Below, in pieces: positions 1 through 64,000 of a stretch of DNA of 64,000 bases. The DNA is taken from NCBI RefSeq assembly GCF_900116425.1, contig NZ_FPAS01000001.1, positions 1,188,085 to 1,252,084 of the forward strand. Reading direction: 5' to 3'. The position numbers were made by a program, and so were the translations under genes. Source of the DNA: Lishizhenia tianjinensis (GTDB lineage: Bacteria > Bacteroidota > Bacteroidia > Flavobacteriales_D > Crocinitomicaceae). The notes below the pieces were generated by a model. The model saw only the letters and a list, made by a program, of their open reading frames with translations. It ran no database searches and had not been told where the DNA came from. Numbering within the stretch: position 1 is the stretch's first letter; each line of letters opens with the position of its first letter.

Positions 1-3000
1 GTCTTTTCCTCTGCCGTCATTTTCACAAAATTTGAAAGGAACAATTGAGGGAAAACAGCAGATGTTGTTTGTTCTATACACCCGTGTGGGTAGCGAATTA
101 AATAAGAAAGTTGTTTCTCTAAATTCAAATGAGGGATGCGAGAAATCTCCACTTTGGCTGTATTCGTTCCTCGAATTCCAAAGGCAGAGTAAACGCTACT
201 CCAACTCGTATTTCCTTCTACAGATTGTACGATAGATTTAGTCATAGGTGGATTGGCAGGTCGCACTAAAATTTCAATTTCTTCGAATGATTTTTCCTTG
301 CCAGAAGTCACCTCTACTTTGAACTTACCAACGCCTAATTTATTCGCTACTTCATAGTCAAAGTAAACCGTCTGATCACCTTTCCCAGAAAAATTAACGC
401 TTTGCTGCGTACTTCCTTTAGCCTGCAAGAATTCATTAGAACTCACCTTAACATTAACCTGTTTGATCTTATCGCTCATGGCAATAACATTTACAGGAAC
501 TTTAATTTGTTCTTTAGGACCTAAAACACGCGGCAAGGTAGCTTGCACCATCAAAGGTTGTTTTACTTGTATTTCTTGTTCAGTAGAACCATATGCTCCT
601 TTATGTGCCGCTACTACCATCACGCGTACTGCACCAATGTAATTCGGCATATTTATTTTGTGCGTAGCTTCCTCCCCTTCCTCTAAATAAAAAGGTCCGA
701 TGTATTTTACAACAGGTTTAAATCGGTTGGCAGAAGCATCTTCTTTGTATACCAAACCTTCGTCACCACCTATGGCTAAGAGGGCCGCCATTTTACCTGT
801 TTGCGCACTCATTACATATTTATACATGTCCCACGTACGCACACTTAAAGCTTCTTTGCTGTAGAAGTTGGGCCATAAATCAGGTGTTTCAAATCGCGTT
901 AAAGAAAGCAAACCTTCATCCACAACAGCTAAGGTATAGGCCATAGCTTTCCCTTCTTTTTCTTTCACTTTAACGGTGTAATCGGATAAAGGCTGAACCG
1001 TTTCTGGAGCCTTAATTTCTGGGTATAAATGCGTTTCTGGATCTGAAACAGCAACTGGCGTTATACCATACATGCGTATGGGTAGAGCATTTTCGGTTTG
1101 ACCATGAGGCTGAACCAAGGTAGCACTAACATAGACATTGGGCGCCATATCCGCGGTTGTAGGTATTTCTATCACCGTAGATTTATCATCTGCTTCTTGC
1201 CAATAGGTTGCCAAAATTTGGTCACCCTTTTCTACCGTTACAAAGAATCTACCTATACCACCAGAAGGAACTGTAATTTTGGCTGTTTCTCCTACATCAT
1301 AGCTGTTCTTGTCTGTTTCTAAATTCAACATAGAAGCAGCCTCTGTATTGCCATTATCCTCTGCGTACCAACCGTAGTAATCTGCAAAGAAGCTTTGCAT
1401 AGCACTGTGACCAGATTTCTCATCTATCACGCGCAACAAGTATTTACCCCAACCTCTTTCTGGGAATTTTAAAGTGAAATTAGATTTACCATTTTTCACA
1501 TAAAAGCTTTCTGTTTTGATAAGGTCTGATGAGTTTCTCGAAACATAATTGGTCAATTCATTCTCTCCATTTCCTTCCCACCACCAGTTGTAAGAAACTT
1601 TATAAAGCTCTACTTTCACGTTGCGTGAAAGTGCATTACCATCTTCATCTACTGCAGCTATAGAAACGGCATGTTCGTCTTCTGAATTCAAGGCTGTTCT
1701 CCAATTTGATCCTCCCTCCATTTTGAGTCCAACATAGCTGGTGTAGGGTGAATACCTTTTAGAAGTGTAATCTTGACTAAAGTCCCCCCCTTCTTCAAAA
1801 ACTTTGGTGCTCCATCTGAGTTTTAACATTCCAGGCGCTTGTTCTGGTTTTTCCCAATCAAAGCTCACCCTTGCCCTACCATTGGCATCTGTTTTCACTT
1901 CTGCCAACAAAGGTTCGTCTAAGGCATATCTTTTCGATCTATCGTCGAATTGATAATTTTCATATCCTTTAAAAGTAGTTTGAAGGTTAAAAACATCTAA
2001 CTCAACCTTGGCTTTTAAGTTCGCTGCCGGAGCCCCGTATAACCAATCTGCCTGCAAGGTGGCGCTGCTTGCTGAATTGTGATTTAGGACATCTTCCAAA
2101 TCATAGTTGATACGAATACGATTCGGCTTAACGGTTTCTATTTTCAAATATTTATAGAAATCAGAATTCCCTACAATTACTTTTGCCTTCCATTTTCCAG
2201 TTGGAGAATCAGGCATGGTTGTAAAAGGAAAAGCATACATTCCCTTCACACCATTTGTAGAAACTTTCTTAGTAAACAATTTCCCCATGGGGTCATAAAC
2301 CTCCATTACAACGGGATGATTTTTAGGTAAAGTTGCCAACTTATCCTCCAAGGCAAAAGTTAAGAAAACCGTATCGCCCGGACGCCAAACTCCTCGTTCT
2401 CCGTAAATATGTCCTTTAATCCCTTTATCAATATGCTTCCCTCCTACTTCATACAAACTTGTAGAAAGCGCAGATCCATTATCTACACGTAAATAGCCGC
2501 GTTGCGTTCCTTTTTTAGCGATCAATAAATAGGCTTTTCCATCTAAATCAAGAGATAGTAAACCGTCGCTATTTGTTTCACCGGAACCTATGAGTTGATT
2601 TTGGAAATTGTAAGCCTCTACCAAAATTCCTTTTAAAGGATCAGTAGATCTTAGATCAGATATTGCAATTTCGTAGCGGTTATCTGCACCTTCTTTGGCG
2701 ATGATTCCAAAGTTGCCGGACAAGATATTTCGACTTACCTGACGGTTATAATATTTGTAATAACTATCCGTACATGGATTGTCTTTGTCTCTATAATCAT
2801 AGCCTCCCGTAAACCACCCGTCTACGTTCATGTAATATTCATTCGACTCATAGTTTTGTTCCTGACGCTCTAGAGGCTCTATGATTCCAGTAGAATCTCC
2901 ACACGGATATAAAGATTGGTGGCGTTCGAATGACATCATTACCCTGTAGATAGAACCCGGTTCTGAATCTATGTAACGGTTCAAGTCTATTTTAAAATTA

Positions 3001-4244
3001 TTCCATACCCCATAGTCTATAGGTTCTGAGGTTACCAAATCAACACTACCATCATATACCAATCTACCTACACGCGCCAATTCAGAACTTCCATTGTGCT
3101 GATTTTCTTGGAAAAATTGATTCACATTATCCTCAAAAACACGTAAGATTCTTAAGTTAACCGCCTTTAGGTTGATGGCTTTAAAAGGAAAGTCTATGGT
3201 TCCATTATTGGAAGGCATGATTACCCCATCACCAATTAATTCTAAAGCGGGTTTTTCTGTATTAAAGGTGAGAAGTTTACTAAATTCTTTGTTGAGCGGC
3301 ATCCCTTTGCTGTTGCGTATAGATCGGTTCACAACAATTCGCTCTTCCTCAAACATCTTTCCTTGTGGATAGGCAAGAATTTCATTTCCTTTTATACTTA
3401 ACCTTAGGTTTTTACTTGATGCTAAATACACCAATCCTTCTAAATTTTGATTCTTCTCTATAGGATCTGAACAAAGAATAGAAAAATGTAGTCCAGGTTC
3501 ATTCACCACTTTGGCTTGTAAAACTTTAAACTCGTTAATTGGCGGAACTTCCAACATCAGGTCATCTTCTACATCTACGCCCAAAGGTTCTCCTGTCCAA
3601 GATAAAAGTACTTTGCTTGACTTACCTCCACGTTTGATTCCTGTCAAAGTAAAAGTGTGCGATTTACTCGAATTATTATGTTCCCATATCACGTTTAAGC
3701 TTTTACCCTCTTGCGTAGCCGTAAAACAAGCCTCCACATCAGCCGGAGAGGCCATATCTCCCGTTCTTACACTTCCTTTTACATCTTGCTTGGAATAATC
3801 GCTTTCACTTTGGGTGTGAATCCCTGTAAAGTTTACCACTAAATTTTGGTGCATTACCATAAAACCAAAGTCTAAACTTTCATAGGCTTCTTCCACTTCC
3901 ATGAGTTCTTTTAGATAAAAGGTTCCCACATATTTTTGTCCACCTTTTAAGTTCTCAGAAGGTTTAAAAGCTATACTTTGTTTGTCTATCCAATAAGCGT
4001 CTCCTTCTATGCTGGGTTCAAAATCAAACAAGTCGTTGTCTATTTTCTCTCCAGGTTGAGCATTTTCTAAGGGAGCTACGAAAACTATTTTAATTTCGTC
4101 TTGATTAGAAATAACACCAGAGGTAAAGGCGTTGATATAATCGCTAAATCCTGGATTAACTTGTATTTTGGATAAATCTATTTCCTTATCAGAACAGGAA
4201 AAAAGAATAAATGTAGCTAGGAAGAAGGTGATAAACTTTTTCAT
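1..4244 (-). CDS. Alpha-2-macroglobulin family lipoprotein (C-terminus beyond window)
   Basis: About 1414 residues are visible; the frame stays open to the window edge, so the C-terminal part is missing. The start at 4244 gives a lipoprotein signal ending ILFSC, with lipid Cys17. Bacterial alpha-2-macroglobulins are large envelope proteins thought to trap attacking proteases. The bait-and-macroglobulin region is recognisable from VDEGLLSLTRF and the following WPNFYSKEAL stretch (about 0.8-1 kb from the left edge). Near the edge the protein reads YPHGCIEQTTS (about 60-92), which carries the CxEQ thioester-type motif with Cys at about residue 1389. So the window cuts the protein inside its thioester domain. 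It stands alone and is divergent from the next gene. The family assignment is firm; the target protease is unknown. Confidence 0.9.
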   Translation of the reverse strand, partial: MKKFITFFLATFILFSCSDKEIDLSKIQVNPGFSDYINAFTSGVISNQDEIKIVFVAPLENAQPGEKIDNDLFDFEPSIEGDAYWIDKQSIAFKPSENLKGGQKYVGTFYLKELMEVEEAYESLDFGFMVMHQNLVVNFTGIHTQSESDYSKQDVKGSVRTGDMASPADVEACFTATQEGKSLNVIWEHNNSSKSHTFTLTGIKRGGKSSKVLLSWTGEPLGVDVEDDLMLEVPPINEFKVLQAKVVNEPGLHFSILCSDPIEKNQNLEGLVYLASSKNLRLSIKGNEILAYPQGKMFEEERIVVNRSIRNSKGMPLNKEFSKLLTFNTEKPALELIGDGVIMPSNNGTIDFPFKAINLKAVNLRILRVFEDNVNQFFQENQHNGSSELARVGRLVYDGSVDLVTSEPIDYGVWNNFKIDLNRYIDSEPGSIYRVMMSFERHQSLYPCGDSTGIIEPLERQEQNYESNEYYMNVDGWFTGGYDYRDKDNPCTDSYYKYYNRQVSRNILSGNFGIIAKEGADNRYEIAISDLRSTDPLKGILVEAYNFQNQLIGSGETNSDGLLSLDLDGKAYLLIAKKGTQRGYLRVDNGSALSTSLYEVGGKHIDKGIKGHIYGERGVWRPGDTVFLTFALEDKLATLPKNHPVVMEVYDPMGKLFTKKVSTNGVKGMYAFPFTTMPDSPTGKWKAKVIVGNSDFYKYLKIETVKPNRIRINYDLEDVLNHNSASSATLQADWLYGAPAANLKAKVELDVFNLQTTFKGYENYQFDDRSKRYALDEPLLAEVKTDANGRARVSFDWEKPEQAPGMLKLRWSTKVFEEGGDFSQDYTSKRYSPYTSYVGLKMEGGSNWRTALNSEDEHAVSIAAVDEDGNALSRNVKVELYKVSYNWWWEGNGENELTNYVSRNSSDLIKTESFYVKNGKSNFTLKFPERGWGKYLLRVIDEKSGHSAMQSFFADYYGWYAEDNGNTEAASMLNLETDKNSYDVGETAKITVPSGGIGRFFVTVEKGDQILATYWQEADDKSTVIEIPTTADMAPNVYVSATLVQPHGQTENALPIRMYGITPVAVSDPETHLYPEIKAPETVQPLSDYTVKVKEKEGKAMAYTLAVVDEGLLSLTRFETPDLWPNFYSKEALSVRTWDMYKYVMSAQTGKMAALLAIGGDEGLVYKEDASANRFKPVVKYIGPFYLEEGEEATHKINMPNYIGAVRVMVVAAHKGAYGSTEQEIQVKQPLMVQATLPRVLGPKEQIKVPVNVIAMSDKIKQVNVKVSSNEFLQAKGSTQQSVNFSGKGDQTVYFDYEVANKLGVGKFKVEVTSGKEKSFEEIEILVRPANPPMTKSIVQSVEGNTSWSSVYSAFGIRGTNTAKVEISRIPHLNLEKQLSYLIRYPHGCIEQTTSAVFPQLFLSNFVKMTAEEK

Positions 4245-4429
4245 TTTGTGTGGAATAAAATCTTAATTAACAGCTTTTTAGATCTGAAAAACATGTAGAA
4301 TTTTTCAGGTTGCTTAAAAATAGTGTTTTCATCTTAAAAACTTAGGTGACAAGGTCGCTTATTTCGTTCATTTTTAAAATTTCTTTAGAACACCGAAGAA
4401 AGCTTATTTTTGGGGCAAACATTTCACGC

Positions 4430-5137
4430 ATGAAGAGCACTGCATTGGCAATCAATTGGAAAACTGCAAAAGAAGGGTTTACGCCTAGTATAGATGTCTT
4501 AGACACCGACCTAAAGTTGAATTTTAAAATAAGTAGTGAAGGAATAAGCTACCTGCAAGAAGATGAGCCTGTATTTCTTAATTTCCAAAATGTTTACGGG
4601 TATAGCTCAACTAACATTACCGCTGAAGCCTACAACCAAGGCGCCTACCGCTGGAAGGAAGATGACCTACAATGGGGCGGTTTTATAGAATTGAAAAAGA
4701 GTAATTTCTTGCAAAACCCACCGACTCATTTTCAACAAGTCATTAAAAACCCCAAGGGCTTAAAGCTGCGTCATTTTGTGTTTTTTGGTCCAGAACAAAT
4801 TATAGAATGCATAGCCGAAGATTATAAATTCAGCTTTGAAAATGATCCACAGGAAGCGTTGGAAGCTAAATACCCCAAGGCCTATTTAAACTATTACCTC
4901 TCTTTGTTTTTCACACACTTTGAAAATGTAAATGCTGAAAACTTGCGCATGTTTACAGATCTCTATTTACAACTCACCAAACGCAAAGATTTTCCTTTGT
5001 TGCAGGATGAGGTGAAAGCCATCGAGAAAAACAAAGACGCCGGACTAGTTCTAAAATATGTTCACAGTCTTACTCAAAGTAAATTCACTGAAAAGCAGTT
5101 GAAGGAGGTGTTGAAATATATTGTTCAGTATAAGTGA
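4430..5137 (+). CDS. Hypothetical protein, 235 aa
   Basis: I do not recognise this protein. I chose the ATG at 4430 (MKSTALAINWK) over an in-frame ATG 84 bases upstream, because the extension looks like untranslated leader and holds a promoter-like TTATTTTTGG at about 4404-4412. There is no signal peptide or membrane helix, so it is probably cytoplasmic. The N-terminal half is rich in aromatic residues and strands, and the C-terminal third is helical and charged. It is divergent from the macroglobulin gene and is followed by a CvfB-like gene with its own promoter, so the context gives no function. Confidence 0.7.
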   Translation: MKSTALAINWKTAKEGFTPSIDVLDTDLKLNFKISSEGISYLQEDEPVFLNFQNVYGYSSTNITAEAYNQGAYRWKEDDLQWGGFIELKKSNFLQNPPTHFQQVIKNPKGLKLRHFVFFGPEQIIECIAEDYKFSFENDPQEALEAKYPKAYLNYYLSLFFTHFENVNAENLRMFTDLYLQLTKRKDFPLLQDEVKAIEKNKDAGLVLKYVHSLTQSKFTEKQLKEVLKYIVQYK

Positions 5138-5266
5138 GAAAACAGTTTTGAGTGTGAGTAGGGAGACTTGAGATGATACGTATTTTAGTATTTCAAACTC
5201 TACCCCGCACCAATCCATACCATATTTCTATTTTTTACAAAAGACTTATTTGCTCAGTAAATCTCC

Positions 5267-5274
5267 TATCTTTG
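5267..5274 (+). promoter_or_regulatory. -7 box TATCTTTG for the S1-domain gene
   Basis: This is a perfect match to the Bacteroidota -7 consensus TAnnTTTG. Only four bases separate it from the ATG at 5279, so transcription probably begins at or next to the start codon (leaderless mRNA). Confidence 0.65.
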
Positions 5275-5278
5275 CAGC

Positions 5279-6112
5279 ATGCTTAGAGTTGGAATAGTTA
5301 ATACACTAGAGATCCTGCGCTTTACAAGTGTGGGTGCTTATTTAGGAGACGATCAGGATAATGATGTTTTATTACCGAACAAATATCTTACAGAAGATAT
5401 GAAGGAAGGTGATGAAATTGATGTGTTTTTATACCACGATTCTGAAGATAGAATTGTTGCCACTACGCAACGTCCGCTTATTAAGCTGAATGAATATGCT
5501 TACTTAAAAGTGAAAATGGTGACCAAGTTCGGTGCCTTTTTAGACTGGGGATTGGAAAAAGATCTTCTCGTACCTTTTAAGGAGCAAACCACCAAAATGG
5601 AGGAAAATGGAACCTACCTCATCTACATGTATTTGGATGAACAAACGGGTAGATTGGTAGGTACGGCCAAAGTAAAAAAACACTTCTTTGATGAGGTATT
5701 GGACCTAGAAGTTGATGATAAAGTAGAACTTTTGATTTGTAACGAAACTGATTTGGGTCAAAACGTTATCGTTAACCAAATGTACTCTGGATTGATTTAC
5801 CACAACGACATTTCTCGTCCATTAAAAAAGGGTGAATTAACAACTGGTTATGTCTACACCATTAGAGAAGATGGAAAACTAGACATACGTTTAGACAAGA
5901 GTGGTTACGAAAAGATAGAACCCAATGCCGATAAAATTTATGCTGCCATTATTGAAAACGGTGGTAAGTTGGCCTTGACAGATAAATCTCACCCAGACGA
6001 TATCCGCGAGCGTTTAGGAATGAGTAAAAAGACCTTTAAGAAGTCATTAGGAAATTTATACAAAGCGCGTAAAGTTGAGATTCACGACGATTACATAGAA
6101 CGTGTAGATTAG
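5279..6112 (+). CDS. CvfB/YitL-like S1 RNA-binding protein
   Basis: This 277-aa protein matches the CvfB/YitL layout: tandem S1-like OB domains followed by a C-terminal winged helix. The central S1 domain (about residues 70-140) contains VTKFGAFLDWGLEKDLLVP, the typical S1 strand pattern. The C-terminal part (about 215-277) has the winged-helix pattern DIRERLGMSKKTFKKSLGNLY. Members bind RNA and affect post-transcriptional regulation; the exact role here is unknown. It is a single gene with its own promoter ending four bases before the ATG and a strong terminator just downstream. It has no signal peptide, so it is cytoplasmic. Confidence 0.85.
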   Translation: MLRVGIVNTLEILRFTSVGAYLGDDQDNDVLLPNKYLTEDMKEGDEIDVFLYHDSEDRIVATTQRPLIKLNEYAYLKVKMVTKFGAFLDWGLEKDLLVPFKEQTTKMEENGTYLIYMYLDEQTGRLVGTAKVKKHFFDEVLDLEVDDKVELLICNETDLGQNVIVNQMYSGLIYHNDISRPLKKGELTTGYVYTIREDGKLDIRLDKSGYEKIEPNADKIYAAIIENGGKLALTDKSHPDDIRERLGMSKKTFKKSLGNLYKARKVEIHDDYIERVD

Positions 6113-6127
6113 GTTTCTACGGAATAT

Positions 6128-6166
6128 AAAAAAAGCGGCTACTCTTTAAGAATAGCCGCTTTTTTG
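6128..6166 (+). terminator. Intrinsic terminator
   Basis: The arms AGCGGCTA (6134-6141) and TAGCCGCT (6153-6160) form a stem flanked by A and T runs on both sides. It can stop the S1 gene and, read on the minus strand, could also serve the barrel gene that converges from the right. Confidence 0.85.
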
Positions 6167-6182
6167 TTTTAAATATTTTGAG

Positions 6183-6833
6183 TTAAAAATTATACCCTAC
6201 ACTTAATTGAGTGGAGAAAGTATAGTCATTTATTGCATCTACAAAACTAAATTCTCCCTCTTTTCTTCGATACATCGGATGAAAGTTTTGGAAGTATTGA
6301 GCTCTAAATCCAAGGTTGATACGATTCCAATCATAACGTAAACCTATACCTCCGTTAAAACCAATCATGATATCGTTTACCCCGTCAAGTTTAAGCTGAT
6401 CATTTGATTTTTCGCTTAAAAGTATATCCACCCTTGGTCCAGCAAAAACGTAAGGATGCAACTTCTCTAAAAACAGTTTCTCTAGTTTGTAATTAATAAA
6501 TGTATTCGCTCCTACATAGTTGAAGTGTCTATACACAGTAATATCTCCTAAATAATTTCCATTCATATCCACTAATGGAATTTCATCCTGACCACCTTTT
6601 TGAACATAATGTATTCCTGAAGAAAGGAGAAAGGATGATTTCTCTACGTAATCATAGTTTATACTTATGTGCGAACCAACTGTGAAATGATTGTATCCAT
6701 TTAGGTTTTCAGAAAATTCATAATTAAAGTCCAATTTGGAAAAAGAAGTACCTGCATTTAAGTTTAAACGCTGTGAAAAACTAGCCAAAGGAAGCACGGT
6801 TAAAAATGCGGTGATTAAAGTTATTTTTTTCAT
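6183..6833 (-). CDS. Outer-membrane beta-barrel protein (PorT-like family)
   Basis: The 216-aa protein has a cleavable signal peptide ending ASFSQ, alternating strand patterns throughout, and a terminal aromatic residue (GYNF), as expected for outer-membrane barrels of the Bacteroidota 'outer membrane protein beta-barrel domain' type. Conserved stretches such as YVQKGGQDE, YVFAGPRVD and GLRYDWNRINLG recur in the neighbouring paralogue at 6886-7527. The two genes form a tandem duplication on the minus strand. No function can be given beyond an outer-membrane barrel of about eight strands. Confidence 0.8.
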   Translation of the reverse strand: MKKITLITAFLTVLPLASFSQRLNLNAGTSFSKLDFNYEFSENLNGYNHFTVGSHISINYDYVEKSSFLLSSGIHYVQKGGQDEIPLVDMNGNYLGDITVYRHFNYVGANTFINYKLEKLFLEKLHPYVFAGPRVDILLSEKSNDQLKLDGVNDIMIGFNGGIGLRYDWNRINLGFRAQYFQNFHPMYRRKEGEFSFVDAINDYTFSTQLSVGYNF

Positions 6834-6885
6834 TTATAAGGTGTTTGTATCAAAAACGCAAACCGAGTTTTTTTATTACGTCAAC

Positions 6886-7527
6886 TTAGAAATTATACCC
6901 AAAACTCAGTTGTGTAGAGAATGAAAGGTCTTTAATTTTATGCCAATTATGTGGCGGTTCATAATTAATATCAGCAAGGTTATTAAAGCTGTGTAAAAAA
7001 TGTGCATTCCATCCTAAACTGAATTTTTGAAAATCGTACCTCAAAGCTAATCCGGCATTGATTCCAAACATCAAGTCATTGGCGTTGATATCCAAATCAA
7101 GAGAAGAATTATAACCCATTAAATAATCTACTCGCGGCCCGGCAAAAACAACAGGATTCAATTTTTCGAAGGGAAGAAAACTCAATTTATAGTTAATCAC
7201 CGTATTTAGACTCAAATAGTTAAAGTTTAACCGACTACTTTCTAACTTTTCCTCAGTTTGACTTGGAAATACATATTCTTTAGTCCCACCTTTTTGTAAA
7301 TAATTCAGAGAACTAGATAGGTAAAAATGTTCTTTTTCCAAATAGTCTAATTGAAAACCAAGATTTACCCCCATAAAGTATTGTTCATAGTCAGTCACGA
7401 AATAATCTCCGTACAAACGTTGGTAATCTATTTTAGAGAATGAAGTCCCTGCATTTACATTTAAACGCTGCGAAAAACCAAATAACGGGAGACTTAAGAT
7501 TGCCAATAAGGTGAGTTTACTTTTCAT
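6886..7527 (-). CDS. Outer-membrane beta-barrel protein, tandem paralogue
   Basis: The 213-aa protein is a clear paralogue of the downstream gene. Both share RLN(V/L)NAGTSFSK after the signal peptide, LQKGGTKE / VQKGGQDE, VFAGPRVD, LRYDFQKFSLGWNA and the C-terminal GYNF. The signal peptide ends LFGFSQ. It is the upstream member of a two-gene minus-strand unit with a 52-bp gap. Substrate or role cannot be told from the sequence. Confidence 0.8.
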   Translation of the reverse strand: MKSKLTLLAILSLPLFGFSQRLNVNAGTSFSKIDYQRLYGDYFVTDYEQYFMGVNLGFQLDYLEKEHFYLSSSLNYLQKGGTKEYVFPSQTEEKLESSRLNFNYLSLNTVINYKLSFLPFEKLNPVVFAGPRVDYLMGYNSSLDLDINANDLMFGINAGLALRYDFQKFSLGWNAHFLHSFNNLADINYEPPHNWHKIKDLSFSTQLSFGYNF

Positions 7528-7561
7528 GATATGAATTTAGATGATTAAAGTTCCAATATAC

Positions 7562-7597
7562 AAAAAACGGTTGACCTCGAAAGATCAACCGTTTTAT
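7562..7597 (-). terminator. Intrinsic terminator after katG
   Basis: An inverted repeat (AAACGGTTGA / TCAACCGTTT) with a short loop is followed on the minus strand by a T run. It lies 22 bases past the katG stop codon and also precedes the barrel pair. Confidence 0.85.
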
Positions 7598-7618
7598 CTG
7601 TAAACAAAAACCGGTGCA

Positions 7619-9973
<2,355 letters not shown>

Positions 9974-10062
9974 CTATAGATATTATTTATAACTTTTAAA
10001 TAAGAGCCTTCGATTAATATTGAGGCAATGTTTTGGAGGCTACCGGCCGCGTTTTCCGCTGT

Positions 10063-10179
10063 ATAACTTGCCAAAAATGCAAATTCAACTAAGGCGCAAT
10101 TGCGCTTCCGGTGGTCGCAAATTTCACCCAAGTTTCCTTAGCCCTTTTGTTTAAGTTATGCCGCTACTACCGCTGGTAG
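10063..10179. repeat. Nested inverted repeats / structured element
   Basis: The outer arms are ATAACTT (10063-10069) and AAGTTAT (10153-10159). The inner arms are CTAAGG (10089-10094) and CCTTAG (10136-10141). The perfect 12-bp palindrome GCGCAATTGCGC (10094-10105) lies inside, and a small hairpin CTACC-GCT-GGTAG follows (10167-10179). The nesting suggests a folded RNA or a DNA cruciform. The origin is unknown. Confidence 0.5.
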
Positions 10180-10185
10180 AAATAA

Positions 10186-10327
10186 ATTGAATCACCACAA
10201 CTTGTCCTTTATAAAAACGCAATCAATCACATTGTTTTTTATAAACCTTAAGACAATATATAACACTATAAACTAACTTTTCAAAAAACAGTCTTATGCT
10301 GATTGAACAAAGTTGCGGTGATTCAAT
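10186..10327. repeat. Element bounded by 18-bp inverted repeats
   Basis: ATTGAATCACCACAACTT (10186-10203) and the reverse complement of 10310-10327 match at 17 of 18 bases. The 142-bp span has an AT-rich interior without coding potential. Size and form fit a miniature inverted-repeat element or a relic of one. I cannot see a clear target-site duplication. The right arm ends 10 bases from the end of the metZ-like gene. Confidence 0.5.
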
Positions 10328-10337
10328 AAATCGAGTA

Positions 10338-11510
10338 TTACTTTTTTTGACTCACTTCCAAAGCCTGGAAAACATCCGCTACAATATCTTCTAAATGTTC
10401 CAAACCAACCGACAAACGAATTAAGCCATCCGATATCCCAACGCTGGCTCTATCTTCTGGTGTTAATTTTGAATGTGTTGTACTTGCAGGGTGTGTGGCT
10501 ATACTTCTGGTATCTCCTAAATTGGCCGTAAGCGATAACATTTGTAAAGCATCTAAAAATTTTCGTCCCGCACTTAAACCTCCTTTTATTTCAAAACTTA
10601 CTATTCCTCCTCCAAGCCTCATTTGTTTCTTTGCTAAAGCATATTGTGGATGTGTTCTAAAATGCGGATACTTTAAAGTTTCCACAGCTGGATGTATCGC
10701 CAGACGTTCTGCCAAAGAAGCTGCGTTAGCAGAGTGTTTTTCTATACGTAGGGCTAAAGTCTCTAAAGATTTGCTCAGCACCCACGCGTTAAACGGACTC
10801 AAACAAGGTCCTGTATGTCGGGCAAAACCCTCTACTTTTTTTATAATTTCTTGTGTAGATAAAATCACTCCTCCCATGGTTCTACCTTGACCATCTATCC
10901 ATTTTGTTGCCGAGTGAATCACGATATCCGCCCCAAACTCAATGGGTTTCTGAATAATAGGTGTAGCGAAACAATTGTCTACTACTAATAAAAGTCCATG
11001 CTTTTTACAAATCTCACCCAAGCGTTCTAAATCCACGATATCCAAGCCCGGATTAGAAGGCGTTTCTACATAAACCAACTTGGTTGTTGGCAAAATAGCG
11101 CGTTCAAAACCTTCATAATCCTGACTCCCTACATAACTTGTATGTATGCCCCATTTGGGTAAAATCTCCGTAAACAACTTGTGCGTACTTCCAAAAATGG
11201 CGCTACAACTTACAACATGATCTCCCTTCTCTAACAAAGCCCCAAAAGTTGAGAATACTGCTGCCATACCAGAGGCAGTTGCAAAACCCGCTTCAGTTTT
11301 TTCCAGTCGGCACATTTTATCTATAAACTCACTTACCGAAGGATTAGAATAACGCGAGTAGATATTTCCTTCTTGTTCATCTGCAAACAGTGCACGCATG
11401 TGCTCCGCATTTTCAAAAGCGTAACTACTGGTTAAATACAAAGGAGTACTGTGCTCTCCAAAAGGAGACTTTTCATTTTGTAATCGTATGGCCAAAGTTT
11501 CGTCTCTCAT
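10338..11510 (-). CDS. metZ: O-acyl-homoserine sulfhydrylase / cystathionine gamma-synthase family (MetZ-like)
   Basis: The 390-aa PLP enzyme belongs to the Cys/Met metabolism family. Key segments are ATASGMAAVF, VVDNCFATP, and HSATKWIDGQGR with the Schiff-base lysine. The H-S-A-T-K-x-x-D-G-Q-G-R signature is typical of MetZ-type sulfhydrylases, which make homocysteine from an activated homoserine and sulfide. Because the same operon carries a homoserine acyltransferase of the MetX type, the substrate is probably O-acetylhomoserine. It is the last gene of the SAM-riboswitch operon and overlaps the OsmC gene by 4 bases. Cystathionine gamma-synthase activity cannot be excluded. Confidence 0.88.
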   Translation of the reverse strand: MRDETLAIRLQNEKSPFGEHSTPLYLTSSYAFENAEHMRALFADEQEGNIYSRYSNPSVSEFIDKMCRLEKTEAGFATASGMAAVFSTFGALLEKGDHVVSCSAIFGSTHKLFTEILPKWGIHTSYVGSQDYEGFERAILPTTKLVYVETPSNPGLDIVDLERLGEICKKHGLLLVVDNCFATPIIQKPIEFGADIVIHSATKWIDGQGRTMGGVILSTQEIIKKVEGFARHTGPCLSPFNAWVLSKSLETLALRIEKHSANAASLAERLAIHPAVETLKYPHFRTHPQYALAKKQMRLGGGIVSFEIKGGLSAGRKFLDALQMLSLTANLGDTRSIATHPASTTHSKLTPEDRASVGISDGLIRLSVGLEHLEDIVADVFQALEVSQKK

Positions 11511-11932
11511 TCTTTCAGTCGTATTTTGGTTTCTATTTTCACTTCGTCTTTTATCATATTCCTTACCGAACAGTACTTATTGATACTCAGGTTAACCGCT
11601 TTCGCCACCTTTGCCAAATGCTCTTCTTCCGTGATTACAAACTCTAGAATAATTTCCTTAAAAATGGCGGGCACTTGATCTTTCACACGTTCGGCTTCTA
11701 TATTCACTTCAAAGTGTTCTAAGAAAATGCGTTGTTTATTTAAGATGTGTACCGTATCTATACTTGTGCACAGGGCTAAACTTGAGGCAAACATTTCCAT
11801 AGGTCGCAAACCATCGTCGCTACCCCCTACTGCCGCACTCGCTGTAGATCTACCGACTAAGTCTCCCGCTTTATAAATATTGAAGTCTAGTTTTTCTTGC
11901 TCTTTTACTAAGGATAATTTCATTTCATACAT
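11507..11932 (-). CDS. OsmC family protein
   Basis: The 141-aa OsmC/Ohr-fold protein has the two conserved redox cysteines in LALCTSID (about residue 55) and NKYCSVRN (about residue 120). The family includes thiol peroxidases that reduce organic hydroperoxides, although many members have no known substrate. The gene lies inside the methionine operon, overlapping homoserine dehydrogenase by 8 bases upstream and the metZ-like gene by 4 bases downstream, so it should be co-translated with them and controlled by SAM. A link to sulfide or thiol chemistry is an inference. Confidence 0.85.
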   Translation of the reverse strand: MYEMKLSLVKEQEKLDFNIYKAGDLVGRSTASAAVGGSDDGLRPMEMFASSLALCTSIDTVHILNKQRIFLEHFEVNIEAERVKDQVPAIFKEIILEFVITEEEHLAKVAKAVNLSINKYCSVRNMIKDEVKIETKIRLKE

Positions 11933-13154
11933 AATTTAGGGCTTCCACTTTGGGTTGAGAAGCCAGTTCTACTTCATTCTCTGGTAATACGGCTACAAAT
12001 AAATCTGCCGTCGCATTTAAATTTAAGGGAAGTAAATCTTCGAACCTAATCCAACCTGTTTTATAATAGTAATCTGCACTTTGGTAATTTTCTTCCACGT
12101 GCAAGAAAGAAAGCTCTTCTAGACGCTTGGCATCTGTTGAACCTACATACACTTTCACTTTAAAATCTTGCGTTAAACTTAAATCCGTTAACACATTCGA
12201 TTTTTTATACTCGTATTGATAGTCATATAATAATGCCGAAATATCGCTTAACACTGCACTCGCCGTAGGTAAACTTCCCGCACCCTGACCTTTGAACAAT
12301 TGCTCATCAGAAAACAAACCTTCAACTGTTACACCGTTCAAAGCATTATCTATGGCATAGCAGTTATGGTCGGCAGGAATAAAGTGTGGAGCAACATAGG
12401 CCAAAAGTTTGTCATTTAATTTAACCGCCTTTGCCAAAAGTTTCACTTTTAATCCCTTCTCCTTGGCATACCTTACATCTCTTTGTTTAATATGACGAAT
12501 CCCATAATTGAAAACATCTTTAGGTTCTACCGTTAAACCAAAGGCGTGTTTCACCAAAATACACAACTTAAACTTGGCATCAAAAGCATCTACATCAAGG
12601 GTTGGATCAGACTCTGCATAGCCTAAATCACTGGCTTCTTGCAAGGCTTCATCATAAGATTTACCGGCATCGGTTTGTGTTAAAATGTAATTGGATGTCT
12701 CATTGAAGATACCTTCTAAACGCGAGAGTACATCTGATGTATAATACTCCTCTATATTTCTAATTACAGGAATACTTGCACATACTGCTGCCTCGTATAA
12801 AAAGGAAACTCCATTGTCTTTGGCCAAGTCTATCAATTCGTCCAAATGCTCGGCAATTAACTTTTTATTGGCACTTACCACATGTTTTTGCCTACGCAAA
12901 GCTTCGGTTACTATTTCATACGCAGCTTCTGCATCATCTATCAATTCAACCACCAGGTTAATGTTGGGGTTTTCTAAAATTTCTGCTTTATCAAAACCAT
13001 ATAATTCTGGAGCTATACTTCTCTTTTTGCTTCTATCTTTTACAACAATGCGTTCTATGTTGGCTTTAATTTGTTGTGTTTCATGCAGTACTTTGTACAA
13101 TCCACTTCCCACACATCCAAATCCGAATAATCCTATGTTTAACTTTGTGCTCAT
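11925..13154 (-). CDS. hom: Homoserine dehydrogenase
   Basis: The enzyme reduces aspartate semialdehyde to homoserine, the branch point to methionine and threonine. The 409-aa protein begins with the dinucleotide-binding motif GLFGFGCVGSGLY. It then has SANKKL, a family-typical but altered EAAVCASIPVI (usually EAAVGGGIP), GIFNETSNYILT (usually GILNGTTNYI) and AESDPTLDVDAFDAKFKLCIL, the substrate-site segment. There is no N-terminal aspartokinase domain. About 80 C-terminal residues may form a regulatory domain. It overlaps metX by 4 bases (ATGA), so homoserine supply is coupled to methionine demand through the upstream riboswitch. Confidence 0.9.
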   Translation of the reverse strand: MSTKLNIGLFGFGCVGSGLYKVLHETQQIKANIERIVVKDRSKKRSIAPELYGFDKAEILENPNINLVVELIDDAEAAYEIVTEALRRQKHVVSANKKLIAEHLDELIDLAKDNGVSFLYEAAVCASIPVIRNIEEYYTSDVLSRLEGIFNETSNYILTQTDAGKSYDEALQEASDLGYAESDPTLDVDAFDAKFKLCILVKHAFGLTVEPKDVFNYGIRHIKQRDVRYAKEKGLKVKLLAKAVKLNDKLLAYVAPHFIPADHNCYAIDNALNGVTVEGLFSDEQLFKGQGAGSLPTASAVLSDISALLYDYQYEYKKSNVLTDLSLTQDFKVKVYVGSTDAKRLEELSFLHVEENYQSADYYYKTGWIRFEDLLPLNLNATADLFVAVLPENEVELASQPKVEALNYV

Positions 13155-14215
13155 ACCGCTACTTTCTTAAATTTTGTAATCTTGTTTCTGTTAAAATTGT
13201 TGTTGATGTAATCATCGAGGTACTCTATGATTTGCTCCTTTTCGATGAGGAAACCATCATGTCCGTAAGGAGAATCTATGATACCTAATTGCGCATTTGG
13301 AATTTGCTCGGCTAAAAACTCTTGTTCTTCTTTTGGAAAGAGTCCGTCACTGTTCACTCCTATCACCAAACATGGGTTTTGTATCACTCCTAAAGCCCTA
13401 TGGAGTCCGCCTCTATTTCTCCCAACATTGTGGGCATCCATGCTTTTGGTAATGGCGTGATAACTAAAAGCATCGAAGCGCAAAGCAAACTTTACTCCTT
13501 GGTATTGTTGGTAACTAGAAGCTTTAAATTTGCTGAGTTCACCGTTGAAGTTTTCTTGTTGCGTCTGATTGTACAGGGCAGCAGTTCTGTAACTCAAAAG
13601 TGCGATGGACCGCGCAGCAACCAATCCGGTTTTGCCCCCTAATAAACTCTTGCGGTAAAAACTCCCATCACTCTCTATGGCCAATCGTTGCGATTCGTTG
13701 AATGCAATTCCATGTGGTGAATGTTGTGCATTCGTCGCAATTAAAATGGATGATTCAAAAACATTGCTGTTGAGTATGTTCCATTCTAAGGCGATTTGTC
13801 CGCCGTAAGAAGTCCCAACAAGGTGCTTAATTTTGCTTATCCCCAAGGAAATTCTCAAAAGATCAAAGGCACGTGCCGTATCACGGGTGGTTACCAAGGG
13901 AAAACTTCTAAAGTAACGCTCTTTGTTGCGCTTAAAAGATAGAGGATGAGTAGATCCATAAGGAGAGGCCAAGTTATTGGCACAGACTACAAAATAGCGT
14001 TTGGTATCTATAACCAAACCTGGACCTACGATGCCCTCCCACCATTGGGTTGGGTTTGTATCACCAGAGAGTGCATGACAAATCCACACCACATTATCCT
14101 TTTGAGGATTGAGGGTACCAAAAGTTTGGTAAGCCACAATCAAATCCTCTAATTTTTCGCCAGACTCCAAAAGAAAATCTTCTTCTGTTATCCATTTCTC
14201 CACGTTATTTTTCAT
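13151..14215 (-). CDS. metX: Homoserine O-acetyltransferase (MetX-type alpha/beta hydrolase)
   Basis: The 354-aa protein activates homoserine for methionine synthesis. It has the MetX opening with VVWICHALSGD and WWEGIVGPG, the oxyanion/nucleophile segment LVGTSYGGQIALEW (Ser nucleophile, where most MetX have GGSMGG), the acid residue in VIGVNSDGLFP and the catalytic His in SPYGHDGFLIE. Whether it uses acetyl- or succinyl-CoA cannot be settled from sequence, but its family is normally acetyl-specific. It is the first gene of the operon, with a leader of about 240 bases that contains a SAM riboswitch. Confidence 0.88.
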   Translation of the reverse strand: MKNNVEKWITEEDFLLESGEKLEDLIVAYQTFGTLNPQKDNVVWICHALSGDTNPTQWWEGIVGPGLVIDTKRYFVVCANNLASPYGSTHPLSFKRNKERYFRSFPLVTTRDTARAFDLLRISLGISKIKHLVGTSYGGQIALEWNILNSNVFESSILIATNAQHSPHGIAFNESQRLAIESDGSFYRKSLLGGKTGLVAARSIALLSYRTAALYNQTQQENFNGELSKFKASSYQQYQGVKFALRFDAFSYHAITKSMDAHNVGRNRGGLHRALGVIQNPCLVIGVNSDGLFPKEEQEFLAEQIPNAQLGIIDSPYGHDGFLIEKEQIIEYLDDYINNNFNRNKITKFKKVAV

Positions 14216-14340
14216 TCAAAAATAATTTTGGAGCGAATGCAAAAAGTAAAAACTCACAGCAAGGACAATGACTTGCGCAATTTTTATGTAAAAACAAATT
14301 TGGAAATTGCCGAAGCTAGAATTTCACAGTTTACATCACT

Positions 14341-14434
14341 CAATTTATCTATCAGGAATTGGCACCATGCTCATCGTTTGAGCGGGTTGCCAGAGGGTCA
14401 TAGAGCCTGTCTCTCACCTCTTCTACATAAATCG
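14341..14434 (-). promoter_or_regulatory. SAM-I-type riboswitch aptamer
   Basis: Read on the minus strand, the segment contains the hallmark blocks of the SAM-I clan in order: AGAGGTGAGAGA, CAGGCTCTATGACCCTC, GGCAACC (14391-14385), a GCTC/GAGC stem, GGTGCCAATTCC (14366-14355) and AGATAA. P1 is formed by CGATTTAT (14434-14427) and ATAAATTG (14348-14341). Only about five bases lie between the P3 strand and the final AGATAA block, so the usual P4 hairpin seems to be missing. It lies between a consensus promoter and metX, consistent with SAM feedback on the methionine operon. Confidence 0.9.
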
Positions 14435-14458
14435 AGGAACCTGTGTTCTTCGACGCCA

Positions 14459-14466
14459 CAAAGATA
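14459..14466 (-). promoter_or_regulatory. -7 box TATCTTTG of the methionine operon
   Basis: A perfect TAnnTTTG box on the minus strand predicts a start near 14454. That gives a leader of roughly 240 bases containing the whole SAM aptamer. Confidence 0.75.
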
Positions 14467-14551
14467 GAGTAGAATAAAATTTAAAAGCAAGAAAATTTTT
14501 AAAATTATTTTTCTCCTAAGTTAAAAACACAGTATTCACGGGAGTTATAGC

Positions 14552-14582
14552 CATAAAAAAAGTCCCGAAAAATTTCGGGACT
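14552..14582 (-). terminator. Intrinsic terminator
   Basis: A perfect stem, AGTCCCGAAA / TTTCGGGACT (14561-14582), is followed on the minus strand by a run of seven T. It ends the small secreted-protein gene at 14601-14849. Confidence 0.9.
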
Positions 14583-14600
14583 CAGATGAAGTTAATGGAA

Positions 14601-14849
14601 TTAGCGAACTAATTTTTCCATTTTTCTAACTTGTAGGGGAAGATGTTCTGTGGCTAAATTTCTGTCCACTTTTTTCACTGGATAATTTTTAATAATTGCA
14701 TCGGGGGCTGGTTTTTCTATGGGTATTGCTATAGCTCTTGGGCAGCTTCTATACAAGGGATTTTTTTCGTGATCTCCTGCACTTGCAACACCCGCAAGAA
14801 AAGTAAACATTGCCGTTAATGCCAGTGCTTTATACATGAATGTTTTCAT
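14601..14849 (-). CDS. Small secreted protein, 82 aa
   Basis: I chose the ATG at 14849 because it starts a good signal peptide (MKTFMYKALALTAMF...AGVASAG). The mature part is about 60 residues, basic and proline-rich, with a single Cys (YRSCPRA), and shows no domain I know. An in-frame ATG 27 bases upstream would spoil the signal peptide. It is a single gene with its own terminator, divergent from the next gene. Confidence 0.65.
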   Translation of the reverse strand: MKTFMYKALALTAMFTFLAGVASAGDHEKNPLYRSCPRAIAIPIEKPAPDAIIKNYPVKKVDRNLATEHLPLQVRKMEKLVR

Positions 14850-14919
14850 CTTTTTAAATTTTAAATCTGTACACACAAATTCAAAAGCTATGCCATCTTT
14901 TTTATATTTTAGGAAAAGT

Positions 14920-14927
14920 TATTTTTG
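14920..14927 (+). promoter_or_regulatory. -7 box TATTTTTG
   Basis: The consensus -7 box ends 10 bases before the ATG at 14938, so the untranslated leader should be only about 5 bases long. Confidence 0.55.
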
Positions 14928-14937
14928 CCGAAAAAAA

Positions 14938-15093
14938 ATGCAGAGCTACATTTTGGCCTTGATTCCTGCACTAATTGCAGGATCTATCAATAGTTACTAC
15001 TGGTACACCCGCGGATATAGAGGAGGAAAACTATTTTTCATGGGTACCATAGCGTTTTACGGCATCACCTTATTGATTTTAAATTTGTTTTAA
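14938..15093 (+). CDS. Small membrane protein, 51 aa
   Basis: Starting at 14938, MQSYILALIPALIAG, the protein has two hydrophobic helices (about residues 3-17 and 32-50) joined by a short basic, tyrosine-rich loop (YYWYTRGYRGGK). A longer frame opens upstream, but the promoter box at 14920-14927 lies inside it, so the short form is preferred. The stop codon is two bases before the EI24 gene, so the two should be co-transcribed. Function unknown. Confidence 0.65.
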   Translation: MQSYILALIPALIAGSINSYYWYTRGYRGGKLFFMGTIAFYGITLLILNLF

Positions 15094-15095
15094 AC

Positions 15096-15845
15096 ATGCA
15101 ACTACTGCGCAACCATCTACAAAGTCTACTACAAAGCATACAACTCTTAAGCAAGGGAAAATTTTTAATCTTCTTTATCCCTGGTATTTTGGTGAGTTTT
15201 TTCTTTTTCCTTTTGGTGAAAATTATCCATTTCATTTTCGGATTATTGGATTACGCAGGAGAAATTCCATGGGTTGGAAGTAGTTTAAGAACAGGATTTG
15301 CTGCCATGGATACCTGGAGCGAAGTAGGCTTAATTTACATTTTGCAGTTTTTTATTTTAACCCTCTTATCTCCTTTCAACACCCTCTTAAGTGAGCGCAT
15401 AGAAAATGAAGTTACGGGTTCTACTTTTAAAAGTGGATGGGAGCAAATTATCAAGGATGTTATCCGCATGATAGGTATATTATTGATAGGTTTTGTAATA
15501 GATATTTTCCTTTTCATTCTTTGGGATTTAACTCTGGCCAACCTTTTTAACCTGGATAGCCTCACCCCCGTGTACTTACTTATAATCAATAGCTTTTGGT
15601 TTGGGTTTGCTTTTTACGACTTCTCTTTAGAACGCCACAAAATCTCTAGTAAAAACAGTTATAAATTTGCATTAAACAAGTTTGGCTATATGATTTTAAC
15701 GGGTGCCCTTTTTACACTTCTACTGCGTCTACCTTATTTTGGTGTGGCCATAGGGTCTGTACTAATGACGGCGGTGGCTACACTCAACTTCTTAGCTTTA
15801 CAAAAAGCATCAAAGAGGGACTGCAGCGACAGCTTGGAGGAGTAA
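15096..15845 (+). CDS. EI24 domain (CysZ-like) integral membrane protein
   Basis: The 249-aa protein has about four to six membrane helices and matches the EI24/CysZ pattern, including the LLSPFNTLLSERIENEVTG segment typical of bacterial members. CysZ proteins import sulfate in proteobacteria, whereas Bacteroidota EI24 proteins have no proven substrate. It is the second gene of a two-gene unit with the 51-aa membrane protein. About 270 bases without a gene follow. Confidence 0.8.
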   Translation: MQLLRNHLQSLLQSIQLLSKGKFLIFFIPGILVSFFFFLLVKIIHFIFGLLDYAGEIPWVGSSLRTGFAAMDTWSEVGLIYILQFFILTLLSPFNTLLSERIENEVTGSTFKSGWEQIIKDVIRMIGILLIGFVIDIFLFILWDLTLANLFNLDSLTPVYLLIINSFWFGFAFYDFSLERHKISSKNSYKFALNKFGYMILTGALFTLLLRLPYFGVAIGSVLMTAVATLNFLALQKASKRDCSDSLEE

Positions 15846-16074
15846 AAACCTGCCAAAACTCAGAAGAAAAAAGCGACCCAAGAAGCTCTTTTTCTGACCT
15901 AGTTTTAAAGGAATTTTAATGCTACAACTACAGCGTAAGGCCCGGTGCGAAAAAAGGAGATAATTTTCCCAAAATTGATCTACTTTTTACAGCAACTTTG
16001 CCCCTAACTTTAAAATTTCACACAATTCTTTCTGATTCGCCCTTGGACATGGGTGCTACTCCTCTTTAGTTTTA

Positions 16075-16082
16075 TATTTTTG
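16075..16082 (+). promoter_or_regulatory. -7 box TATTTTTG upstream of mutA
   Basis: The consensus box lies 31 bases before the mutA ATG, giving a leader of roughly 27 bases. I see no cobalamin riboswitch between 15846 and 16113. Confidence 0.55.
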
Positions 16083-16113
16083 TGGGTAACGCTGAGCGAT
16101 TGAAACTAAAATT

Positions 16114-17394
16114 ATGAGTGATTTTTTCAAAGATTTTACAATACCCAGTTTAAACGACTGGCAAGCCAAAATAACCAAGGATTTAAGAGGTAGCGACTTC
16201 GAAGAAGCGATGACCAATACCTATCCCTTGGAAGAAATAAGCTACAAAGCAAATTACCACTACTCTACCTCTGAGGTAGAAAATGAAATACCTGGAACGG
16301 GTGACTATAAAAGAGGCGGAAAATTTGAACAAAATGCCTGGGAAATCATGGCGGAGGTTCCTGCCAATTTAGATGCTAAAGCTCAAAATGCTTATGCGCT
16401 AGATGCTTTGATGAAAGGAAACACAGCTTTGCGTTTGGACTTCGGAAATTTCTCTAATGAAGAATGTAAAACCGTAGTTGAAGGAATAGGCTTTGCACAC
16501 ATCCATACATTTATTACGGTAAACAATGAGGAACAATTTGAATTGGCCCAAGAGATTGCTTACCAAACTGAAAATAAAGTACGTATACTTTCTAAAAACT
16601 CGGTTGCCAAAAACATTTGTATAGACGCAAGAGAAGTTTTGGTGAGTGGTGGAAATTCTACGCAGGAAATTGCTTATGCCTTGCACAAAGGGCATGAAGA
16701 ATTACACCTTTTGATAGAGAACGGTGTGAGCGTGGATAATGCTGCAGCTTGTATACACTTCAAATTGGGTATAGGAAACCTTTACTTTTTAGAAATCGCC
16801 AAATTCAGAGTGTTGCGTAAATTGTGGAGCTTTATTGTGGAGCAATATCAACCTGAGCATGCGTGTTCTAAGGTAGCTACCATAGAAGCTCAAACGATAG
16901 ATGTAAACAAATCGGTGAAAGATCCTTACACTAACTTACTACGTTTAACAACAGAATGTTTAAGTGCTGCAGTGGGTGGAGCTGATTTTATAGTGGTTCG
17001 TCCGTACGACCAAAGAGCAACCAACAAACGTCCAGAGTTTACACAGCGTATGGCCAACAACATTTCTTTGATTTTAAAAGAAGAGTCTTACATAGACAAA
17101 GTAATAGACCCGGCTGGTGGAGCTTATGCTTTAGAAGCCATTACTGAAGTTTTGGAAGAAAATGCATGGAAGCGTTTCCAAGCTTTAGAGAACGGAGAAA
17201 TGGATGCTTTTATCGCTGACGTAAATGCAATTAGAGCACAACGTATTGCCAGTGTGGAAGAAAAGAAAAACACCTTGATAGGAATCAACAAATTTCCGAA
17301 CATTACAGATGAAGACAACACGTGGCTAGCAGCCGAAAAAACGGTGTTTGGAAGTGAATTAATTTTAGAAAGAGACGCTAACGTAGAATTGTAA
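16114..17394 (+). CDS. mutA: Methylmalonyl-CoA mutase small subunit
   Basis: The 426-aa protein is homologous to the barrel domain of the large subunit but lacks the B12-binding domain, as is normal for the small subunit of the heterodimer. The FIVVRPYDQ and [11 protein letters not shown] segments correspond to large-subunit residues around the active-site barrel. The dimer interconverts methylmalonyl-CoA and succinyl-CoA in propionate metabolism. Its stop codon shares one base with the mutB start (TAATG), so translation is coupled. At 426 aa it is somewhat shorter than many small subunits. Confidence 0.93.
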
Positions 17395-19526
17395 TGGAGA
17401 AGGTAGATTTTAGAACATTAGATATTAAAACAACGGCGTCTGCTCCTAAGCACGAAGCCAAAGAAATATTCGATACCGCTGAGAAAATTAAATTACAGAA
17501 TTTTTACAGCAAAGAAGACATAAAAGATAGTAAACACACGGCTTACGTAAGTGGTTTACCTCCTTATTTGGGAGGCCCCTACTCCACAATGTATACGGTG
17601 AGGCCTTGGACCATTCGTCAATATGCTGGATTTAGTACGGCAGAAGAATCGAATGCTTTTTACAGACGTAATTTGGCGGCTGGACAAAAAGGTTTATCGG
17701 TTGCTTTTGATTTAGCGACACACAGAGGTTACGACTCAGATCATGAACGTGTGGTAGGAGACGTTGGAAAAGCCGGTGTTGCCATAGACAGCATTTTAGA
17801 CATGAAGGTTTTGTTTGATCAAATTCCTTTAGACAAGATGTCGGTTTCTATGACCATGAATGGAGCTGTAATTCCTATTATGGCTTTTTACATTGTTGCA
17901 GCAGAAGAGCAAGGCGTTGACAAGAAAGACTTGGCAGGAACCATTCAGAATGATATTTTGAAGGAGTTCATGGTACGAAATACCTACATCTACCCGCCCA
18001 AGCCTTCGATGAAAATCATTTCAGACATCTTTGAGTACACTTCTCAAAACATGCCGAAATTCAACTCTATTTCTATTTCTGGTTACCACATGCAAGAAGC
18101 AGGTGCAACCGCAGGAATTGAGTTAGCTTATACCTTGGCAGATGGTTTAGAATATCTAAAAGCTGGTATAGAAGCTGGTTTAAAAGTGGATGAATTTGCA
18201 CCGCGTTTGAGTTTCTTCTGGGCCATTGGAATGAACCACTACATGGAGATTGCTAAAATGAGAGCCGGTCGTTTGATTTGGTCGAAATTAGTAGCACAGT
18301 TTAACCCTGAGAATCCAAAATCTTTGGCGTTGAGAACGCACTGCCAAACTTCTGGATGGAGTTTAACAGAGCAAGATCCTTTCAACAACGTGGCAAGAAC
18401 GTGTATAGAAGCCTTGGCTGCAGCCTTTGGTGGAACACAATCATTACACACCAATGCTTTGGACGAGGCCATTGCTTTACCAACAGATTTCTCTGCACGT
18501 ATAGCGCGTAACACGCAAATTTACCTACAGGAAGAAACTGGAATTACGGATGTTATTGACCCTTGGGCAGGAAGTTACTACGTTGAAAAATTAACCGAAG
18601 AGTTGGTGGACAAAGCGTGGGAGTTGATTGAAGAGGTTCAGGAATTGGGTGGAATGGCCAAAGCCATAGAAACAGGAGTTCCAAAAATGCGTATTGAGGA
18701 AGCTGCGGCAAGAAAACAAGCGCGTTTAGATGCTGGAAAAGATATTTTAGTAGGTGTAAACCGCTACCAATTAGAAAAGGAAGATGCTATTGAAATTTTA
18801 GAGGTTGACAACACTAAAGTGCGTCTTTCTCAAATTGAACGTCTGGAGAAACTAAGAGCGGAAAGAGACGATGCAAAAGTGAAAGCTTCTTTGGCGAAGT
18901 TAGAAGAAGTTGCCGCTACAGGAAAAGGAAATTTATTGGCAGCTGCAGTAGATTGTGCGCGAGACAGAGCCTCTTTGGGTGAAATTTCAGCAGCCATGGA
19001 GAAAACTTTTGGTAGATACCAAGCAACAATTCGATCTATTAGTGGTGTTTATTCATCAGAAGCTATGCAAGATAAAGACTTTGAAAATGCTCAGGCTTTG
19101 GCCAATGAGTTCGCAGAACTAGAAGGAAGACGTCCGAGAATTATGGTGGCGAAGATGGGACAAGATGGTCATGACAGAGGTGCTAAAGTTATCGCAACCT
19201 CATTTGCCGACATAGGATTTGATGTAGATATAGGACCTTTGTTCCAAACACCTGCAGAAGCAGCCAAGCAAGCTGTAGAAAATGACGTACACGTATTAGG
19301 TGTGAGTTCATTGGCTGCAGGTCACAAAACTTTGGTTCCACAAGTAATAGAAGAATTAGAAAAATTAGGCCGAGGAGACATTATGGTAGTTGCCGGAGGA
19401 GTAATACCTCAACAAGACTATGATTTCTTGTATGAAGCCGGTGTTTTTGGGGTGTTTGGACCTGGAACAAAAATTTCCAAAGCTGCTCAAAACATCTTAA
19501 ATTTACTAATTGAAAGTACCAAATAA
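17394..19526 (+). CDS. mutB: Methylmalonyl-CoA mutase large subunit
   Basis: The catalytic subunit has 710 aa, close to the family norm. The N-terminal TIM barrel contains [51 protein letters not shown] and [11 protein letters not shown]. The C-terminal Rossmann domain binds adenosylcobalamin, with the [10 protein letters not shown] motif whose His ligates cobalt, followed by [10 protein letters not shown] and [12 protein letters not shown]. It forms an operon with mutA. No meaB/argK-type chaperone gene is present nearby. Confidence 0.97.
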
Positions 19527-19601
19527 TCGATTTTATACATAAACGGTTATGGTAATTAATATAAAATGAGCACTTTTGTGCCGCAATTAAAAAATATAAC
19601 T

Positions 19602-20312
19602 ATGAAAAAATTTTTACTTACAATCGCTTGTTCAGCTGTTGCAGCTTTAACATTCGGACAAAAAGAAATCGCTGTTACTTTAAACTTACCAGCAACTAAT
19701 GACGTAATTACTCAAGGAGTAGCTTTCGATTTAGACTTTACTGTTACGAATAACGGTCCTGATGACTTAGTTGTTGAAGATACTGTATACTTCGGTTTAG
19801 CTTTAGATGGACAATTGGTAACACAAGGTGTTTACGCAGCAAACAGAACTACTGGTACTATTGCAGCAGGAGGATCATTCACTTACACAACTGACATATT
19901 CAGTTTCCCACAATTGGGAGATAACAACCAACACTCTTTCTGTGTAGTTGTATTGTTAGCAGATTCTGATTCTTCTTACAACTTTGTATCTGAGACAGAC
20001 ATGACAAACAACCAATCTTGTAACGACATACAATTTGCTGGATCTACAGCAAGTACAACCGAGTTTGGTCAAGTTGTTAACGCTATCTCTGCATTCCCTA
20101 ACCCAGCAACTTCTACAGTAAACTTTGAAGTTTCTACAGGAGCTGAGGAAATCGTTATTTACGATGTTAACGGAAAAGCAGTAAGAACTGTAGCTGTTGA
20201 AAACGAAATTGAAACAGTTGATGTTTCTGATTTAGAAAATGGAGTTTACTTCTACGCTGTTAGATTCGAAAACGGTGAAGTAAAACAAGAAAGATTAGTA
20301 GTTAGCAAATAA
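19602..20312 (+). CDS. Secreted protein with T9SS type A sorting domain
   Basis: I chose the start at 19602 (MKKFLLTIACSAVAALTFGQ), a canonical signal peptide; an upstream ATG at 19566 would add 12 residues. The 236-aa product has one CARDB/DUF11-like immunoglobulin domain (about residues 20-130), with VTNNGPDDLVVED. The C-terminal sorting domain begins AFPNPATSTVNFE and ends GVYFYAVRFENGEVKQERLVVSK. It is therefore exported through the type IX system and may be anchored at the cell surface. Codon use is strongly A/T-biased and uniform, as in highly expressed genes. It is followed by a terminator. Confidence 0.88.
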   Translation: MKKFLLTIACSAVAALTFGQKEIAVTLNLPATNDVITQGVAFDLDFTVTNNGPDDLVVEDTVYFGLALDGQLVTQGVYAANRTTGTIAAGGSFTYTTDIFSFPQLGDNNQHSFCVVVLLADSDSSYNFVSETDMTNNQSCNDIQFAGSTASTTEFGQVVNAISAFPNPATSTVNFEVSTGAEEIVIYDVNGKAVRTVAVENEIETVDVSDLENGVYFYAVRFENGEVKQERLVVSK

Positions 20313-20334
20313 GCTTAACGCAACTTTTTATAAG

Positions 20335-20366
20335 TCCCGGTTCATTCATTTGAATCGGGATTTTTT
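20335..20366 (+). terminator. Intrinsic terminator
   Basis: The stem TCCCGGTTCA / TGAATCGGGA (20335-20344 and 20351-20360) is followed by six T. It ends the T9SS cargo gene. Confidence 0.85.
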
Positions 20367-20395
20367 ATGCACCAAAGTTTTTGAAGAGGAAGCAT

Positions 20396-20432
20396 AAAAA
20401 AAATCCCAGCTCTAAGGAACTGGGATTTTTTA
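20396..20432 (-). terminator. Intrinsic terminator
   Basis: The stem AAATCCCAG / CTGGGATTT has T runs on both sides. It lies just past the end of the minus-strand RNA methyltransferase gene and works together with the previous terminator between convergent genes. Confidence 0.85.
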
Positions 20433-20448
20433 AACTATTTAAAGTGCT

Positions 20449-21765
20449 TTAATCATCTTCTCTTTTTCCGTATTTACTTGCACCTTCACCTCTAATCTTT
20501 CTGATTTTATCCATCAAATTGTTGGTTACTACTTGCTCTTTATTGTCGGTTTCTTCTTTGCGCTTTTTTGGAGCTGGAGCCGGTTTACCCTTTCTAGGTT
20601 TTGGCTTGTATTCTTCATTATTAAACTTAGCACGTTTAGAACCATCGTAGATGCTGTACTTTCTAAAACTACAAGGTAAAGAACCGTTGTATAATTTCAA
20701 TCTTCTATCCGGACGTAAACCTAAATTCTTAAATCCATCTTCAGAAGAAGAAATTACCCAGCATTCGTATCCTTTCAATTCTTGCTTAAACCAATCTCCT
20801 AATTCTTCATACATACGGTCTATATTCTCTCCCATACGCTCTCCGTACGGAGGGTTGGTAATGAGCATCCCTTTAGGAGTAGGTCGTTTAACATCTTTAA
20901 AGTTCGCTACGCTGAAGTCAACATTGGCCACGATAGGAAGCACACCTGCATTTCTTCTTGCTTTTACAATTACCTCTCCATCTAAATCAGAACCATAAAT
21001 GGTAAAACCTAAGTCAACCGCATTTTTATTGGCTTTCGCATAAATCTCCTTCCATGCTTTTTCGTCAAAGGTTTTTAGGCCCTGAAAAGCATAGTATTCT
21101 CGTTTAATGTTTGCTGGAATGTTCGCCGCCATTAACGCAGCCTCTATCACCAAAGTTCCAGAACCACAGAAAGGATCTATCAAAGTAGATTTTCTATCCC
21201 ATCCAGACAATTTTAACAAACCTGCAGCTACAACTTCATTTAAAGGCGCCTCACCGGTACCTGTTCTATATCCACGTTGAAACAAAGGAACACCTGATGT
21301 ATTTAAAGACAAGGTTACTTGCTTTTCCCTAACATATAGGTCTATCATTACATCTGGATCTCTTAAATCGACATCTGGTCTTTCACCTTCTTTTTCTCTG
21401 AACACATCAGCAATTGCATCCTTCACCAAAAGGAAAGGGAATTGTGAGTGATTAAACAAAGTAGAATTCACCGCACCTTTAACCGCAAAGGTGTTGTCCA
21501 TGGTAAACAAAGATGTCCAATCTATACGCTTAGCTCGTTTGTAAATGTCTTTTTCCTCTGTAATTCTAAAGCTATCTAGCTCTACCAAAACAGAAATTGC
21601 ACAACGAAGATTCAAGTTTAAATCGTAAACCGTTTTCCAATCACCTTCTAATTGAACCGCTCTGTTGAGTTCTTTTACATTTTTGTATCCTAACTCCTCT
21701 ATCTCTTGTTTCAGCACTTGCTCCAAACCAAAGAGCGTTTTTACTGTGATTGTTAAATTCTTCAT
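20449..21765 (-). CDS. rlmL: THUMP-domain RNA methyltransferase (RlmL/YpsC type)
   Basis: The 438-aa SAM-dependent enzyme likely makes N2-methylguanosine in 23S rRNA. The order is an N-terminal ferredoxin-like/THUMP domain (about 1-155), then the Rossmann methyltransferase domain with LIDPFCGSGTLVIEAA (SAM motif I) and LITNPPYGERMGE (catalytic NPPY). About 60 C-terminal residues after YSIYDGSKRAKF are rich in Lys, Arg and Pro and probably contact RNA. It lacks the second methyltransferase (RlmK) module of enterobacterial RlmKL. Its start overlaps the stop of the upstream TRIC gene by one base (TAATG). Confidence 0.88.
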   Translation of the reverse strand: MKNLTITVKTLFGLEQVLKQEIEELGYKNVKELNRAVQLEGDWKTVYDLNLNLRCAISVLVELDSFRITEEKDIYKRAKRIDWTSLFTMDNTFAVKGAVNSTLFNHSQFPFLLVKDAIADVFREKEGERPDVDLRDPDVMIDLYVREKQVTLSLNTSGVPLFQRGYRTGTGEAPLNEVVAAGLLKLSGWDRKSTLIDPFCGSGTLVIEAALMAANIPANIKREYYAFQGLKTFDEKAWKEIYAKANKNAVDLGFTIYGSDLDGEVIVKARRNAGVLPIVANVDFSVANFKDVKRPTPKGMLITNPPYGERMGENIDRMYEELGDWFKQELKGYECWVISSSEDGFKNLGLRPDRRLKLYNGSLPCSFRKYSIYDGSKRAKFNNEEYKPKPRKGKPAPAPKKRKEETDNKEQVVTNNLMDKIRKIRGEGASKYGKREDD

Positions 21766-22382
21766 TACTTCTTATTAAAAACATTTTTAACCAAAGGCAT
21801 ATGCCATTTGCGCCAAACCGCTAAAGTACGTATAATAACGATGACACTCATAGAGATTACGAGTAAAGGCACAGAATTTCCAAATCCTAAGTAGGTCCCT
21901 ACTAAATAAATTCCACCACCGCTTATACAAGCTGTTGCGTAGACTTCTTTTCTAAAAATAAGCGGTATATCGTTACACAATACATCGCGAATAACACCAC
22001 CAAAAGTTGCAGTAATTACCCCCAGTAACAGAGCCACAAAGGGCAATTGATCAAACTCTAATCCTTTCTGCAAACCAGCGATTGTAAATAAACTCATCCC
22101 CAGGGTATCGAAAACGAAGAAGGTTTTCCTCATTTCTCGAAAGCTACTTTGAAAAAATATACCTATGGTTGCCCCCAGCATTACCGTTATAATCAAACTC
22201 ATAGACGACATCCAGGCAACATCTGTATTCAGCAATAAATCGCGCAGGGTACCCCCTCCTAAAGAGGCGATAAATGCAATGATGTATCCACCGAAAAAAT
22301 CCATGTCTTTCTCTGATGCTGTCAACACCCCACTTATGGCCAAAAAGAACACCCCTATATGATCTATTACATCTAATATCAC
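21765..22382 (-). CDS. TRIC-type (UPF0126) membrane protein
   Basis: The protein has about seven hydrophobic helices with the glycine-rich family motifs FFGGYIIAFIASLGGGTLRDLLL and GVITATFGGVIRDVLC, a pseudo-twofold repeat found in TRIC-family cation channels. I chose the GTG at 22382, which gives the usual short N-terminus (ILDVIDHIGVFFLAISG, 205 aa) and is preceded by GGAAA. An ATG at 22430 would add 16 charged residues and is possible. It is followed directly by rlmL. Confidence 0.8.
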   Translation of the reverse strand: MILDVIDHIGVFFLAISGVLTASEKDMDFFGGYIIAFIASLGGGTLRDLLLNTDVAWMSSMSLIITVMLGATIGIFFQSSFREMRKTFFVFDTLGMSLFTIAGLQKGLEFDQLPFVALLLGVITATFGGVIRDVLCNDIPLIFRKEVYATACISGGGIYLVGTYLGFGNSVPLLVISMSVIVIIRTLAVWRKWHMPLVKNVFNKK

Positions 22383-22408
22383 TTTCCTAGATTCTCTAAA
22401 AATTCTTC

Positions 22409-22416
22409 TATTTTTG
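22409..22416 (+). promoter_or_regulatory. -7 box TATTTTTG for the patatin gene
   Basis: The consensus -7 box lies 21 bases before the TTG start at 22438, within the short gap between the divergent TRIC and patatin genes. Confidence 0.5.
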
Positions 22417-22437
22417 TACAAATAACACAATTTTTGT

Positions 22438-24720
22438 TTGAGACACCTAATAGTTTTTTTATTAATCTGTTGCGGACTCCTTTCCCAGCAAGCTAATGCT
22501 CAGCGCGTAGGTGTAGTTTTGAGTGGTGGCGGAGCTACGGGCTTGGCGCATATAGGTGTACTCGAAGCTTTAGAAGAAGCCAACATCCCCATAGATTTTA
22601 TTACAGGTACCAGTGCAGGAGCGTTTATAGGCGCTATGTATGCCTCGGGATATTCCCCAAAACAAATAAAAGCCTTGGTACTTTCGGAAGAATTTCAAAC
22701 CATGACACGTGGTGAACTTACTCCCGAAACAAGTTTTCTACTCAGAAATGACGAACAGGATGCCAGTATGTTCTCCTTTCGTTTGGATACAGACAGTTTA
22801 CTCCGAAACCCTTTGCCCACTAACTTTGTAACTCCAGCTTTGATGGATTACAGAATGTTAGAAATTCTCGGGTTGAACTCGGCCAATCATTCTCAAAACT
22901 TTGACTCTTTATTTATCCCCTTTCGTTGCGTGGCCTCAGATATAGCCAACAAGAAAAGTGTGGTCTTTAAAACCGGAAACTTGAATGAGGCTGTAAGGGC
23001 TTCTATGACTTATCCTTTTTACATCAACCCTATTACCATAGACAGTGTGCTTTACTTTGACGGTGGACTTTACAACAACTTCCCTGCAGATGTTCTATAC
23101 GAAGAATTTGATGTTGATTATATCATAGGAAGTAATGTATCCTACAACGCTGCTCCACCTACAGAGGATGATATAGTGAGTCAGATTACCAACATGCTGG
23201 TTACACCAACCATTTTTGATTTACCCTGTAGTCAAGGTATATTATTAGAACCCCAAACTGGAACCAACACCTTTGAGTTTGAAAATGTAAAACAAGCCAT
23301 AGATGCCGGCTACAAGGAAACGGTAGCAAAACTAGACAGTATAAGGGAACACATATTTAGAATTACTACAGAAACGGAACTCCGCAACAAACGTCAAACT
23401 TATTTCTCGCAACAAACACCTTTGAACATAGAAAAAGTTGTTGCTTTAGATAAAAATGGTGACACGCTGGACTTTGTTATTCAATCTATCAAAGGCCCTA
23501 ACAGCAAAAGAAATTTAGACCAAGATTTACTCAAAAAAAGATATTTCAGAGCCTATTCCTCACCACAAATAAGCTTCCTTTATCCGACCTTAAAAAAAGT
23601 GAGCGATTCCACCCATGCCCTTTTCTTATATGTTAAAAAAGAAAAGAACTTAAAGTTTGATGTTGGAGGACACCTTTCTTCGAGAGCAGTAAATACAGGT
23701 TATCTAGCGGCCTCCTTCGCTGGCTTGAGAAAAACAGGAATTAACGTTCAAGCCTCAACATATTTCGGGAAATTTTATGGTTCAGGAAAATTGAAGGGTA
23801 CCTTTGATATACCTGCAAGTTATCCGTTTAGATTTAGTGCATATTACGTAAGAAACAGGTGGGATTATTTCATCAATTTCGCCACTTTCTTTGAAGAAGT
23901 AAAACCTTCTTTCTTGGTGCAAAATGAAGACTACTATGGGGCAACCTTCAGTTTTCCCTTAGGTAACAAAAGAACTTTAGAGTTTGACTTTAGAGACTTT
24001 AGCTTGGAAGACAACTACTACCAAACCGATGATTTTTTAAGTTCAGATACTGCCGACGTTACCTTTTTTGACGGTCAATCCGCTGCCTTAATTTTCAATA
24101 CCAACACCCTTAACCGCAAGCAATGGGCAAGTGAAGGGTACCAACTTTACGTCAAAGCTCGTTTTGTTTCAGGAAAGGAAAGAAGTGTTTCTGGGTCCAC
24201 CTCTCCGATAGACTATGATTTCAGAAAAAAGCACACCTGGTTAAATGTGGAAGTGAAAGGGAGTTATTTTCCGGTGAGAACCCAACAATTTAAATTTGGT
24301 TTTACCGGTCAGGGAGTATTCAACACCCAAGCCCTCTTTGCCAACTACACAGCATCCATACTTAGCGCACCGAGTTTTTCACCCTTACCAGATGCCAAAA
24401 CATATTTCTTCGAAGACTACAGAGCCGCACAATATTTAGGAGGAGGAATGAATTTTATTTGGTCCTTAAACAACGCGCTAGATTTACGTATAGACCCCTA
24501 TATTTTTCAACCCATCAAGAAAATTGAAAGGTCTAACGAAGGAAACTTCTACTACGCATCTTGGGGAGAACCTAAAATAATGGCCGCAGGTTCTATCATT
24601 TATAACAGTCCAATTGGTCCGGTAAGATTCACCACAAACTACTTCCCTGTACAGGAAAAACCGTGGAGTGTTCAATTGAGTTTTGGTTATGTACTTTTCA
24701 ACGATAGAGCCATCCGTTAA
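22438..24720 (+). CDS. Patatin-like phospholipase fused to an outer-membrane barrel
   Basis: The 760-aa protein starts with TTG and a signal peptide ending QANAQ. The patatin domain (about 23-290) has the oxyanion loop VVLSGGGATGLAHIG, the nucleophile motif GTSAG and the catalytic Asp in DGGLYNNFPADV. After a POTRA-like stretch (about 310-390) comes a BamA/Omp85-like 16-strand barrel, with a terminal aromatic pattern (VQLSFGYVLF). The domain order matches PlpD-type (type Vd) lipases, whose patatin domain may reach the cell surface. No partner gene is needed. Confidence 0.9.
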   Translation: MRHLIVFLLICCGLLSQQANAQRVGVVLSGGGATGLAHIGVLEALEEANIPIDFITGTSAGAFIGAMYASGYSPKQIKALVLSEEFQTMTRGELTPETSFLLRNDEQDASMFSFRLDTDSLLRNPLPTNFVTPALMDYRMLEILGLNSANHSQNFDSLFIPFRCVASDIANKKSVVFKTGNLNEAVRASMTYPFYINPITIDSVLYFDGGLYNNFPADVLYEEFDVDYIIGSNVSYNAAPPTEDDIVSQITNMLVTPTIFDLPCSQGILLEPQTGTNTFEFENVKQAIDAGYKETVAKLDSIREHIFRITTETELRNKRQTYFSQQTPLNIEKVVALDKNGDTLDFVIQSIKGPNSKRNLDQDLLKKRYFRAYSSPQISFLYPTLKKVSDSTHALFLYVKKEKNLKFDVGGHLSSRAVNTGYLAASFAGLRKTGINVQASTYFGKFYGSGKLKGTFDIPASYPFRFSAYYVRNRWDYFINFATFFEEVKPSFLVQNEDYYGATFSFPLGNKRTLEFDFRDFSLEDNYYQTDDFLSSDTADVTFFDGQSAALIFNTNTLNRKQWASEGYQLYVKARFVSGKERSVSGSTSPIDYDFRKKHTWLNVEVKGSYFPVRTQQFKFGFTGQGVFNTQALFANYTASILSAPSFSPLPDAKTYFFEDYRAAQYLGGGMNFIWSLNNALDLRIDPYIFQPIKKIERSNEGNFYYASWGEPKIMAAGSIIYNSPIGPVRFTTNYFPVQEKPWSVQLSFGYVLFNDRAIR

Positions 24721-24780
24721 TTCTATAAAAATCCTTTTTATCTTAATTAGAATATTAATTTTACCCATCAAATTTAAGGT

Positions 24781-25845
24781 ATGGGAAAAATTATATGTGG
24801 TATTCAACAAATGGGTATAGGTGTACCTAATGTTGAAGAGATATGGAAATGGTACAGAAAATTCTTTGGTGTAGATGTAAAAGTTTTTGAAGAAGCTGCT
24901 GAAGCACCCTTAATGACTCCTTACACAGGAGGTGTTGTTCAAAAAAGAACAGCAACTTTAGCACTTTCTATGGAAGGTGGTGGTGGATTCGAAATCTGGC
25001 AATTCACATCTCGTAACACAGAAAAAGCAGAATTTCCTATTCAACTTGGCGATTACGGATTATACATTTGTAGAATTAAATCAAGAGATGTAAAAGCCTC
25101 ATACGACTACATGAAAAAAGAAGGTGCAAAGGTTTTAGGAGCACTTAAAACAGCACCAAACGGTGAACCTCATTTCTTTGTGGAAGACCCTAACGGAAAC
25201 ATTTTCAACGTTGTTCAAGAACAGGTAGTTTTCTCTAAAACTAAATTTGCAGGAAAAACGGGGGGAGTTGCTGGATCTATGATAGGCGTTAGCGATATAG
25301 ACAAGGCCCTGAAACTTTATGCGGATGTACTCGGATATTCTAAGGTAGAATATGACGTTACTGAGGTAGCAGATTGTTTCTCTGACTTACCACAAGGTGA
25401 TAAAAAAGTAAGACGTGTTTTGCTTTCTCACCCGCAATTAAGAAAAGGACCATTTGCCCAACTTTTGGGTCCTACTAAAATAGAACTCGTACAAGCTGTA
25501 GAAAGAACAGATTGTCGTAAAATCTTCGAAAACAGATATTGGGGAGACTGGGGGTTCATACACCTATGTTTTGATGTTCAACGCATGGAAGATTTGAAAG
25601 AAGAATGTGCAAAAGCAGGATTCCCTTTCACCATAGACACAGGAGAAACCTTTGACATGGGAGAAGCCGGAGGTAGATTTTCTTACATCGAAGATCAAGA
25701 CGGTACCCTAATAGAGTTTGTAGAAACTCACAAAGTACCCGTTGCTCAGAAATTAGGTTGGTACATCAATCTAAAAAATAGAAACCCTGAAAAACACCTC
25801 CCAAAATGGATGTTGAAAGCCATGGGATTAAACAGAGTAAAATAA
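24781..25845 (+). CDS. VOC (glyoxalase/dioxygenase-fold) family protein
   Basis: The 354-aa protein contains two vicinal-oxygen-chelate modules. The first (about 7-148) begins GIQQMGIGVPNVEEIWKWY and ends EPHFFVEDPNGNIFNVVQ; the second (about 163-318) begins GSMIGVSDIDKALKLYADVLGY and ends GRFSYIEDQDGTLIEFVETH. The His and Glu positions of the fold allow metal binding. The substrate is unknown. It resembles 4-hydroxyphenylpyruvate dioxygenase only in fold; the HPPD C-terminal iron-site signature is not seen. It is a single gene without signal peptide. Confidence 0.8.
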   Translation: MGKIICGIQQMGIGVPNVEEIWKWYRKFFGVDVKVFEEAAEAPLMTPYTGGVVQKRTATLALSMEGGGGFEIWQFTSRNTEKAEFPIQLGDYGLYICRIKSRDVKASYDYMKKEGAKVLGALKTAPNGEPHFFVEDPNGNIFNVVQEQVVFSKTKFAGKTGGVAGSMIGVSDIDKALKLYADVLGYSKVEYDVTEVADCFSDLPQGDKKVRRVLLSHPQLRKGPFAQLLGPTKIELVQAVERTDCRKIFENRYWGDWGFIHLCFDVQRMEDLKEECAKAGFPFTIDTGETFDMGEAGGRFSYIEDQDGTLIEFVETHKVPVAQKLGWYINLKNRNPEKHLPKWMLKAMGLNRVK

Positions 25846-25932
25846 ATCATTGATTCACAAGTTATGAGAATTGACTGAATGGTTATGTATTTGGTCAATT
25901 TTCATTTAACTTTACCACCTAAACTATAAAGC

Positions 25933-27009
25933 ATGAAACAATTATCTTTTTTTCTAACACTTTTCAGTGGTCTTTTACTATTCTCGTGTAGTACAGAATT
26001 TAGTATCAACGGAGAATACCAAGAAACACCGATAGTTCATGCCATTATAGACGCTAACGATACCATACACTACATCAAGATTAACAAGACTTTCTTGGGA
26101 GATGGAAATTCCTTTGAGTTCGCGCAAATACCAGATTCTTCTTATTTTAAGTCTGTAGAAGGTAAAGTTGCAGAATTTGTAAACGGAACAAAAATTAGAG
26201 AATTTACTTTAAGAGACACAACGATTACCAACAAAGAAGAAGGAGTTTTCTACGCGCCTGAGCAAGTGGTGTATTACTTTCAAACACCTGCTACGAATAA
26301 GTTAAATCCGGAGGCTCGATTAGATTTAGAATTAGACTTGAACAATGGTTCTCACATCGTAACAGCTTCAACCGAGTTGGTTTATGGAGTGGAAGTAACA
26401 GATCCAAAAAATATAACTCAATTGAACTTTGCGGAAGATAAAGTTGAAGACAAAGGAGATTACAAAAATGAAGCATTTAAATTCTCTGAGGGGGTAAATG
26501 CAGTGGTGTACGACTACCGTATCTTTATTACCTATAACGAATTTACTGCCGCGGGCAGTACTCAAAAAACCTTAGAGTGGAAAATTGGAGAACAAGATAG
26601 AGAAAGTACTACCTTAGGGCTCATCAATATGAATGGAATTAACTTCTATGAATTATTAAGAAACTCAATTCCACAAGACGAGGATGTAATCAAAAGAACT
26701 TTGCATTCTATGCGTTTTCAAGTGGTTGGCGGATCTGAAGATTTATACAACTATATATTAGTAAATAAACCTTCTTCTAGCCTAGCGCAAAACAAACCCA
26801 CTTTTACAAACTTAGATGGGGCTTTAGGAGTTTTCACCTCACGCATGAAACACTCTATTACCCGAACTGCATTTGGAGGATTTTCGCCAAATTCGAGAAT
26901 CTTATCGGTAAACTCTACTAAAGAATTGTGTCAAGGAGCCATTACTTCTCCTCTTCTTTTCTGTAGTGATTTCATTAACGACCAAAACTATAATTTCTAC
27001 TGTAATTAA
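25933..27009 (+). CDS. Lipoprotein of unknown function, 358 aa
   Basis: It has a lipoprotein signal with the lipobox LLLFSCS (Cys19). The mature protein looks like a beta-rich surface or periplasmic domain, opening with EYQETPIVHAIIDANDTIHYIKINKTFLG-type strands. The layout is reminiscent of DUF4249 proteins, which are often linked to TonB receptors, but I cannot confirm that family. A TAACTTTA box (25908-25915) lies just upstream. Neighbours (VOC protein, priA) give no hint. Confidence 0.7.
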   Translation: MKQLSFFLTLFSGLLLFSCSTEFSINGEYQETPIVHAIIDANDTIHYIKINKTFLGDGNSFEFAQIPDSSYFKSVEGKVAEFVNGTKIREFTLRDTTITNKEEGVFYAPEQVVYYFQTPATNKLNPEARLDLELDLNNGSHIVTASTELVYGVEVTDPKNITQLNFAEDKVEDKGDYKNEAFKFSEGVNAVVYDYRIFITYNEFTAAGSTQKTLEWKIGEQDRESTTLGLINMNGINFYELLRNSIPQDEDVIKRTLHSMRFQVVGGSEDLYNYILVNKPSSSLAQNKPTFTNLDGALGVFTSRMKHSITRTAFGGFSPNSRILSVNSTKELCQGAITSPLLFCSDFINDQNYNFYCN

Positions 27010-27043
27010 GCGTCCACATCAATTGTAGAACTTTCCTTTTTTC

Positions 27044-27051
27044 TATCTTTA
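27044..27051 (+). promoter_or_regulatory. -7 box TATCTTTA for priA
   Basis: This near-consensus box ends exactly four bases before the GTG start of priA, implying a leaderless message. Confidence 0.55.
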
Positions 27052-27055
27052 TCGG

Positions 27056-29539
27056 GTGGCGGAAAGAAAGACATTTTTTGTAGAAGTATTACTCCCTTTG
27101 GCTTTAAACAAGTCATTTACATACAGAGTTCCATTTGAGTTGAATGAACATGTAAAACCGGGGATAAGAGTAGTTGTTCCCTTTGGAAAAGCAAAGTTAT
27201 TTACCGGCTTAATCACGAAAGTTCATGAGGATGTACCCAGCTATCAAGCCAAGTACATAGAACATGTTCTGGATGAAAATCCTATCATCACAGGAAATCA
27301 ATTTAAGCTGTGGAATTGGATTGCAGATTATTACATGGCTCCCTTGGGAGATGTTATGAACGCTGCGCTTCCTTCTAACTTCAAACTCGCCAGTGAAACG
27401 AAGATCATTCTTCACCCCGAATTCAATAAAAACATTCTGGACAGATTAGATGATAGAGAATATCAAATCTATGAGGCACTGGAGATTCAAGAAGAATTGG
27501 ATTTAAAAGAAATCTCAGAAATTGTAGGCATCAAAACCATACAGCCCATCATCAATAAACTGATTGGATACAAAGTACTTTTAACCAAGGAAGAATTACG
27601 TCACAAATTCACGCCAAAAACAGCCTTGTTTATTCGCCTTACGGATGAATATGCGCAACAAGATAAATTAGAAGCTTACTTGCAAGAACTATCCGACGCC
27701 AAAGGAAAGGACAAACAACTGCAAGCCATCTTAACCTATCTAAAACTCGGTGGTTTAAAAGGCAACAAGGCCGAATTTATTCTCAGAAAAAGATTAGAGA
27801 GTGAAGGTGCTTCCGTTTCATCTTTAAATACACTTGAGAAGAACGGTGTACTGTTTAGTGATCGTTTGGAAATTTCTCGTTTGGGAGAAGCTGATGACGA
27901 AACCAAACAACGCAAGGCGCTATCTGAAGATCAGCAACGTGCTTTGGATGAAGTAAGAACTTCTTTTACAGATAAAGATGTGTGTTTGCTACACGGTGTA
28001 ACAGGTTCTGGTAAAACAGAAATTTATGTAGAACTCATACAAGAACAACTGGATGCAGGAAAACAAGTTCTATTCTTACTGCCAGAAATTGCTTTAACCA
28101 CACAGTTAATCAACAGACTTTCGGCGTATTTTGGAGATTTAGTAGGAGTTTACCATTCCAAATTCAACCAAAACGAACGCGTGGAAATTTGGAATGCTCT
28201 GCTCAATAACAACCCCACAAAGTTTAGAATTATACTTGGTGCAAGAAGTAGTTTATTCCTTCCATTTAGAGATTTAGGATTAATTATCATAGATGAAGAG
28301 CACGAAAGTTCTTTTAAACAATATGATCCTTCTCCACGCTACAATGCCAGAGATAGTGCCATTGTTTTAGGGGCTTTGCACAAGACCAAAGTGTTGCTTG
28401 GTTCGGCTACCCCTGCGTTTGAAACTTACTTTAACGCCCAAGAAGGAAAGTTTGGTTTGGTAGAATTGAACAAACGATTTGGTGATGTTCAAATGCCAGA
28501 AATTCTCACGGCTAACCTCAAAAAAGAAAAGATACAAAAGACCATGAACATGCACTTTAGTTCTTTCTTGGTGCAACACATGGAGGAAGCCCTGCAAAAC
28601 GGGGAACAAATTATTCTTTTCCAAAACAGAAGAGGATATAACCCTATATGGAATTGTGAGATTTGTGGTTGGACCCCCAAGTGTAAAAACTGTGATGTCT
28701 CTTTGACCTATCACAAACATGGTAACGCCTTGAAGTGTCACTACTGTAGTTATTACGCAGCCCCTATGGGGTCATGTCCAAAATGTAGTTCTAACCGACT
28801 TAAAATGGTTGGTTTTGGTACAGAAAAAATTGAAGATGACTTGTCTGTACTCTTCCCCAAAGCGAAAGTTCAGCGTTTAGATTTAGATACAACACGCCAA
28901 AAAAACAGCTACTCAGAAATCATCTCTAATTTCGAAAATAGAGAGATAGATATATTGGTAGGAACGCAAATGGTCACCAAAGGATTGGATTTTGACAATG
29001 TTTCTTTGGTTGGAATTTTAGATGCGGATTTGATGCTTAACAGAGCAGATTTTAGAGCCTTTGAAAGGAGCTATCATTTGATGTCGCAGGTTGCAGGTAG
29101 AGCAGGAAGAAAAAGTAAAAGAGGTAAAGTTATCATCCAAACACACGATGTTGACCACTGGGTTATTCGTCATGTTATAGAGCACGACTACAATGGTTTT
29201 TATAAGAATGAGATTATGGAGCGTAAAAACTACCTCTACCCTCCCTTTTATAAAATCATCAACTTCACTTTAAAACATAGAAAAGAACAAGATTTAGAGG
29301 CTATGGCAGCAGATTTTGGTCGCCGACTCTACAATGTATTTGGTTCCCGTATTTTAGGTCCGGAAGCCCCGGCCATAAAGCGTATACAAAACAATTATAT
29401 ACAAGTGGTAAAGCTCAAAATGGAAAGGGAAGCTTCTCCGAAAAAAGTGAAAGCAAAAATCACTGAGATTATAGATAAATTCTACAGCGAACCCATGCAT
29501 AAATCTGTCCGCATAAATATAGACGTAGATCCGATGTAA
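27056..29539 (+). CDS. priA: Primosomal protein N' (replication restart helicase PriA)
   Basis: The 827-aa 3'-5' helicase reloads the replisome at stalled forks. It starts with GTG. The N-terminal DNA-binding domain (about 1-100) begins FFVEVLLPLALNKSFTY. Helicase motifs include GVTGSGKTEIYVE (Walker A), IIDEEHESSFKQ (DEEH) and VAGRAGRKSKRG (motif VI). Between the lobes lies the zinc-binding cysteine cluster CEICGWTPKCKNC and CHYCSYY...CPKC. It is slightly longer than E. coli PriA, mostly through an extended stretch near residues 115-280. Single gene. Confidence 0.96.
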   Translation: MAERKTFFVEVLLPLALNKSFTYRVPFELNEHVKPGIRVVVPFGKAKLFTGLITKVHEDVPSYQAKYIEHVLDENPIITGNQFKLWNWIADYYMAPLGDVMNAALPSNFKLASETKIILHPEFNKNILDRLDDREYQIYEALEIQEELDLKEISEIVGIKTIQPIINKLIGYKVLLTKEELRHKFTPKTALFIRLTDEYAQQDKLEAYLQELSDAKGKDKQLQAILTYLKLGGLKGNKAEFILRKRLESEGASVSSLNTLEKNGVLFSDRLEISRLGEADDETKQRKALSEDQQRALDEVRTSFTDKDVCLLHGVTGSGKTEIYVELIQEQLDAGKQVLFLLPEIALTTQLINRLSAYFGDLVGVYHSKFNQNERVEIWNALLNNNPTKFRIILGARSSLFLPFRDLGLIIIDEEHESSFKQYDPSPRYNARDSAIVLGALHKTKVLLGSATPAFETYFNAQEGKFGLVELNKRFGDVQMPEILTANLKKEKIQKTMNMHFSSFLVQHMEEALQNGEQIILFQNRRGYNPIWNCEICGWTPKCKNCDVSLTYHKHGNALKCHYCSYYAAPMGSCPKCSSNRLKMVGFGTEKIEDDLSVLFPKAKVQRLDLDTTRQKNSYSEIISNFENREIDILVGTQMVTKGLDFDNVSLVGILDADLMLNRADFRAFERSYHLMSQVAGRAGRKSKRGKVIIQTHDVDHWVIRHVIEHDYNGFYKNEIMERKNYLYPPFYKIINFTLKHRKEQDLEAMAADFGRRLYNVFGSRILGPEAPAIKRIQNNYIQVVKLKMEREASPKKVKAKITEIIDKFYSEPMHKSVRINIDVDPM

Positions 29540-29579
29540 CTTTTAATAGGAGTATCGTTAAGTAGTAAAACCTAAATTT

Positions 29580-30548
29580 ATGAAACAAATAATTCTATCC
29601 ATTTGCTTACTACTCACCGCTACTTTCTATGCACAAACTGTAAAAGTCAAAACCCAAGTGGGTGACCTTGCTGTGGTATATCATACAAACGACCAAGAAC
29701 TAAACGGAGCATACCTTGCCAAATACCCAAATAAGAATACTAAAGTTCAGGGTTACTATGAGGCCAATAAAAGACAGGGTGCATGGTACTTTTATGCCGA
29801 GGATGAAGCATTGATGTTTATTCATGTTTACGCCCAGGGTGTATTACTCAAAAGTTATTACAGTGAAGCCGAATACCAAAAGGCAATGCAAGAAGAAATG
29901 CTAAAAGCACCCTTTCCTCCTCACGATAATAATTCCTTAAATCAACTAGAAAAACTACCCACCGTTGTAGAAGAAAACATTATTTGGACAGAACGCTTGT
30001 GGAGAACAATAGAACTTAAAGACAACCCTGCACTACTCGGCAATCAAATCCTTCAAACGCTTCTTGACAATGTAGCCAAGGATTCTATAACTGCTTACTC
30101 TGCCATAGACGATGAATTTACCACACCCCTAGAAGGACTGAAACTAACAGAAGATACTCTTGAATTGGTTGGATTTAGAATCAAAGAAGATTGGTTTTAT
30201 GATACCCTTCAACAACAACTCAATTTTAGAATAGTGGGCATAGCACCTCTGCTTAAAAACAACAATAAGACCTATGAACTTTGTTGGTTTTATTACAATG
30301 AAATACGATCTGTATTGCATGACTTAAGCTATGTTAAAAATGGGACTCAATGGAGCATAGATCACTTTTTCACCTACTACAATTACAGCGGTAGTATTGA
30401 CAAGTTTTCGAATAAAGAAGACAAAAGCATAGCTGAAATGGCAAGCAGTAAAAAGGAAAAACAAAGCCTTGAAGATAGAATAGCCATCCAAAGATATACG
30501 GTAGAAGAAATCTTTATGATGGAGTCCTTTTTAAAAGCCAATAAATAA
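29580..30548 (+). CDS. GldN/PorN-like secreted protein with MORN-like N-terminus
   Basis: The 322-aa protein has a signal peptide ending TFYAQ. Residues about 25-90 form a short toxin/antitoxin-YwqK- or MORN-like strand repeat (KVQGYYEANKRQGAWYFYAED). From about residue 130 the pattern follows GldN/PorN, the periplasmic ring subunit of the T9SS: IIWTERLWRTIELKDNP, DSITAYSAIDDEFTTPL, KEDWFYDTLQQQLNFRIVGIAPL, and YELCWFYYNEIRSVL. True gldN sits at the end of gldKLMN, which is not here, so this is a stand-alone homologue. The match is by motif order only. Confidence 0.7.
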   Translation: MKQIILSICLLLTATFYAQTVKVKTQVGDLAVVYHTNDQELNGAYLAKYPNKNTKVQGYYEANKRQGAWYFYAEDEALMFIHVYAQGVLLKSYYSEAEYQKAMQEEMLKAPFPPHDNNSLNQLEKLPTVVEENIIWTERLWRTIELKDNPALLGNQILQTLLDNVAKDSITAYSAIDDEFTTPLEGLKLTEDTLELVGFRIKEDWFYDTLQQQLNFRIVGIAPLLKNNNKTYELCWFYYNEIRSVLHDLSYVKNGTQWSIDHFFTYYNYSGSIDKFSNKEDKSIAEMASSKKEKQSLEDRIAIQRYTVEEIFMMESFLKANK

Positions 30549-30560
30549 TAGGGAAAAAAT

Positions 30561-30568
30561 TATCTTTG
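30561..30568 (+). promoter_or_regulatory. -7 box TATCTTTG for menA
   Basis: A perfect -7 box four bases before the menA ATG, at exactly the spacing seen for the S1-domain and priA genes. Confidence 0.65.
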
Positions 30569-30572
30569 GCCT

Positions 30573-31478
30573 ATGACAAAGATGCAAGCTTGGGTAAGTG
30601 CTGCGCGTTTGCGTACCTTACCCCTTTCTATATCAGGAATTTTATTCGGAAGTTTCTACGCTTATTATTTAGATAAATGGGATGGCTTATTGTTTGGACT
30701 AGCCATGGCCACTACCCTTTTGTTACAAATACTTTCAAATTTTGCCAATGATTTAGGAGATACGCTAAAAGGTGCAGACAATGAAGGTAGAGTTGGTCCA
30801 CAAAGATCTGTACAAAGTGGAGCCATCAGCGTAAAAGAAATGAAAGGTGCTGTTATCTTATTTTCTGTGCTCTCATTAGCCACTGCAATTCCATTGGTTA
30901 TATTGGGAACAAAAGATTTACCGGCCACTATACTCTATACCTACATCTTTTTAGCGGTTGCCTGCGTTATTGCAGCCATCACTTATACAATGGGGAAAAA
31001 AGCCTATGGTTATAATGGTCTGGGAGATGTTTTTGTTTTCATCTTTTTTGGACTCGTAAGCACCTTGGGAATATTTACTCTTTTAGCAAAAAGCTTTGAT
31101 GTACTATTGATTATCCCCGCAATTGGTATCGGTTTGTTGAGTACAGCAGTTTTGAATTTGAACAACTTACGCGATCATGAAAATGACGCTAAAGTGGGAA
31201 AAAACACCATTATCGTTAAGATGGGATACGAGAAAGGAAAACGCCATCATTACCGTTTAATCTCTATGGCATTTTTCTGTTTTCTAACCTTCTTTGCATT
31301 ACAAGAAAATGCTTGGATGATGATAGGATTATTACCCTTTGCTCTTTTAATGAAGCATTTAAACTTTGTTAAGAAGGAAGAAACTCCTCAAAATTTAGAT
31401 CCAGAATTAAAGAAGGTGGCTTTATCTACCTTTTTGATTTGTTTGCTATCATCTATACTTTTTGTACTATGTCGTTAA
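30573..31478 (+). CDS. menA: 1,4-dihydroxy-2-naphthoate polyprenyltransferase
   Basis: The 301-aa UbiA-superfamily enzyme attaches the isoprenoid tail in menaquinone synthesis. It has about eight to nine helices. The first aspartate-rich motif is NDLGDTLKGAD (family NDxxDxxxG), followed by VGPQRSVQSG; the second is NNLRDHENDAKVGKNTIIVKMG. It overlaps menC by 10 bases, so both form a menaquinone operon. A predicted leaderless start lies directly upstream. Confidence 0.94.
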   Translation: MTKMQAWVSAARLRTLPLSISGILFGSFYAYYLDKWDGLLFGLAMATTLLLQILSNFANDLGDTLKGADNEGRVGPQRSVQSGAISVKEMKGAVILFSVLSLATAIPLVILGTKDLPATILYTYIFLAVACVIAAITYTMGKKAYGYNGLGDVFVFIFFGLVSTLGIFTLLAKSFDVLLIIPAIGIGLLSTAVLNLNNLRDHENDAKVGKNTIIVKMGYEKGKRHHYRLISMAFFCFLTFFALQENAWMMIGLLPFALLMKHLNFVKKEETPQNLDPELKKVALSTFLICLLSSILFVLCR

Positions 31479-32488
31479 CAGCCAGATTTGAGAAAAAGAC
31501 CTTTGATTTTAAACGTCCGTCAGGTACGAGTCGTGGGGTGTTAACCCAAAAACACGCATGGTTTATCTACCTTAAAGAAGATGATTTTGAAGCACTAGGT
31601 GAATGCAGCATCATTACTGGTCTATCTCCAGACTTTGTAGATTTCGATCAGTATGAAGCGAAAGTAAAAGAGGTTGTTGCTAACATTTCATATTATGTCT
31701 TACATCAAGAAGAGCTGGAAACATATCCATCTATCTTGTTCGGACTCGAAATGGCCTTAGAAAACTTAAAGCAAAAACAAGAGTTAGTTTATTTCCCTTC
31801 AGACTTTACAACAGGTCAATTAGAAATTCCGATTAACGGATTGATATGGATGGGAGAAAAACAATTTATGTATGATCAAATTCAAGAAAAGATAGCTGCT
31901 GGATTTGATTGTATTAAAATGAAAATTGGTGCTATAGACTTTGAAGCAGAATTGGAATTATTGTCCTTTATCCGTTCAAATTTCAGCAAGGATGAAATTG
32001 AAATCCGTGTGGATGCCAATGGAGCTTTTGCACCAGAAGATGCTTTAGAGAAACTTGAACGTTTAGCTGCCTTTGATTTACATTCCATAGAGCAGCCTAT
32101 AAAAGCAGGACAAATAGCGAAAATGCGTGATTTGTGTAAATCAACGCCCCTGGCAATAGCCTTAGATGAAGAATTGATTGGTGTTTACGGTACTAAACGA
32201 CGCGAATTATTAGAAACAATTTCACCTCAATACATCATTTTAAAACCAAGCTTACACGGAGGTATAGTAGGAACAAAAGCATGGATAGCTCTTGCCGAAG
32301 AATTAAACATAAAATGGTGGATGACCAGCGCTTTAGAGTCTAACGTTGGTTTATCTTGTATCGCACAACTTACCGCACTTTACAATACAAACATGTACCA
32401 AGGTTTGGGCACAGGACAGCTCTACACCAATAATATTGAGAGTCCTTTAGAAATTAGAAAGGGTAAGATATTGACAAAAATAGACTAG
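31469..32488 (+). CDS. menC: o-Succinylbenzoate synthase
   Basis: This enolase-superfamily dehydratase makes o-succinylbenzoate for menaquinone. I start it at 31469 (MSLTARFEKKTF, 339 aa), overlapping the end of menA. Catalytic residues are visible: CIKMKIG (Lys of KxK), EIRVDANGAF (metal Asp), HSIEQPIKAG (metal Glu), AIALDEELIG (metal Asp/Glu) and YIILKPSLHGG (second Lys). C-terminal TSALESNVGLSCIAQL is typical. The other men genes are not in the window. Confidence 0.92.
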   Translation: MSLTARFEKKTFDFKRPSGTSRGVLTQKHAWFIYLKEDDFEALGECSIITGLSPDFVDFDQYEAKVKEVVANISYYVLHQEELETYPSILFGLEMALENLKQKQELVYFPSDFTTGQLEIPINGLIWMGEKQFMYDQIQEKIAAGFDCIKMKIGAIDFEAELELLSFIRSNFSKDEIEIRVDANGAFAPEDALEKLERLAAFDLHSIEQPIKAGQIAKMRDLCKSTPLAIALDEELIGVYGTKRRELLETISPQYIILKPSLHGGIVGTKAWIALAEELNIKWWMTSALESNVGLSCIAQLTALYNTNMYQGLGTGQLYTNNIESPLEIRKGKILTKID

Positions 32489-32496
32489 AATAAGTC

Positions 32497-32691
32497 TTAT
32501 TTATCTGTATTTAAACACTGCTCCTCTGGTTTTGCTCCACACAATCCACAAGCTGCACCTTCTTCTTGAAGAACAGGATTATTAGACGCACAAGTTCCTG
32601 CAAACTCACCACCTTTTTTTGCCCAAATTTTAATTGCAATTCCTGCAAATCCTAAGGCCAATAATCCAACTGTAATTAATATTAAATCCAT
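32497..32691 (-). CDS. Small cysteine-rich membrane protein, 64 aa
   Basis: It has one N-terminal membrane helix (LILITVGLLALGFAGIAIKIW). The remainder carries four cysteines in CASNNP and CGLCGAKPEEQC, which could bind a metal or an iron-sulfur centre. It resembles the short 'membrane or secreted' proteins that are widespread in Flavobacteriia. It converges with menC, nine bases away. The function is unknown. Confidence 0.75.
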   Translation of the reverse strand: MDLILITVGLLALGFAGIAIKIWAKKGGEFAGTCASNNPVLQEEGAACGLCGAKPEEQCLNTDK

Positions 32692-32728
32692 AACTCTTAA
32701 ATCTTATTGCAAAGTTAATGAAAGCTTT

Positions 32729-33475
32729 TTAATTTCCTTCAATCACTTGCCCTTCACCTTCAATTGTCTTTTCAATTGCATTTGGTGTTCCGTATAGAAA
32801 AACATTTCCTTTGTTCACCAAATTCGCTTTCACATTATTGGTCCCTTCTACATTTAAATGAAGGTCACCAACCGTATTACTGTACACCTCCAGTTCATCC
32901 GCCACCTTTATATCTTGGGTAGAACCATAGGCGTTCGATTTAATACTCAAGCCCAAATCGCTTACTTGCCCCTTTAAATTGAAATCCACATTCCCATAGC
33001 TGGCATCTAAAAACAACTTATTCGCATTCACATTTAGATCTATGCTTCCCGCTCCAGAATGAGCTAAAACAAAGAGATTTGGGTAATTCAACACTCCCTC
33101 ATTATGCAGTTTTTCAGAGATATCTAAGTAAACGTATTCTAGGGAAGACAAATGAATCCGTACCTTGATAGGGGCATTATAATTTCTTAAAAAGGCACAT
33201 TTATTAGCATTCCTTATGCTTAAAACACCTCCTGTACTATCCAAATCCACCAATCCAATTAAATTCCTGCCTCCAATTACTTCAAGTTTAGCAACATTGC
33301 TTTCAACCAGTTCAAAATCTATTTTTTCGTTTAAACGCAAACTGTCAAAATCAGAAATCGCATAGGTCAAGGTATCTTTTTCTCCCGAAAATTTCCAACA
33401 AGATCTTTCCTCCTTCTTTTTACAGGAAAAAGTCAAGATGACCACACATAATATGAACCAAAACTTACTTTTCAT
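32729..33475 (-). CDS. GIN-domain (DUF2807) lipoprotein
   Basis: I start it at 33475 (MKSKFWFILCVVILTFSC), giving a lipobox with Cys18 followed by a basic stretch. The remainder is the repetitive beta-helix 'head GIN domain / putative auto-transporter adhesin' pattern, with regular strands such as LFVLAHSGAGSIDLNVNANKLF and LHLNVEGTNNVKANLVNKGNVFL. These proteins are envelope-located with no proven function. Its start overlaps the end of the PagL-like gene by 11 bases, so they form one operon. Confidence 0.82.
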   Translation of the reverse strand: MKSKFWFILCVVILTFSCKKKEERSCWKFSGEKDTLTYAISDFDSLRLNEKIDFELVESNVAKLEVIGGRNLIGLVDLDSTGGVLSIRNANKCAFLRNYNAPIKVRIHLSSLEYVYLDISEKLHNEGVLNYPNLFVLAHSGAGSIDLNVNANKLFLDASYGNVDFNLKGQVSDLGLSIKSNAYGSTQDIKVADELEVYSNTVGDLHLNVEGTNNVKANLVNKGNVFLYGTPNAIEKTIEGEGQVIEGN

Positions 33476-34547
33476 GGAAGGTATAGTTAATTCCATATTC
33501 TAAATAATCGGCTTTACCAAAATTGGCTTTAATTGCAAATTGCACAGCCCATTTATCATTGAAATGATACCTGGCACCTACCTTCTGATAGAGCCAACCG
33601 GCGATATTCAAATCGTTCTTCACATAGCCTCCTAAACCTGCAAAAAGATCCAAACGATCAAAACTTAAAACATAGGCCGTATACAATCCAACCTGCAATA
33701 ATTCCCCTTGTTTAATCACCCGATTGGGAAACATTTTCGCTTGGGCTTGGTTGGCGATAAATTCTACACCTAAATCGTAGGACCAATACTTACTTTTATA
33801 TTTGGTTCGAATTGCCGATAAACTATAAACACTCGAAACTTTTTGCAATAAGGGATAAACATCCTTTCTGGAATACACCCCTAAAATTCTCCAGTGCGTA
33901 ACATCCTTCCTTAAAGCCTTGAAAGTGGCATATTCTTCCGTCTCTGCATCTCCAATAAACTGAGAAACTCCTAATTGTACATAGGGTAAATTCACTCCCA
34001 AATTGGGCATTTTACTGGCACCATTTGAAAAATGCATCACGTGAAAACCGAAGTGTAGGTGGGTTTGTTCCCATTCATAATTCATATTCAAACCTAAACG
34101 AACCGCTAAATTCAAATGACTACCTATGGCGTTATTTTTTGGGTTGTGCTGCACATCATAGATTTTCTCTACCCAAGCCAAACCAGCACCGCCGTACACA
34201 GAGGGATAGAAAAGACTTTTGCTCAAAGGAACATCTACAAAATATAAACCCGCTATCCCTTTACCAAGTAAGTTCTTATTTCCGAGAGAAGTAAAATGTA
34301 CATCCAATCCATAGGTGGGTTGATTCATAAGTTGCTGCCAGTACTTTCCGTCCTTTCCTAAAAAACTTAACCTAAAATTCAAGGCACCTGTATGTTGTTG
34401 CGGCAAATGGGCCATAACAGATCTATGGGCCAATAAAAAACCTCCAGCTCCATGTATACTTAAAGCATAATTCTTCTTTTGCGCAATTCCAGTAAAAGAA
34501 AGCAACATAAGCATGCATAAAATGTAAAAGTTTTTCATACTGCGCAT
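33465..34547 (-). CDS. PagL-like lipid A deacylase / acyloxyacyl hydrolase family barrel
   Basis: The 360-aa protein has a signal peptide ending SFTGIAQ and an outer-membrane barrel. The segment HVMHFSNGASKMPNLGVN matches the PagL H-x-S-N active-site region (catalytic His/Ser), which removes an acyl chain from lipid A. I start it at 34547 (MRSMKNFYI); the box TATTTTTG ends six bases before, and an ATG at 34538 is an alternative. It is clearly longer than proteobacterial PagL (about 170-185 aa), as is usual in Bacteroidota. Operon with the GIN lipoprotein. Confidence 0.8.
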   Translation of the reverse strand: MRSMKNFYILCMLMLLSFTGIAQKKNYALSIHGAGGFLLAHRSVMAHLPQQHTGALNFRLSFLGKDGKYWQQLMNQPTYGLDVHFTSLGNKNLLGKGIAGLYFVDVPLSKSLFYPSVYGGAGLAWVEKIYDVQHNPKNNAIGSHLNLAVRLGLNMNYEWEQTHLHFGFHVMHFSNGASKMPNLGVNLPYVQLGVSQFIGDAETEEYATFKALRKDVTHWRILGVYSRKDVYPLLQKVSSVYSLSAIRTKYKSKYWSYDLGVEFIANQAQAKMFPNRVIKQGELLQVGLYTAYVLSFDRLDLFAGLGGYVKNDLNIAGWLYQKVGARYHFNDKWAVQFAIKANFGKADYLEYGINYTFHEK

Positions 34548-34553
34548 TATGTA

Positions 34554-34561
34554 CAAAAATA
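34554..34561 (-). promoter_or_regulatory. -7 box TATTTTTG of the PagL-GIN operon
   Basis: A consensus -7 box on the minus strand, six bases before the ATG at 34547. The leader should be 0-3 bases long. Confidence 0.6.
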
Positions 34562-34615
34562 AGAAGCTCCTTCTTTTAAGTTTTAGTTTATTTGTAATAA
34601 TTAAAAAAAACAAGG

Positions 34616-35386
34616 ATGGACAAGCGATTAGAGGCCTTTGAGCGATTATTAAATATCATGGATGATTTACGAGAAAAATGTCCGTGGGATAGAAAACAAA
34701 CCTTAGAATCTCTTAGACATTTAACCATAGAAGAAACCTATGAATTAGCCGATGCCATACTTGCCAAAGACATGGACGAACTTAAGGGAGAAATTGGAGA
34801 CATCATGTTACATATGGTTTTTTACAGTAAAATAGCCAGTGAACAAAAAGCCTTTGATATTACAGATGTTTTACATGCCATTTGTGATAAACTCGTCCAT
34901 AGACACCCCCATATTTACGGAGATACTGTAGCTGAATCTGAAGAAGAAGTTAAAGCGAATTGGGAGAAATTAAAACTGAAAGAAGGAAAGAAATCGGTTT
35001 TAGAAGGAGTTCCTGCTTCTCTTCCTGCATTGGTGAAAGCTAGTCGTATACAAGAAAAAGTTAAAGGTGTTGGTTTTGATTGGGACAACAAAGAACAAGT
35101 TTGGGAAAAGGTTCAAGAAGAATTGCAAGAATTTAAAGATGATGTAGACGCGCAATCGGATAAGGCCGAAGAAGAATTTGGTGATTTGCTCTTCTCTTTA
35201 ATCAACTATGCTCGTTTTATGGGCATCAACCCTGAAAATGCATTGTCTAAAACCAACAATAAATTCGTTCAAAGATTTCAAAAAATGGAAATCCTAATGA
35301 AGGAAGAAGATGCCCAATTTTCAGATATGAACCTCGAACAAATGGATATTTATTGGGAAAAAGCCAAACAAATCTTAAAGTCCTAA
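34616..35386 (+). CDS. mazG: Nucleoside triphosphate pyrophosphohydrolase MazG
   Basis: The 256-aa house-cleaning enzyme hydrolyses NTPs to NMP and PPi. It has two MazG folds: the first with CPWDRKQTLESLRHLTIEETYEL and GEIGDIMLHMVFY (ExxE-12-ExxD metal ligands), the second with VWEKVQEELQEF and EEEFGDLLFSLINYARF. Its length is as in E. coli MazG. It is divergent from the PagL operon with only 68 bases between start codons. Confidence 0.94.
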   Translation: MDKRLEAFERLLNIMDDLREKCPWDRKQTLESLRHLTIEETYELADAILAKDMDELKGEIGDIMLHMVFYSKIASEQKAFDITDVLHAICDKLVHRHPHIYGDTVAESEEEVKANWEKLKLKEGKKSVLEGVPASLPALVKASRIQEKVKGVGFDWDNKEQVWEKVQEELQEFKDDVDAQSDKAEEEFGDLLFSLINYARFMGINPENALSKTNNKFVQRFQKMEILMKEEDAQFSDMNLEQMDIYWEKAKQILKS

Positions 35387-35507
35387 TTTTCAATTCAACC
35401 ACCGTAAAGTCAACAGCTCCTACAATTGACATTTTTGGTGTTAAAAAACTTAAAAATAATCTGTATCTATGTGCCCGCTAGGCTATAATGGATATGAACC
35501 CAAAATT

Positions 35508-37871
35508 ATGAAATTAAAAAACGTATTTCTTACACTTTTTTCCCTGCTCATTTTAAGCACTTTAGGTTACGCGCAAGACAACACAGTTCGTGGTTTTGTT
35601 TTTGACCAAGAAACAAAAGAACCTATTGCTTACGCTAAAGTAATTCTAAAGTCGAAATCAGAAACCCCAACCACCCAAGGAGCCAATTCAGATTTGGACG
35701 GATTCTTTTCTTTGGCGCAATTGGACAAAGGGTTTTACTACATCAGTGTAAGAGCATCAGGATATTTAGAAATTAAAGACAGTATACTTTTAGATAAAGA
35801 GAAGAGTATACAGAATTTACGTTTCGACTTAAAAAAACCAGAAGACGTAAAAGAAATAGAAGGAGTAGAAATTTCTGCCTCAGATAAATCTAAAACCACA
35901 GAAGTTGAAATCTCTATGGTAAAATTAGATCAAAAGGGATTGGAAAGACTACCAAGTTTTGGTGCTGAAAATGATATCGTATCTGCCATCAGTGTAACAC
36001 CAGGAGTTGTAACTACAGGAGATCAAGGAGGGCAAATCTATGTTAGAGGAGGTACACCCATACAAAACAAAATTCTTTTGGATGGAATGACCATTTACAA
36101 TCCCTTCCACTCTATTGGTTTCTTCTCTGTATTCGAAACAGAACTTGTAAAAAGTGCAGATGTATATACAGGAGGATTTGATGCCCAATACGGTGGGAGA
36201 ATATCTTCGGTAATGGACATCACCTACAGAGATGGTAAGAGCAGTAAACTCGGAGGAAAATTTTCAATTTCTCCCTTTATGGCTAAGGCTGTTATGGAAG
36301 GACCGCTTACGCGTTCTAAAGACAGTAATTCAAATGCGGGTTCAACCTTTATCTTTTCTGCTAAAAAGTCATTATTAGATTATTCCTCAAGATCTGCCTA
36401 TCCTTATGTAAACAATGGATCTGGACTTCCCTTTGATTTTACAGATTTATACGGTAAAGTAACATTTAAAGGAGACATGGGATCTAAAGTTTCTTTCTTT
36501 GGATTTAACAACAACGATAGAGTAAACTACGCCAATGTAGCCGATTTAAACTGGACAAGTTCTGGAGGAGGATTAAACTTTTTATTGATACCGGGTTCAT
36601 CTCCGATTTATATCAAAGGTCACCTTAACGCCTCTGGTTACAACATATTCTTCCAAGAAAATGATTCATTGGCACCAAGGGAAAGTTCTATCAATGGATT
36701 TGATTTAGGCTTTGACTTCACTTACTTCTTGAAAAATCAATCAGAGATCAATTACGGAATCAATTTAGGAAGTTTCAATACAGACTTTGTTACCTACAAT
36801 TCAACAACGCTAACTAAGATTCAATCCAAAGAGAACAACACAGAATTTGCCGGGTACTTCAACTACCGATTAATAACAGGAAGATGGGTCATCCAACCAG
36901 GTATACGTTTACAATACTATGCTTCTTTATCTGAATTGATGCCAGAACCAAGGATAGCGGCGAAGTTTAATGCTACAGAAGATCTTAGATTCAAAGTTTC
37001 AGGTGGACGCTACACGCAGAACTTTACTTCTGCAGCTTCAGACAGAGACATCGTTAACCTTTTCTACGGATTCTTAAGTGCTCCTACAAGTATACCTTCT
37101 ACCTTCACTTACCCGAATGGAAAAGTTGTAGATGTAGACAATGGTTTACAAGTTGCTTGGCACGCCATCGGTGGGTTTGAATATGACTTCACCAAAAACT
37201 TATCTTTAAATGTAGAAGGATACTACAAATACTTCCCAAGACTCTCCAACATCAATAACAACAAATTATACGACGATATCAGTGCCTTCTATTACATCGC
37301 AGATGAGTCGAAAAAAGACTTCTTAATAGAATCTGGTTTTGCTTATGGAGTTGATGTATTGTTGAAATATACCAAAGACAGACTTTTCCTTTGGGGAGTT
37401 TATTCTTACGGTAAAACAAGAAGATGGGACGGATTTGAGTACTACACACCTTTATTTGATAGACGTCACAACATCAATTTAGTAGGAACTTACGCTTTTG
37501 GTGAAAAGAAGAACATTGAATTAAGTGTACGTTGGAATTTAGGAACAGGATTACCTTTCACGCCTACGGTTGGTAATTACCAAGGTGAAACCTTTAGTGA
37601 AGGAGTAACTACAGACTACACCACTTCTAATGTAAGTGAACCTAGTTTACTTTTGGGAACCCTTAACTCTGCAAGGCTACCAACTTACCACAGATTTGAC
37701 ATTACTTTAAAACAGAACTACGAATTAAAGAACAAGAATAAAGTAGAGATTATCGTTGGTGTAACTAATGTATACAATAGAGAAAACATTTTCTACGTTA
37801 ACAGACTTACCAACGAAAAGATTTACCAATTACCTATACTTCCGAGTGTAGGAGTTAACTACAAATTTTAA
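35508..37871 (+). CDS. TonB-dependent receptor with carboxypeptidase-like N-domain
   Basis: I use the start at 35508 (MKLKNVFLTLFSLLILSTLGYAQ), a 787-aa protein. After the signal comes a carboxypeptidase-regulatory-like domain (about 26-105), then the plug with LPSFGAENDIVSAISVTPGV, YVRGGTPIQNKILLDGMT and GGFDAQYGGRISSVMDIT, then the barrel ending SVGVNYKF. It imports an unknown large ligand across the outer membrane using TonB energy. There is no SusD-like partner beside it. A strong terminator follows. Confidence 0.93.
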   Translation: MKLKNVFLTLFSLLILSTLGYAQDNTVRGFVFDQETKEPIAYAKVILKSKSETPTTQGANSDLDGFFSLAQLDKGFYYISVRASGYLEIKDSILLDKEKSIQNLRFDLKKPEDVKEIEGVEISASDKSKTTEVEISMVKLDQKGLERLPSFGAENDIVSAISVTPGVVTTGDQGGQIYVRGGTPIQNKILLDGMTIYNPFHSIGFFSVFETELVKSADVYTGGFDAQYGGRISSVMDITYRDGKSSKLGGKFSISPFMAKAVMEGPLTRSKDSNSNAGSTFIFSAKKSLLDYSSRSAYPYVNNGSGLPFDFTDLYGKVTFKGDMGSKVSFFGFNNNDRVNYANVADLNWTSSGGGLNFLLIPGSSPIYIKGHLNASGYNIFFQENDSLAPRESSINGFDLGFDFTYFLKNQSEINYGINLGSFNTDFVTYNSTTLTKIQSKENNTEFAGYFNYRLITGRWVIQPGIRLQYYASLSELMPEPRIAAKFNATEDLRFKVSGGRYTQNFTSAASDRDIVNLFYGFLSAPTSIPSTFTYPNGKVVDVDNGLQVAWHAIGGFEYDFTKNLSLNVEGYYKYFPRLSNINNNKLYDDISAFYYIADESKKDFLIESGFAYGVDVLLKYTKDRLFLWGVYSYGKTRRWDGFEYYTPLFDRRHNINLVGTYAFGEKKNIELSVRWNLGTGLPFTPTVGNYQGETFSEGVTTDYTTSNVSEPSLLLGTLNSARLPTYHRFDITLKQNYELKNKNKVEIIVGVTNVYNRENIFYVNRLTNEKIYQLPILPSVGVNYKF

Positions 37872-37897
37872 GGAGTAATACGCATATACTTTACTCT

Positions 37898-37930
37898 AAA
37901 TAAAGCATCCTTCGGGGTGCTTTATTTGTT
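37898..37930 (+). terminator. Intrinsic terminator with TTCG loop
   Basis: The 13-bp stem AAATAAAGCATCC / GGGTGCTTTATTT is closed by a stable TTCG tetraloop and lies 26 bases after the TonB receptor stop codon. Confidence 0.88.
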
Positions 37931-37961
37931 TATAGGAAATCTGTGGACAATAATAGGTATA

Positions 37962-37993
37962 CAAAAATAGCAGGTGATATTACCACCTGCTAT
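37962..37993 (-). terminator. Intrinsic terminator of the sigma/PorP operon
   Basis: The arms ATAGCAGGTG and CACCTGCTAT (37967-37976 and 37984-37993) form a stem followed on the minus strand by T5. It lies 50 bases beyond the PorP/SprF stop codon. Confidence 0.85.
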
Positions 37994-38042
37994 TCCATCA
38001 AACAAAACAACAATAATCTTGTAAAAACAAGAGAACTATTTA

Positions 38043-38999
38043 TTAAAACGAAGGACAACTAATCATCCTGAATTTTGGAGATTTCTTTTTACACGGAATC
38101 GTTAACCCAAGAGAAACTTCATGTGCTCCTCCAGAAACTCCGTTATTTAATTGAGAAACGGTAATATCATAACTATAGCCCACTTTAAAATCTTCGAGCT
38201 CTATACCTACCAATAAGATAAAGGCGTCTCTATTCCTTAAGAAGGCACCCGCCGTAAAAGCTGAATACTTTACATAAGTACCCAAGTTTAATTGCTGAAA
38301 GCCTTGTTGGTAAGAATATAATATGGTTGGCATAATGGTAGTTACATTCTGGTATTGCGACTTAGACCCTAAAGGAATGGTAGCAGAAGTATGCGCCGTA
38401 ATACGTATAGGCATCTTGCTTTCACCTACAATCACAGATTCATTAGGTCTGTTTAAGTGCTTCGCTGCAACTCCTACATTAAAGTTTTCATTAAATAAAA
38501 TTACCCCAGCAGAAGCATCAAAAAACCCTCTACTTCCTCCCCTAACAACATCTTGAGTTGCGTAAATGAATCCTCTTCTATCATCTATTTGATCGGCGAA
38601 AGAAAGTTTAGACCAATCCAAAAACTTCTGGTTCCAGGTTGCTTGTGCACCCAAGAGCGCTGTCCATTTTCTATTGATGGGCAAGTGGTAAGAATAAATC
38701 AAGGATAAATGTGAATGATTTAGGGTATTACCAGCCATTCTATCATGTACTGCCGTAACTCCGAACCCTCCACTTATATTGTCGAAATACTGATCGTATG
38801 AAGCTGCAAAACTTACAAAATTCCCTGTAAGTGATGGCCATTGATTTCTATAGTTTGTGGCTATCCTAGGACAACCATTTGTTCCTGCGAAGGCGGGATT
38901 TAAATACAATGGATTAGCATAGAATTGCGAAAATTCTAAATCCTGGGCTACCACCAAGGAGCTAACAATTGTTGCGATGAATACAATAATTTTTCTCAT
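38043..38999 (-). CDS. PorP/SprF family type IX secretion outer-membrane protein
   Basis: The 318-aa protein has a signal peptide ending SLVVAQ, followed by the family hallmark DLEFSQFYANPLYLNPAFAG and RNQWPSL. It then shows the repeated barrel strands, including GGFGVTAVHDRMAG and RKWTALLGAQATW. PorP/SprF proteins bind the secretion machinery or help anchor partner adhesins at the cell surface. It is the third gene of an operon after an ECF sigma factor and a trans-envelope protein whose barrel is of the same kind, four bases downstream of that gene. Confidence 0.92.
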   Translation of the reverse strand: MRKIIVFIATIVSSLVVAQDLEFSQFYANPLYLNPAFAGTNGCPRIATNYRNQWPSLTGNFVSFAASYDQYFDNISGGFGVTAVHDRMAGNTLNHSHLSLIYSYHLPINRKWTALLGAQATWNQKFLDWSKLSFADQIDDRRGFIYATQDVVRGGSRGFFDASAGVILFNENFNVGVAAKHLNRPNESVIVGESKMPIRITAHTSATIPLGSKSQYQNVTTIMPTILYSYQQGFQQLNLGTYVKYSAFTAGAFLRNRDAFILLVGIELEDFKVGYSYDITVSQLNNGVSGGAHEVSLGLTIPCKKKSPKFRMISCPSF

Positions 39000-39003
39000 T
39001 TCC

Positions 39004-40740
39004 TTACATGTTTAAAATGCGTCGTGCATTTCGATTTGGTTTTAATTTATAGCGTAGGGTTAATTGATGACACAAATATTTTGCGTCGTCTATCTGACTT
39101 GTAGAGTAGTCAGCATTATAAATGAACCTTACTCTTTTCGTGTCTACCCCTAACGAAAGAGCTGGGTCAAATTCATTACTTATAGCAGCACCAAAATGAA
39201 ATCCTTTAAAATTCACATTGGCTCCTACCCACAATTCTCTCCAACTTCCTTGCTGTTGAAAAACCGCGTAGGTACTCAACACCGTTTTTTGTGAAAGTGA
39301 TTTATAATCTGTTCCAATTTGTGCTTGATAAAGCTGTTTTGCTTTGAAATCTTGCGTGAGATCGTTGGAATAAATATTATTGAAGTGTCTTCCAACATTA
39401 TCTATACTCGCGCCAAGGTAAAACCATGGTGTATTCAGTAAAAATCCAGCTTGAACATCTCTATACCATAAAGATTGACCGGTTGGTGTTTGGCCTTCTT
39501 CAAAAAACTGTACGGGTCTTCCTCTGTCTAACTCTATCACAGAGCCCATTACTAATTTGCTGGCATTTATTTGCTTGTTTCCAAACCTAAAACGCAGGGC
39601 TGGTTCAAAAGAGAATTTCTCACCTATACTTATTTTAGGTGAATATGTAAATGCTCCTTCCATGGTTTGAACAGCACCATTGTTGATGATGTTATGGTTA
39701 AGGTCAACCCCTATCCCTCCTTTTAACTCGTAGACGTAAGTATCAAAGGAAAATCTATTTGAAATTTGATTAGAAGCGGTTCCTAAATATTGTCCACGAG
39801 TTGCCCATTGAAACTTAGGTGCAACTTGTGTACCTACCATTCCGGGGTTCACTGTAAAACCTGTTGCAGACGGCAAACTGTAATATTGATCTCTGTAATT
39901 TTTAAGCGCCACGGGGTTGTTCATGGTACGTTTTACATCTCTTCCCAATTCATACAAGGCTCTTTTCAGCGTGAACGCTCTTTTGCTAGCCTCAGATTTA
40001 GAACTCACATTGCTTTGATGAACACTGTTATTTCCATGGTTTCCTGAACTTGAAAGATTCTCAGGCTCTTCCCCTTGAATTTGATTTATAGGATTGGTTC
40101 CAGAATTCTCTATGGCAGCAACAATTTTATCTAATCGTTCTTGGAAAATTTGTTGATTACTAGTGTTAAAAAGCTCCTCATTCTCAAAAATGGAAGTCTT
40201 TAAGATATTCTCTTCAAAATCCTTCTTAGTACGAGCAAGTGCTAAATTTTCTTCAAATTGAGACAGATCGAAAACCTGGTTAGAATTGGCCATAAAGTTA
40301 TTGGCCTCTCCTTCCGAAGTTACACCACCCATAGATAAAGCACTTGTCGCATCAAAAGAAGAAAAAGAATTCGTCGAAGTTGAATTCATTCCAATTTCAC
40401 CTTCAGAAATACTACTTAAATCTAATTGCTTTTCAGCGTATAAGGATTGATTATCCTTTCCGTAAAATAGCGCAAGGCCTGCACCTAAACCGAGAACAAA
40501 TACACTCAGAGCTCCCCAAAGTATAGGAGCTGCTTTTCTTTTGTTTTTAATTAATGCTTGTGTATCGAATTGAACAGGTTCTGCTTCAACTCCAGCCATT
40601 TTCCAGGCGTCCAAGTCAACAGAAAGTTCGGGATGCACGGCGATAAAATCCATCAACATCTTCTCTTGCGCGGGAGAAAGGTTTCCCTCGTGCAATTCAA
40701 ACATCCACTTATCTATGTTTTGGATAGAAGGTTCGCTCAT
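39004..40740 (-). CDS. Trans-envelope anti-sigma-like protein with PorP/SprF-like barrel
   Basis: The 578-aa protein has four parts. Residues 1-70 are an acidic helical segment (SIQNIDKWMFELHEGNLSP) like the cytoplasmic domain of Bacteroidota anti-sigma factors. Residues 71-94 form one membrane helix (APILWGALSVFVLGLGAG). Residues 95-280 are Ser/Asn/Glu-rich, low-complexity and long enough to cross the periplasm. Residues about 280-578 are barrel-like and align with PorP/SprF (DQYYSLPSATGFTVNPGMVG, KGGIGVDLNHN, LWYRDVQAGFLLNTPWFYLGASIDN). The gene overlaps the sigma gene by ATGA. The layout matches the dual membrane-spanning anti-sigma factors (Dma) reported in Bacteroides thetaiotaomicron; sensing of T9SS parts is my inference. 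Confidence 0.78.
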   Translation of the reverse strand: MSEPSIQNIDKWMFELHEGNLSPAQEKMLMDFIAVHPELSVDLDAWKMAGVEAEPVQFDTQALIKNKRKAAPILWGALSVFVLGLGAGLALFYGKDNQSLYAEKQLDLSSISEGEIGMNSTSTNSFSSFDATSALSMGGVTSEGEANNFMANSNQVFDLSQFEENLALARTKKDFEENILKTSIFENEELFNTSNQQIFQERLDKIVAAIENSGTNPINQIQGEEPENLSSSGNHGNNSVHQSNVSSKSEASKRAFTLKRALYELGRDVKRTMNNPVALKNYRDQYYSLPSATGFTVNPGMVGTQVAPKFQWATRGQYLGTASNQISNRFSFDTYVYELKGGIGVDLNHNIINNGAVQTMEGAFTYSPKISIGEKFSFEPALRFRFGNKQINASKLVMGSVIELDRGRPVQFFEEGQTPTGQSLWYRDVQAGFLLNTPWFYLGASIDNVGRHFNNIYSNDLTQDFKAKQLYQAQIGTDYKSLSQKTVLSTYAVFQQQGSWRELWVGANVNFKGFHFGAAISNEFDPALSLGVDTKRVRFIYNADYSTSQIDDAKYLCHQLTLRYKLKPNRNARRILNM

Positions 40741-41219
40741 TGAAATATTGTTAAATCCTTTAATTGTTTTTGCATCTTTTTTCTCGCTCTGTACAAATAC
40801 ACTTTTACTTGAGAATCAGATAAAGACAACATATCACCAATCTCTTGGTAATTATAGCCCTCCAAATCTCGCAGTAACACGATACTCTTTTGAATAGGTG
40901 GAAGTAATTCCAAAACCTTTTCAACGATCTCCTTTGCTTCAAAACTGTGACTCTCTACTCCCCGTTCTGGTAAAGTTTCTGAGTTATACACAGTTCGTCC
41001 TTTTTTCTTTGCAAAGTTGATTAACGTATTGTGTGCAGTTGTAAACATCCAAGACTTGGCCTTAACGGCTTCTATCTTTTTTCTGTTTTTCCAAAGCTTT
41101 TCGAAAACATCTTGTACAATATCATTGCTATCAGCCTCAACCCTGAGGTATTTCAACACATAGCCGTATAACCGACCTGCGTGCTCATTAACAACTTCAT
41201 TATACTCCGATCTCGTCAA
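40737..41219 (-). CDS. ECF-type RNA polymerase sigma factor
   Basis: The 160-aa protein has region 2 (SNDIVQDVFEKLWKNR, SWMFTTAHNTLINFAKK) and region 4 (LLPPIQKSIVLLRDLEGYNYQEIGDMLSLS, then VKVYLYRARKKMQK), the usual helix-turn-helix of sigma70 ECF factors. The start codon is TTG at 41219; no ATG fits the frame nearby. Its last four bases overlap the next gene (ATGA), which encodes the likely anti-sigma partner. A TAACTTTA box at 41260-41267 on the minus strand could be its promoter. Confidence 0.92.
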   Translation of the reverse strand: MTRSEYNEVVNEHAGRLYGYVLKYLRVEADSNDIVQDVFEKLWKNRKKIEAVKAKSWMFTTAHNTLINFAKKKGRTVYNSETLPERGVESHSFEAKEIVEKVLELLPPIQKSIVLLRDLEGYNYQEIGDMLSLSDSQVKVYLYRARKKMQKQLKDLTIFQ

Positions 41220-41522
41220 AAGAATGCCTGCTTTACAATTAAAACAATTTAACTCATCCTAAAGTTACACCCACCCTAAAAAAGATTTTTTTAAAGTGGT
41301 TTCAAGTACATTAGGACGCTTAGTATAAAAGTAATAAAAATTTAACGAACACTTTGTCCTTTAACATTTTAAGAAATTAAAAAGCAGCTATAGCTATGCA
41401 TACCTAATACTAGATTCAATATTTAGTGTAGAAAAAAAACGAATGTATTAGTTAAAAATCTGCGAACTTAAGTATGAAATGAATTTATTTTTCCTTAAGT
41501 TTAGGAGGTAAACTACTAAGAT
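41220..41522. other. Divergent intergenic region, sigma operon / fadD-like gene
   Basis: There is no gene here. On the minus strand a TAACTTTA box (41260-41267) could serve the sigma operon. On the plus strand a TAAGTTTA box (41496-41503) runs into the Shine-Dalgarno-like AGGAGGT (41503-41509) before the acyl-CoA ligase gene. Any autoregulated ECF promoter should lie here, but I cannot identify its motif. Confidence 0.5.
41503..41509 (+). promoter_or_regulatory. Strong Shine-Dalgarno AGGAGGT
   Basis: A full Shine-Dalgarno match 13 bases before the ATG at 41523. Such sites are rare in this window; its overlap with a possible -7 box (TAAGTTTA) makes the role uncertain. Confidence 0.45.
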
Positions 41523-43289
41523 ATGAAGACACCGGAAAGACTATTCGACATTCCCTACATACAAATGGAAAGCTATCCTCAAGAGGTAATGTTCTCCACA
41601 AAGGTTGACGGGAAATGGACTGCGATCTCTACGCAGGATTTTCTCCAACAGGCCAACGAAGTTTCAAAAGGTTTAATCGCCCTTGGAATTCAGCCAGGAG
41701 ATAAAATTGCTTTGGTATCTCCCAACAGATATGAGTGGAATATAATGGACATAGGTATTCAACAAACCGGTGCAATTGGAGTACCTATTTACCCAAACAT
41801 ATCAACAAAGGATTACCACTACATTTTTAACGATGCCGGAATTAAATTTTGTGTAACAGGTACAGAAGAACTCTACCATAAAATCACAAAAATTAAAGAA
41901 GACATACCGAGCTTAGAAAAAATCTATTGCTTCGATGAATTAGAAAATATTCCCCACTGGAGTGATATAAAGAAGGAAGCCAGTAAAACTGCTGAACAAG
42001 AAGTTGAGGATAGAAAGTCGGTAATTAAAAATGACATGCTGGCTACGATGATATATACTTCTGGTACAACGGGTAACCCGAAGGGTGTTATGTTATCACA
42101 TAATAACCTTATTTCAAATGTAATGGGGTGTCAACCAAGAATACCAGCCGATAATCATTCACGCGTTTTGTCTTTCCTTCCGGTTTGTCACGTTTACGAA
42201 CGCATGTTACACTACCTCTACATGTACTTGGGTTGTTCCATTTACTTCGCTGAATCTATGGAAACGATAGGCGATAATATTCGAGAAGTAAAACCACATG
42301 TATTCACAGCTGTACCGCGTTTATTAGAAAAGGTATATGAAAAAATCATGGCCAAAGGAGATGAATTATCTGGAATTAAGCGTAAGCTTTTCTTTTGGGC
42401 TGTAGAATTAGCAGAAGAATATGATGTATCAGGTAAAAGCGCCTTCTACAATTTTAAACTAGGCATAGCAAGAAAACTGATCTTTTCAAAATGGCAAGAA
42501 GCACTAGGTGGTAATGTGAAGGCTATCGCTTCTGGTAGTGCGGCACTTCAACCCCGTTTAGCTAGAATTTTCTTGGCGGCAGGAGTTCCAATTTTAGAAG
42601 GATATGGATTAACAGAAACTTCGCCAGTAATATCGGTTAACTGTTTCAAAGCTGGAATAAAAATAGGATCTGTAGGTACTACAATACAAGATGTAACGGT
42701 TAAAATTGCCGAAGACGGTGAGATTTTGGTAAAAGGTCCTAATGTAATGATGGGCTACTACAATCAACCGGAAAAAACGGCAGAAGCAATAGATGCTGAA
42801 GGTTGGTTCCATACAGGGGATATTGGTCAAATTGAAGATGGAAAATTCTTGCGAATTACAGACAGGAAAAAAGAAATTTTCAAAACATCTGGAGGTAAAT
42901 ACATCATCCCTCAAATGATGGAAAATAAATTCAAAGAAAGTCGATTCATTGAACAAATCATGGTGATTGGTGAGGGACAAAAACACCCAGCAGCTTTGAT
43001 TGTTCCTCAATTTGCCTTTATGAAAGAATGGGCTAAAAGAAAGAACATAGGTTTAAGTGCAAATGCTTCAAATGATGAAATTATAGCACATCCAAAAGTA
43101 ATTGAGCGCATAAAACAAGAAGTGGATGCTTACAACGAAAACTATGGAAAATTTGAACAGATTAAAAAGTTTGAATTATTGAACAAAGAAATGAGCACTG
43201 AAGGAGGTGAGTTAACAACAACTTTAAAGTTCAAACGTAAAATAATCTTAGAAATGTACAAAGATAAAGTAGAAGCTATCTACGGATAA
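41523..43289 (+). CDS. Long-chain acyl-CoA synthetase (AMP-forming)
   Basis: The 588-aa adenylate-forming enzyme activates fatty acids to acyl-CoA. Motifs are the ATP-binding loop MIYTSGTTGNPKGVMLSHNN, GYGLTETSPVISVN, and GWFHTGDIGQIEDGKFLRITDRKKEIFKTSGGKYI (hinge and catalytic Lys region). The overall layout is FadD15-like, with an inserted lid segment typical of the long-chain group. Single gene, with no neighbouring fatty-acid genes. Confidence 0.93.
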   Translation: MKTPERLFDIPYIQMESYPQEVMFSTKVDGKWTAISTQDFLQQANEVSKGLIALGIQPGDKIALVSPNRYEWNIMDIGIQQTGAIGVPIYPNISTKDYHYIFNDAGIKFCVTGTEELYHKITKIKEDIPSLEKIYCFDELENIPHWSDIKKEASKTAEQEVEDRKSVIKNDMLATMIYTSGTTGNPKGVMLSHNNLISNVMGCQPRIPADNHSRVLSFLPVCHVYERMLHYLYMYLGCSIYFAESMETIGDNIREVKPHVFTAVPRLLEKVYEKIMAKGDELSGIKRKLFFWAVELAEEYDVSGKSAFYNFKLGIARKLIFSKWQEALGGNVKAIASGSAALQPRLARIFLAAGVPILEGYGLTETSPVISVNCFKAGIKIGSVGTTIQDVTVKIAEDGEILVKGPNVMMGYYNQPEKTAEAIDAEGWFHTGDIGQIEDGKFLRITDRKKEIFKTSGGKYIIPQMMENKFKESRFIEQIMVIGEGQKHPAALIVPQFAFMKEWAKRKNIGLSANASNDEIIAHPKVIERIKQEVDAYNENYGKFEQIKKFELLNKEMSTEGGELTTTLKFKRKIILEMYKDKVEAIYG

Positions 43290-43339
43290 TATTCAAGGGG
43301 AATCTATACACATGGATTCCCTTTTTTAATTCACCTAAA

Positions 43340-43615
43340 ATGAAATACTTAACACTCCTTTTCACCCTCCCCTTTTTGTTTGCATGTTCCAAGCAAGAAG
43401 ACATGCAACTCATCAAAGATTGTACAGGTACTTACTTGAGAAAAAACAAGAAAGACCTTAAGGTGTGCAACGATGAAATACTTACAAATTATGAGGAAAA
43501 CGAATTAATAACCGTTGTGTATGAACGCGTGGAAGACTGCGCTCCTCAACAAGGCTTTGTTTGCGAATTATATCATGAACATGAAGGATACATCGTCGTA
43601 GAATCCATCTATTAA
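43340..43615 (+). CDS. Small lipoprotein, 91 aa
   Basis: It has a lipoprotein signal with the lipobox LLFACS (Cys16). The mature 75 residues are acidic and contain four further cysteines, in DCTGTY, KVCND, EDCAP and FVCELY, likely forming two disulfides. I recognise no family. It ends convergent with, and overlapping by four bases, the next gene. Confidence 0.7.
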   Translation: MKYLTLLFTLPFLFACSKQEDMQLIKDCTGTYLRKNKKDLKVCNDEILTNYEENELITVVYERVEDCAPQQGFVCELYHEHEGYIVVESIY

Positions 43616-43947
43616 TTTTCTTTAACAAAGGTAATCTTTACTACCCCCTGGTGATACTTGGGATAATGTGTTCCTTTTTGAAATTGATAGCCTAAAATGG
43701 TATTTTTAGCTTGTATCATGCTCGGGGTAGATTTGATGGTACTCTTGGTTCTATCCAGCACTACAGAACTTACCTTTCCTTCACTGTCAACGGCTATGTT
43801 GAAATACATCACTCCTTGGGTTTTCCCTTTCAACTTAAAATCTGTTGCTGTTAACAAATTTCTGTTGTCATTTTTTAAATCTCCACTTACTTGAGCTGAA
43901 GTAAAAAGTGAAAGTGCAGCAAAGGCTACCGTAATAAGTATTTTCAT
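43612..43947 (-). CDS. Secreted protein with TonB C-terminal-like fold, 111 aa
   Basis: The signal peptide ends LFTSAQ. The mature part follows the TonB C-terminal pattern: GVMYFNIAVDSEGKVSSVVLDRT, then QAKNTILGYQFQKG, then the last strand GVVKITFVKEN. It has no membrane anchor and no proline-rich span, so it is not a functional energy transducer by itself. Four bases separate its start from the downstream end of recG on the same strand. Confidence 0.65.
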   Translation of the reverse strand: MKILITVAFAALSLFTSAQVSGDLKNDNRNLLTATDFKLKGKTQGVMYFNIAVDSEGKVSSVVLDRTKSTIKSTPSMIQAKNTILGYQFQKGTHYPKYHQGVVKITFVKEN

Positions 43948-43950
43948 GTT

Positions 43951-46044
43951 TTAAGCTATTTTACTCCAATTGGGTTTAGAGCGCATTATGGTTTTTAATT
44001 TAGTACGGATAAATGCATGTTTAGGTTCCTGTAATTTAGGGTCTAATTTCAACATATTTCTGGCCGTCTCTCGCGCTATCGTCACGATAGGTCCATCCGT
44101 TACCAAATCAGCAATTTTAAGATTCAACAAACCACTCTGTTGTGTTCCCATGATGTCTCCCGGACCTCTTAGTTCTAAATCCACTTCAGAAATTTTAAAA
44201 CCGTCATTGGTTTCTACCATGGTCTCAAGTCTGCGTTTACCTTCTTTAGATATTTTGTCTCCCGACATCAAAAAACAATAAGATTTTTCGGCACCTCGTC
44301 CTACCCTACCCCTTAACTGGTGCAATTGAGAAAGTCCAAAACGTTCAGAACTTTCTATGATCATGACACTGGCATTAGGAACATTTACTCCAACTTCAAT
44401 TACAGTGGTAGCCACCATAATTTGAGTCTTACCAGAGGCAAACATTTGCATTTCAAATTCCTTATCCTCAGGCTTCATTTTACCGTGCACCATACTTATT
44501 TGATACTCTGGTCGCGGAAAACTTCGTTGTATGGATTCATAACCATCCATGAGGTTGAGGTAGTCCATACTCTCCGATTCCTCAATCAAAGGATACACCA
44601 CATAAACTTGTCTTCCCTTTTCTATCTCTCGTTTTAAGAAAGAAAAGATCTGCGGGCGAGCTTTTTCGTACCTGTGCTGTGTTTCTACTGGCTTTCTACC
44701 CGGAGGCAATTCATCGATCACACTTACATCTAAGTCGCCATAAGCAGTCATAGCCAAAGTTCTGGGAATAGGTGTAGCCGTCATTACCAAAACATGGGGC
44801 GGACGTGTATTTTTCTTTTGCAATTTAGCACGCTGAGCAACACCAAACCTATGCTGTTCATCGATTACAACCAAGCCAAGGTTCTTAAACTTCACCTTGG
44901 GTTCTATAAGCGCATGCGTACCGATTAATATATCTATTTCACCTGCTTCTAAAGCCTCGTGTAAAATTCTTCGTTCTTTGGTTCGTGAGGATCCTGTTAA
45001 TATGGCCACCTTTAAATCCATTTTGGCCACAAGTTCACTGATGGATTCAAAGTGCTGTTTGGCCAAGATTTCTGTAGGTGCCATAATTGCGGCTTGGAAA
45101 CCATTTCCAACGGCAAAAAGCATAGTTAACAATGCCACTAACGTTTTCCCCGACCCAACATCTCCTTGTAACAAACGGTTCATTTGCTCTCCTTTTCTTA
45201 GGTCCATGCGTATTTCTTTCAATACACGTTTTTGAGCTCCCGTTAATTCGAAAGGTAAATAATTGGCGTAAAAATCATTAAATACATCCCCTACTTGTTC
45301 AAAAGAAAAACCTTGAGATTTAGCAGCCATTATTTTTTTGCGCATCAAGAGTTCTAGCTGGAGAAAAAGTAGTTCTTCAAACTTTAATCGAAACTGTGCA
45401 CGCTTGGCCTCCTCTATGTTCAGGGGAGCATGAACCTTAATCAAAGCCTCCTCTCTGGGCATTAAGCGGTAGTGCTCGATGACCTCATGAGGAAGGGTTT
45501 CTGGTATTTTGCCTTTGATATTTGCAACCAGGTTTTGCGTAAGCTTTGCTATACCTTTTGTACTCAAACCTTTGGCCGTTAATTTTTCACCTGAGTGATA
45601 AACAGGTTCAAACCTAGCAGCTTGATTAGGATTAAAATCTTCTATTTCAGGGTGGGTGATGTTCCAATTGGAACCAAATCGTTTGGCTTTGCCGTACACC
45701 AAAATTTCACTTCCAACCTTGATCGATTTTTCTATCCATTTGAGTCCTTTGAACCATACTAAATCTATGCTTCCTGTGGCGTCTGTAAAACTGGCCACCA
45801 TGCGCTTACCTCTTCCAGCTCCAGTTGTATGAATTCGCGTTATGCGGCCGCGCAATTGAGCAAAACCTTCTAACTGCCTTAATTCTCTTACGGTATGAAA
45901 ACGCGTTCTATCCACATAGCGGAAAGGATAGTACTCCAACAAATCTTCAAAGGTTTTTACCCCTAATTCTTTCTGCAGTAAAACAGCTCGAGCAGAGCCC
46001 ACACCTTTTAAGTATTCTATGGGAGTTTGTAAGTAAGTTTGCAT
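43951..46044 (-). CDS. recG: ATP-dependent DNA helicase RecG
   Basis: The 697-aa branch-migration helicase remodels stalled forks and Holliday junctions. I start it at 46044 (MQTYLQTPIEYLKGVGSARA), consistent with the promoter box that ends two bases upstream. It has the N-terminal wedge/OB domain (FAQLRGRITRIHTTG), Walker A (LLQGDVGSGKTLVAL), DEQH (VVIDEQHRFGVAQR), MTATPIPRTLAM, and the C-terminal TRG region with QLRGRVGRGAEKSYCFL. Confidence 0.96.
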   Translation of the reverse strand: MQTYLQTPIEYLKGVGSARAVLLQKELGVKTFEDLLEYYPFRYVDRTRFHTVRELRQLEGFAQLRGRITRIHTTGAGRGKRMVASFTDATGSIDLVWFKGLKWIEKSIKVGSEILVYGKAKRFGSNWNITHPEIEDFNPNQAARFEPVYHSGEKLTAKGLSTKGIAKLTQNLVANIKGKIPETLPHEVIEHYRLMPREEALIKVHAPLNIEEAKRAQFRLKFEELLFLQLELLMRKKIMAAKSQGFSFEQVGDVFNDFYANYLPFELTGAQKRVLKEIRMDLRKGEQMNRLLQGDVGSGKTLVALLTMLFAVGNGFQAAIMAPTEILAKQHFESISELVAKMDLKVAILTGSSRTKERRILHEALEAGEIDILIGTHALIEPKVKFKNLGLVVIDEQHRFGVAQRAKLQKKNTRPPHVLVMTATPIPRTLAMTAYGDLDVSVIDELPPGRKPVETQHRYEKARPQIFSFLKREIEKGRQVYVVYPLIEESESMDYLNLMDGYESIQRSFPRPEYQISMVHGKMKPEDKEFEMQMFASGKTQIMVATTVIEVGVNVPNASVMIIESSERFGLSQLHQLRGRVGRGAEKSYCFLMSGDKISKEGKRRLETMVETNDGFKISEVDLELRGPGDIMGTQQSGLLNLKIADLVTDGPIVTIARETARNMLKLDPKLQEPKHAFIRTKLKTIMRSKPNWSKIA

Positions 46045-46046
46045 AA

Positions 46047-46054
46047 CAAAAATA
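46047..46054 (-). promoter_or_regulatory. -7 box TATTTTTG of recG
   Basis: A consensus -7 box only two bases before the ATG at 46044, implying a leaderless transcript. Confidence 0.55.
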
Positions 46055-46121
46055 CGCTCTTCGTATAGCCAAAGAGCGCATTTCAAAAATAAGCAGAGAA
46101 TTTAAATCTCCTATCAAAATT

Positions 46122-46928
46122 TTATTTTTCTACAGGTACAAATCGCATTAAGGTTGCCATTTTACCTTTGTTTAAACTCAAGGTATTCCCTGTTATAATG
46201 TAGTTATCTACTTTACTCAAAGTTGAAAGAAATAATTGTTCTATGTTCGCTCCCAAGCATCCTTTCTTCGTCGCTATCATCTCATTGAAATGTAGAAAGA
46301 ACATATTATTGGTGGTAAAACTTCCACTGTATTGGTTACAACTTGCATTTCCAGAAACTCTTTGGTTTAAGGTATCTAAAAACAAAGTTGGAACCAGATT
46401 CGTTAAACTGTCTGTAACTGGTTGACCTTTGATTTCAACCAACTTCCATTCTGTTTGCGTCAACGACACTCCAGCTTTATGAAGGGTGTAACGTTCTGCC
46501 AAATCTCCTTTGACTTGCTGACCTTCTTGATCTAAAAAGATAAGCGTATTTTCGCCTACTTTTAAGCGAGGCATACCTTCGGCATCCATCATAACATGCA
46601 TTCCTGTACTATCAAAAGAAAACTTCCCGGTGCGTATCACTTCCTCCTCCGATTTACCTTTATACTTTTCAACCAAGGTAAAGGCCTTGTCTTGAGAGAG
46701 TGTAAGCTTTGTTTCTACGGCTTCACAATCAGCACAAGGTCTACTTCCATAATAGGTACCCGCCCAATCCAAAGCATCCTCACTTGTGTGGTGATCTACC
46801 ACTTCTTGCTCTACAACAACTGCTTCTAACTCTGGTTCAACAATACCTTCTACCTCAGGTTTATTCCCTTCACACTTAATCATTACAAATGCTAAGAAAG
46901 CACCTAATACTACAACGCCTTTTTTCAT
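46122..46928 (-). CDS. NlpE-like and META-domain envelope protein
   Basis: The 268-aa protein has a lipoprotein-like N-terminus; Cys19 follows a Lys (VMIKC), which is not a standard lipobox, so lipidation is unsure. Residues about 53-150 match the NlpE N-terminal domain: WAGTYYGSRPCADCEAVETKL carries its CxxC. Residues about 155-265 form a META domain (TQTEWKLVEIKGQPV, GNASCNQYSGSF, ATKKGCLG, LNKGKMATLMRFVPV). Such proteins act in copper tolerance or surface stress sensing. Single gene. Confidence 0.82.
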   Translation of the reverse strand: MKKGVVVLGAFLAFVMIKCEGNKPEVEGIVEPELEAVVVEQEVVDHHTSEDALDWAGTYYGSRPCADCEAVETKLTLSQDKAFTLVEKYKGKSEEEVIRTGKFSFDSTGMHVMMDAEGMPRLKVGENTLIFLDQEGQQVKGDLAERYTLHKAGVSLTQTEWKLVEIKGQPVTDSLTNLVPTLFLDTLNQRVSGNASCNQYSGSFTTNNMFFLHFNEMIATKKGCLGANIEQLFLSTLSKVDNYIITGNTLSLNKGKMATLMRFVPVEK

Positions 46929-47001
46929 TTCCTTTAAATATTTCCTCTAAAGGTCAATAATTTAACAGCTAAGTGCAAAACAAAATCGAGAAAAATTACT
47001 T

Positions 47002-47454
47002 TCAGGCATTCTTCGTTGAATTCTGAGTGATATCCGTCATCATTTGCTTTAAAAGAGTGCGAAGTTGAAGCATATCTTCTACCTTCATGTTGGCAGCTCC
47101 TATGAGTTGTTGAGGAATACATTGTGCTTTTTCTTTTAATGATTTTCCCTTTTGCGTTAGAAAGATCAAAACCTTGCGTATATCCTCTTTATCCTTCTGT
47201 TTCTCCACCAACTCTTTTTGCTCTAGCTTTTTTAAAAGCGGTGTTAAGGTATTTGTTTTTAAGAACAATCTATCACATATCTCTGTTACCGATCTACCTT
47301 CTTTTTCCCATAAGAGTAACAGCACCAGGTACTGCGGATAGGTAATATTTAGCTCTTTCAGCAAAGGCCCATAATAGCGTGTTAGTGCATTAGAAATTGC
47401 ATAAAAAGGAAAACACAATTGGTTATCTAACAAAAGAATTTCGCCCTTTTTCAT
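47002..47454 (-). CDS. MarR/OhrR-type redox-sensing transcriptional regulator
   Basis: The 150-aa winged-helix repressor has the N-terminal peroxide-sensing Cys in NQLCFPFYAISNAL (about residue 14), as in OhrR. The recognition helix is in SVTEICDRLFLKTNTLTPLLKKLEQ, followed by the wing KQKDKEDIRKVLIFLT. It shares a four-base overlap with the upstream glutathione peroxidase gene and so is co-transcribed with it, a layout that suits autoregulation. Two palindromes at the operon promoter are its probable operators. Confidence 0.88.
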   Translation of the reverse strand: MKKGEILLLDNQLCFPFYAISNALTRYYGPLLKELNITYPQYLVLLLLWEKEGRSVTEICDRLFLKTNTLTPLLKKLEQKELVEKQKDKEDIRKVLIFLTQKGKSLKEKAQCIPQQLIGAANMKVEDMLQLRTLLKQMMTDITQNSTKNA

Positions 47455-47927
47455 CCCACTAATTTTTGGATGTCCTTTTCTATCTTTTCAGGTTTGGTAG
47501 TAGGTGAATAACGTTTTAATACTTTCCCATTTTCATCGACTAAGAACTTGGTAAAGTTCCATTTGATTTTACTGCCTAGAAAACCACCCTTTTCATTTTT
47601 TAAAAATTGAAATATAGGATGAGTGTTTTCTCCGTTCACATCAATCTTTTCGGTTAATTGAAAAGTTACTCCGTGGTTAATTCTGCAGGCCTCTACAACG
47701 GTATCATTGGTTTCAGGTTCTTGTCCTAAAAATTGATTACAAGGAAAACCTAATACAACCAAGCCCTTGTCTTTATAATCTTGGTGCAGTTTTTCCAATC
47801 CATCGAACTGAGGGGCCAATCCACATTTGGTTGCTGTATTCACCAACAACATAGGCTTCCCTTTAAAATCCGCCATTTTTAACTTTTCACCTTGAGGTGT
47901 TCCTATTTCAAAATCGTAAAAACTCAT
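47451..47927 (-). CDS. Glutathione peroxidase family thiol peroxidase
   Basis: The 158-aa thioredoxin-fold peroxidase has the catalytic residues of the family: Cys in NTATKCGLAPQF, Gln in GFPCNQFLGQEP, Trp/Asn in IKWNFTKFLVD. It has Cys in place of selenocysteine and likely uses thioredoxin. It reduces peroxides in the cytoplasm. It is the first gene of the operon with the OhrR-like regulator. Confidence 0.92.
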   Translation of the reverse strand: MSFYDFEIGTPQGEKLKMADFKGKPMLLVNTATKCGLAPQFDGLEKLHQDYKDKGLVVLGFPCNQFLGQEPETNDTVVEACRINHGVTFQLTEKIDVNGENTHPIFQFLKNEKGGFLGSKIKWNFTKFLVDENGKVLKRYSPTTKPEKIEKDIQKLVG

Positions 47928-47941
47928 TGCTTATAATTTAT

Positions 47942-47953
47942 ATCGTGTGCGAC
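47942..47953. promoter_or_regulatory. Operator candidate 1, ATCGTGTGCGAC
   Basis: A near-perfect 12-bp inverted repeat that agrees with operator 2 at 10 of 12 positions. On the minus strand it lies directly after the -7 box and covers the predicted start of transcription. Confidence 0.7.
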
Positions 47954-47984
47954 AAATATAACATTACATCGCGCGCGATACAAA
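47953..47984 (-). promoter_or_regulatory. gpx-ohrR promoter: TTTG-N20-TATATTTG
   Basis: On the minus strand the -33 element TTTG (47984-47981) and the -7 element TATATTTG (47960-47953) are separated by 20 bases, as in the Bacteroidota consensus. The spacer holds operator 2, and operator 1 abuts the -7 box. Confidence 0.78.
47968..47979. promoter_or_regulatory. Operator candidate 2, ATCGCGCGCGAT
   Basis: A perfect 12-bp palindrome located in the -33/-7 spacer. Its centre is 26 bases from the centre of operator 1. Confidence 0.72.
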
Positions 47985-47994
47985 ATGAATGAGA

Positions 47995-49299
47995 TTAATT
48001 TCCAGAAATTATCTTCTCGGTGACAGGAACGTTGGATCCATCATCAAAAAGGAACAACAAAAACCCATGAGATAAATCAGATTTCTCAATGTAGAGATCG
48101 GCGAGCAATTTATAGTTTGAATACAACAACCTTCCTGAAGGATCATAAACTTTAACTGTTCCAGCGAATTCTGTTTGTATTTCAAACCTACTTCCAACTT
48201 GTTTAACTTTGAAATATGGCGGTTGAAATCCACCTAAAATTCCTGAAAAATTAGGATTATGCAGTAAATAGGTTTTGTTGCTTACTACTTGAGAAGTATC
48301 CATGCCACCAGCGAGTATCCAATTGCCTCCACCTATTTTAGCTATTCCTCTTAAATCCATCAATGCTATACTGGCATTATTAATTTCGATTAAGTCTTGA
48401 TCTACACTCTGATAATGAACGATACGCTTGTTAGGGTCTACACCTCCTGAACCATCATAGGCTATACCATTATAATTGTAGGCTTTTGCCGAACCTCCCA
48501 TCCAAAAGACCGTATTTTGGTAACCACTGCATGCTGCACGATACAAAGGGTCTCCTGGTAAATCATCCATTTGTGTCCAGAGTATATTGTAAGGATCACC
48601 ATTTTGCAATACACCTTTACGCATGTATTTTCGGGCCAAAAAATTTGTACCATCCGAAACTCCTCCAGCGTAAAAAATAGTATCACCTATCATGTAACCA
48701 GAAGCTCCAAATGATTTAAATATAGAGTTATTTGGAATTTGAGTAGCTTGGGTCCAGCTATCTGTATATACATTATACACCTGAACATGAGGAACATTAT
48801 TGGTATTGCTCCAGCCTCCTATCACAAAAATTAGACTGTCTTTATATACCGTTTGTACATGATCATCAATGGGAAAAGGAATAGGACTACCATCGCTTTC
48901 CCAACTCTCTGTTACTGGATTGTATATATGAACACGATTTGATGAAATTTCTGTTCCATTGCTCAAAACATGATACCCCCCTAAAACATAAATTTTACCG
49001 TGCACATAAGAGGCAGCTGATGCAATTTTCCCCAAAGTATCGGGAACATCATCTATGGAGGTCCAATGGTTTTGACTGACGTTGTAGCGAAAAGATTTGC
49101 GATGAATGCCGCTGTAGATTTTGGACGTATCCAAGCCTCCAAAACTATAGACAAAACGTTCGCTATTTACAAAGCCTTCGCATAGTGCGTTGTTAGTTGT
49201 GGCCATGGGCAATGTATCCAATTCTGTAACCTGCCATGCGTTTTGTCCGGCAACAAAAAAGGTTAACATTACAAGCAATTTGGTGACCACGAGTTTCAT
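47995..49299 (-). CDS. Secreted Kelch-repeat protein with a T9SS-like C-terminus
   Basis: The 434-aa protein has a signal peptide ending FFVAGQ and about five Kelch blades; typical turns are GKIYVLGGYHV, LIFVIGGWSN, TIFYAGGVSD and GNWILAGGMD. The last 85 residues resemble a degenerate type A sorting domain (GTVKVYDPSGRLLYSNY, then VPVTEKIISGN). It is probably exported and may bind carbohydrate or protein at the cell surface. The promoter region on its right is short. Confidence 0.8.
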   Translation of the reverse strand: MKLVVTKLLVMLTFFVAGQNAWQVTELDTLPMATTNNALCEGFVNSERFVYSFGGLDTSKIYSGIHRKSFRYNVSQNHWTSIDDVPDTLGKIASAASYVHGKIYVLGGYHVLSNGTEISSNRVHIYNPVTESWESDGSPIPFPIDDHVQTVYKDSLIFVIGGWSNTNNVPHVQVYNVYTDSWTQATQIPNNSIFKSFGASGYMIGDTIFYAGGVSDGTNFLARKYMRKGVLQNGDPYNILWTQMDDLPGDPLYRAACSGYQNTVFWMGGSAKAYNYNGIAYDGSGGVDPNKRIVHYQSVDQDLIEINNASIALMDLRGIAKIGGGNWILAGGMDTSQVVSNKTYLLHNPNFSGILGGFQPPYFKVKQVGSRFEIQTEFAGTVKVYDPSGRLLYSNYKLLADLYIEKSDLSHGFLLFLFDDGSNVPVTEKIISGN

Positions 49300-49328
49300 A
49301 CCACCAAATTAATGAAAATTGTTCTGCT

Positions 49329-50138
49329 TTAGATTTCTTCGAAGGAAATAATATAGCCCGTGTGTTTTCTCATATTCAAAACACGGTTATCATCAAAAAG
49401 CAAGTATTGACCTTTGATTCCTTTCAGTTCCCCTTCTATTACGGGTTGTTTATCAAAACCTAGGCTTTTAACTTTTTCTGGATATGCTAAAACCGGGTAA
49501 TTGATTTCTACGATTTCATCATCATCTGAAAAATATTCCGTTAAATCAGAAGGTAATTGTTCTTCGAGTTCCCATTTTACTTCCTCAAGATCTATGCTCT
49601 CATCGATATCGTTTTTAAGCATTTTTCTCCAGTTGGTTTTATCTGTAAAATGGTCTTTAAGGGCAACTTCTAATACACCTGCCAAATACCTGTTCGGTGT
49701 ATGAGCTAAACGTATAGCTGAAGATGCACCTTGATCTATCCAACGGGTTGGAATTTGATGGTCTCTTGTAACACCTACCTTAACTACATCGGTAGCTGCC
49801 AGGTATACAAAGTGGGGTTGATTATGGTTTCTTTCTTCCCATTCCGGGTCTCTACCCTCTCCCAAATGTGCTCTACACAATTCAGGTCTAATAATACACT
49901 CTGCAGCTTCTGGAGCGGAAGTAAAACAAGGATAACAAAATCCCTGACCAAAAGACGTTTTTGTTTTCTTCCCGCATTTAATACAGTGAATATCTCCATC
50001 GTAACGCAAGCGAATTCTTTTACCAATGTAATCATTCATGGCAATAGAATGTATCTCTTCGTTGTGATGTAAATTTAGGGTATAGGCTACCTCTTCCAGT
50101 AGTTCTACCTTCATTTTAAATACCTGACCTGTAAACAT
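49329..50138 (-). CDS. DUF2797 family protein
   Basis: The 269-aa protein starts MFTGQVFKMKVELL, typical for the family. It has a zinc-ribbon-like CIKCGKKT...CYPC motif (about residues 57-78), then HFVYLAATDVVKVGVTRDHQIPTRWIDQGA, which resembles a GIY-YIG-type strand region. The rest is alpha-beta. The function is unknown. It lies 11 bases downstream of the bifunctional nuclease gene on the same strand, so they may be co-transcribed. Confidence 0.85.
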   Translation of the reverse strand: MFTGQVFKMKVELLEEVAYTLNLHHNEEIHSIAMNDYIGKRIRLRYDGDIHCIKCGKKTKTSFGQGFCYPCFTSAPEAAECIIRPELCRAHLGEGRDPEWEERNHNQPHFVYLAATDVVKVGVTRDHQIPTRWIDQGASSAIRLAHTPNRYLAGVLEVALKDHFTDKTNWRKMLKNDIDESIDLEEVKWELEEQLPSDLTEYFSDDDEIVEINYPVLAYPEKVKSLGFDKQPVIEGELKGIKGQYLLFDDNRVLNMRKHTGYIISFEEI

Positions 50139-50149
50139 AAATGCGATTT

Positions 50150-50749
50150 TTAAGAAGTACGCTTATTGATTTCGTCGCGTAATTTTGAAGCTAGTTCGTA
50201 ATCTTCTTTTTCTATAGCTTCATTTAATTTCTGTTCTAAATCTGAAAGAGACATGGCTTTGATTTCATCCTTTTCATCTACTTCACTTTCTTCGTCATCC
50301 ATATCAGACATAGCAAAGGCATCCCCATCACCGTCTGGGTCGTCCAATTGAACTCCTGCAGAACTTAAAATAGACTCAAAAGTAAATACAGGACAATTAA
50401 ATCGAACGCCAAGGGCAATAGCATCAGAAGTACGGGCGTCTATCTCAGTAATCACACCGTCTTTCTCACAAATTAATTTAGAATAGAATATACCTTCAAC
50501 AAGGTTATAGATTACAATTTCCTTAATGTTGATATCGTAGGCTAAGGCAAAGTTCTTGAACAAATCGTGCGTTAAAGGACGTGTAGGGGTCATCTTTTCC
50601 AATTCAATAGCAATTGCTTGTGCTTCGAATCCTCCTATAATAATAGGTAATCGACGTTTACCATTCACCTCAGATAATACAAGTGCGTATGCACCTGACT
50701 GTGTTTGGCTGTAAGACAATCCTACGATCTCTAACTTTACTTTTTCCAT
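50150..50749 (-). CDS. Bifunctional nuclease family protein with UVR motif
   Basis: The 199-aa protein has the bifunctional-nuclease (DUF151) domain (about 1-125): YALVLSEVNGKRRLPIIIGGFEAQAIAI, LTHDLFKNF and DARTSDAIALGVRF. An acidic linker follows, and a UvrB/C-like motif at about 165-199 (LNEAIEKEDYELASKLRDEINKR). Members have RNase/DNase activity or unknown roles. The etf terminator lies just upstream of its start. Confidence 0.85.
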   Translation of the reverse strand: MEKVKLEIVGLSYSQTQSGAYALVLSEVNGKRRLPIIIGGFEAQAIAIELEKMTPTRPLTHDLFKNFALAYDINIKEIVIYNLVEGIFYSKLICEKDGVITEIDARTSDAIALGVRFNCPVFTFESILSSAGVQLDDPDGDGDAFAMSDMDDEESEVDEKDEIKAMSLSDLEQKLNEAIEKEDYELASKLRDEINKRTS

Positions 50750-50807
50750 GCTCTACTCTGCTGTTGGCTCTACTTTCTTTCCGAAATTGTTCGTAATCAA
50801 CTATCTG

Positions 50808-50843
50808 TAAAAAAATTAGGGACGCAAGTGAGCCTCCCTAATT
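50808..50843 (-). terminator. Intrinsic terminator of the etf operon
   Basis: The stem AATTAGGGA / TCCCTAATT is followed on the minus strand by a run of seven T. It lies 37 bases past the etfA stop codon. Confidence 0.85.
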
Positions 50844-50880
50844 TCCTACTAATGTAAAAATAATATTTATCTGCTAAATC

Positions 50881-51822
50881 TTACTTTGAAGCATTGAATT
50901 TTTTTACAGCTTCTGTTAGTCTTGGTAATACTTCAAAAGCATCACCAACTACACCGTAATCTGCAGCTTTAAAGAAAGGTGCTTCTGGATCTGTGTTAAT
51001 CACAACGATAACTTTAGAACCATTAACTCCCGCTAAGTGCTGGATAGCTCCTGAGATACCTGCTGCGATGTACAAGTTAGGACGAATCGCTACACCCGTT
51101 TGCCCAACGTGCTCGTGGTGAGGTCTCCAACCTATATCAGCTACCGGACGAGAACAAGCTGTTGCTGCTCCTAATTCTGTAGCTAATTCTTCTACCATTC
51201 CCCAGTTCTCTGGTCCTTTTAAACCTCTACCTGCAGAAACAACTAATTCAGCTTCTGGCAATGGAATAGCACCTTCTGGTTTTTTCGTTTCTAAAACTTT
51301 GATTCCAGCTTCACCTGAGTTAGAAGTAAATTCTTCAACTGCTGCAGTTCCACCGTTGTTTTCTGGTTGGAAAGAATTAGGCAATAAAGAGATAACTCTT
51401 TTTGCTGTATTCACTTTAACAAAACCAAAAGCTTTACCAGAGAATACGTTTACTTTCACTGTTCCATCTTCAGCTGGAACTCCAGTTGCACCAGCAACCA
51501 AACCAGCTTTCATTCTTGCAGAAACTCTTGAAGCAACAGATTTCCCAACTAAATCGTTAGAGAAAATCACTGTTTCAGCTCCAACGTTTTCAGCTGCTGC
51601 AACTACTAATTTTGTCAATTGTTGAGGATCTGTTCCTTCAAAAGCTCTATCTACTAAAACTTTATCTGCTCCATATGCTCCCAACTCAGCCAATGCTCCT
51701 GCATCTGCTCCACCGTTAGTTACAACTGTTACATTTCCTATTTTCTTTCCGTAAGTAACCGCTTCCATTGCATTCTTTGCAATTTTACCGTTGTTACTGT
51801 TTACATATACTAATACTGACAT
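50881..51822 (-). CDS. etfA: Electron transfer flavoprotein alpha subunit
   Basis: The 313-aa alpha subunit binds FAD and passes electrons from acyl-CoA dehydrogenases to the quinone pool. The C-terminal FAD domain shows VVSAGRGLKGPENWGMVEELA, AACSRPVADIGWRPHHEHVGQTG, GISGAIQHLAG and VVINTDPEAPFFKAADYGVVGD. Downstream partner of etfB, 23 bases apart. Codon use is strongly biased, as in highly expressed genes. Confidence 0.96.
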   Translation of the reverse strand: MSVLVYVNSNNGKIAKNAMEAVTYGKKIGNVTVVTNGGADAGALAELGAYGADKVLVDRAFEGTDPQQLTKLVVAAAENVGAETVIFSNDLVGKSVASRVSARMKAGLVAGATGVPAEDGTVKVNVFSGKAFGFVKVNTAKRVISLLPNSFQPENNGGTAAVEEFTSNSGEAGIKVLETKKPEGAIPLPEAELVVSAGRGLKGPENWGMVEELATELGAATACSRPVADIGWRPHHEHVGQTGVAIRPNLYIAAGISGAIQHLAGVNGSKVIVVINTDPEAPFFKAADYGVVGDAFEVLPRLTEAVKKFNASK

Positions 51823-51845
51823 GATAATCTAATCTCTTTTAAATA

Positions 51846-52586
51846 CTACAATACCTTTGCTTCGTTGTGTAACAACTCTACTAATTCATCCATGTTCTCT
51901 GGATCAATCAACTTCACTGCAGATTTTGCAGGAGGTAAATCAAAAGAAACAAAAGATGTCATTGCCTCTCCACCAACTGGAGTAACAACTTCTAAAGGCT
52001 TCGTTCTTGCAGCCATGATACCTCTCATGTTAGGAATACGTTGTTCAGCCATACCTTTTGCACAAGAAACCACTAAAGGTAATTGCGCTTCAACTGTTTC
52101 AACACCACCTACGATTTCTTTATCTAATTTCGCTGTAGTTCCTTCTACATTTAATTTAGTAGCTAAAGAAACGAAAGGAAGTTCTAATTCTTCTGCAATC
52201 ATACCCGCAACTTGAGAACCGTTGTAGTTGATTGTTTCTTTACCTGTTAATACTAAATCAAATCCTTTGTCTTTTGCGTAAGCTGCAATTTCGCTGGCTA
52301 CTTGATAAGCATCAGTTGCTTCTGCATCCACTCTAACTGCGTTATCAGCTCCAATTGCCAAAGCTTTACGAATAGTAGCATCGTCAGCAGCTGTTCCTAC
52401 AGTAATGGTAGTTACAGTTCCTCCCAAAGCTTCTTTCAACTCCAATCCTCTTACCAAAGCATACCACTCGTCGTAAGGGTTAACAATATATTGAACTCCA
52501 TTCTCATCAAACTTTGTATTCCCTTCTGTAAAGGCAATCTTAGATGTTGTATCTGGAGATTTACTGATACATACTAATATTTTCAT
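51846..52586 (-). CDS. etfB: Electron transfer flavoprotein beta subunit
   Basis: The 246-aa beta subunit starts at 52586 (MKILVCISKSPDTTSKIAF). Conserved pieces are VNPYDEWYALVRGLELKEALGG, ALAIGADNAVRVD, GKETINYNGSQVAGMIAEELELP and GMAEQRIPNMRGIMAART, the AMP-binding and signature region. First gene of the etfBA operon. A TATTTTTG box (52621-52614) gives a leader of about 22 bases. An upstream ATG adds 13 unlikely residues. Confidence 0.95.
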   Translation of the reverse strand: MKILVCISKSPDTTSKIAFTEGNTKFDENGVQYIVNPYDEWYALVRGLELKEALGGTVTTITVGTAADDATIRKALAIGADNAVRVDAEATDAYQVASEIAAYAKDKGFDLVLTGKETINYNGSQVAGMIAEELELPFVSLATKLNVEGTTAKLDKEIVGGVETVEAQLPLVVSCAKGMAEQRIPNMRGIMAARTKPLEVVTPVGGEAMTSFVSFDLPPAKSAVKLIDPENMDELVELLHNEAKVL

Positions 52587-52613
52587 GTAAATAAGTTTTA
52601 TTTCTTTTCCCCA

Positions 52614-52621
52614 CAAAAATA
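52614..52621 (-). promoter_or_regulatory. -7 box TATTTTTG of etfBA
   Basis: A consensus -7 box on the minus strand, 27 bases before the etfB ATG. Confidence 0.6.
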
Positions 52622-52932
52622 ACAAAAGATTAATTTCTACTCGTGCTCATTCTGGCTTAATGACACAGTGTTTATAAAAACTCTCATTTTTTCGCTGATA
52701 TTCTTTTCTGTTCTACTCTTTAAATAAATATTTTTGTAGTTTTGGCGTCCCCTTGAATACTTGCCTTTTTAGGCGATTTAAACGATGCTTTTCGTTAAGG
52801 TATTGAGGATACGGAAAAGATATTAAGAGCGCATAGGAAATTGTTGATAAATTTCTTTGCTAAATGCTCGAAAAATAATGCGATAGTTCTGCGGTTAAGA
52901 ACTTCGTTTTGAATGACTTTAAATATTGACTG
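52622..52932 (+). other. Long leader upstream of pdhB
   Basis: No gene is present. A TATTTTTG box at 52729-52736 puts the start of transcription near 52741, leaving a leader of about 190 bases before pdhB. Within it are partly complementary blocks (CCTTGAATACTT at 52752-52763 and AAGGTATTGAGG at 52797-52808) and a short TTGCC/GGCGA-type hairpin. I recognise no known riboswitch. Confidence 0.4.
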
Positions 52933-53913
52933 ATGAAAACTGTACAGTTTAGAGAAGCTTTAAGAGAGGCAATGTCTGAGGAAATGCGTAGAGATAAGAA
53001 CGTATTTTTAATGGGAGAAGAAGTGGCCGAATACAATGGTGCTTACAAAGTTTCTCAAGGTATGTTAGACGAGTTTGGACCGAAAAGAGTAATTGATACT
53101 CCTATCGCTGAGCTTGGTTTTGCAGGTATTGGAGTGGGTGCTTCTATGAATGGTTTAAGACCTATCGTAGAGTTCATGACATGGAACTTTGCTATCCTTG
53201 CAGCCGATCAAATTATTAACAGTGCAGCAAAAATGTTGCAGATGTCTGGTGGTCAATACCACTGTCCTATCGTTTTTAGAGGTGGTAACGGTACTGCAGG
53301 TCAGTTAGCTGCTACGCACTCTCAATCTTTCGAAGCATTTTACGCTCACGTTCCAGGATTGAAAGTAATTACACCTTCTACTCCAGCAGATGCAAAAGGT
53401 TTGTTGAAATCAGCGATTAGAGATAATGACCCAGTTGTTTTCTTAGAGTCTGAGAAAATGTACGGTGATAAAGACGAAATTCCAGAAGGAGAATACTTAA
53501 TTCCTATTGGAGTTGCAGATACAAAAAGAAAAGGTGCGGATGTAACTATCGTTTCTTTTGGTAAAATCATTAAAGTGGCTCATGCAGCTGCTGATGTTTT
53601 GGCAAAAGAAGGAATTGAATGTGAAATCATCGATTTAAGAACGATTCGTCCTATTGATTACCCAGCAGTTGTTGAGTCTATTAAGAAAACAAACCGTTGT
53701 GTAGTAGTTGAAGAGTCTTGGCCATTGGCTTCTATCTCTTCTGAGATTGCTTACCACGTGCAACGTTACGCTTTCGATTACTTAGATGCACCAGTAATGA
53801 GAGTTACGCAAACAGATACTCCTTTTGCCTTCTCTCCTACTTTAATTGACGAGGCTTTGCCTAACGTTGATCGTATCGTGAAAGCAGTGAAAGCAACACT
53901 TTATAGAAACTAG
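52933..53913 (+). CDS. pdhB: Pyruvate dehydrogenase E1 component, beta subunit
   Basis: The 326-aa beta subunit of the E1 thiamine-diphosphate enzyme has MGEEVAEYNGAYKVSQGMLDEFG, DTPIAELGFAGIGVGASMNGLRP, FRGGNGTAGQLAATHSQSFEAFY, and the C-terminal transketolase domain with VVVEESWPLASISSEIAY. It makes acetyl-CoA with E1 alpha, E2 and E3, none of which are in the window. A branched-chain oxoacid role is less likely given the strong PDH-type sequence. A terminator follows. Confidence 0.93.
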   Translation: MKTVQFREALREAMSEEMRRDKNVFLMGEEVAEYNGAYKVSQGMLDEFGPKRVIDTPIAELGFAGIGVGASMNGLRPIVEFMTWNFAILAADQIINSAAKMLQMSGGQYHCPIVFRGGNGTAGQLAATHSQSFEAFYAHVPGLKVITPSTPADAKGLLKSAIRDNDPVVFLESEKMYGDKDEIPEGEYLIPIGVADTKRKGADVTIVSFGKIIKVAHAAADVLAKEGIECEIIDLRTIRPIDYPAVVESIKKTNRCVVVEESWPLASISSEIAYHVQRYAFDYLDAPVMRVTQTDTPFAFSPTLIDEALPNVDRIVKAVKATLYRN

Positions 53914-53935
53914 AAGACATTTTTCTAAAAATATT

Positions 53936-53966
53936 AAGTCGGACTATTTAGTTCGACTTTTTTTTG
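53936..53966 (+). terminator. Intrinsic terminator after pdhB
   Basis: The stem AAGTCGGAC / GTTCGACTT is followed by eight T, about 25 bases past the pdhB stop. Confidence 0.88.
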
Positions 53967-53988
53967 TACGTTTGTTAAAAAAATTACC

Positions 53989-55602
53989 ATGGTAACTATT
54001 ACAATTACAACATTTTTTATTTTTAGTTTGTTGGCGCATTTTTTACAGCAAAAAAACAAACTTCAATACTATAAAAGATTGCACTTTACTGTGCTTGGTG
54101 CAGGTTTACTTTTGGTCAACTATAGCGCCTTTGAAAGTCAAATTGAGGTTAACTTACCTCTCCCCTCTTTGCTCTTAAGTGTTTTAGGTGGTTCCTTTGT
54201 GATTGCCATTATCTTTAAGCGCATTACGCACATGGCCTTCGCATTTATCCCCGTTGTTGCTAGTTCAGTGTTTTTTTTCCTACCGGCTTATGAGCTCAAC
54301 TATTACGGAAATATAGTAAGTGGTAACAACGATTTATTTGCATTTGCTATACTAGGAGCAATTACACCTATTCTAACACATGCTGCCAAGCTTTTGGTTT
54401 CTAATCTTGTGGTAAAATACGGTAATGTTGTTTGGAAAGAGCAACAAGAGAATCAATTAGAAACCTTAATTACTTATGCTTTTATTGGAGGTTTAGCCTT
54501 GATGAGTTCACAGATGTTAGGAGCATTGGGATTAATCGTTGCGGCTACATTTTATCTTTCAACAACCATATTGTCTGAAGACAAACTTGGCATCAACAAC
54601 ATCTTAGCCTTTTCAGCTTCGGCAAGCTTGTTCTTATTAACCCTTGTACCTTTCTTACTTTCTTACGGTAACTTTGAAGTACTTGATTTTTCAAGAGGTG
54701 AAGTGTTGGCAGGATTATTCATGTCAGGCTTATTATTATTGTTCCATAGAATATTCCTAAGATTCGCTACAAATTCTCAAACGGGATGGAGTTATTTATA
54801 CTTGGCGAAGAACTTCCTCTTCCCTATCTTCATCACTTTTGTACTTGCTATTTTATATACGCAAAAAGAAAACCTTGGGGGAATTCTAAGTTTAGCAGCC
54901 CTCGTTATTGGTTTAGCCATTCTAACACCTGTAAAATCCTACTCTTCGAACAGAGTTTCTGTACCTGTAGATTTGGGTGTATTGGCCATGGCTTTATTCA
55001 TGCTGCCTTACATTAAGCCTGTTGTTATTGAAGAAAAGAGTGACTTGGCCTTAATTCAAAAAGAAGAAGGTGTAAGTGTTGAAGAACAAAAAGGAGAATC
55101 TTTAGAGTTAGCAAAAGGAAACTGGGATGTGGTGAGTGATAAATCTACCTTGAAGTTTGCTTTAGGTCCAGACAAAGGAAGAACAGAAGGTGTATTCAAT
55201 GAGATAAAAGGAACCTTCCAAGTACCAGCGGACATTACAAAAAGCAAATTCTTCATACAAATTCCTGTAGCGAGCTTGTCTACATTTGTTGATATGAGAG
55301 ACGAACACCTGATGGGTGCTGAATACTTTGATGCTGAAAAGTATCCGACACTTTTATTCAGATCCAAGGAAGTGGTTGCCAATGGCGATCAATACACAGC
55401 AAAGGGAAGTTTTAAAATGAAAGGAATTGAAAACGACCTGGAGGTAAACTTTAAAGTATTAGGTGTTGCTGAAAAAGAAGATAAAAAAGTACTTATCCTC
55501 AACGTAAAATCTTCTTTAGACAGAACGAAATACGGAATGGATTCAGACCCAAGTATAGGTGATGTGGTAGATTTTGACTTCCAAGTACAATTGGAAAAGT
55601 AA
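53989..55602 (+). CDS. Polytopic membrane protein fused to a YceI-like lipocalin domain
   Basis: The 537-aa protein has about ten hydrophobic helices in residues 1-350. After a short acidic linker, residues about 375-537 match the YceI family: KGNWDVVSDKSTLKFALG, GTFQVPADITKSKFFIQIPVASL, RDEHLMGAEYFDAEKYPTLLF, AKGSFKMKGIENDLEVNF and DVVDFDFQVQLEK. YceI proteins bind isoprenoid or amphiphilic ligands in the periplasm. The fused membrane region has no family I know. Single gene. Confidence 0.8.
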   Translation: MVTITITTFFIFSLLAHFLQQKNKLQYYKRLHFTVLGAGLLLVNYSAFESQIEVNLPLPSLLLSVLGGSFVIAIIFKRITHMAFAFIPVVASSVFFFLPAYELNYYGNIVSGNNDLFAFAILGAITPILTHAAKLLVSNLVVKYGNVVWKEQQENQLETLITYAFIGGLALMSSQMLGALGLIVAATFYLSTTILSEDKLGINNILAFSASASLFLLTLVPFLLSYGNFEVLDFSRGEVLAGLFMSGLLLLFHRIFLRFATNSQTGWSYLYLAKNFLFPIFITFVLAILYTQKENLGGILSLAALVIGLAILTPVKSYSSNRVSVPVDLGVLAMALFMLPYIKPVVIEEKSDLALIQKEEGVSVEEQKGESLELAKGNWDVVSDKSTLKFALGPDKGRTEGVFNEIKGTFQVPADITKSKFFIQIPVASLSTFVDMRDEHLMGAEYFDAEKYPTLLFRSKEVVANGDQYTAKGSFKMKGIENDLEVNFKVLGVAEKEDKKVLILNVKSSLDRTKYGMDSDPSIGDVVDFDFQVQLEK

Positions 55603-55617
55603 TCGTATTTTAGTAGT

Positions 55618-56511
55618 ATGGTGAGTAATTTTTTAAAAACCATACTACTATTTTTTTGTCTGCTTGTGAGTGATCTTTCTCATGCGCAAAAGACACATGA
55701 ACAGATTGCTCGGAGCAAAAAAGCACTAGCTCACAGTAGTTTATTGGGAATTTGTGTGACTACCCCCATCCTACTTCAATCTGTGTGGTATGAAACACCA
55801 GGAAATTTTCACGTACAAAACGATGGTAGAAGTTGGTTAGGAATGGACAAAGCAGGCCATGCTTTTAGTGCCTATCATTTGCAAAAGCAAGCACATCGCA
55901 TCTATAAATGGGCCGACTACTCCGATAAAAAATCACTCCTTTTTTCTTCTGGAATTTCTTTATTGTTCCAATCCAGTTTTGAAGTCTTGGATGGCTTTCA
56001 AAAAAACTATGGCTTTTCCTGGCCTGATATGATGGCCAATGCAAGCGGCATACTCTTGTATAGTGGTCAGCAAATTTTATGGAAGGAAGAAAAAATAAGG
56101 TTAAAGTTTTCTTACTCTCCGAGTCCCTTTGCCGCAATAAGACCAGAAGTTCTAGGTGGCAACTTCCAAGAAAGACTTTTAAAGGATTATAACGGTCAAA
56201 CCTATTGGCTTAGTTTTTCACCCTTTAATTTTACGCAAAGTTCAAAAAGCTTTCCTACCTGGCTACAATTCAGTTTAGGTTATTCTGTTAATGAAAAAAT
56301 AGTGGGTACGGAAAACTATTTCAGTTTGGGTTCAGATCAATACCATGCACATAGTCATTTGCTGCTTAGCTTAGACATAGACTTTTCCAAAATGAATATT
56401 CGCAACTCAACCCTTAAAAAAGTTCTTTCCATATTCAACACCTTAAAACTCCCCTTTCCAGCATTGAGTTTAGCGCAAAACCAACTCCGTTTTCACCCCA
56501 TCTATTTCTAA
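55618..56511 (+). CDS. DUF2279 family lipoprotein-like protein
   Basis: The 297-aa protein has a signal peptide ending LSHAQK. The conserved core (about 70-165) has WLGMDKAGHAFSAYHLQ and VLDGFQKNYGFSWPDMMANASG, which fits the DUF2279/YfiM family. It seems to lie in the envelope. The C-terminal part is strand-rich. It begins 15 bases after the YceI-fusion gene and could be co-transcribed. Function unknown. Confidence 0.8.
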   Translation: MVSNFLKTILLFFCLLVSDLSHAQKTHEQIARSKKALAHSSLLGICVTTPILLQSVWYETPGNFHVQNDGRSWLGMDKAGHAFSAYHLQKQAHRIYKWADYSDKKSLLFSSGISLLFQSSFEVLDGFQKNYGFSWPDMMANASGILLYSGQQILWKEEKIRLKFSYSPSPFAAIRPEVLGGNFQERLLKDYNGQTYWLSFSPFNFTQSSKSFPTWLQFSLGYSVNEKIVGTENYFSLGSDQYHAHSHLLLSLDIDFSKMNIRNSTLKKVLSIFNTLKLPFPALSLAQNQLRFHPIYF

Positions 56512-56566
56512 AAAAAAGGCGCATCTTTTAGACACGGCTTTTAATTATTGGAGAATATTTAAAACT

Positions 56567-57811
56567 TTATTCTTCAAACTTTTTTACGAGGATACTTGCT
56601 ATATGTCCACCAAAACCAAAGGTATTGGACATGGCGTATTTCACTTCTTTTTGTATTCCTTTATGTAGCGGGAAATGAAAAGCATCTTTATATTCTTCCT
56701 CTATATTTTCTGTATTTGTTGTAGGAGGGATCATGTTTGTCTGAACCGCTTTAATACAAGCTATCCCCTCAACTGCTCCGGCAGCACCTAATAAGTGACC
56801 TGTCATAGACTTTGTTCCGGAAATTGTTAAGGTTGGATTGTCTCCAAACACACGTTTTGCTGCTATCAATTCAGATATATCCCCAAAAGGTGTAGATGTT
56901 GCGTGCATGTTTAAGTAATCTAAATCCGTTGCTTTAATTTCAGCTTCCTCTAAAGCCAAGCTCATCCCCAATACAGCACCATCACCTTGCGGGTGCGTTC
57001 CTGTTAAGTGGTAAGCATCAGCTGCCATACCACCTCCTACTACTTCTGCATAAATTTTAGCTCCACGCGCTTTCGCATGTTCGTATTCTTCTAGAATTAA
57101 AGCTCCTGCACCCTCTCCCATCACAAAACCATCTCTATTTGGGTCAAAAGGTTTTGAGGCTGTAGCTGGATTTTCATTGTTGGTTGACAATGCTTTAGCA
57201 GATCCGAAACCACCAATAGTTGCCTCGTTAATTGCCGCTTCAGAACCACCTGTAATAATCATATCTGCTTTATTCCAACGGATGTAATTAAATGCATCTA
57301 TCATAGCAGTTGTAGAAGTGGCACATGCAGAAACTGCACAGTAATTCACTCCTCTTAAACCATAGCGCATAGAAATAACTCCAGCCGCTATGTCCACTAA
57401 TATTCTCGGTATAAAGAAAGGAGAGAAACGCGGTGTTCCATCACCTTGGGCAAACTCAACTAATTGATCCTGGAAAGTTTGTATTCCACCATTACCAGAC
57501 CCCCAAATCACACCAATTCTATCCTTGTTTAAGGTATCAAAGTCAACCGCACTATCTTCAACCGCTTGTTTTACACTCACTAAAGCATACTGTGTAAACT
57601 TATCGTACGTTTTTATTTCTTTACGGTTAAAATGTTCAGTTTCATCGTAGCCTTTTAATTCACATGCAAATTTCGTTTTGAACTTGGATGTATCAAAAGA
57701 TGTAATATTGGCACCACCATTTTTTCCTTCTAAAAGGGCATTCCAATACTCTTCTACATTATTCCCTATAGGAGTTAAAGCTCCCATTCCTGTTACAACT
57801 ACTCTTCTCAT
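56567..57811 (-). CDS. fabF: 3-oxoacyl-ACP synthase II
   Basis: The 414-aa condensing enzyme elongates fatty acids from malonyl-ACP. The start MRRVVVTGMGALTPIG is canonical. The Cys-His-His triad is visible in SACATSTTAM (Cys), HATSTPFGDI (His) and TGHLLGAAGAVE (His). C-terminal NTFGFGGHIASILVKKF is typical. No acpP gene precedes it, as usually seen in other genomes; it is a single minus-strand gene divergent from the rhomboid gene. Confidence 0.96.
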   Translation of the reverse strand: MRRVVVTGMGALTPIGNNVEEYWNALLEGKNGGANITSFDTSKFKTKFACELKGYDETEHFNRKEIKTYDKFTQYALVSVKQAVEDSAVDFDTLNKDRIGVIWGSGNGGIQTFQDQLVEFAQGDGTPRFSPFFIPRILVDIAAGVISMRYGLRGVNYCAVSACATSTTAMIDAFNYIRWNKADMIITGGSEAAINEATIGGFGSAKALSTNNENPATASKPFDPNRDGFVMGEGAGALILEEYEHAKARGAKIYAEVVGGGMAADAYHLTGTHPQGDGAVLGMSLALEEAEIKATDLDYLNMHATSTPFGDISELIAAKRVFGDNPTLTISGTKSMTGHLLGAAGAVEGIACIKAVQTNMIPPTTNTENIEEEYKDAFHFPLHKGIQKEVKYAMSNTFGFGGHIASILVKKFEE

Positions 57812-57920
57812 AGTTTAAAATTTAGGCTGCAAATATGGTTAAAAAAGTAAAGCAAATCTTGTTATTTTGCGACAAGGTTGAACTAGCATCCATCAACTAA
57901 AAATTAACTATTCTGCCACA

Positions 57921-57953
57921 ATGACCGAAATAAACAGGAGGCATAACTATTGA
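57921..57953 (+). CDS. Possible 10-codon upstream ORF before the rhomboid gene
   Basis: ATG at 57921 opens a ten-codon frame (MTEINRRHNY) that ends with TGA at 57951-57953, directly before the TTG start of the rhomboid gene and in the same frame. The Shine-Dalgarno AGGAGG (57936-57941) lies inside it. It could couple translation or be chance. Shared frame means a single stop codon separates the two. Confidence 0.3.
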   Translation: MTEINRRHNY

Positions 57954-58760
57954 TTGAATGAAAGTGTGAAAAGATTTAACTACATCCATGACGGAAACAT
58001 GCTAGAAGCATTGCTCTACCCTTTTTTGTTACTGCTTATTTTGTGGAGTATTTATTTAATGGATTTTACTTTTCATCTCGATTTGTATAAATACGGTGTA
58101 CTTCCTCAAACCATGGAAGGACTCAAAGGAATATTCTTTATGCCTTTTATACATTCACAGCGCGATTTCACGCACATTGTAAATAACTCCCTGCCCACCT
58201 TTGTTTTATTGGCTGCCTTAATTTACTACTACAGAAAAATTGCGCTTTATGTAGTTCTTGCCATTTGGCTAGGAGGTGGTTTCTTATTGTGGAATCTAGC
58301 ACCGAGCACAGGCAGTTATCATATAGGAATTTCTGGTGTTATCTATGGACTTTTCTCTTTCTTGTTTGTAAGTGGAATCTTTAGGAAAAGAACCCCCATG
58401 TGGGCCATTTCACTTTTTGTCATCTTTTTATACGGTAGTCTTATTTGGGGTATATTCCCAACCGAAAAACCCATATCATGGGAAGGTCATTTATTTGGTT
58501 TAATTGTAGGAATAGTTGCAGCAATAGCCGCACGGAATCAAGGACCAAAACCTCTTAAATATTGGTATGAAATTGAACAGGAAATGGGAATAGAGCCTCC
58601 TGACTTAGAAGGCATGTATAAAGAGAATCTGCGCAGAGCACAGGAGCGTGAAGAAATGCGAAAAGCGCAAGAGGAAGAACAAATCAAGGCGCAAAATGTA
58701 GTCTATTACTACATACCTAAACAACCTGCGGAAGATAAAGATCAAAACAAAGAGCAGTAG
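57954..58760 (+). CDS. Rhomboid family intramembrane serine protease
   Basis: The 268-aa protein has about six to seven helices. The catalytic Ser is in HIGISGVIYGLFSFLF (GxSG) and the catalytic His in WEGHLFGLIVGIVAAI (GHxxG), with the HIVNNSLPTFVL motif of helix 2. The C-terminal about 70 residues are charged, coiled-coil-like and rich in Glu/Lys. I start it at TTG 57954, 12 bases after AGGAGG; a GTG at 57966 is the alternative. It cleaves membrane-anchored substrates, unknown here. Confidence 0.88.
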   Translation: MNESVKRFNYIHDGNMLEALLYPFLLLLILWSIYLMDFTFHLDLYKYGVLPQTMEGLKGIFFMPFIHSQRDFTHIVNNSLPTFVLLAALIYYYRKIALYVVLAIWLGGGFLLWNLAPSTGSYHIGISGVIYGLFSFLFVSGIFRKRTPMWAISLFVIFLYGSLIWGIFPTEKPISWEGHLFGLIVGIVAAIAARNQGPKPLKYWYEIEQEMGIEPPDLEGMYKENLRRAQEREEMRKAQEEEQIKAQNVVYYYIPKQPAEDKDQNKEQ

Positions 58761-59193
58761 CTTTAGAACACTCGGCCCACGATTCAAAGGGAAATTCCAA
58801 AACAACCAAACCTCCAGTTGACAACATTAGTGGTTCATCTAAAAAATACATCGCTAAATCAGAAATACCATTATTGTGCCCGATAATCATCATGTCATCT
58901 CCCCCTTTTTGTTCCCAAACAAACTTGAGCATTTCGGTCCTAGAAGGCAAATACAATTCATTATGCAAATGCAACTGATGTGAAGAAAGTGAGTTTTTAA
59001 TACGCGCATAAGTATGTTGCGTGCGTTGAGCGGTTGAACAATGGACGGTAGGAATGTTATAATTTTTAGACGAGAAATAGTCGGACAACAAAGCACATTG
59101 TTTGATGCCTTTTTCCATCAAATCACGGTCAAAATCATCTTGATTTTTTCCTGGTTTTTGGGTTTTCGCATGACGTAATAAAAATAATTTCAT
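58717..59193 (-). CDS. SixA-like histidine phosphatase
   Basis: The 158-aa phosphatase has RHAKTQKPGKNQDDFDRDL (catalytic His in the RHG-type RHAK motif), the STAQRTQHTY arginine, and MMIIGHNNGISDL with the second His. SixA in E. coli dephosphorylates histidine-containing phosphotransfer proteins. Its 3' end overlaps the convergent rhomboid gene by 44 bases, so transcripts are partly antisense to each other. Confidence 0.88.
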   Translation of the reverse strand: MKLFLLRHAKTQKPGKNQDDFDRDLMEKGIKQCALLSDYFSSKNYNIPTVHCSTAQRTQHTYARIKNSLSSHQLHLHNELYLPSRTEMLKFVWEQKGGDDMMIIGHNNGISDLAMYFLDEPLMLSTGGLVVLEFPFESWAECSKATALCFDLYLPQVV

Positions 59194-59343
59194 AAATCTT
59201 CACTTTTGTTCCAACCTTATAAAGGTAAACAACGTTCATGAAAATGAAGAGAAACCCAAGAACTATTAAAAGAATTACATTCTCTTTTGTAAAATTTGAT
59301 TAATTTGCAGATGCTAAACAAAATCAAAGGAATTAACAATTAT

Positions 59344-59919
59344 ATGCACATTGATACCGAATTATTGATTGCATGCGCTAAAAATGATCGCAAGGCTCAG
59401 AAGAAGCTTTACGAGGCGTGTTATGTATTCCTTATGCCCAAATGTTTACAGTATCACAAAAATGAAGAGGACGCTCGTGCCATCTTCAACAAAGGTTTCT
59501 ATAAAATACTTAAAAATCTAAGCAAGATAGACTTAGAAGAAGTAATGTTTGCTGCATGGTCTAAACGTATCATGGCAAACACATTAATTGATGACTATAG
59601 AAAGAATAAAAATTACAAAACCAACATCAACATAAAAGAAAACGATCAGGAATTAGACTATCACGCAAGTTCGAGTAGCAACGATGCTTTAAATGCATTT
59701 GGCCAAAAGGACATTATGCAGTTGTTAGAATATTTAAAGCCTGCTGCAAAACAAGTTTTCTTAATGTACGTTGTAGAAGGATATAACCATAGAGAGATTG
59801 CCGAAATGTTAAACATGTCTGAAGGAACATCCAAATGGCATTTGAGTACGGCAAGAAAAGAATTAAAAGAAAGATTAGAAAAATTAACTGAAGCAGAGTT
59901 AAGAACAAAAGTTATATGA
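59344..59919 (+). CDS. ECF-type RNA polymerase sigma factor, second cassette
   Basis: The 191-aa protein starts at 59344 (MHIDTELLIACAKNDRKAQKKLY), a typical ECF opening; in-frame ATG codons at 59311 and 59296 are alternatives. Region 2 is DARAIFNKGFYKILKNLSKID and AAWSKRIMANTLIDDYRKNK; region 4 is LKPAAKQVFLMYVVEGYNHREIAEMLNMSEGTSKWHLSTARKELKE. It overlaps the next gene by ATGA. A TTAATTTG sequence (59300-59307) is the best promoter candidate. Confidence 0.9.
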   Translation: MHIDTELLIACAKNDRKAQKKLYEACYVFLMPKCLQYHKNEEDARAIFNKGFYKILKNLSKIDLEEVMFAAWSKRIMANTLIDDYRKNKNYKTNINIKENDQELDYHASSSSNDALNAFGQKDIMQLLEYLKPAAKQVFLMYVVEGYNHREIAEMLNMSEGTSKWHLSTARKELKERLEKLTEAELRTKVI

Positions 59920-61259
59920 GTTTAACCGATAAAGATATAGATCAGTTGTTCCGAGATGCTGCCAACTCGGCCCCACAAGTGGAGTTTAAAGAAGCTTACT
60001 GGGACGAGATGAACGCATTTTTAGATCAAGAAGAGAAAGGAAAGAGAGGCATCTACTCTATGCTTTCTGTTGGTATACTTGCTTTGATTGGCATTGGATC
60101 ACTCTTGTTGATTCCTAACCAAAACAAGTATAGCGATGGTACAGTAGCAGAGCAAGTAGACGCACTTATTGCTACACCTCAAAATGTAGTAGCTATGAAT
60201 GCTGCTCAACAAAATTCAACTTCGGCTGTTAAGAAAAATAATGCCCAAACAACATCAACTTTGGCAATCACGAAAACAGCGAGTTCATCCAATGAGGAAA
60301 CAGCTGTGGAAAGCAGTGAAAATGTTGTTTTGAATACAAAATCAAAGAAGACCAGCGTATTCAATACAAACGCTTTAACAGATCAAATGCTTGCTAGCTC
60401 TGCAATAGCAAAAGAAAACACAACTGTTGTAAATGTTAAAGACGAGAAAGCAGTAGAAGAAACAACTCAAGTAGTAAAGAATAAAGAGCTTTCAACTCCA
60501 ACGCAGAATGCGCAACCAATTTTATTGAAGGCGACTTTAGATCCTTTTGCAAACCTGAGTAAGAAGATAGATAGATTAAGTGTGAAAGAACCTGGTTCTT
60601 TAGCAAGTTCATTTGGGAATTCTTCAGCAAGCTCTCTGATAGATTTTAAAAATATCCAACGTTTAAAGGATAGACTATACATCGAGTTAGGAGCAGGTAT
60701 TTCTGACAATTACAATGACGCGATAGCTGGAAGGTCATTTGTTTACAATGGAGCTTTGAATTATGAATTTAGAAAGAATTGGTTTAGAGTGAGAACAGGT
60801 GTTGGTGTAAACATTACAACCCAATCTAACATTACTTATACTACTTATGCTAAGATTTATGATTTCGGAAGTAGAAACTCTTCAAATGAGTTGGTTTACA
60901 AAGAACTATACGACTTATATCTACCAATAGAAATTGGTGCAAGCTTTAATAAGGTGAGTTTTGGAGTTGGATTTAAATACAATTTCTTAAACCACTCAAG
61001 AGCAGAATTTAGAACTTACCAAGACGGTGCCTTAGAAGAAGAAGGTGTTTACTACGGATTAACAGAAGGATTGAAACAAAATACTTCAAGTGCATATTTC
61101 TTCGTAGAAAGAAACCTTTTCAATAGAGTTGATTTAGGAATCAAAATGGGTACCTACTTAAATTCTAGAGCAGCCTTAACTGAACAGTTTGACATGGTTG
61201 GTCAAGACATTAATCCTAAATACGGTTTTGTTTACCTTAAGTATAACTTTAGAAAATAA
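59916..61259 (+). CDS. Trans-envelope anti-sigma-like protein with C-terminal barrel
   Basis: The 447-aa protein repeats the layout of the other cassette. Residues 1-45 are acidic and helical (DIDQLFRDAANSAPQVEFKEAYWDEM). Residues 46-66 form one membrane helix (IYSMLSVGILALIGIGSLLLI). Residues 67-250 are Ser/Thr/Asn/Lys-rich and unstructured. Residues about 253-447 are an outer-membrane barrel with RLYIELGAGISDN, NWFRVRTGVGVN, VSFGVGFKYN and a final YLKYNFRK. This matches dual membrane-spanning anti-sigma factors (Dma) known from Bacteroides thetaiotaomicron. The barrel is not PorP-like. The next gene starts within its stop codon. Confidence 0.8.
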   Translation: MSLTDKDIDQLFRDAANSAPQVEFKEAYWDEMNAFLDQEEKGKRGIYSMLSVGILALIGIGSLLLIPNQNKYSDGTVAEQVDALIATPQNVVAMNAAQQNSTSAVKKNNAQTTSTLAITKTASSSNEETAVESSENVVLNTKSKKTSVFNTNALTDQMLASSAIAKENTTVVNVKDEKAVEETTQVVKNKELSTPTQNAQPILLKATLDPFANLSKKIDRLSVKEPGSLASSFGNSSASSLIDFKNIQRLKDRLYIELGAGISDNYNDAIAGRSFVYNGALNYEFRKNWFRVRTGVGVNITTQSNITYTTYAKIYDFGSRNSSNELVYKELYDLYLPIEIGASFNKVSFGVGFKYNFLNHSRAEFRTYQDGALEEEGVYYGLTEGLKQNTSSAYFFVERNLFNRVDLGIKMGTYLNSRAALTEQFDMVGQDINPKYGFVYLKYNFRK

Positions 61260-62320
61260 TGAGTAGATTTTCTACAATATTGACACTTTCATTTTTACTT
61301 GTTTTATCAGCATGTAAGAAAGACGAAATGCCAGAATTGGTAGAGTCTAACGAACCCGTATTCATGGTCAAAGGTAAAATTGGTCAAGAAGAAATTAACA
61401 TCGTTGCAGGAGACGACAACCAATACATGTATACTGGTTTTGACGAGCGCAATGGTGTAAATCTATTCTATGGAGATATTAGCAACAACAACTCTTCGTT
61501 TAAATTGACCATACATGATGGTAATTTAGACAATGACAATTTAGAATTGATAACAAATCAACCGCAATTTGCATTTACTCGAAACGCGGTTACACCTACT
61601 TTTCAATTTGCCATAGATTCTTTTGCCAACAATGTTAAAATAGATGCCATAGATTGGTATGTAAATGGTGATTATTATTCATCTAATTCAATTACCCTTT
61701 ATGAGCATGGTTTATTTAACATCTGTGCCGAAGTAACTTTTGTAGACGGAGAAGTGGCGAATCTTTGTAATGACGTAATATTAGGTTATAAAAAACATGC
61801 TATTGGTCAACCCGTTCACATCGTTGGATCTACGGGAAGATTAAGTGTATTTAACAATACCATCTACCCTATAGACAATGTTGAATGGTACGTGAATGGA
61901 GTTTTGTTCTCAGATGCAATTGAACTTTCAACATCAGCCTTTACTGGAAGAGTTCCAATCACGGTTATTGTTAACTACAGTAATGGTGTTCAGCGCACAA
62001 AATCTATCATGGTCGATTTTGATTTGGAAGGTAAATTCATTCAAGATTTTTCATTCGCCGAAAATATTAATCCTCTAAACAACGATTACAGTTTAGATTT
62101 ACGTTTCGAAATAGATGGTGAAACATGGATAAGTAACATTCCTGAAAACGACAGTTTATTTGTTGAAATTAGCAAATACGAAAAGTACAAAGAGAATGTT
62201 GATGGTATTCCTGTTTCTATAGCCAATGGCTTGATCAATTGTAAACTTAAACGTTTATCAGATGGCATGATTAGAGATGCTGAGTTGGATTTAACTTTTG
62301 GGTTCCCTCAAAACTTTTAA
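61259..62320 (+). CDS. Lipoprotein of the second sigma cassette, 353 aa
   Basis: It has a lipoprotein signal with the lipobox LVLSAC (Cys19). The mature protein is beta-rich and seems to contain two PKD/Ig-like modules, marked by the repeated IDAIDWYVNGDYYSS and IDNVEWYVNGVLFSD. It begins with a one-base overlap of the anti-sigma-like gene (TAATG) and ends three bases before the T9SS cargo gene, so it must be part of the same transcript. Its role could be to present or sense a ligand near the barrel. Confidence 0.75.
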   Translation: MSRFSTILTLSFLLVLSACKKDEMPELVESNEPVFMVKGKIGQEEINIVAGDDNQYMYTGFDERNGVNLFYGDISNNNSSFKLTIHDGNLDNDNLELITNQPQFAFTRNAVTPTFQFAIDSFANNVKIDAIDWYVNGDYYSSNSITLYEHGLFNICAEVTFVDGEVANLCNDVILGYKKHAIGQPVHIVGSTGRLSVFNNTIYPIDNVEWYVNGVLFSDAIELSTSAFTGRVPITVIVNYSNGVQRTKSIMVDFDLEGKFIQDFSFAENINPLNNDYSLDLRFEIDGETWISNIPENDSLFVEISKYEKYKENVDGIPVSIANGLINCKLKRLSDGMIRDAELDLTFGFPQNF

Positions 62321-62323
62321 AAA

Positions 62324-63400
62324 ATGAAATCTACGCTAACTCTACTTGGCATACTTTTTATAAGCGGAGTTAGTTCCGCTCAGATTTCATTAACATCTTC
62401 AGATTTTCAGTCTTCACCGGGTGCAGAATATTACTCGAGTGCAAATACAAATGTTGACTTCACTTCAACTGGAGCCAACTATACTTGGGATTTCAGTAAT
62501 TTAAACGAGGTGAGTCAAGATACTATCAATTACAACTCCCTTACTCAAGCAAGCTTATTCATTCAAGCCGCGTATGGTATTTTTGCTCCACCAGCATATC
62601 AAGCAAATTACTTTCAGGAAAATACAGATTTTACCTTGAGCAATATACCTTCAACTGTACTTCCTATAAACATTGATAGGGTTGATAACTTTATAAAGGT
62701 AGAAAACACTCAAATTGCAAAGGTAGGTTACGGAATAAGTGTGCAAGGACAAGCCATTCCTTTTCCTTCAGATACTATTGAAAGGCTTTATAAACTTCCG
62801 TTAAATTATGGGGATGTGGATTCTTCAAGAGCTTACACCTCCTTTGATTTAAATCCTATTTACGACGCTCAACTTAGGCAATACATACAACATTACTCCG
62901 AAGTTGACGGATATGGCAACATTAGCACACCCTATGGTAGCTTTCCCTGTTTGCGCATTCATCATAGAATTGTAGAACTTGATTCTGTTTATATATCTCT
63001 AAATGGAGCGGCAGGGGCATGGTATGAACTTCCATTACCCACCAAACACATTTATGAATGGTGGACCAACAACGAAGACATCGCAATCTTAAGAATAGAA
63101 ACCACCGAAAACTTTGGGATACAAACCGTTTCTAAAACTGAATACAAAGACAATATATCTGTAGGCACGGAGGAGGCCTCACCTTTTACTGAGTTTTACA
63201 TTTATCCCAATCCTACTAGAGATGGGTTATTCTTCTCACATCAAGTGCGACATTTAACGCTGAGAAATACAGCTGGTCAAATTGTACTGACCAAAGATTT
63301 CACGACATACTTGAATGTTTCTAAACTTCCTACTGGCGCGTATCTATTAGAGGTTGAAATCGACGGTGAAACGAAACAAGAACGTCTCCTTATTCAATAA
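62324..63400 (+). CDS. Secreted protein with T9SS type A sorting domain, second cassette
   Basis: The 358-aa protein has a signal peptide ending SGVSSAQ, a beta-rich middle part that I do not recognise (about 25-280), and a type A sorting domain starting EFYIYPNPTRDGLFF and ending GAYLLEVEIDGETKQERLLIQ. It is exported by the type IX system. As the fourth gene of the sigma cassette it is a candidate surface or extracellular ligand of the upstream sensor. Confidence 0.85.
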   Translation: MKSTLTLLGILFISGVSSAQISLTSSDFQSSPGAEYYSSANTNVDFTSTGANYTWDFSNLNEVSQDTINYNSLTQASLFIQAAYGIFAPPAYQANYFQENTDFTLSNIPSTVLPINIDRVDNFIKVENTQIAKVGYGISVQGQAIPFPSDTIERLYKLPLNYGDVDSSRAYTSFDLNPIYDAQLRQYIQHYSEVDGYGNISTPYGSFPCLRIHHRIVELDSVYISLNGAAGAWYELPLPTKHIYEWWTNNEDIAILRIETTENFGIQTVSKTEYKDNISVGTEEASPFTEFYIYPNPTRDGLFFSHQVRHLTLRNTAGQIVLTKDFTTYLNVSKLPTGAYLLEVEIDGETKQERLLIQ

Positions 63401-63423
63401 GCACAATTATTCACTTAAGTTCT

Positions 63424-63431
63424 TATCTTTG
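63424..63431 (+). promoter_or_regulatory. -7 box TATCTTTG of the RNase P RNA gene
   Basis: A perfect -7 box ending four bases before the start of the P1 helix of RNase P RNA. It serves as a local yardstick for where transcription begins after such boxes. Confidence 0.75.
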
Positions 63432-63435
63432 CCCC

Positions 63436-63803
63436 AAAGGCAAACTAGTCTATCGCTGTTCCAAATGGAAGAGAGGAAAGTCTGGGCAGTAAAGAGCACC
63501 GTACTTCCTAACGGGAAGGGTTCGTTTTAACGAATACAGAAAGTGCCGCAGAAAATAAACTACCTCGTTTACGAGGAAAAGGTGAAAAGGCGAGGTAAGA
63601 GCTCACCGCGCTTGTGGCGACATGAGTGGCAGGGTAAACCTTACGGACTGAAAGATCATGTATACCGAGGCGCACAGAAATGTGCTAAGAATTGCTCGTT
63701 CGACTCGGAGGGTAGATCGATAGATGCTAAAGGTGACTTTAGTACTGGATAAATGATAGACACCTTTTTAAGGACACAGAACCCGGCTTATGGTTTGCCT
63801 TTT
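63436..63803 (+). ncRNA. rnpB: RNase P RNA, bacterial type A
   Basis: The catalytic RNA of tRNA 5' processing. P1 is formed by AAAGGCAAAC (63436-63445) and GTTTGCCTTT (63793-63802). Conserved blocks in order are GAGAGGAAAGTCTGGGC (63471-63487), ACAGAAAGTGCCGC, GGTAAGAGCTCACCGCGC, GGTAAACCTTACGG, and the P4 partner ACAGAACCCGGCTTATGG (63776-63793). A T run follows as terminator. An open frame at 63543-63752 lies wholly inside this RNA and is not a gene. Confidence 0.97.
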
Positions 63804-63805
63804 TT

Positions 63806-64000
63806 TTACTCTACATCCATTATAGATCCTAATTCAACACGCGTTTTAGCAATGACATTTATAAATTCCTTTGGATTTGCAACAGCTTGTAAAGTAATAA
63901 AGTAATCGCCTTTGTAGAAACTACATTTCACAACTTTATAGCCCCCCATCTCATTCTCTCGAATCTTCGTATCGCTTGGACGAACGAGTTTTCCATTTAT
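63806..64000 (-). CDS. Hypothetical protein, C-terminal part only
   Basis: The frame stays open to the window edge and ends with TAA at 63806-63808. The visible 64 residues include YKVVKCSFYKGDYFITLQAV and KEFINVIAKTRVELGSIMDVE, an alpha-beta C-terminus. I do not recognise the family. It converges with the RNase P gene, whose T run adjoins its stop codon. Confidence 0.7.
   Translation of the reverse strand: MNGKLVRPSDTKIRENEMGGYKVVKCSFYKGDYFITLQAVANPKEFINVIAKTRVELGSIMDVE

Follow-up and report, generated by a model that had tools for sequence, protein, structure and literature searches.

In a group of Bacteroidota, the genes for an ECF sigma factor, for a fusion of an anti-sigma-like domain to a PorP/SprF-type barrel and for a free PorP form one operon. 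We interpret this operon as a self-regulated envelope switch that uses the PorP-type barrel as its sensor, probably for a signal linked to the T9SS, and that raises the supply of shuttle-type PorP; we assign this reading a probability of about 0.6. The locus was analysed in Lishizhenia tianjinensis within a window of 64,000 nucleotides (the whole stretch of DNA under study), and 200 genomes of the same family and 399 of the order were surveyed, from which 75 distinct fusions were read. A partial search of the literature, limited mostly to open papers on PorP or SprF together with anti-sigma factors, gave no description of such a fusion.

All three genes lie on the minus strand, in the order and at the positions given in an earlier note on this DNA. 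The sigma factor (40737-41219, 160 amino acids, TTG start) carries the Pfam domains Sigma70_r2 and r4_2 and scores 118.5 bits against NCBIfam NF058625, under the cut-off of 130. TTG also starts the sigma gene in several relatives. The sigma gene shares an ATGA with the fusion gene (39004-40740, 578 amino acids; identified from Pfam, NCBIfam, hydropathy and AlphaFold), and 4 bases separate the latter from the gene for the free PorP (38043-38999, 318 amino acids), which has a signal peptide-like N-terminus and a Pfam match of E=8.9e-55. Elsewhere in the window, a protein with a PagL-like lipid A deacylase domain (Pfam PF09411) is encoded at 33465-34613 on the minus strand. The trio is not a chance arrangement, because the same three genes were read with the 75 distinct fusions; a survey for sigma, helix and PorP-like fusions beside porP, which the earlier note had proposed, thus returned a conserved operon. 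The 4-base overlap between sigma and fusion genes recurs in 67 of 74 loci, and a PorP gene overlaps the fusion gene or starts within 20 bases behind it in all 70 loci in which a PorP was found; the others run up to the end of their contig, or close to it, or were not resolved. Fusions of similar length occur mostly within the family of L. tianjinensis, and some belong to other families of that order. In a sample of the phylum that held few genomes of the family, the L. tianjinensis genome gave the only match at E<=1e-25, and a scan of the genome contigs with the fusion yielded nothing beyond one irrelevant partial match.

The C-terminal half of the fusion had been proposed to form a barrel, and structure prediction agrees with this: residues 285-578 (39007-39888, minus strand) are modelled by AlphaFold as a barrel with a pLDDT of about 95, and profile and fold both identify it as PorP/SprF. 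Pfam PF11751 (PorP/SprF) matches residues 285-564 with E=1.4e-23 (84 bits against a cut-off of 22.3), and NCBIfam TIGR03519 scores 97 against a cut-off of 90.55. The top structural matches are the T9SS translocon chains 8gl6_F and 6h3i_F and FadL (Z about 22, rmsd about 3, 245-257 residues); comparison with a viral fold library gave nothing useful. In the tree, the fusion barrels form one clade (100/100), placed with weaker support (96/67) beside a group of twin PorPs described below, and therefore probably arose once from a related PorP. The barrel would be inserted in the outer membrane, although it might instead be degraded or fractionate with the inner membrane.

The other end of the fusion is a predicted sigma inhibitor. 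Residues 1-50 (40591-40740, minus strand) form three helices with a pLDDT above 90 in the AlphaFold model, for which 49 related sequences served as input, and the N-terminus as modelled has the layout of class I anti-sigma factors, defined as a three-helix bundle followed by a fourth helix (PMC7406223). The domain is homologous to anti-sigma-like proteins linked to sigma genes (hhalign, E=3.2e-15). A profile of residues 1-100 retrieves sigma-linked proteins across the Bacteroidota, which have one or two anti-sigma-like domains, a single helix and a tail of low complexity; most are followed by the gene for a separate outer-membrane barrel. Some of these relatives, including L305 and L277, reach zf-HC2 above the Pfam cut-off; the window's own domain matched no Pfam family, zf-HC2 included. 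The earlier proposal that the sigma factor is paired here with an anti-sigma factor whose sensor barrel is of PorP type is supported; the N-terminus would bind this sigma factor.

A single membrane helix follows (residues about 71-94, 40459-40530, minus strand), seen as a hydropathy peak and as an AlphaFold helix at 61-93. The earlier note had allowed that it might be a cleaved signal peptide; as it lies at about residues 73-91, behind 70 residues and a KNKRK stretch, it is not N-terminal, as a signal peptide would be. Hydropathy places a membrane helix at residues of about 67-98 in 75 of 75 fusions. Between helix and barrel runs a tether (residues about 95-284, 39889-40458, minus strand) with a pLDDT mostly under 50. 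Its description as a low-complexity span holds in that it is mostly disordered, but one helix is predicted within it (160-212, pLDDT about 50-77). Tether length varies from 137 to 272 residues (median 194, never under 137 in the 75 fusions), and mean column identity is lowest here, at 24%, compared with 48% in the barrel and 60% in residues 1-50. We infer that a minimum length with free sequence is what a tether that spans the periplasm should show. The same conservation profile bears on a very improbable alternative, that the fusion is mainly a structural part of the T9SS and its N-terminal domain a relic that regulates nothing. The barrel is indeed conserved and the regulatory role of the N-terminus is predicted; however, residues 1-50 are the best conserved part of the protein, they are always encoded next to a sigma gene, and a promoter-like element before that gene is conserved as well.

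This element, TGTAAC-N16-TTGTTTTA (41240-41269, minus strand, exact match), is the sole copy of TGTAAC-N16-TTGTT without mismatches in the window. The motif, once with N15, precedes the sigma gene in 68 of 73 loci, compared with 0.04% of shuffled sequences, and TGTAAC was seen by eye in the other five. Given this recurrence, the operon is probably autoregulated. A regulon beyond the operon has a weak case, as a search allowing three mismatches gave 32 matches against 21 for the reversed control; exact sites elsewhere in the genome number 3, against 1 for the control. Candidate sites in the genome precede a DUF5686 gene, a pair of small secreted proteins and three small lipoproteins, and taken singly each of these candidate targets is weak. 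The two secreted proteins adjoin one another downstream of an exact site (L211:1547-3027) and have similar N-termini, and no Pfam family accounts for them. The three lipoproteins are in tandem downstream of a degenerate site (C7, L268:994-1386, minus strand), and lipoproteins of like sequence stand behind sites in four further genomes (G004, G010, G046 and G063). In the relative G004, the gene for a type B CTD protein of 189 residues starts some 20 bases past a TGTAAC-N16-TTGTTTTA site (L225:917-1483, minus strand).

The free PorP shares its strand order with the fusion barrel (model from 32 sequences). In the tree it pairs with the PorP that the same genome encodes between porU and gldJ, both in L. 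tianjinensis and in five relatives. We rejected gldK as the neighbour of this twin, as NCBIfam assigns the gene to GldJ and PorPs linked to gldK fall in a remote clade. Forcing the sigma-linked PorPs into one clade costs 1976 units of log-likelihood (p-AU 8.8e-5, 21 genomes). Within these 21 genomes, the mature parts of the two PorPs are identical at a median of 98.3% of positions (range 74-100), and their signal peptides at 23%; G230 was left out of the comparison, its second match not being shown to be the porU-gldJ copy. In 18 of the 21 genomes the twins are more alike than the sigma-linked copy is to its nearest ortholog, and in 16 they are more alike than the porU-gldJ copy is to its own. 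Several pairs have third codon positions close to saturation; some lineages were therefore homogenised long ago and others recently. In several relatives (L011, L017, L024, L028, L036 and L037) the contig breaks off within the sigma-linked porP, as it would in an assembly disrupted by a second, almost identical copy.

Our reading of these sequence patterns is that the twin PorPs evolve in concert, through gene conversion and purifying selection. If new copies had been placed behind the fusion again and again by duplication, sister pairs would likewise appear on the tree, but we consider this improbable: that slot is occupied in every locus that has room for it, and the codons of the signal peptides remain different while the mature part is homogenised. 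It seems that the operon sets how much is made of a shuttle-type PorP, the twin of the porU-gldJ copy.

The genetic tie to the T9SS that had been suggested for the operon is borne out by its PorP-type barrel and by the twin of a T9SS-locus PorP. The signal might nevertheless be a different one, with the PorP barrel reporting barrel assembly or lipid state as a general sensor of outer-membrane biogenesis. FadL-like barrels are present in Bacteroidota BAM structures (9n2d, 9hiv), the barrel of related operons is an ordinary OMP_b-brl_2 protein, and the candidate targets include DUF5686 and small lipoproteins. We nonetheless hold this to be unlikely, because no fusion read has any barrel but a PorP and the T9SS-locus twin is part of the operon. 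In the T9SS-linked switch that we favour, the anti-sigma domain would keep the ECF sigma factor at the inner membrane, and the helix, long tether and PorP-type barrel would anchor the same polypeptide in the outer membrane. Most likely the trigger at the barrel would be contact of type B cargo, or of a T9SS partner, with the PorP-like surface, or else a failure of insertion. A change in the barrel would then release the sigma factor, probably through cleavage, and the freed sigma factor would transcribe the operon that encodes it along with a small number of envelope genes, giving more shuttle-type PorP. Release mechanism, signal and regulon are all inferred here. We treat as hypothetical the earlier proposal that T9SS or adhesin occupancy is what the barrel reads and that a periplasmic relay could be dispensed with.

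What the barrel would sense may be narrowed further. PorP/SprF proteins of F. johnsoniae carry type B cargo, and one of them serves three orphan cargos (PMC12618676). Of the PorPs encoded by L. tianjinensis, only five lie directly behind one of the genome's 35 type B CTD matches, and the operon itself has no such gene next to it. Published roles of PorP/SprF, and type B CTD genes that outnumber the linked PorPs, are the grounds for supposing that the signal is shuttle load, and this step from a PorP barrel to shuttle load is the least certain. We therefore propose only tentatively, at well under even odds, that one polypeptide reaching from sigma factor to outer membrane senses type B shuttle load and answers with more shuttle, kept equal to the porU-gldJ PorP by gene conversion.

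The layout had been likened to Dma/Das of Bacteroides thetaiotaomicron (PMC13088901), in which an N-terminal anti-sigma domain, a membrane helix, a disordered tether and a C-terminal barrel follow one another beside a sigma gene. The fusion has its parts in this order; descent, however, is not supported. Three Dma1-type proteins, recognised because they lie beside nigD-family genes and an ECF gene, carry barrels of the OMP_b-brl type, and their N-termini show no detectable similarity to that of the fusion; hhalign of the fusion against them gives a probability of 10.7 over 25 columns, in the barrel. Dma proteins have cognate ECF21 sigma factors. The sigma factors are distant, with NF058625 scores of 62.8 bits for the Das1-type and 118.5 for the fusion-linked one. 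With no homology to these three proteins detected in anti-sigma domain or barrel, we read the fusion as a sensor that resembles Dma but evolved separately and uses a T9SS shuttle barrel.

Related to the fusion operon are Bacteroidota operons with a sigma factor, a one-helix anti-sigma factor and a separate OMP_b-brl_2 barrel (L274-L284, L302-L316), which share the homologous anti-sigma domain and a sigma factor of the same group. They differ in that the barrel has its own gene and is not a PorP, and in that many of the anti-sigma-like proteins (L303, L304-L316) have at their C-terminus a conserved basic helix, KLRGxxRK, and then a short strand. L. tianjinensis itself has one operon of this type (L303, C8). 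PorXY-SigP of Porphyromonas gingivalis (PMC7712824) likewise ties an ECF sigma factor to the T9SS, with proposed signalling from the surface to the sigma factor; it differs in using a two-component relay through PorY and PorX and in having no barrel on an anti-sigma factor. PorP/SprF shuttles (PMC9143113, PMC12618676) share the barrel family, a 14-stranded FadL type, and lack both the anti-sigma domain and the inner-membrane helix.

Our analysis suggests that the cell could monitor, directly at its surface, what state its secretion shuttles are in. If this is true, the handling of T9SS cargo would be linked directly to transcription across two membranes, the dual-membrane layout would have arisen with different barrels and anti-sigma domains, and the operon would offer a simple test of how the supply of type B shuttles is set.

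Follow-up and report, generated by a model that had tools for sequence, protein, structure and literature searches.

We propose that the four genes at 59344-63400 of the analysed DNA constitute an autoregulated Dma-type sigma/anti-sigma switch that would control a secreted surface proteome, with T9SS cargo proteins and lipoproteins as its output, and we give this reading a probability of roughly two in three. The window, a stretch of 64,000 nucleotides from Lishizhenia tianjinensis (Crocinitomicaceae; contig NZ_FPAS01000001.1, positions 1,188,085 to 1,252,084), presents at this place an ECF sigma factor, an anti-sigma protein of Dma architecture with an 8-strand barrel, a two-module lipoprotein and a T9SS cargo protein. 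The Dma architecture has already been published; what is new here is this regulon, the lipoprotein partner and the invariant promoter CCAACC-N16-CGTT before the sigma gene. In the open-licence literature we have found no description of a Dma system whose regulon consists of T9SS cargo.

Organization and conservation of the operon

The sigma gene (59344-59919, + strand, with an in-frame TTG at 59296 as an alternative start) overlaps by ATGA the gene of the 447-aa Dma-like trans-envelope anti-sigma protein (59916-61259, +), which overlaps by TAATG the lipoprotein gene (61259-62320, +), and the gene of the 358-aa T9SS type A cargo protein (62324-63400, +) follows after three bases. This confirms the tight packing described in the original prediction, and the identities that it gave to the four products (sigma, anti-sigma with a small barrel, lipoprotein and T9SS-sorted protein) were borne out. 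Two conserved neighbours lie outside the switch, a divergent gene upstream (58717-59193, − strand), which we take to encode a SixA-like phosphatase, and rnpB, the RNase P RNA gene (63437-63805, +), downstream. No sRNA or riboswitch was detected inside the operon at gathering thresholds, rnpB being the RNA that follows it. Judging from the sequence, the overlaps and the presence of a single conserved ECF-type promoter before the sigma gene support that the four genes form one operon.

The same quartet in the same order was present in 63 of the 93 family loci that we read directly (which include two duplicate places, L115=L176 and L116=L193), indicating that the packing goes beyond chance. Another 8 loci have the trio of sigma, anti-sigma and lipoprotein genes without the cargo gene, and in 12 the lipoprotein has been lost with the anti-sigma and cargo genes still adjacent (16 places when the 240 genomes of the family are counted). 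In these 240 genomes the lipoprotein had 90 matches, 88 of them directly behind an anti-sigma gene and 70 directly ahead of a T9SS cargo gene, and hence the synteny of the last two genes with the sigma pair, on which the original prediction had staked its case in advance, is present in relatives.

This conservation reaches the flanking genes, as sixA is divergent upstream in 57 of the 63 quartets and rnpB is downstream in 54, so that vertical inheritance accounts for part of it. These flanks, together with L076 and L078, in which the cargo gene stands alone between sixA and rnpB, are what would be expected if the quartet were just a conserved order between both genes, with the sigma pair, the lipoprotein and the cargo functionally separate. 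We regard this explanation as very improbable, because the gene starts overlap, L027 and L031 keep the quartet though both flanks are different, an intact lipoprotein was never found without the anti-sigma in the 240 genomes, and a single promoter, common to other T9SS cargo genes, precedes all four genes.

Outside the family, a T9SS-sorted protein is encoded directly beside the trio and on the same strand in 15 of 20 sigma-Dma-lipoprotein loci, compared to 1 of 20 stretches around the other ECF sigmas of this genome, and these neighbours have at least four unrelated bodies. A search for related loci with the cargo protein as query yielded 11 named loci.

The sigma factor and its Dma-like anti-sigma

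The sigma factor matches Sigma70_r4_2 (3.8e-14) and Sigma70_r2 (4.2e-06) in Pfam, and neither the anti-sigma protein nor the lipoprotein has a significant Pfam match of its own. The anti-sigma gene has the layout of a Dma protein, with its cognate ECF sigma gene directly upstream and one inner-membrane helix (residues ~48-66, 60057-60113, +; hydropathy peak at residue 48) behind a short cytoplasmic part. The latter (residues 1-45, 59916-60050, +) contains the conserved residues W29, E31 and L36 and is the putative sigma-binding segment. The helix is followed by a long low-complexity linker (residues ~67-250, 60114-60665, +) that is predicted to be a disordered periplasmic tether, with pLDDT below 50 for residues 16-249 in a structure model built from a 4-sequence alignment. 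The C-terminal part (residues 251-447, 60666-61256, +) is predicted to form a small OmpA/OmpX-like outer-membrane barrel: of the 23 family members that were aligned, 9 matched OMP_b-brl, the window protein itself falling below Pfam detection, and Foldseek matched the modelled residues 251-445 to OmpA, OmpX and Ail (TMt about 0.55-0.62). No FecR domain was matched in the window protein or in the 23 family members, and the sigma pair has the lipoprotein and the T9SS protein as its operon neighbours, unlike FecI/FecR systems, in which FecR is accompanied by a TonB-dependent transducer.

It had also been suggested that two unrelated barrels are mounted on a shared chassis within 21 kb of the window. 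This found no support at the sequence level, and only the architecture of both cassettes is alike. Homology between them was discarded since the N-terminal part and the barrel of the first cassette both fail to align with the anti-sigma family described here, and their sigmas share general ECF similarity only.

The lipoprotein

The lipid-attachment residue Cys19 is followed by KKDE (CKKDEM), which conforms to the surface-export signal C-X-K-(D/E)2-X after lipidation (PMC5080379), and the lipoprotein is probably exported to the cell surface. In a rough scan of 74 family rows, in which the first Cys was taken, the strict C-x-K-[DE][DE] form appeared in 10, whereas in most of the others C-x-K is followed by a single acidic residue or by none. 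The two related modules that had been claimed for this protein (residues 103-178, 61565-61792, and residues 184-255, 61808-62023, both +) are indeed homologous (hhalign probability 97, E 3.5e-11). An identity as NigD was dropped, as 22 members gave no NigD Pfam match at E up to 1.

Besides never being found intact without the anti-sigma, the lipoprotein covaries with the barrel (partial correlation 0.53; 0 of 199 permutations as high), and both observations, along with the export-signal-like N-terminus, suggest that it may be a co-sensor, a plausible role that the original prediction had also suggested for it. Its structure model is poor (pLDDT 55). Profile searches of solved structures gave weak matches to Ig-like and surface-glycan-binding proteins for the lipoprotein (a fold search with the poor model gave the same kind), nothing above chance for the anti-sigma and sorting domains alone for the cargo, and we have drawn no function from them.

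The promoter motif and its predicted regulon

The motif CCAACC-N16-CGTT at 59211-59236 (+), the proposed autoregulatory site of the sigma, is the only match in the window, where 0.06 would be expected by chance. Of 83 family loci, among which two places enter twice, 82 have it before the sigma gene, always with a spacer of 16. The genome contains nine strict sites: that of the operon itself, six located 30-143 bp upstream of other T9SS-CTD cargo genes, one upstream of rpoD and one intragenic. Such a placement of six out of nine has a probability of about 7e-15 under random placement, and of 1e-7 if 4% of downstream genes had the domain. No T9SS machinery gene, as SigP-type control would involve, was recognised downstream of these nine sites.

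All 20 non-self sites of four relatives were also read, and 7 of them precede T9SS-CTD genes by 32-136 bp, with another 4 placed before lipoprotein-like genes. Orthologous targets (28-36% identity) retain the site at similar distances, namely 143/136 bp for targets of 349/344 aa, 83/96/102 bp for those of 626/618/602 aa and 39/46 bp for lipoproteins of 530/522 aa. As none of these 20 sites precedes rpoD, its regulation through the strict site of our genome is presented as a lead only. Across the family, motif counts in 88 genomes were only modestly above those of a reversed-pattern control (ratio 1.28, falling to 1.14 with p 0.06 once the self site is left out). The motif was absent before the sigma gene in the trio loci outside the family and before relocated or lone cargo genes.

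The link of this sigma to the motif would follow from the position of the site before its gene and from their co-conservation. A different ECF sigma could read the motif, this one just sitting downstream of such a promoter: the genome has 22 region-4 family matches over the cut-off, four incomplete genomes of genus g9 (G067, G069, G071 and G028) have the motif next to orthologous T9SS genes but yielded neither a Dma nor a lipoprotein, and in G063 another ECF sigma gene (L314) has a site 187 bp ahead of it. Nevertheless, among the ECF sigma genes of our genome only the one in this operon has a strict site, the near-universal presence of the motif at the loci of this sigma has already been mentioned, and counts drop below those of the control in g22, a genus without the trio (a comparison confounded by genus), so that we consider reading by another sigma improbable.

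The cargo protein as output or ligand

The cargo protein ends in a Por_Secre_tail sorting domain (63200-63394, +; Pfam 2e-08, over the cut-off). The original prediction had suggested that it may be the ligand of the barrel and the lipoprotein a co-sensor. On this model, with the lipoprotein as co-receptor, the switch would gauge T9SS export, for which PorA, a T9SS-CTD protein able to feed PorXY-SigP signalling, offers a precedent (PMC7712824). The four genes staying together, the anti-sigma and cargo genes remaining adjacent in the 12 loci without lipoprotein, and the recruitment of unrelated T9SS cargo beside the trio in other families are in agreement with this. However, the cargo is present in 188 of the 240 genomes, far more widely than the trio and in many without the other three genes, the 8 loci mentioned above have the trio but no cargo, and barrel and cargo do not covary after controls (partial r 0.04; 55 of 199 permutations as high). 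Furthermore, the same promoter precedes six further cargo genes, which makes an output the simpler reading. We thus consider the ligand role unlikely and an output role likelier, whereas the co-sensor role of the lipoprotein stands as plausible.

Proposed mechanism

In the switch that we favour, the N-terminal segment of the anti-sigma would hold the ECF sigma in the cytoplasm, and the rest of the protein would span the envelope through its inner-membrane helix, disordered periplasmic linker and 8-strand outer-membrane barrel, with the co-transcribed lipoprotein as co-sensor or gate alongside the barrel. Perturbation of the outer-membrane end would free the sigma, which could then use CCAACC-N16-CGTT promoters to transcribe the operon itself, T9SS cargo genes not linked to it and genes of surface lipoproteins. 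The T9SS protein of the operon would most likely be one output, and a feedback on the sensor is possible. On a more tentative level, to which we give somewhat less than an even chance, the operon could be a dedicated surveillance circuit in which barrel and surface lipoprotein sense the outer membrane or T9SS export and set the amount of T9SS cargo via one envelope-spanning molecule, with the cargo perhaps feeding back on the sensor, since unrelated T9SS cargo has joined the trio repeatedly across Flavobacteriales. Giant FN3 adhesin-like proteins from a tandem array would be among the outputs of such a circuit.

The operon bears on how Bacteroidota adjust T9SS cargo production to the condition of the cell surface. 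It offers a sigma, a single-protein wire from the outer membrane to the cytoplasm, a promoter code that can be read and what is likely a co-sensor at the surface, and because one operon supplies all these parts, regulon, signal and wiring are open to testing in any member of the family that can be cultured.

Comparison with known systems

The PorXY-SigP system of Porphyromonas gingivalis also ties an ECF sigma to the T9SS, but SigP drives machinery genes via a two-component system, whereas the window operon has no PorXY and no machinery gene was recognised behind the strict sites of its motif (PMC7712824, PMC4800418, PMC8265659). In Flavobacterium psychrophilum, the SM6 promoters are of ECF type, their −10 region contains a CGT box, and an ECF/anti-sigma pair as well as T9SS genes are located next to them; SM6 targets T9SS components (GldN, PorU) whereas our motif precedes cargo genes (PMC9723704). 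The sigma/anti-sigma pair M0N98_03761/03760 of Phocaeicola vulgatus and the oxidative-stress pair of B. fragilis are considered to answer envelope stress, and the prediction for their anti-sigmas is a protein that crosses the periplasm and ends in an outer-membrane barrel at the C-terminus, as in the window pair; O-antigen and NigD-like genes are among the regulon there, in place of the T9SS cargo predicted here (PMC9308784).

The closest layout, in terms of architecture, is that of Dma1/Das1 and Dma2/Das2 of Bacteroides thetaiotaomicron, which have the ECF sigma (described as ECF21) upstream and an anti-sigma with a sigma-binding N-terminus, one transmembrane helix, a long disordered tether and a C-terminal barrel (PMC13088901). 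There, the operon of the anti-sigma goes up when the anti-sigma is lost, and NigD1, PUL changes and vesicles are the outputs (PMC13088901). The window system differs from them in its dedicated non-NigD lipoprotein and in its predicted T9SS-cargo regulon, and it would add the control of secreted cargo, in environmental relatives, to what Dma systems are known for in gut Bacteroides, namely vesicle control and envelope stress.

Organization of the operon and its proteins

As the original prediction had stated, the four genes are tightly packed: the gene of the ECF sigma (59344-59919; identified by Pfam and NCBIfam) is overlapped by that of the Dma-like (dual membrane-spanning) anti-sigma (59916-61259), this one by the lipoprotein gene (61259-62320), and three bases further on lies the gene of the T9SS cargo (62324-63400), whose Por_Secre_tail was recognized by Pfam and NCBIfam. 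The anti-sigma and the lipoprotein had no significant family of their own in Pfam or NCBIfam. In a structure model of the anti-sigma, based on an alignment of four sequences and with a mean pLDDT of 51, residues 16-249 are predicted to be unstructured and residues 251-445 to form a barrel of ∼8 strands (pLDDT near 80). Foldseek groups this barrel with OmpA, OmpX, and Ail, and OMP_b-brl was matched by 9 of 23 anti-sigma relatives. The two lipoprotein modules, already proposed to be related, proved homologous. The lipoprotein N-terminus, C-K-K-D-E, has the same form as the export signal described in PMC5080379, although only 10 of 74 lipoprotein rows show the strict form.

At many loci (L084, L085, L089, L090, L092, L093, L115, L151-L155, L172, L173, L180, L182, L186, L187, L189, L190, and L192) the anti-sigma part preceding the membrane helix is ∼112-196 residues long vs. 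∼45 in the window. Read by eye, L084 and L089 contain several tandem copies of a D-AF...Y..YW...L motif, which may represent a series of modules that bind sigma.

Conservation of the gene order

The closest named loci were found in Crocinitomicaceae and Flavobacteriales MAGs. Among 240 family genomes, 88 contain the lipoprotein, 121 the anti-sigma family (E 1e-8, some matches in genus g22 being weak), and 188 the cargo (E 1e-40). The lipoprotein and cargo genes are kept beside the sigma pair, as had been anticipated: 88 of 90 lipoprotein places are directly 3' of the anti-sigma gene and 70 of 90 directly 5' of the cargo gene, while 16 cargo genes immediately follow the anti-sigma gene without a lipoprotein. 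Direct reading of 93 loci revealed 63 complete quartets, 12 with sigma, anti-sigma, and cargo but no lipoprotein, 8 with the first three genes (the trio) without cargo, 9 with cargo alone, and 1 cut by a contig end. The dependent unit is sigma/anti-sigma/lipoprotein, and the cargo occurs more widely by itself.

Part of this synteny reflects an inherited neighbourhood, because the flanks are conserved too: a divergent upstream gene, which we take to be SixA-like, accompanies 57 of the 63 quartets, and rnpB lies downstream in 54. However, the quartet is intact at two loci (L027 and L031) where both flanks differ. In most family loci rnpB (63437-63805 in the window) starts 12-60 bp after the cargo gene. 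Near 63425 there is a TATCTTTG box that agrees with TAnnTTTG, the -7 consensus of sigma-A (PMC9723704), and thus rnpB probably has its own promoter. The window also holds a SAM riboswitch (RF00162; 14342-14433, minus strand, 71.4 bits).

The lipoprotein profile matched in 22 genomes outside the family within an order-level sample of 399. In the 20 out-of-family loci read (18 from this sample plus L095 and L108), the lipoprotein always follows an anti-sigma-family gene, with a sigma upstream unless the contig ends. In 11 of them the gene immediately preceding sigma, 11-128 bp away and in the same orientation, encodes a T9SS-sorted protein, and in 4 such a protein is encoded directly downstream of the lipoprotein (L236, L242, L240, and L241; L240 carries a type B CHU_C domain and L241 was assigned by its 72% identity to L240). 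The bodies of these proteins represent four or more unrelated groups, and no ortholog of the window cargo is among them. Por_Secre_tail matches numbered at least 79 in each of ten genomes searched, perhaps 4-5% of genes; at 0.1 per locus, 15 of 20 would arise by chance with a probability of ∼1e-11, and counted by genus (our own grouping, with rough independence) 7 of 11 with 2e-5. For comparison, when 20 stretches flanking other ECF sigmas of the genome that contains the window were searched, the sorting-domain profile matched once.

Promoter and predicted regulon

In the family, sigma is preceded by CCAACC, exactly 16 bases, and CGTT or CGTC at 82 of 83 loci, a tally that includes two places twice, with CCAACG in a few and CCAACT once; the motif is absent at L145 and at the out-of-family L095 and L108. 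The spacer sequence varies freely among family loci, as expected of the -35/-10 pair of an ECF sigma. The window contains a single match, 59211-59236 (0.06 expected).

In the whole genome there are nine strict matches (CCAACC-N16-CGTT) vs. four for the reversed pattern. Besides the site upstream of sigma itself and one inside a gene, six precede T9SS-CTD genes, located 143, 83, 30, 52, 55, and 50 bp upstream of proteins of 349, 626, 1064, 1189, 1176, and 1082 aa, respectively, and one (L266, G000:C3:257000-265000, at 5150, minus strand) is found 96 bp upstream of rpoD, the gene of the primary sigma, whose product has sigma regions 1.2, 2, 3, and 4; the rpoD site has no counterpart among sites read in four relatives. 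With 119 sorting domains in this genome, finding T9SS-CTD genes after 6 of 8 sites has a chance of ∼7e-15, or 1e-7 on a laxer assumption. The 1064-1189 aa targets are part of a tandem array on contig C6, made up of T9SS paralogs with FN3 domains. This array (L262-L263, G000:C6:20400-48700) comprises ∼8 T9SS-CTD paralogs of ∼1060-1190 aa, 60-70% identical where compared, with FN3 domains in the two scanned and the sigma promoter before four (three strict, one relaxed, CCAACG).

All 20 non-self strict sites of four trio-bearing relatives were read: 7 are upstream of T9SS-CTD genes, 4 upstream of lipoprotein-like genes (by eye), 1 before another ECF sigma, and 1 before a secreted-looking protein of 256 aa, the rest being intragenic or uncertain. 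Orthologous targets retain the site at 28-36% identity. Of seven genus-g2 genomes that lack the trio, none has a T9SS gene after its first listed site, which is intragenic in 6. Two observations speak against this regulon: in four incomplete g9 genomes with no trio detected, T9SS genes or orthologs of these are still preceded by the site, and across the family the motif exceeds the control only modestly.

The first cassette

The other set in the window (38043-41219, minus strand) comprises an ECF sigma, a 578 aa protein that ends in a PorP/SprF barrel, and another PorP/SprF protein encoded separately; the part compared here, 39004-41219, ends in the PorP/SprF barrel. The idea of two barrels on one chassis found no support in the sequences: the layout is alike, but profile comparison gave a probability of 2, and the N-terminus does not match that of the window anti-sigma family. 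Elsewhere in this genome the architecture is combined with different C-terminal parts (L129, which weakly matches an OMP barrel, and L126, with a CHU_C domain), suggesting a modular layout instead of a shared homologous chassis. The L126 gene (G000:C7:86000-90500, 1937-3022, minus strand) directly follows an ECF sigma. Its product has a helix at the N-terminus, a single membrane helix, and, at the C-terminus, a CHU_C type B signal domain (4.5e-14), and is predicted to be anti-sigma-like while bearing a T9SS sorting domain; L130 may be of this kind too. Since PorP-like barrels bind type B cargo (PMC9143113), the first cassette could sense type B export.

Covariation and proposed mechanism

Among 57 loci with all five genes the barrel and the lipoprotein evolve fastest. 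With distances that are crude and saturated, these two covary even after sixA and sigma are controlled for (partial r 0.53, a value reached by 0 of 199 permutations), whereas barrel-cargo covariation was not seen (0.04) and that of lipoprotein and cargo was weak (0.26). We therefore consider the lipoprotein as the partner of the barrel and the cargo as an output, so that, of the roles first envisaged for them, that of the lipoprotein as co-sensor is plausible and that of the cargo as ligand less likely.

The architecture, operon, promoter, and co-conserved targets are established by computation. Sigma would be sequestered and then released, with sensing taking place at the outer membrane and the lipoprotein presumably exposed on the cell surface. 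Feedback of the cargo on the sensor is possible, because PorA, a T9SS cargo, is able to act in sigma signalling (PMC7712824). Both sigma release and autoregulation have support from published Dma systems. Deletion of dma2 raised the operon neighbours by log2 2.5-6.0 (PMC13088901), and the corresponding sigma/anti-sigma pair of P. vulgatus appears to respond to envelope stress (PMC9308784).
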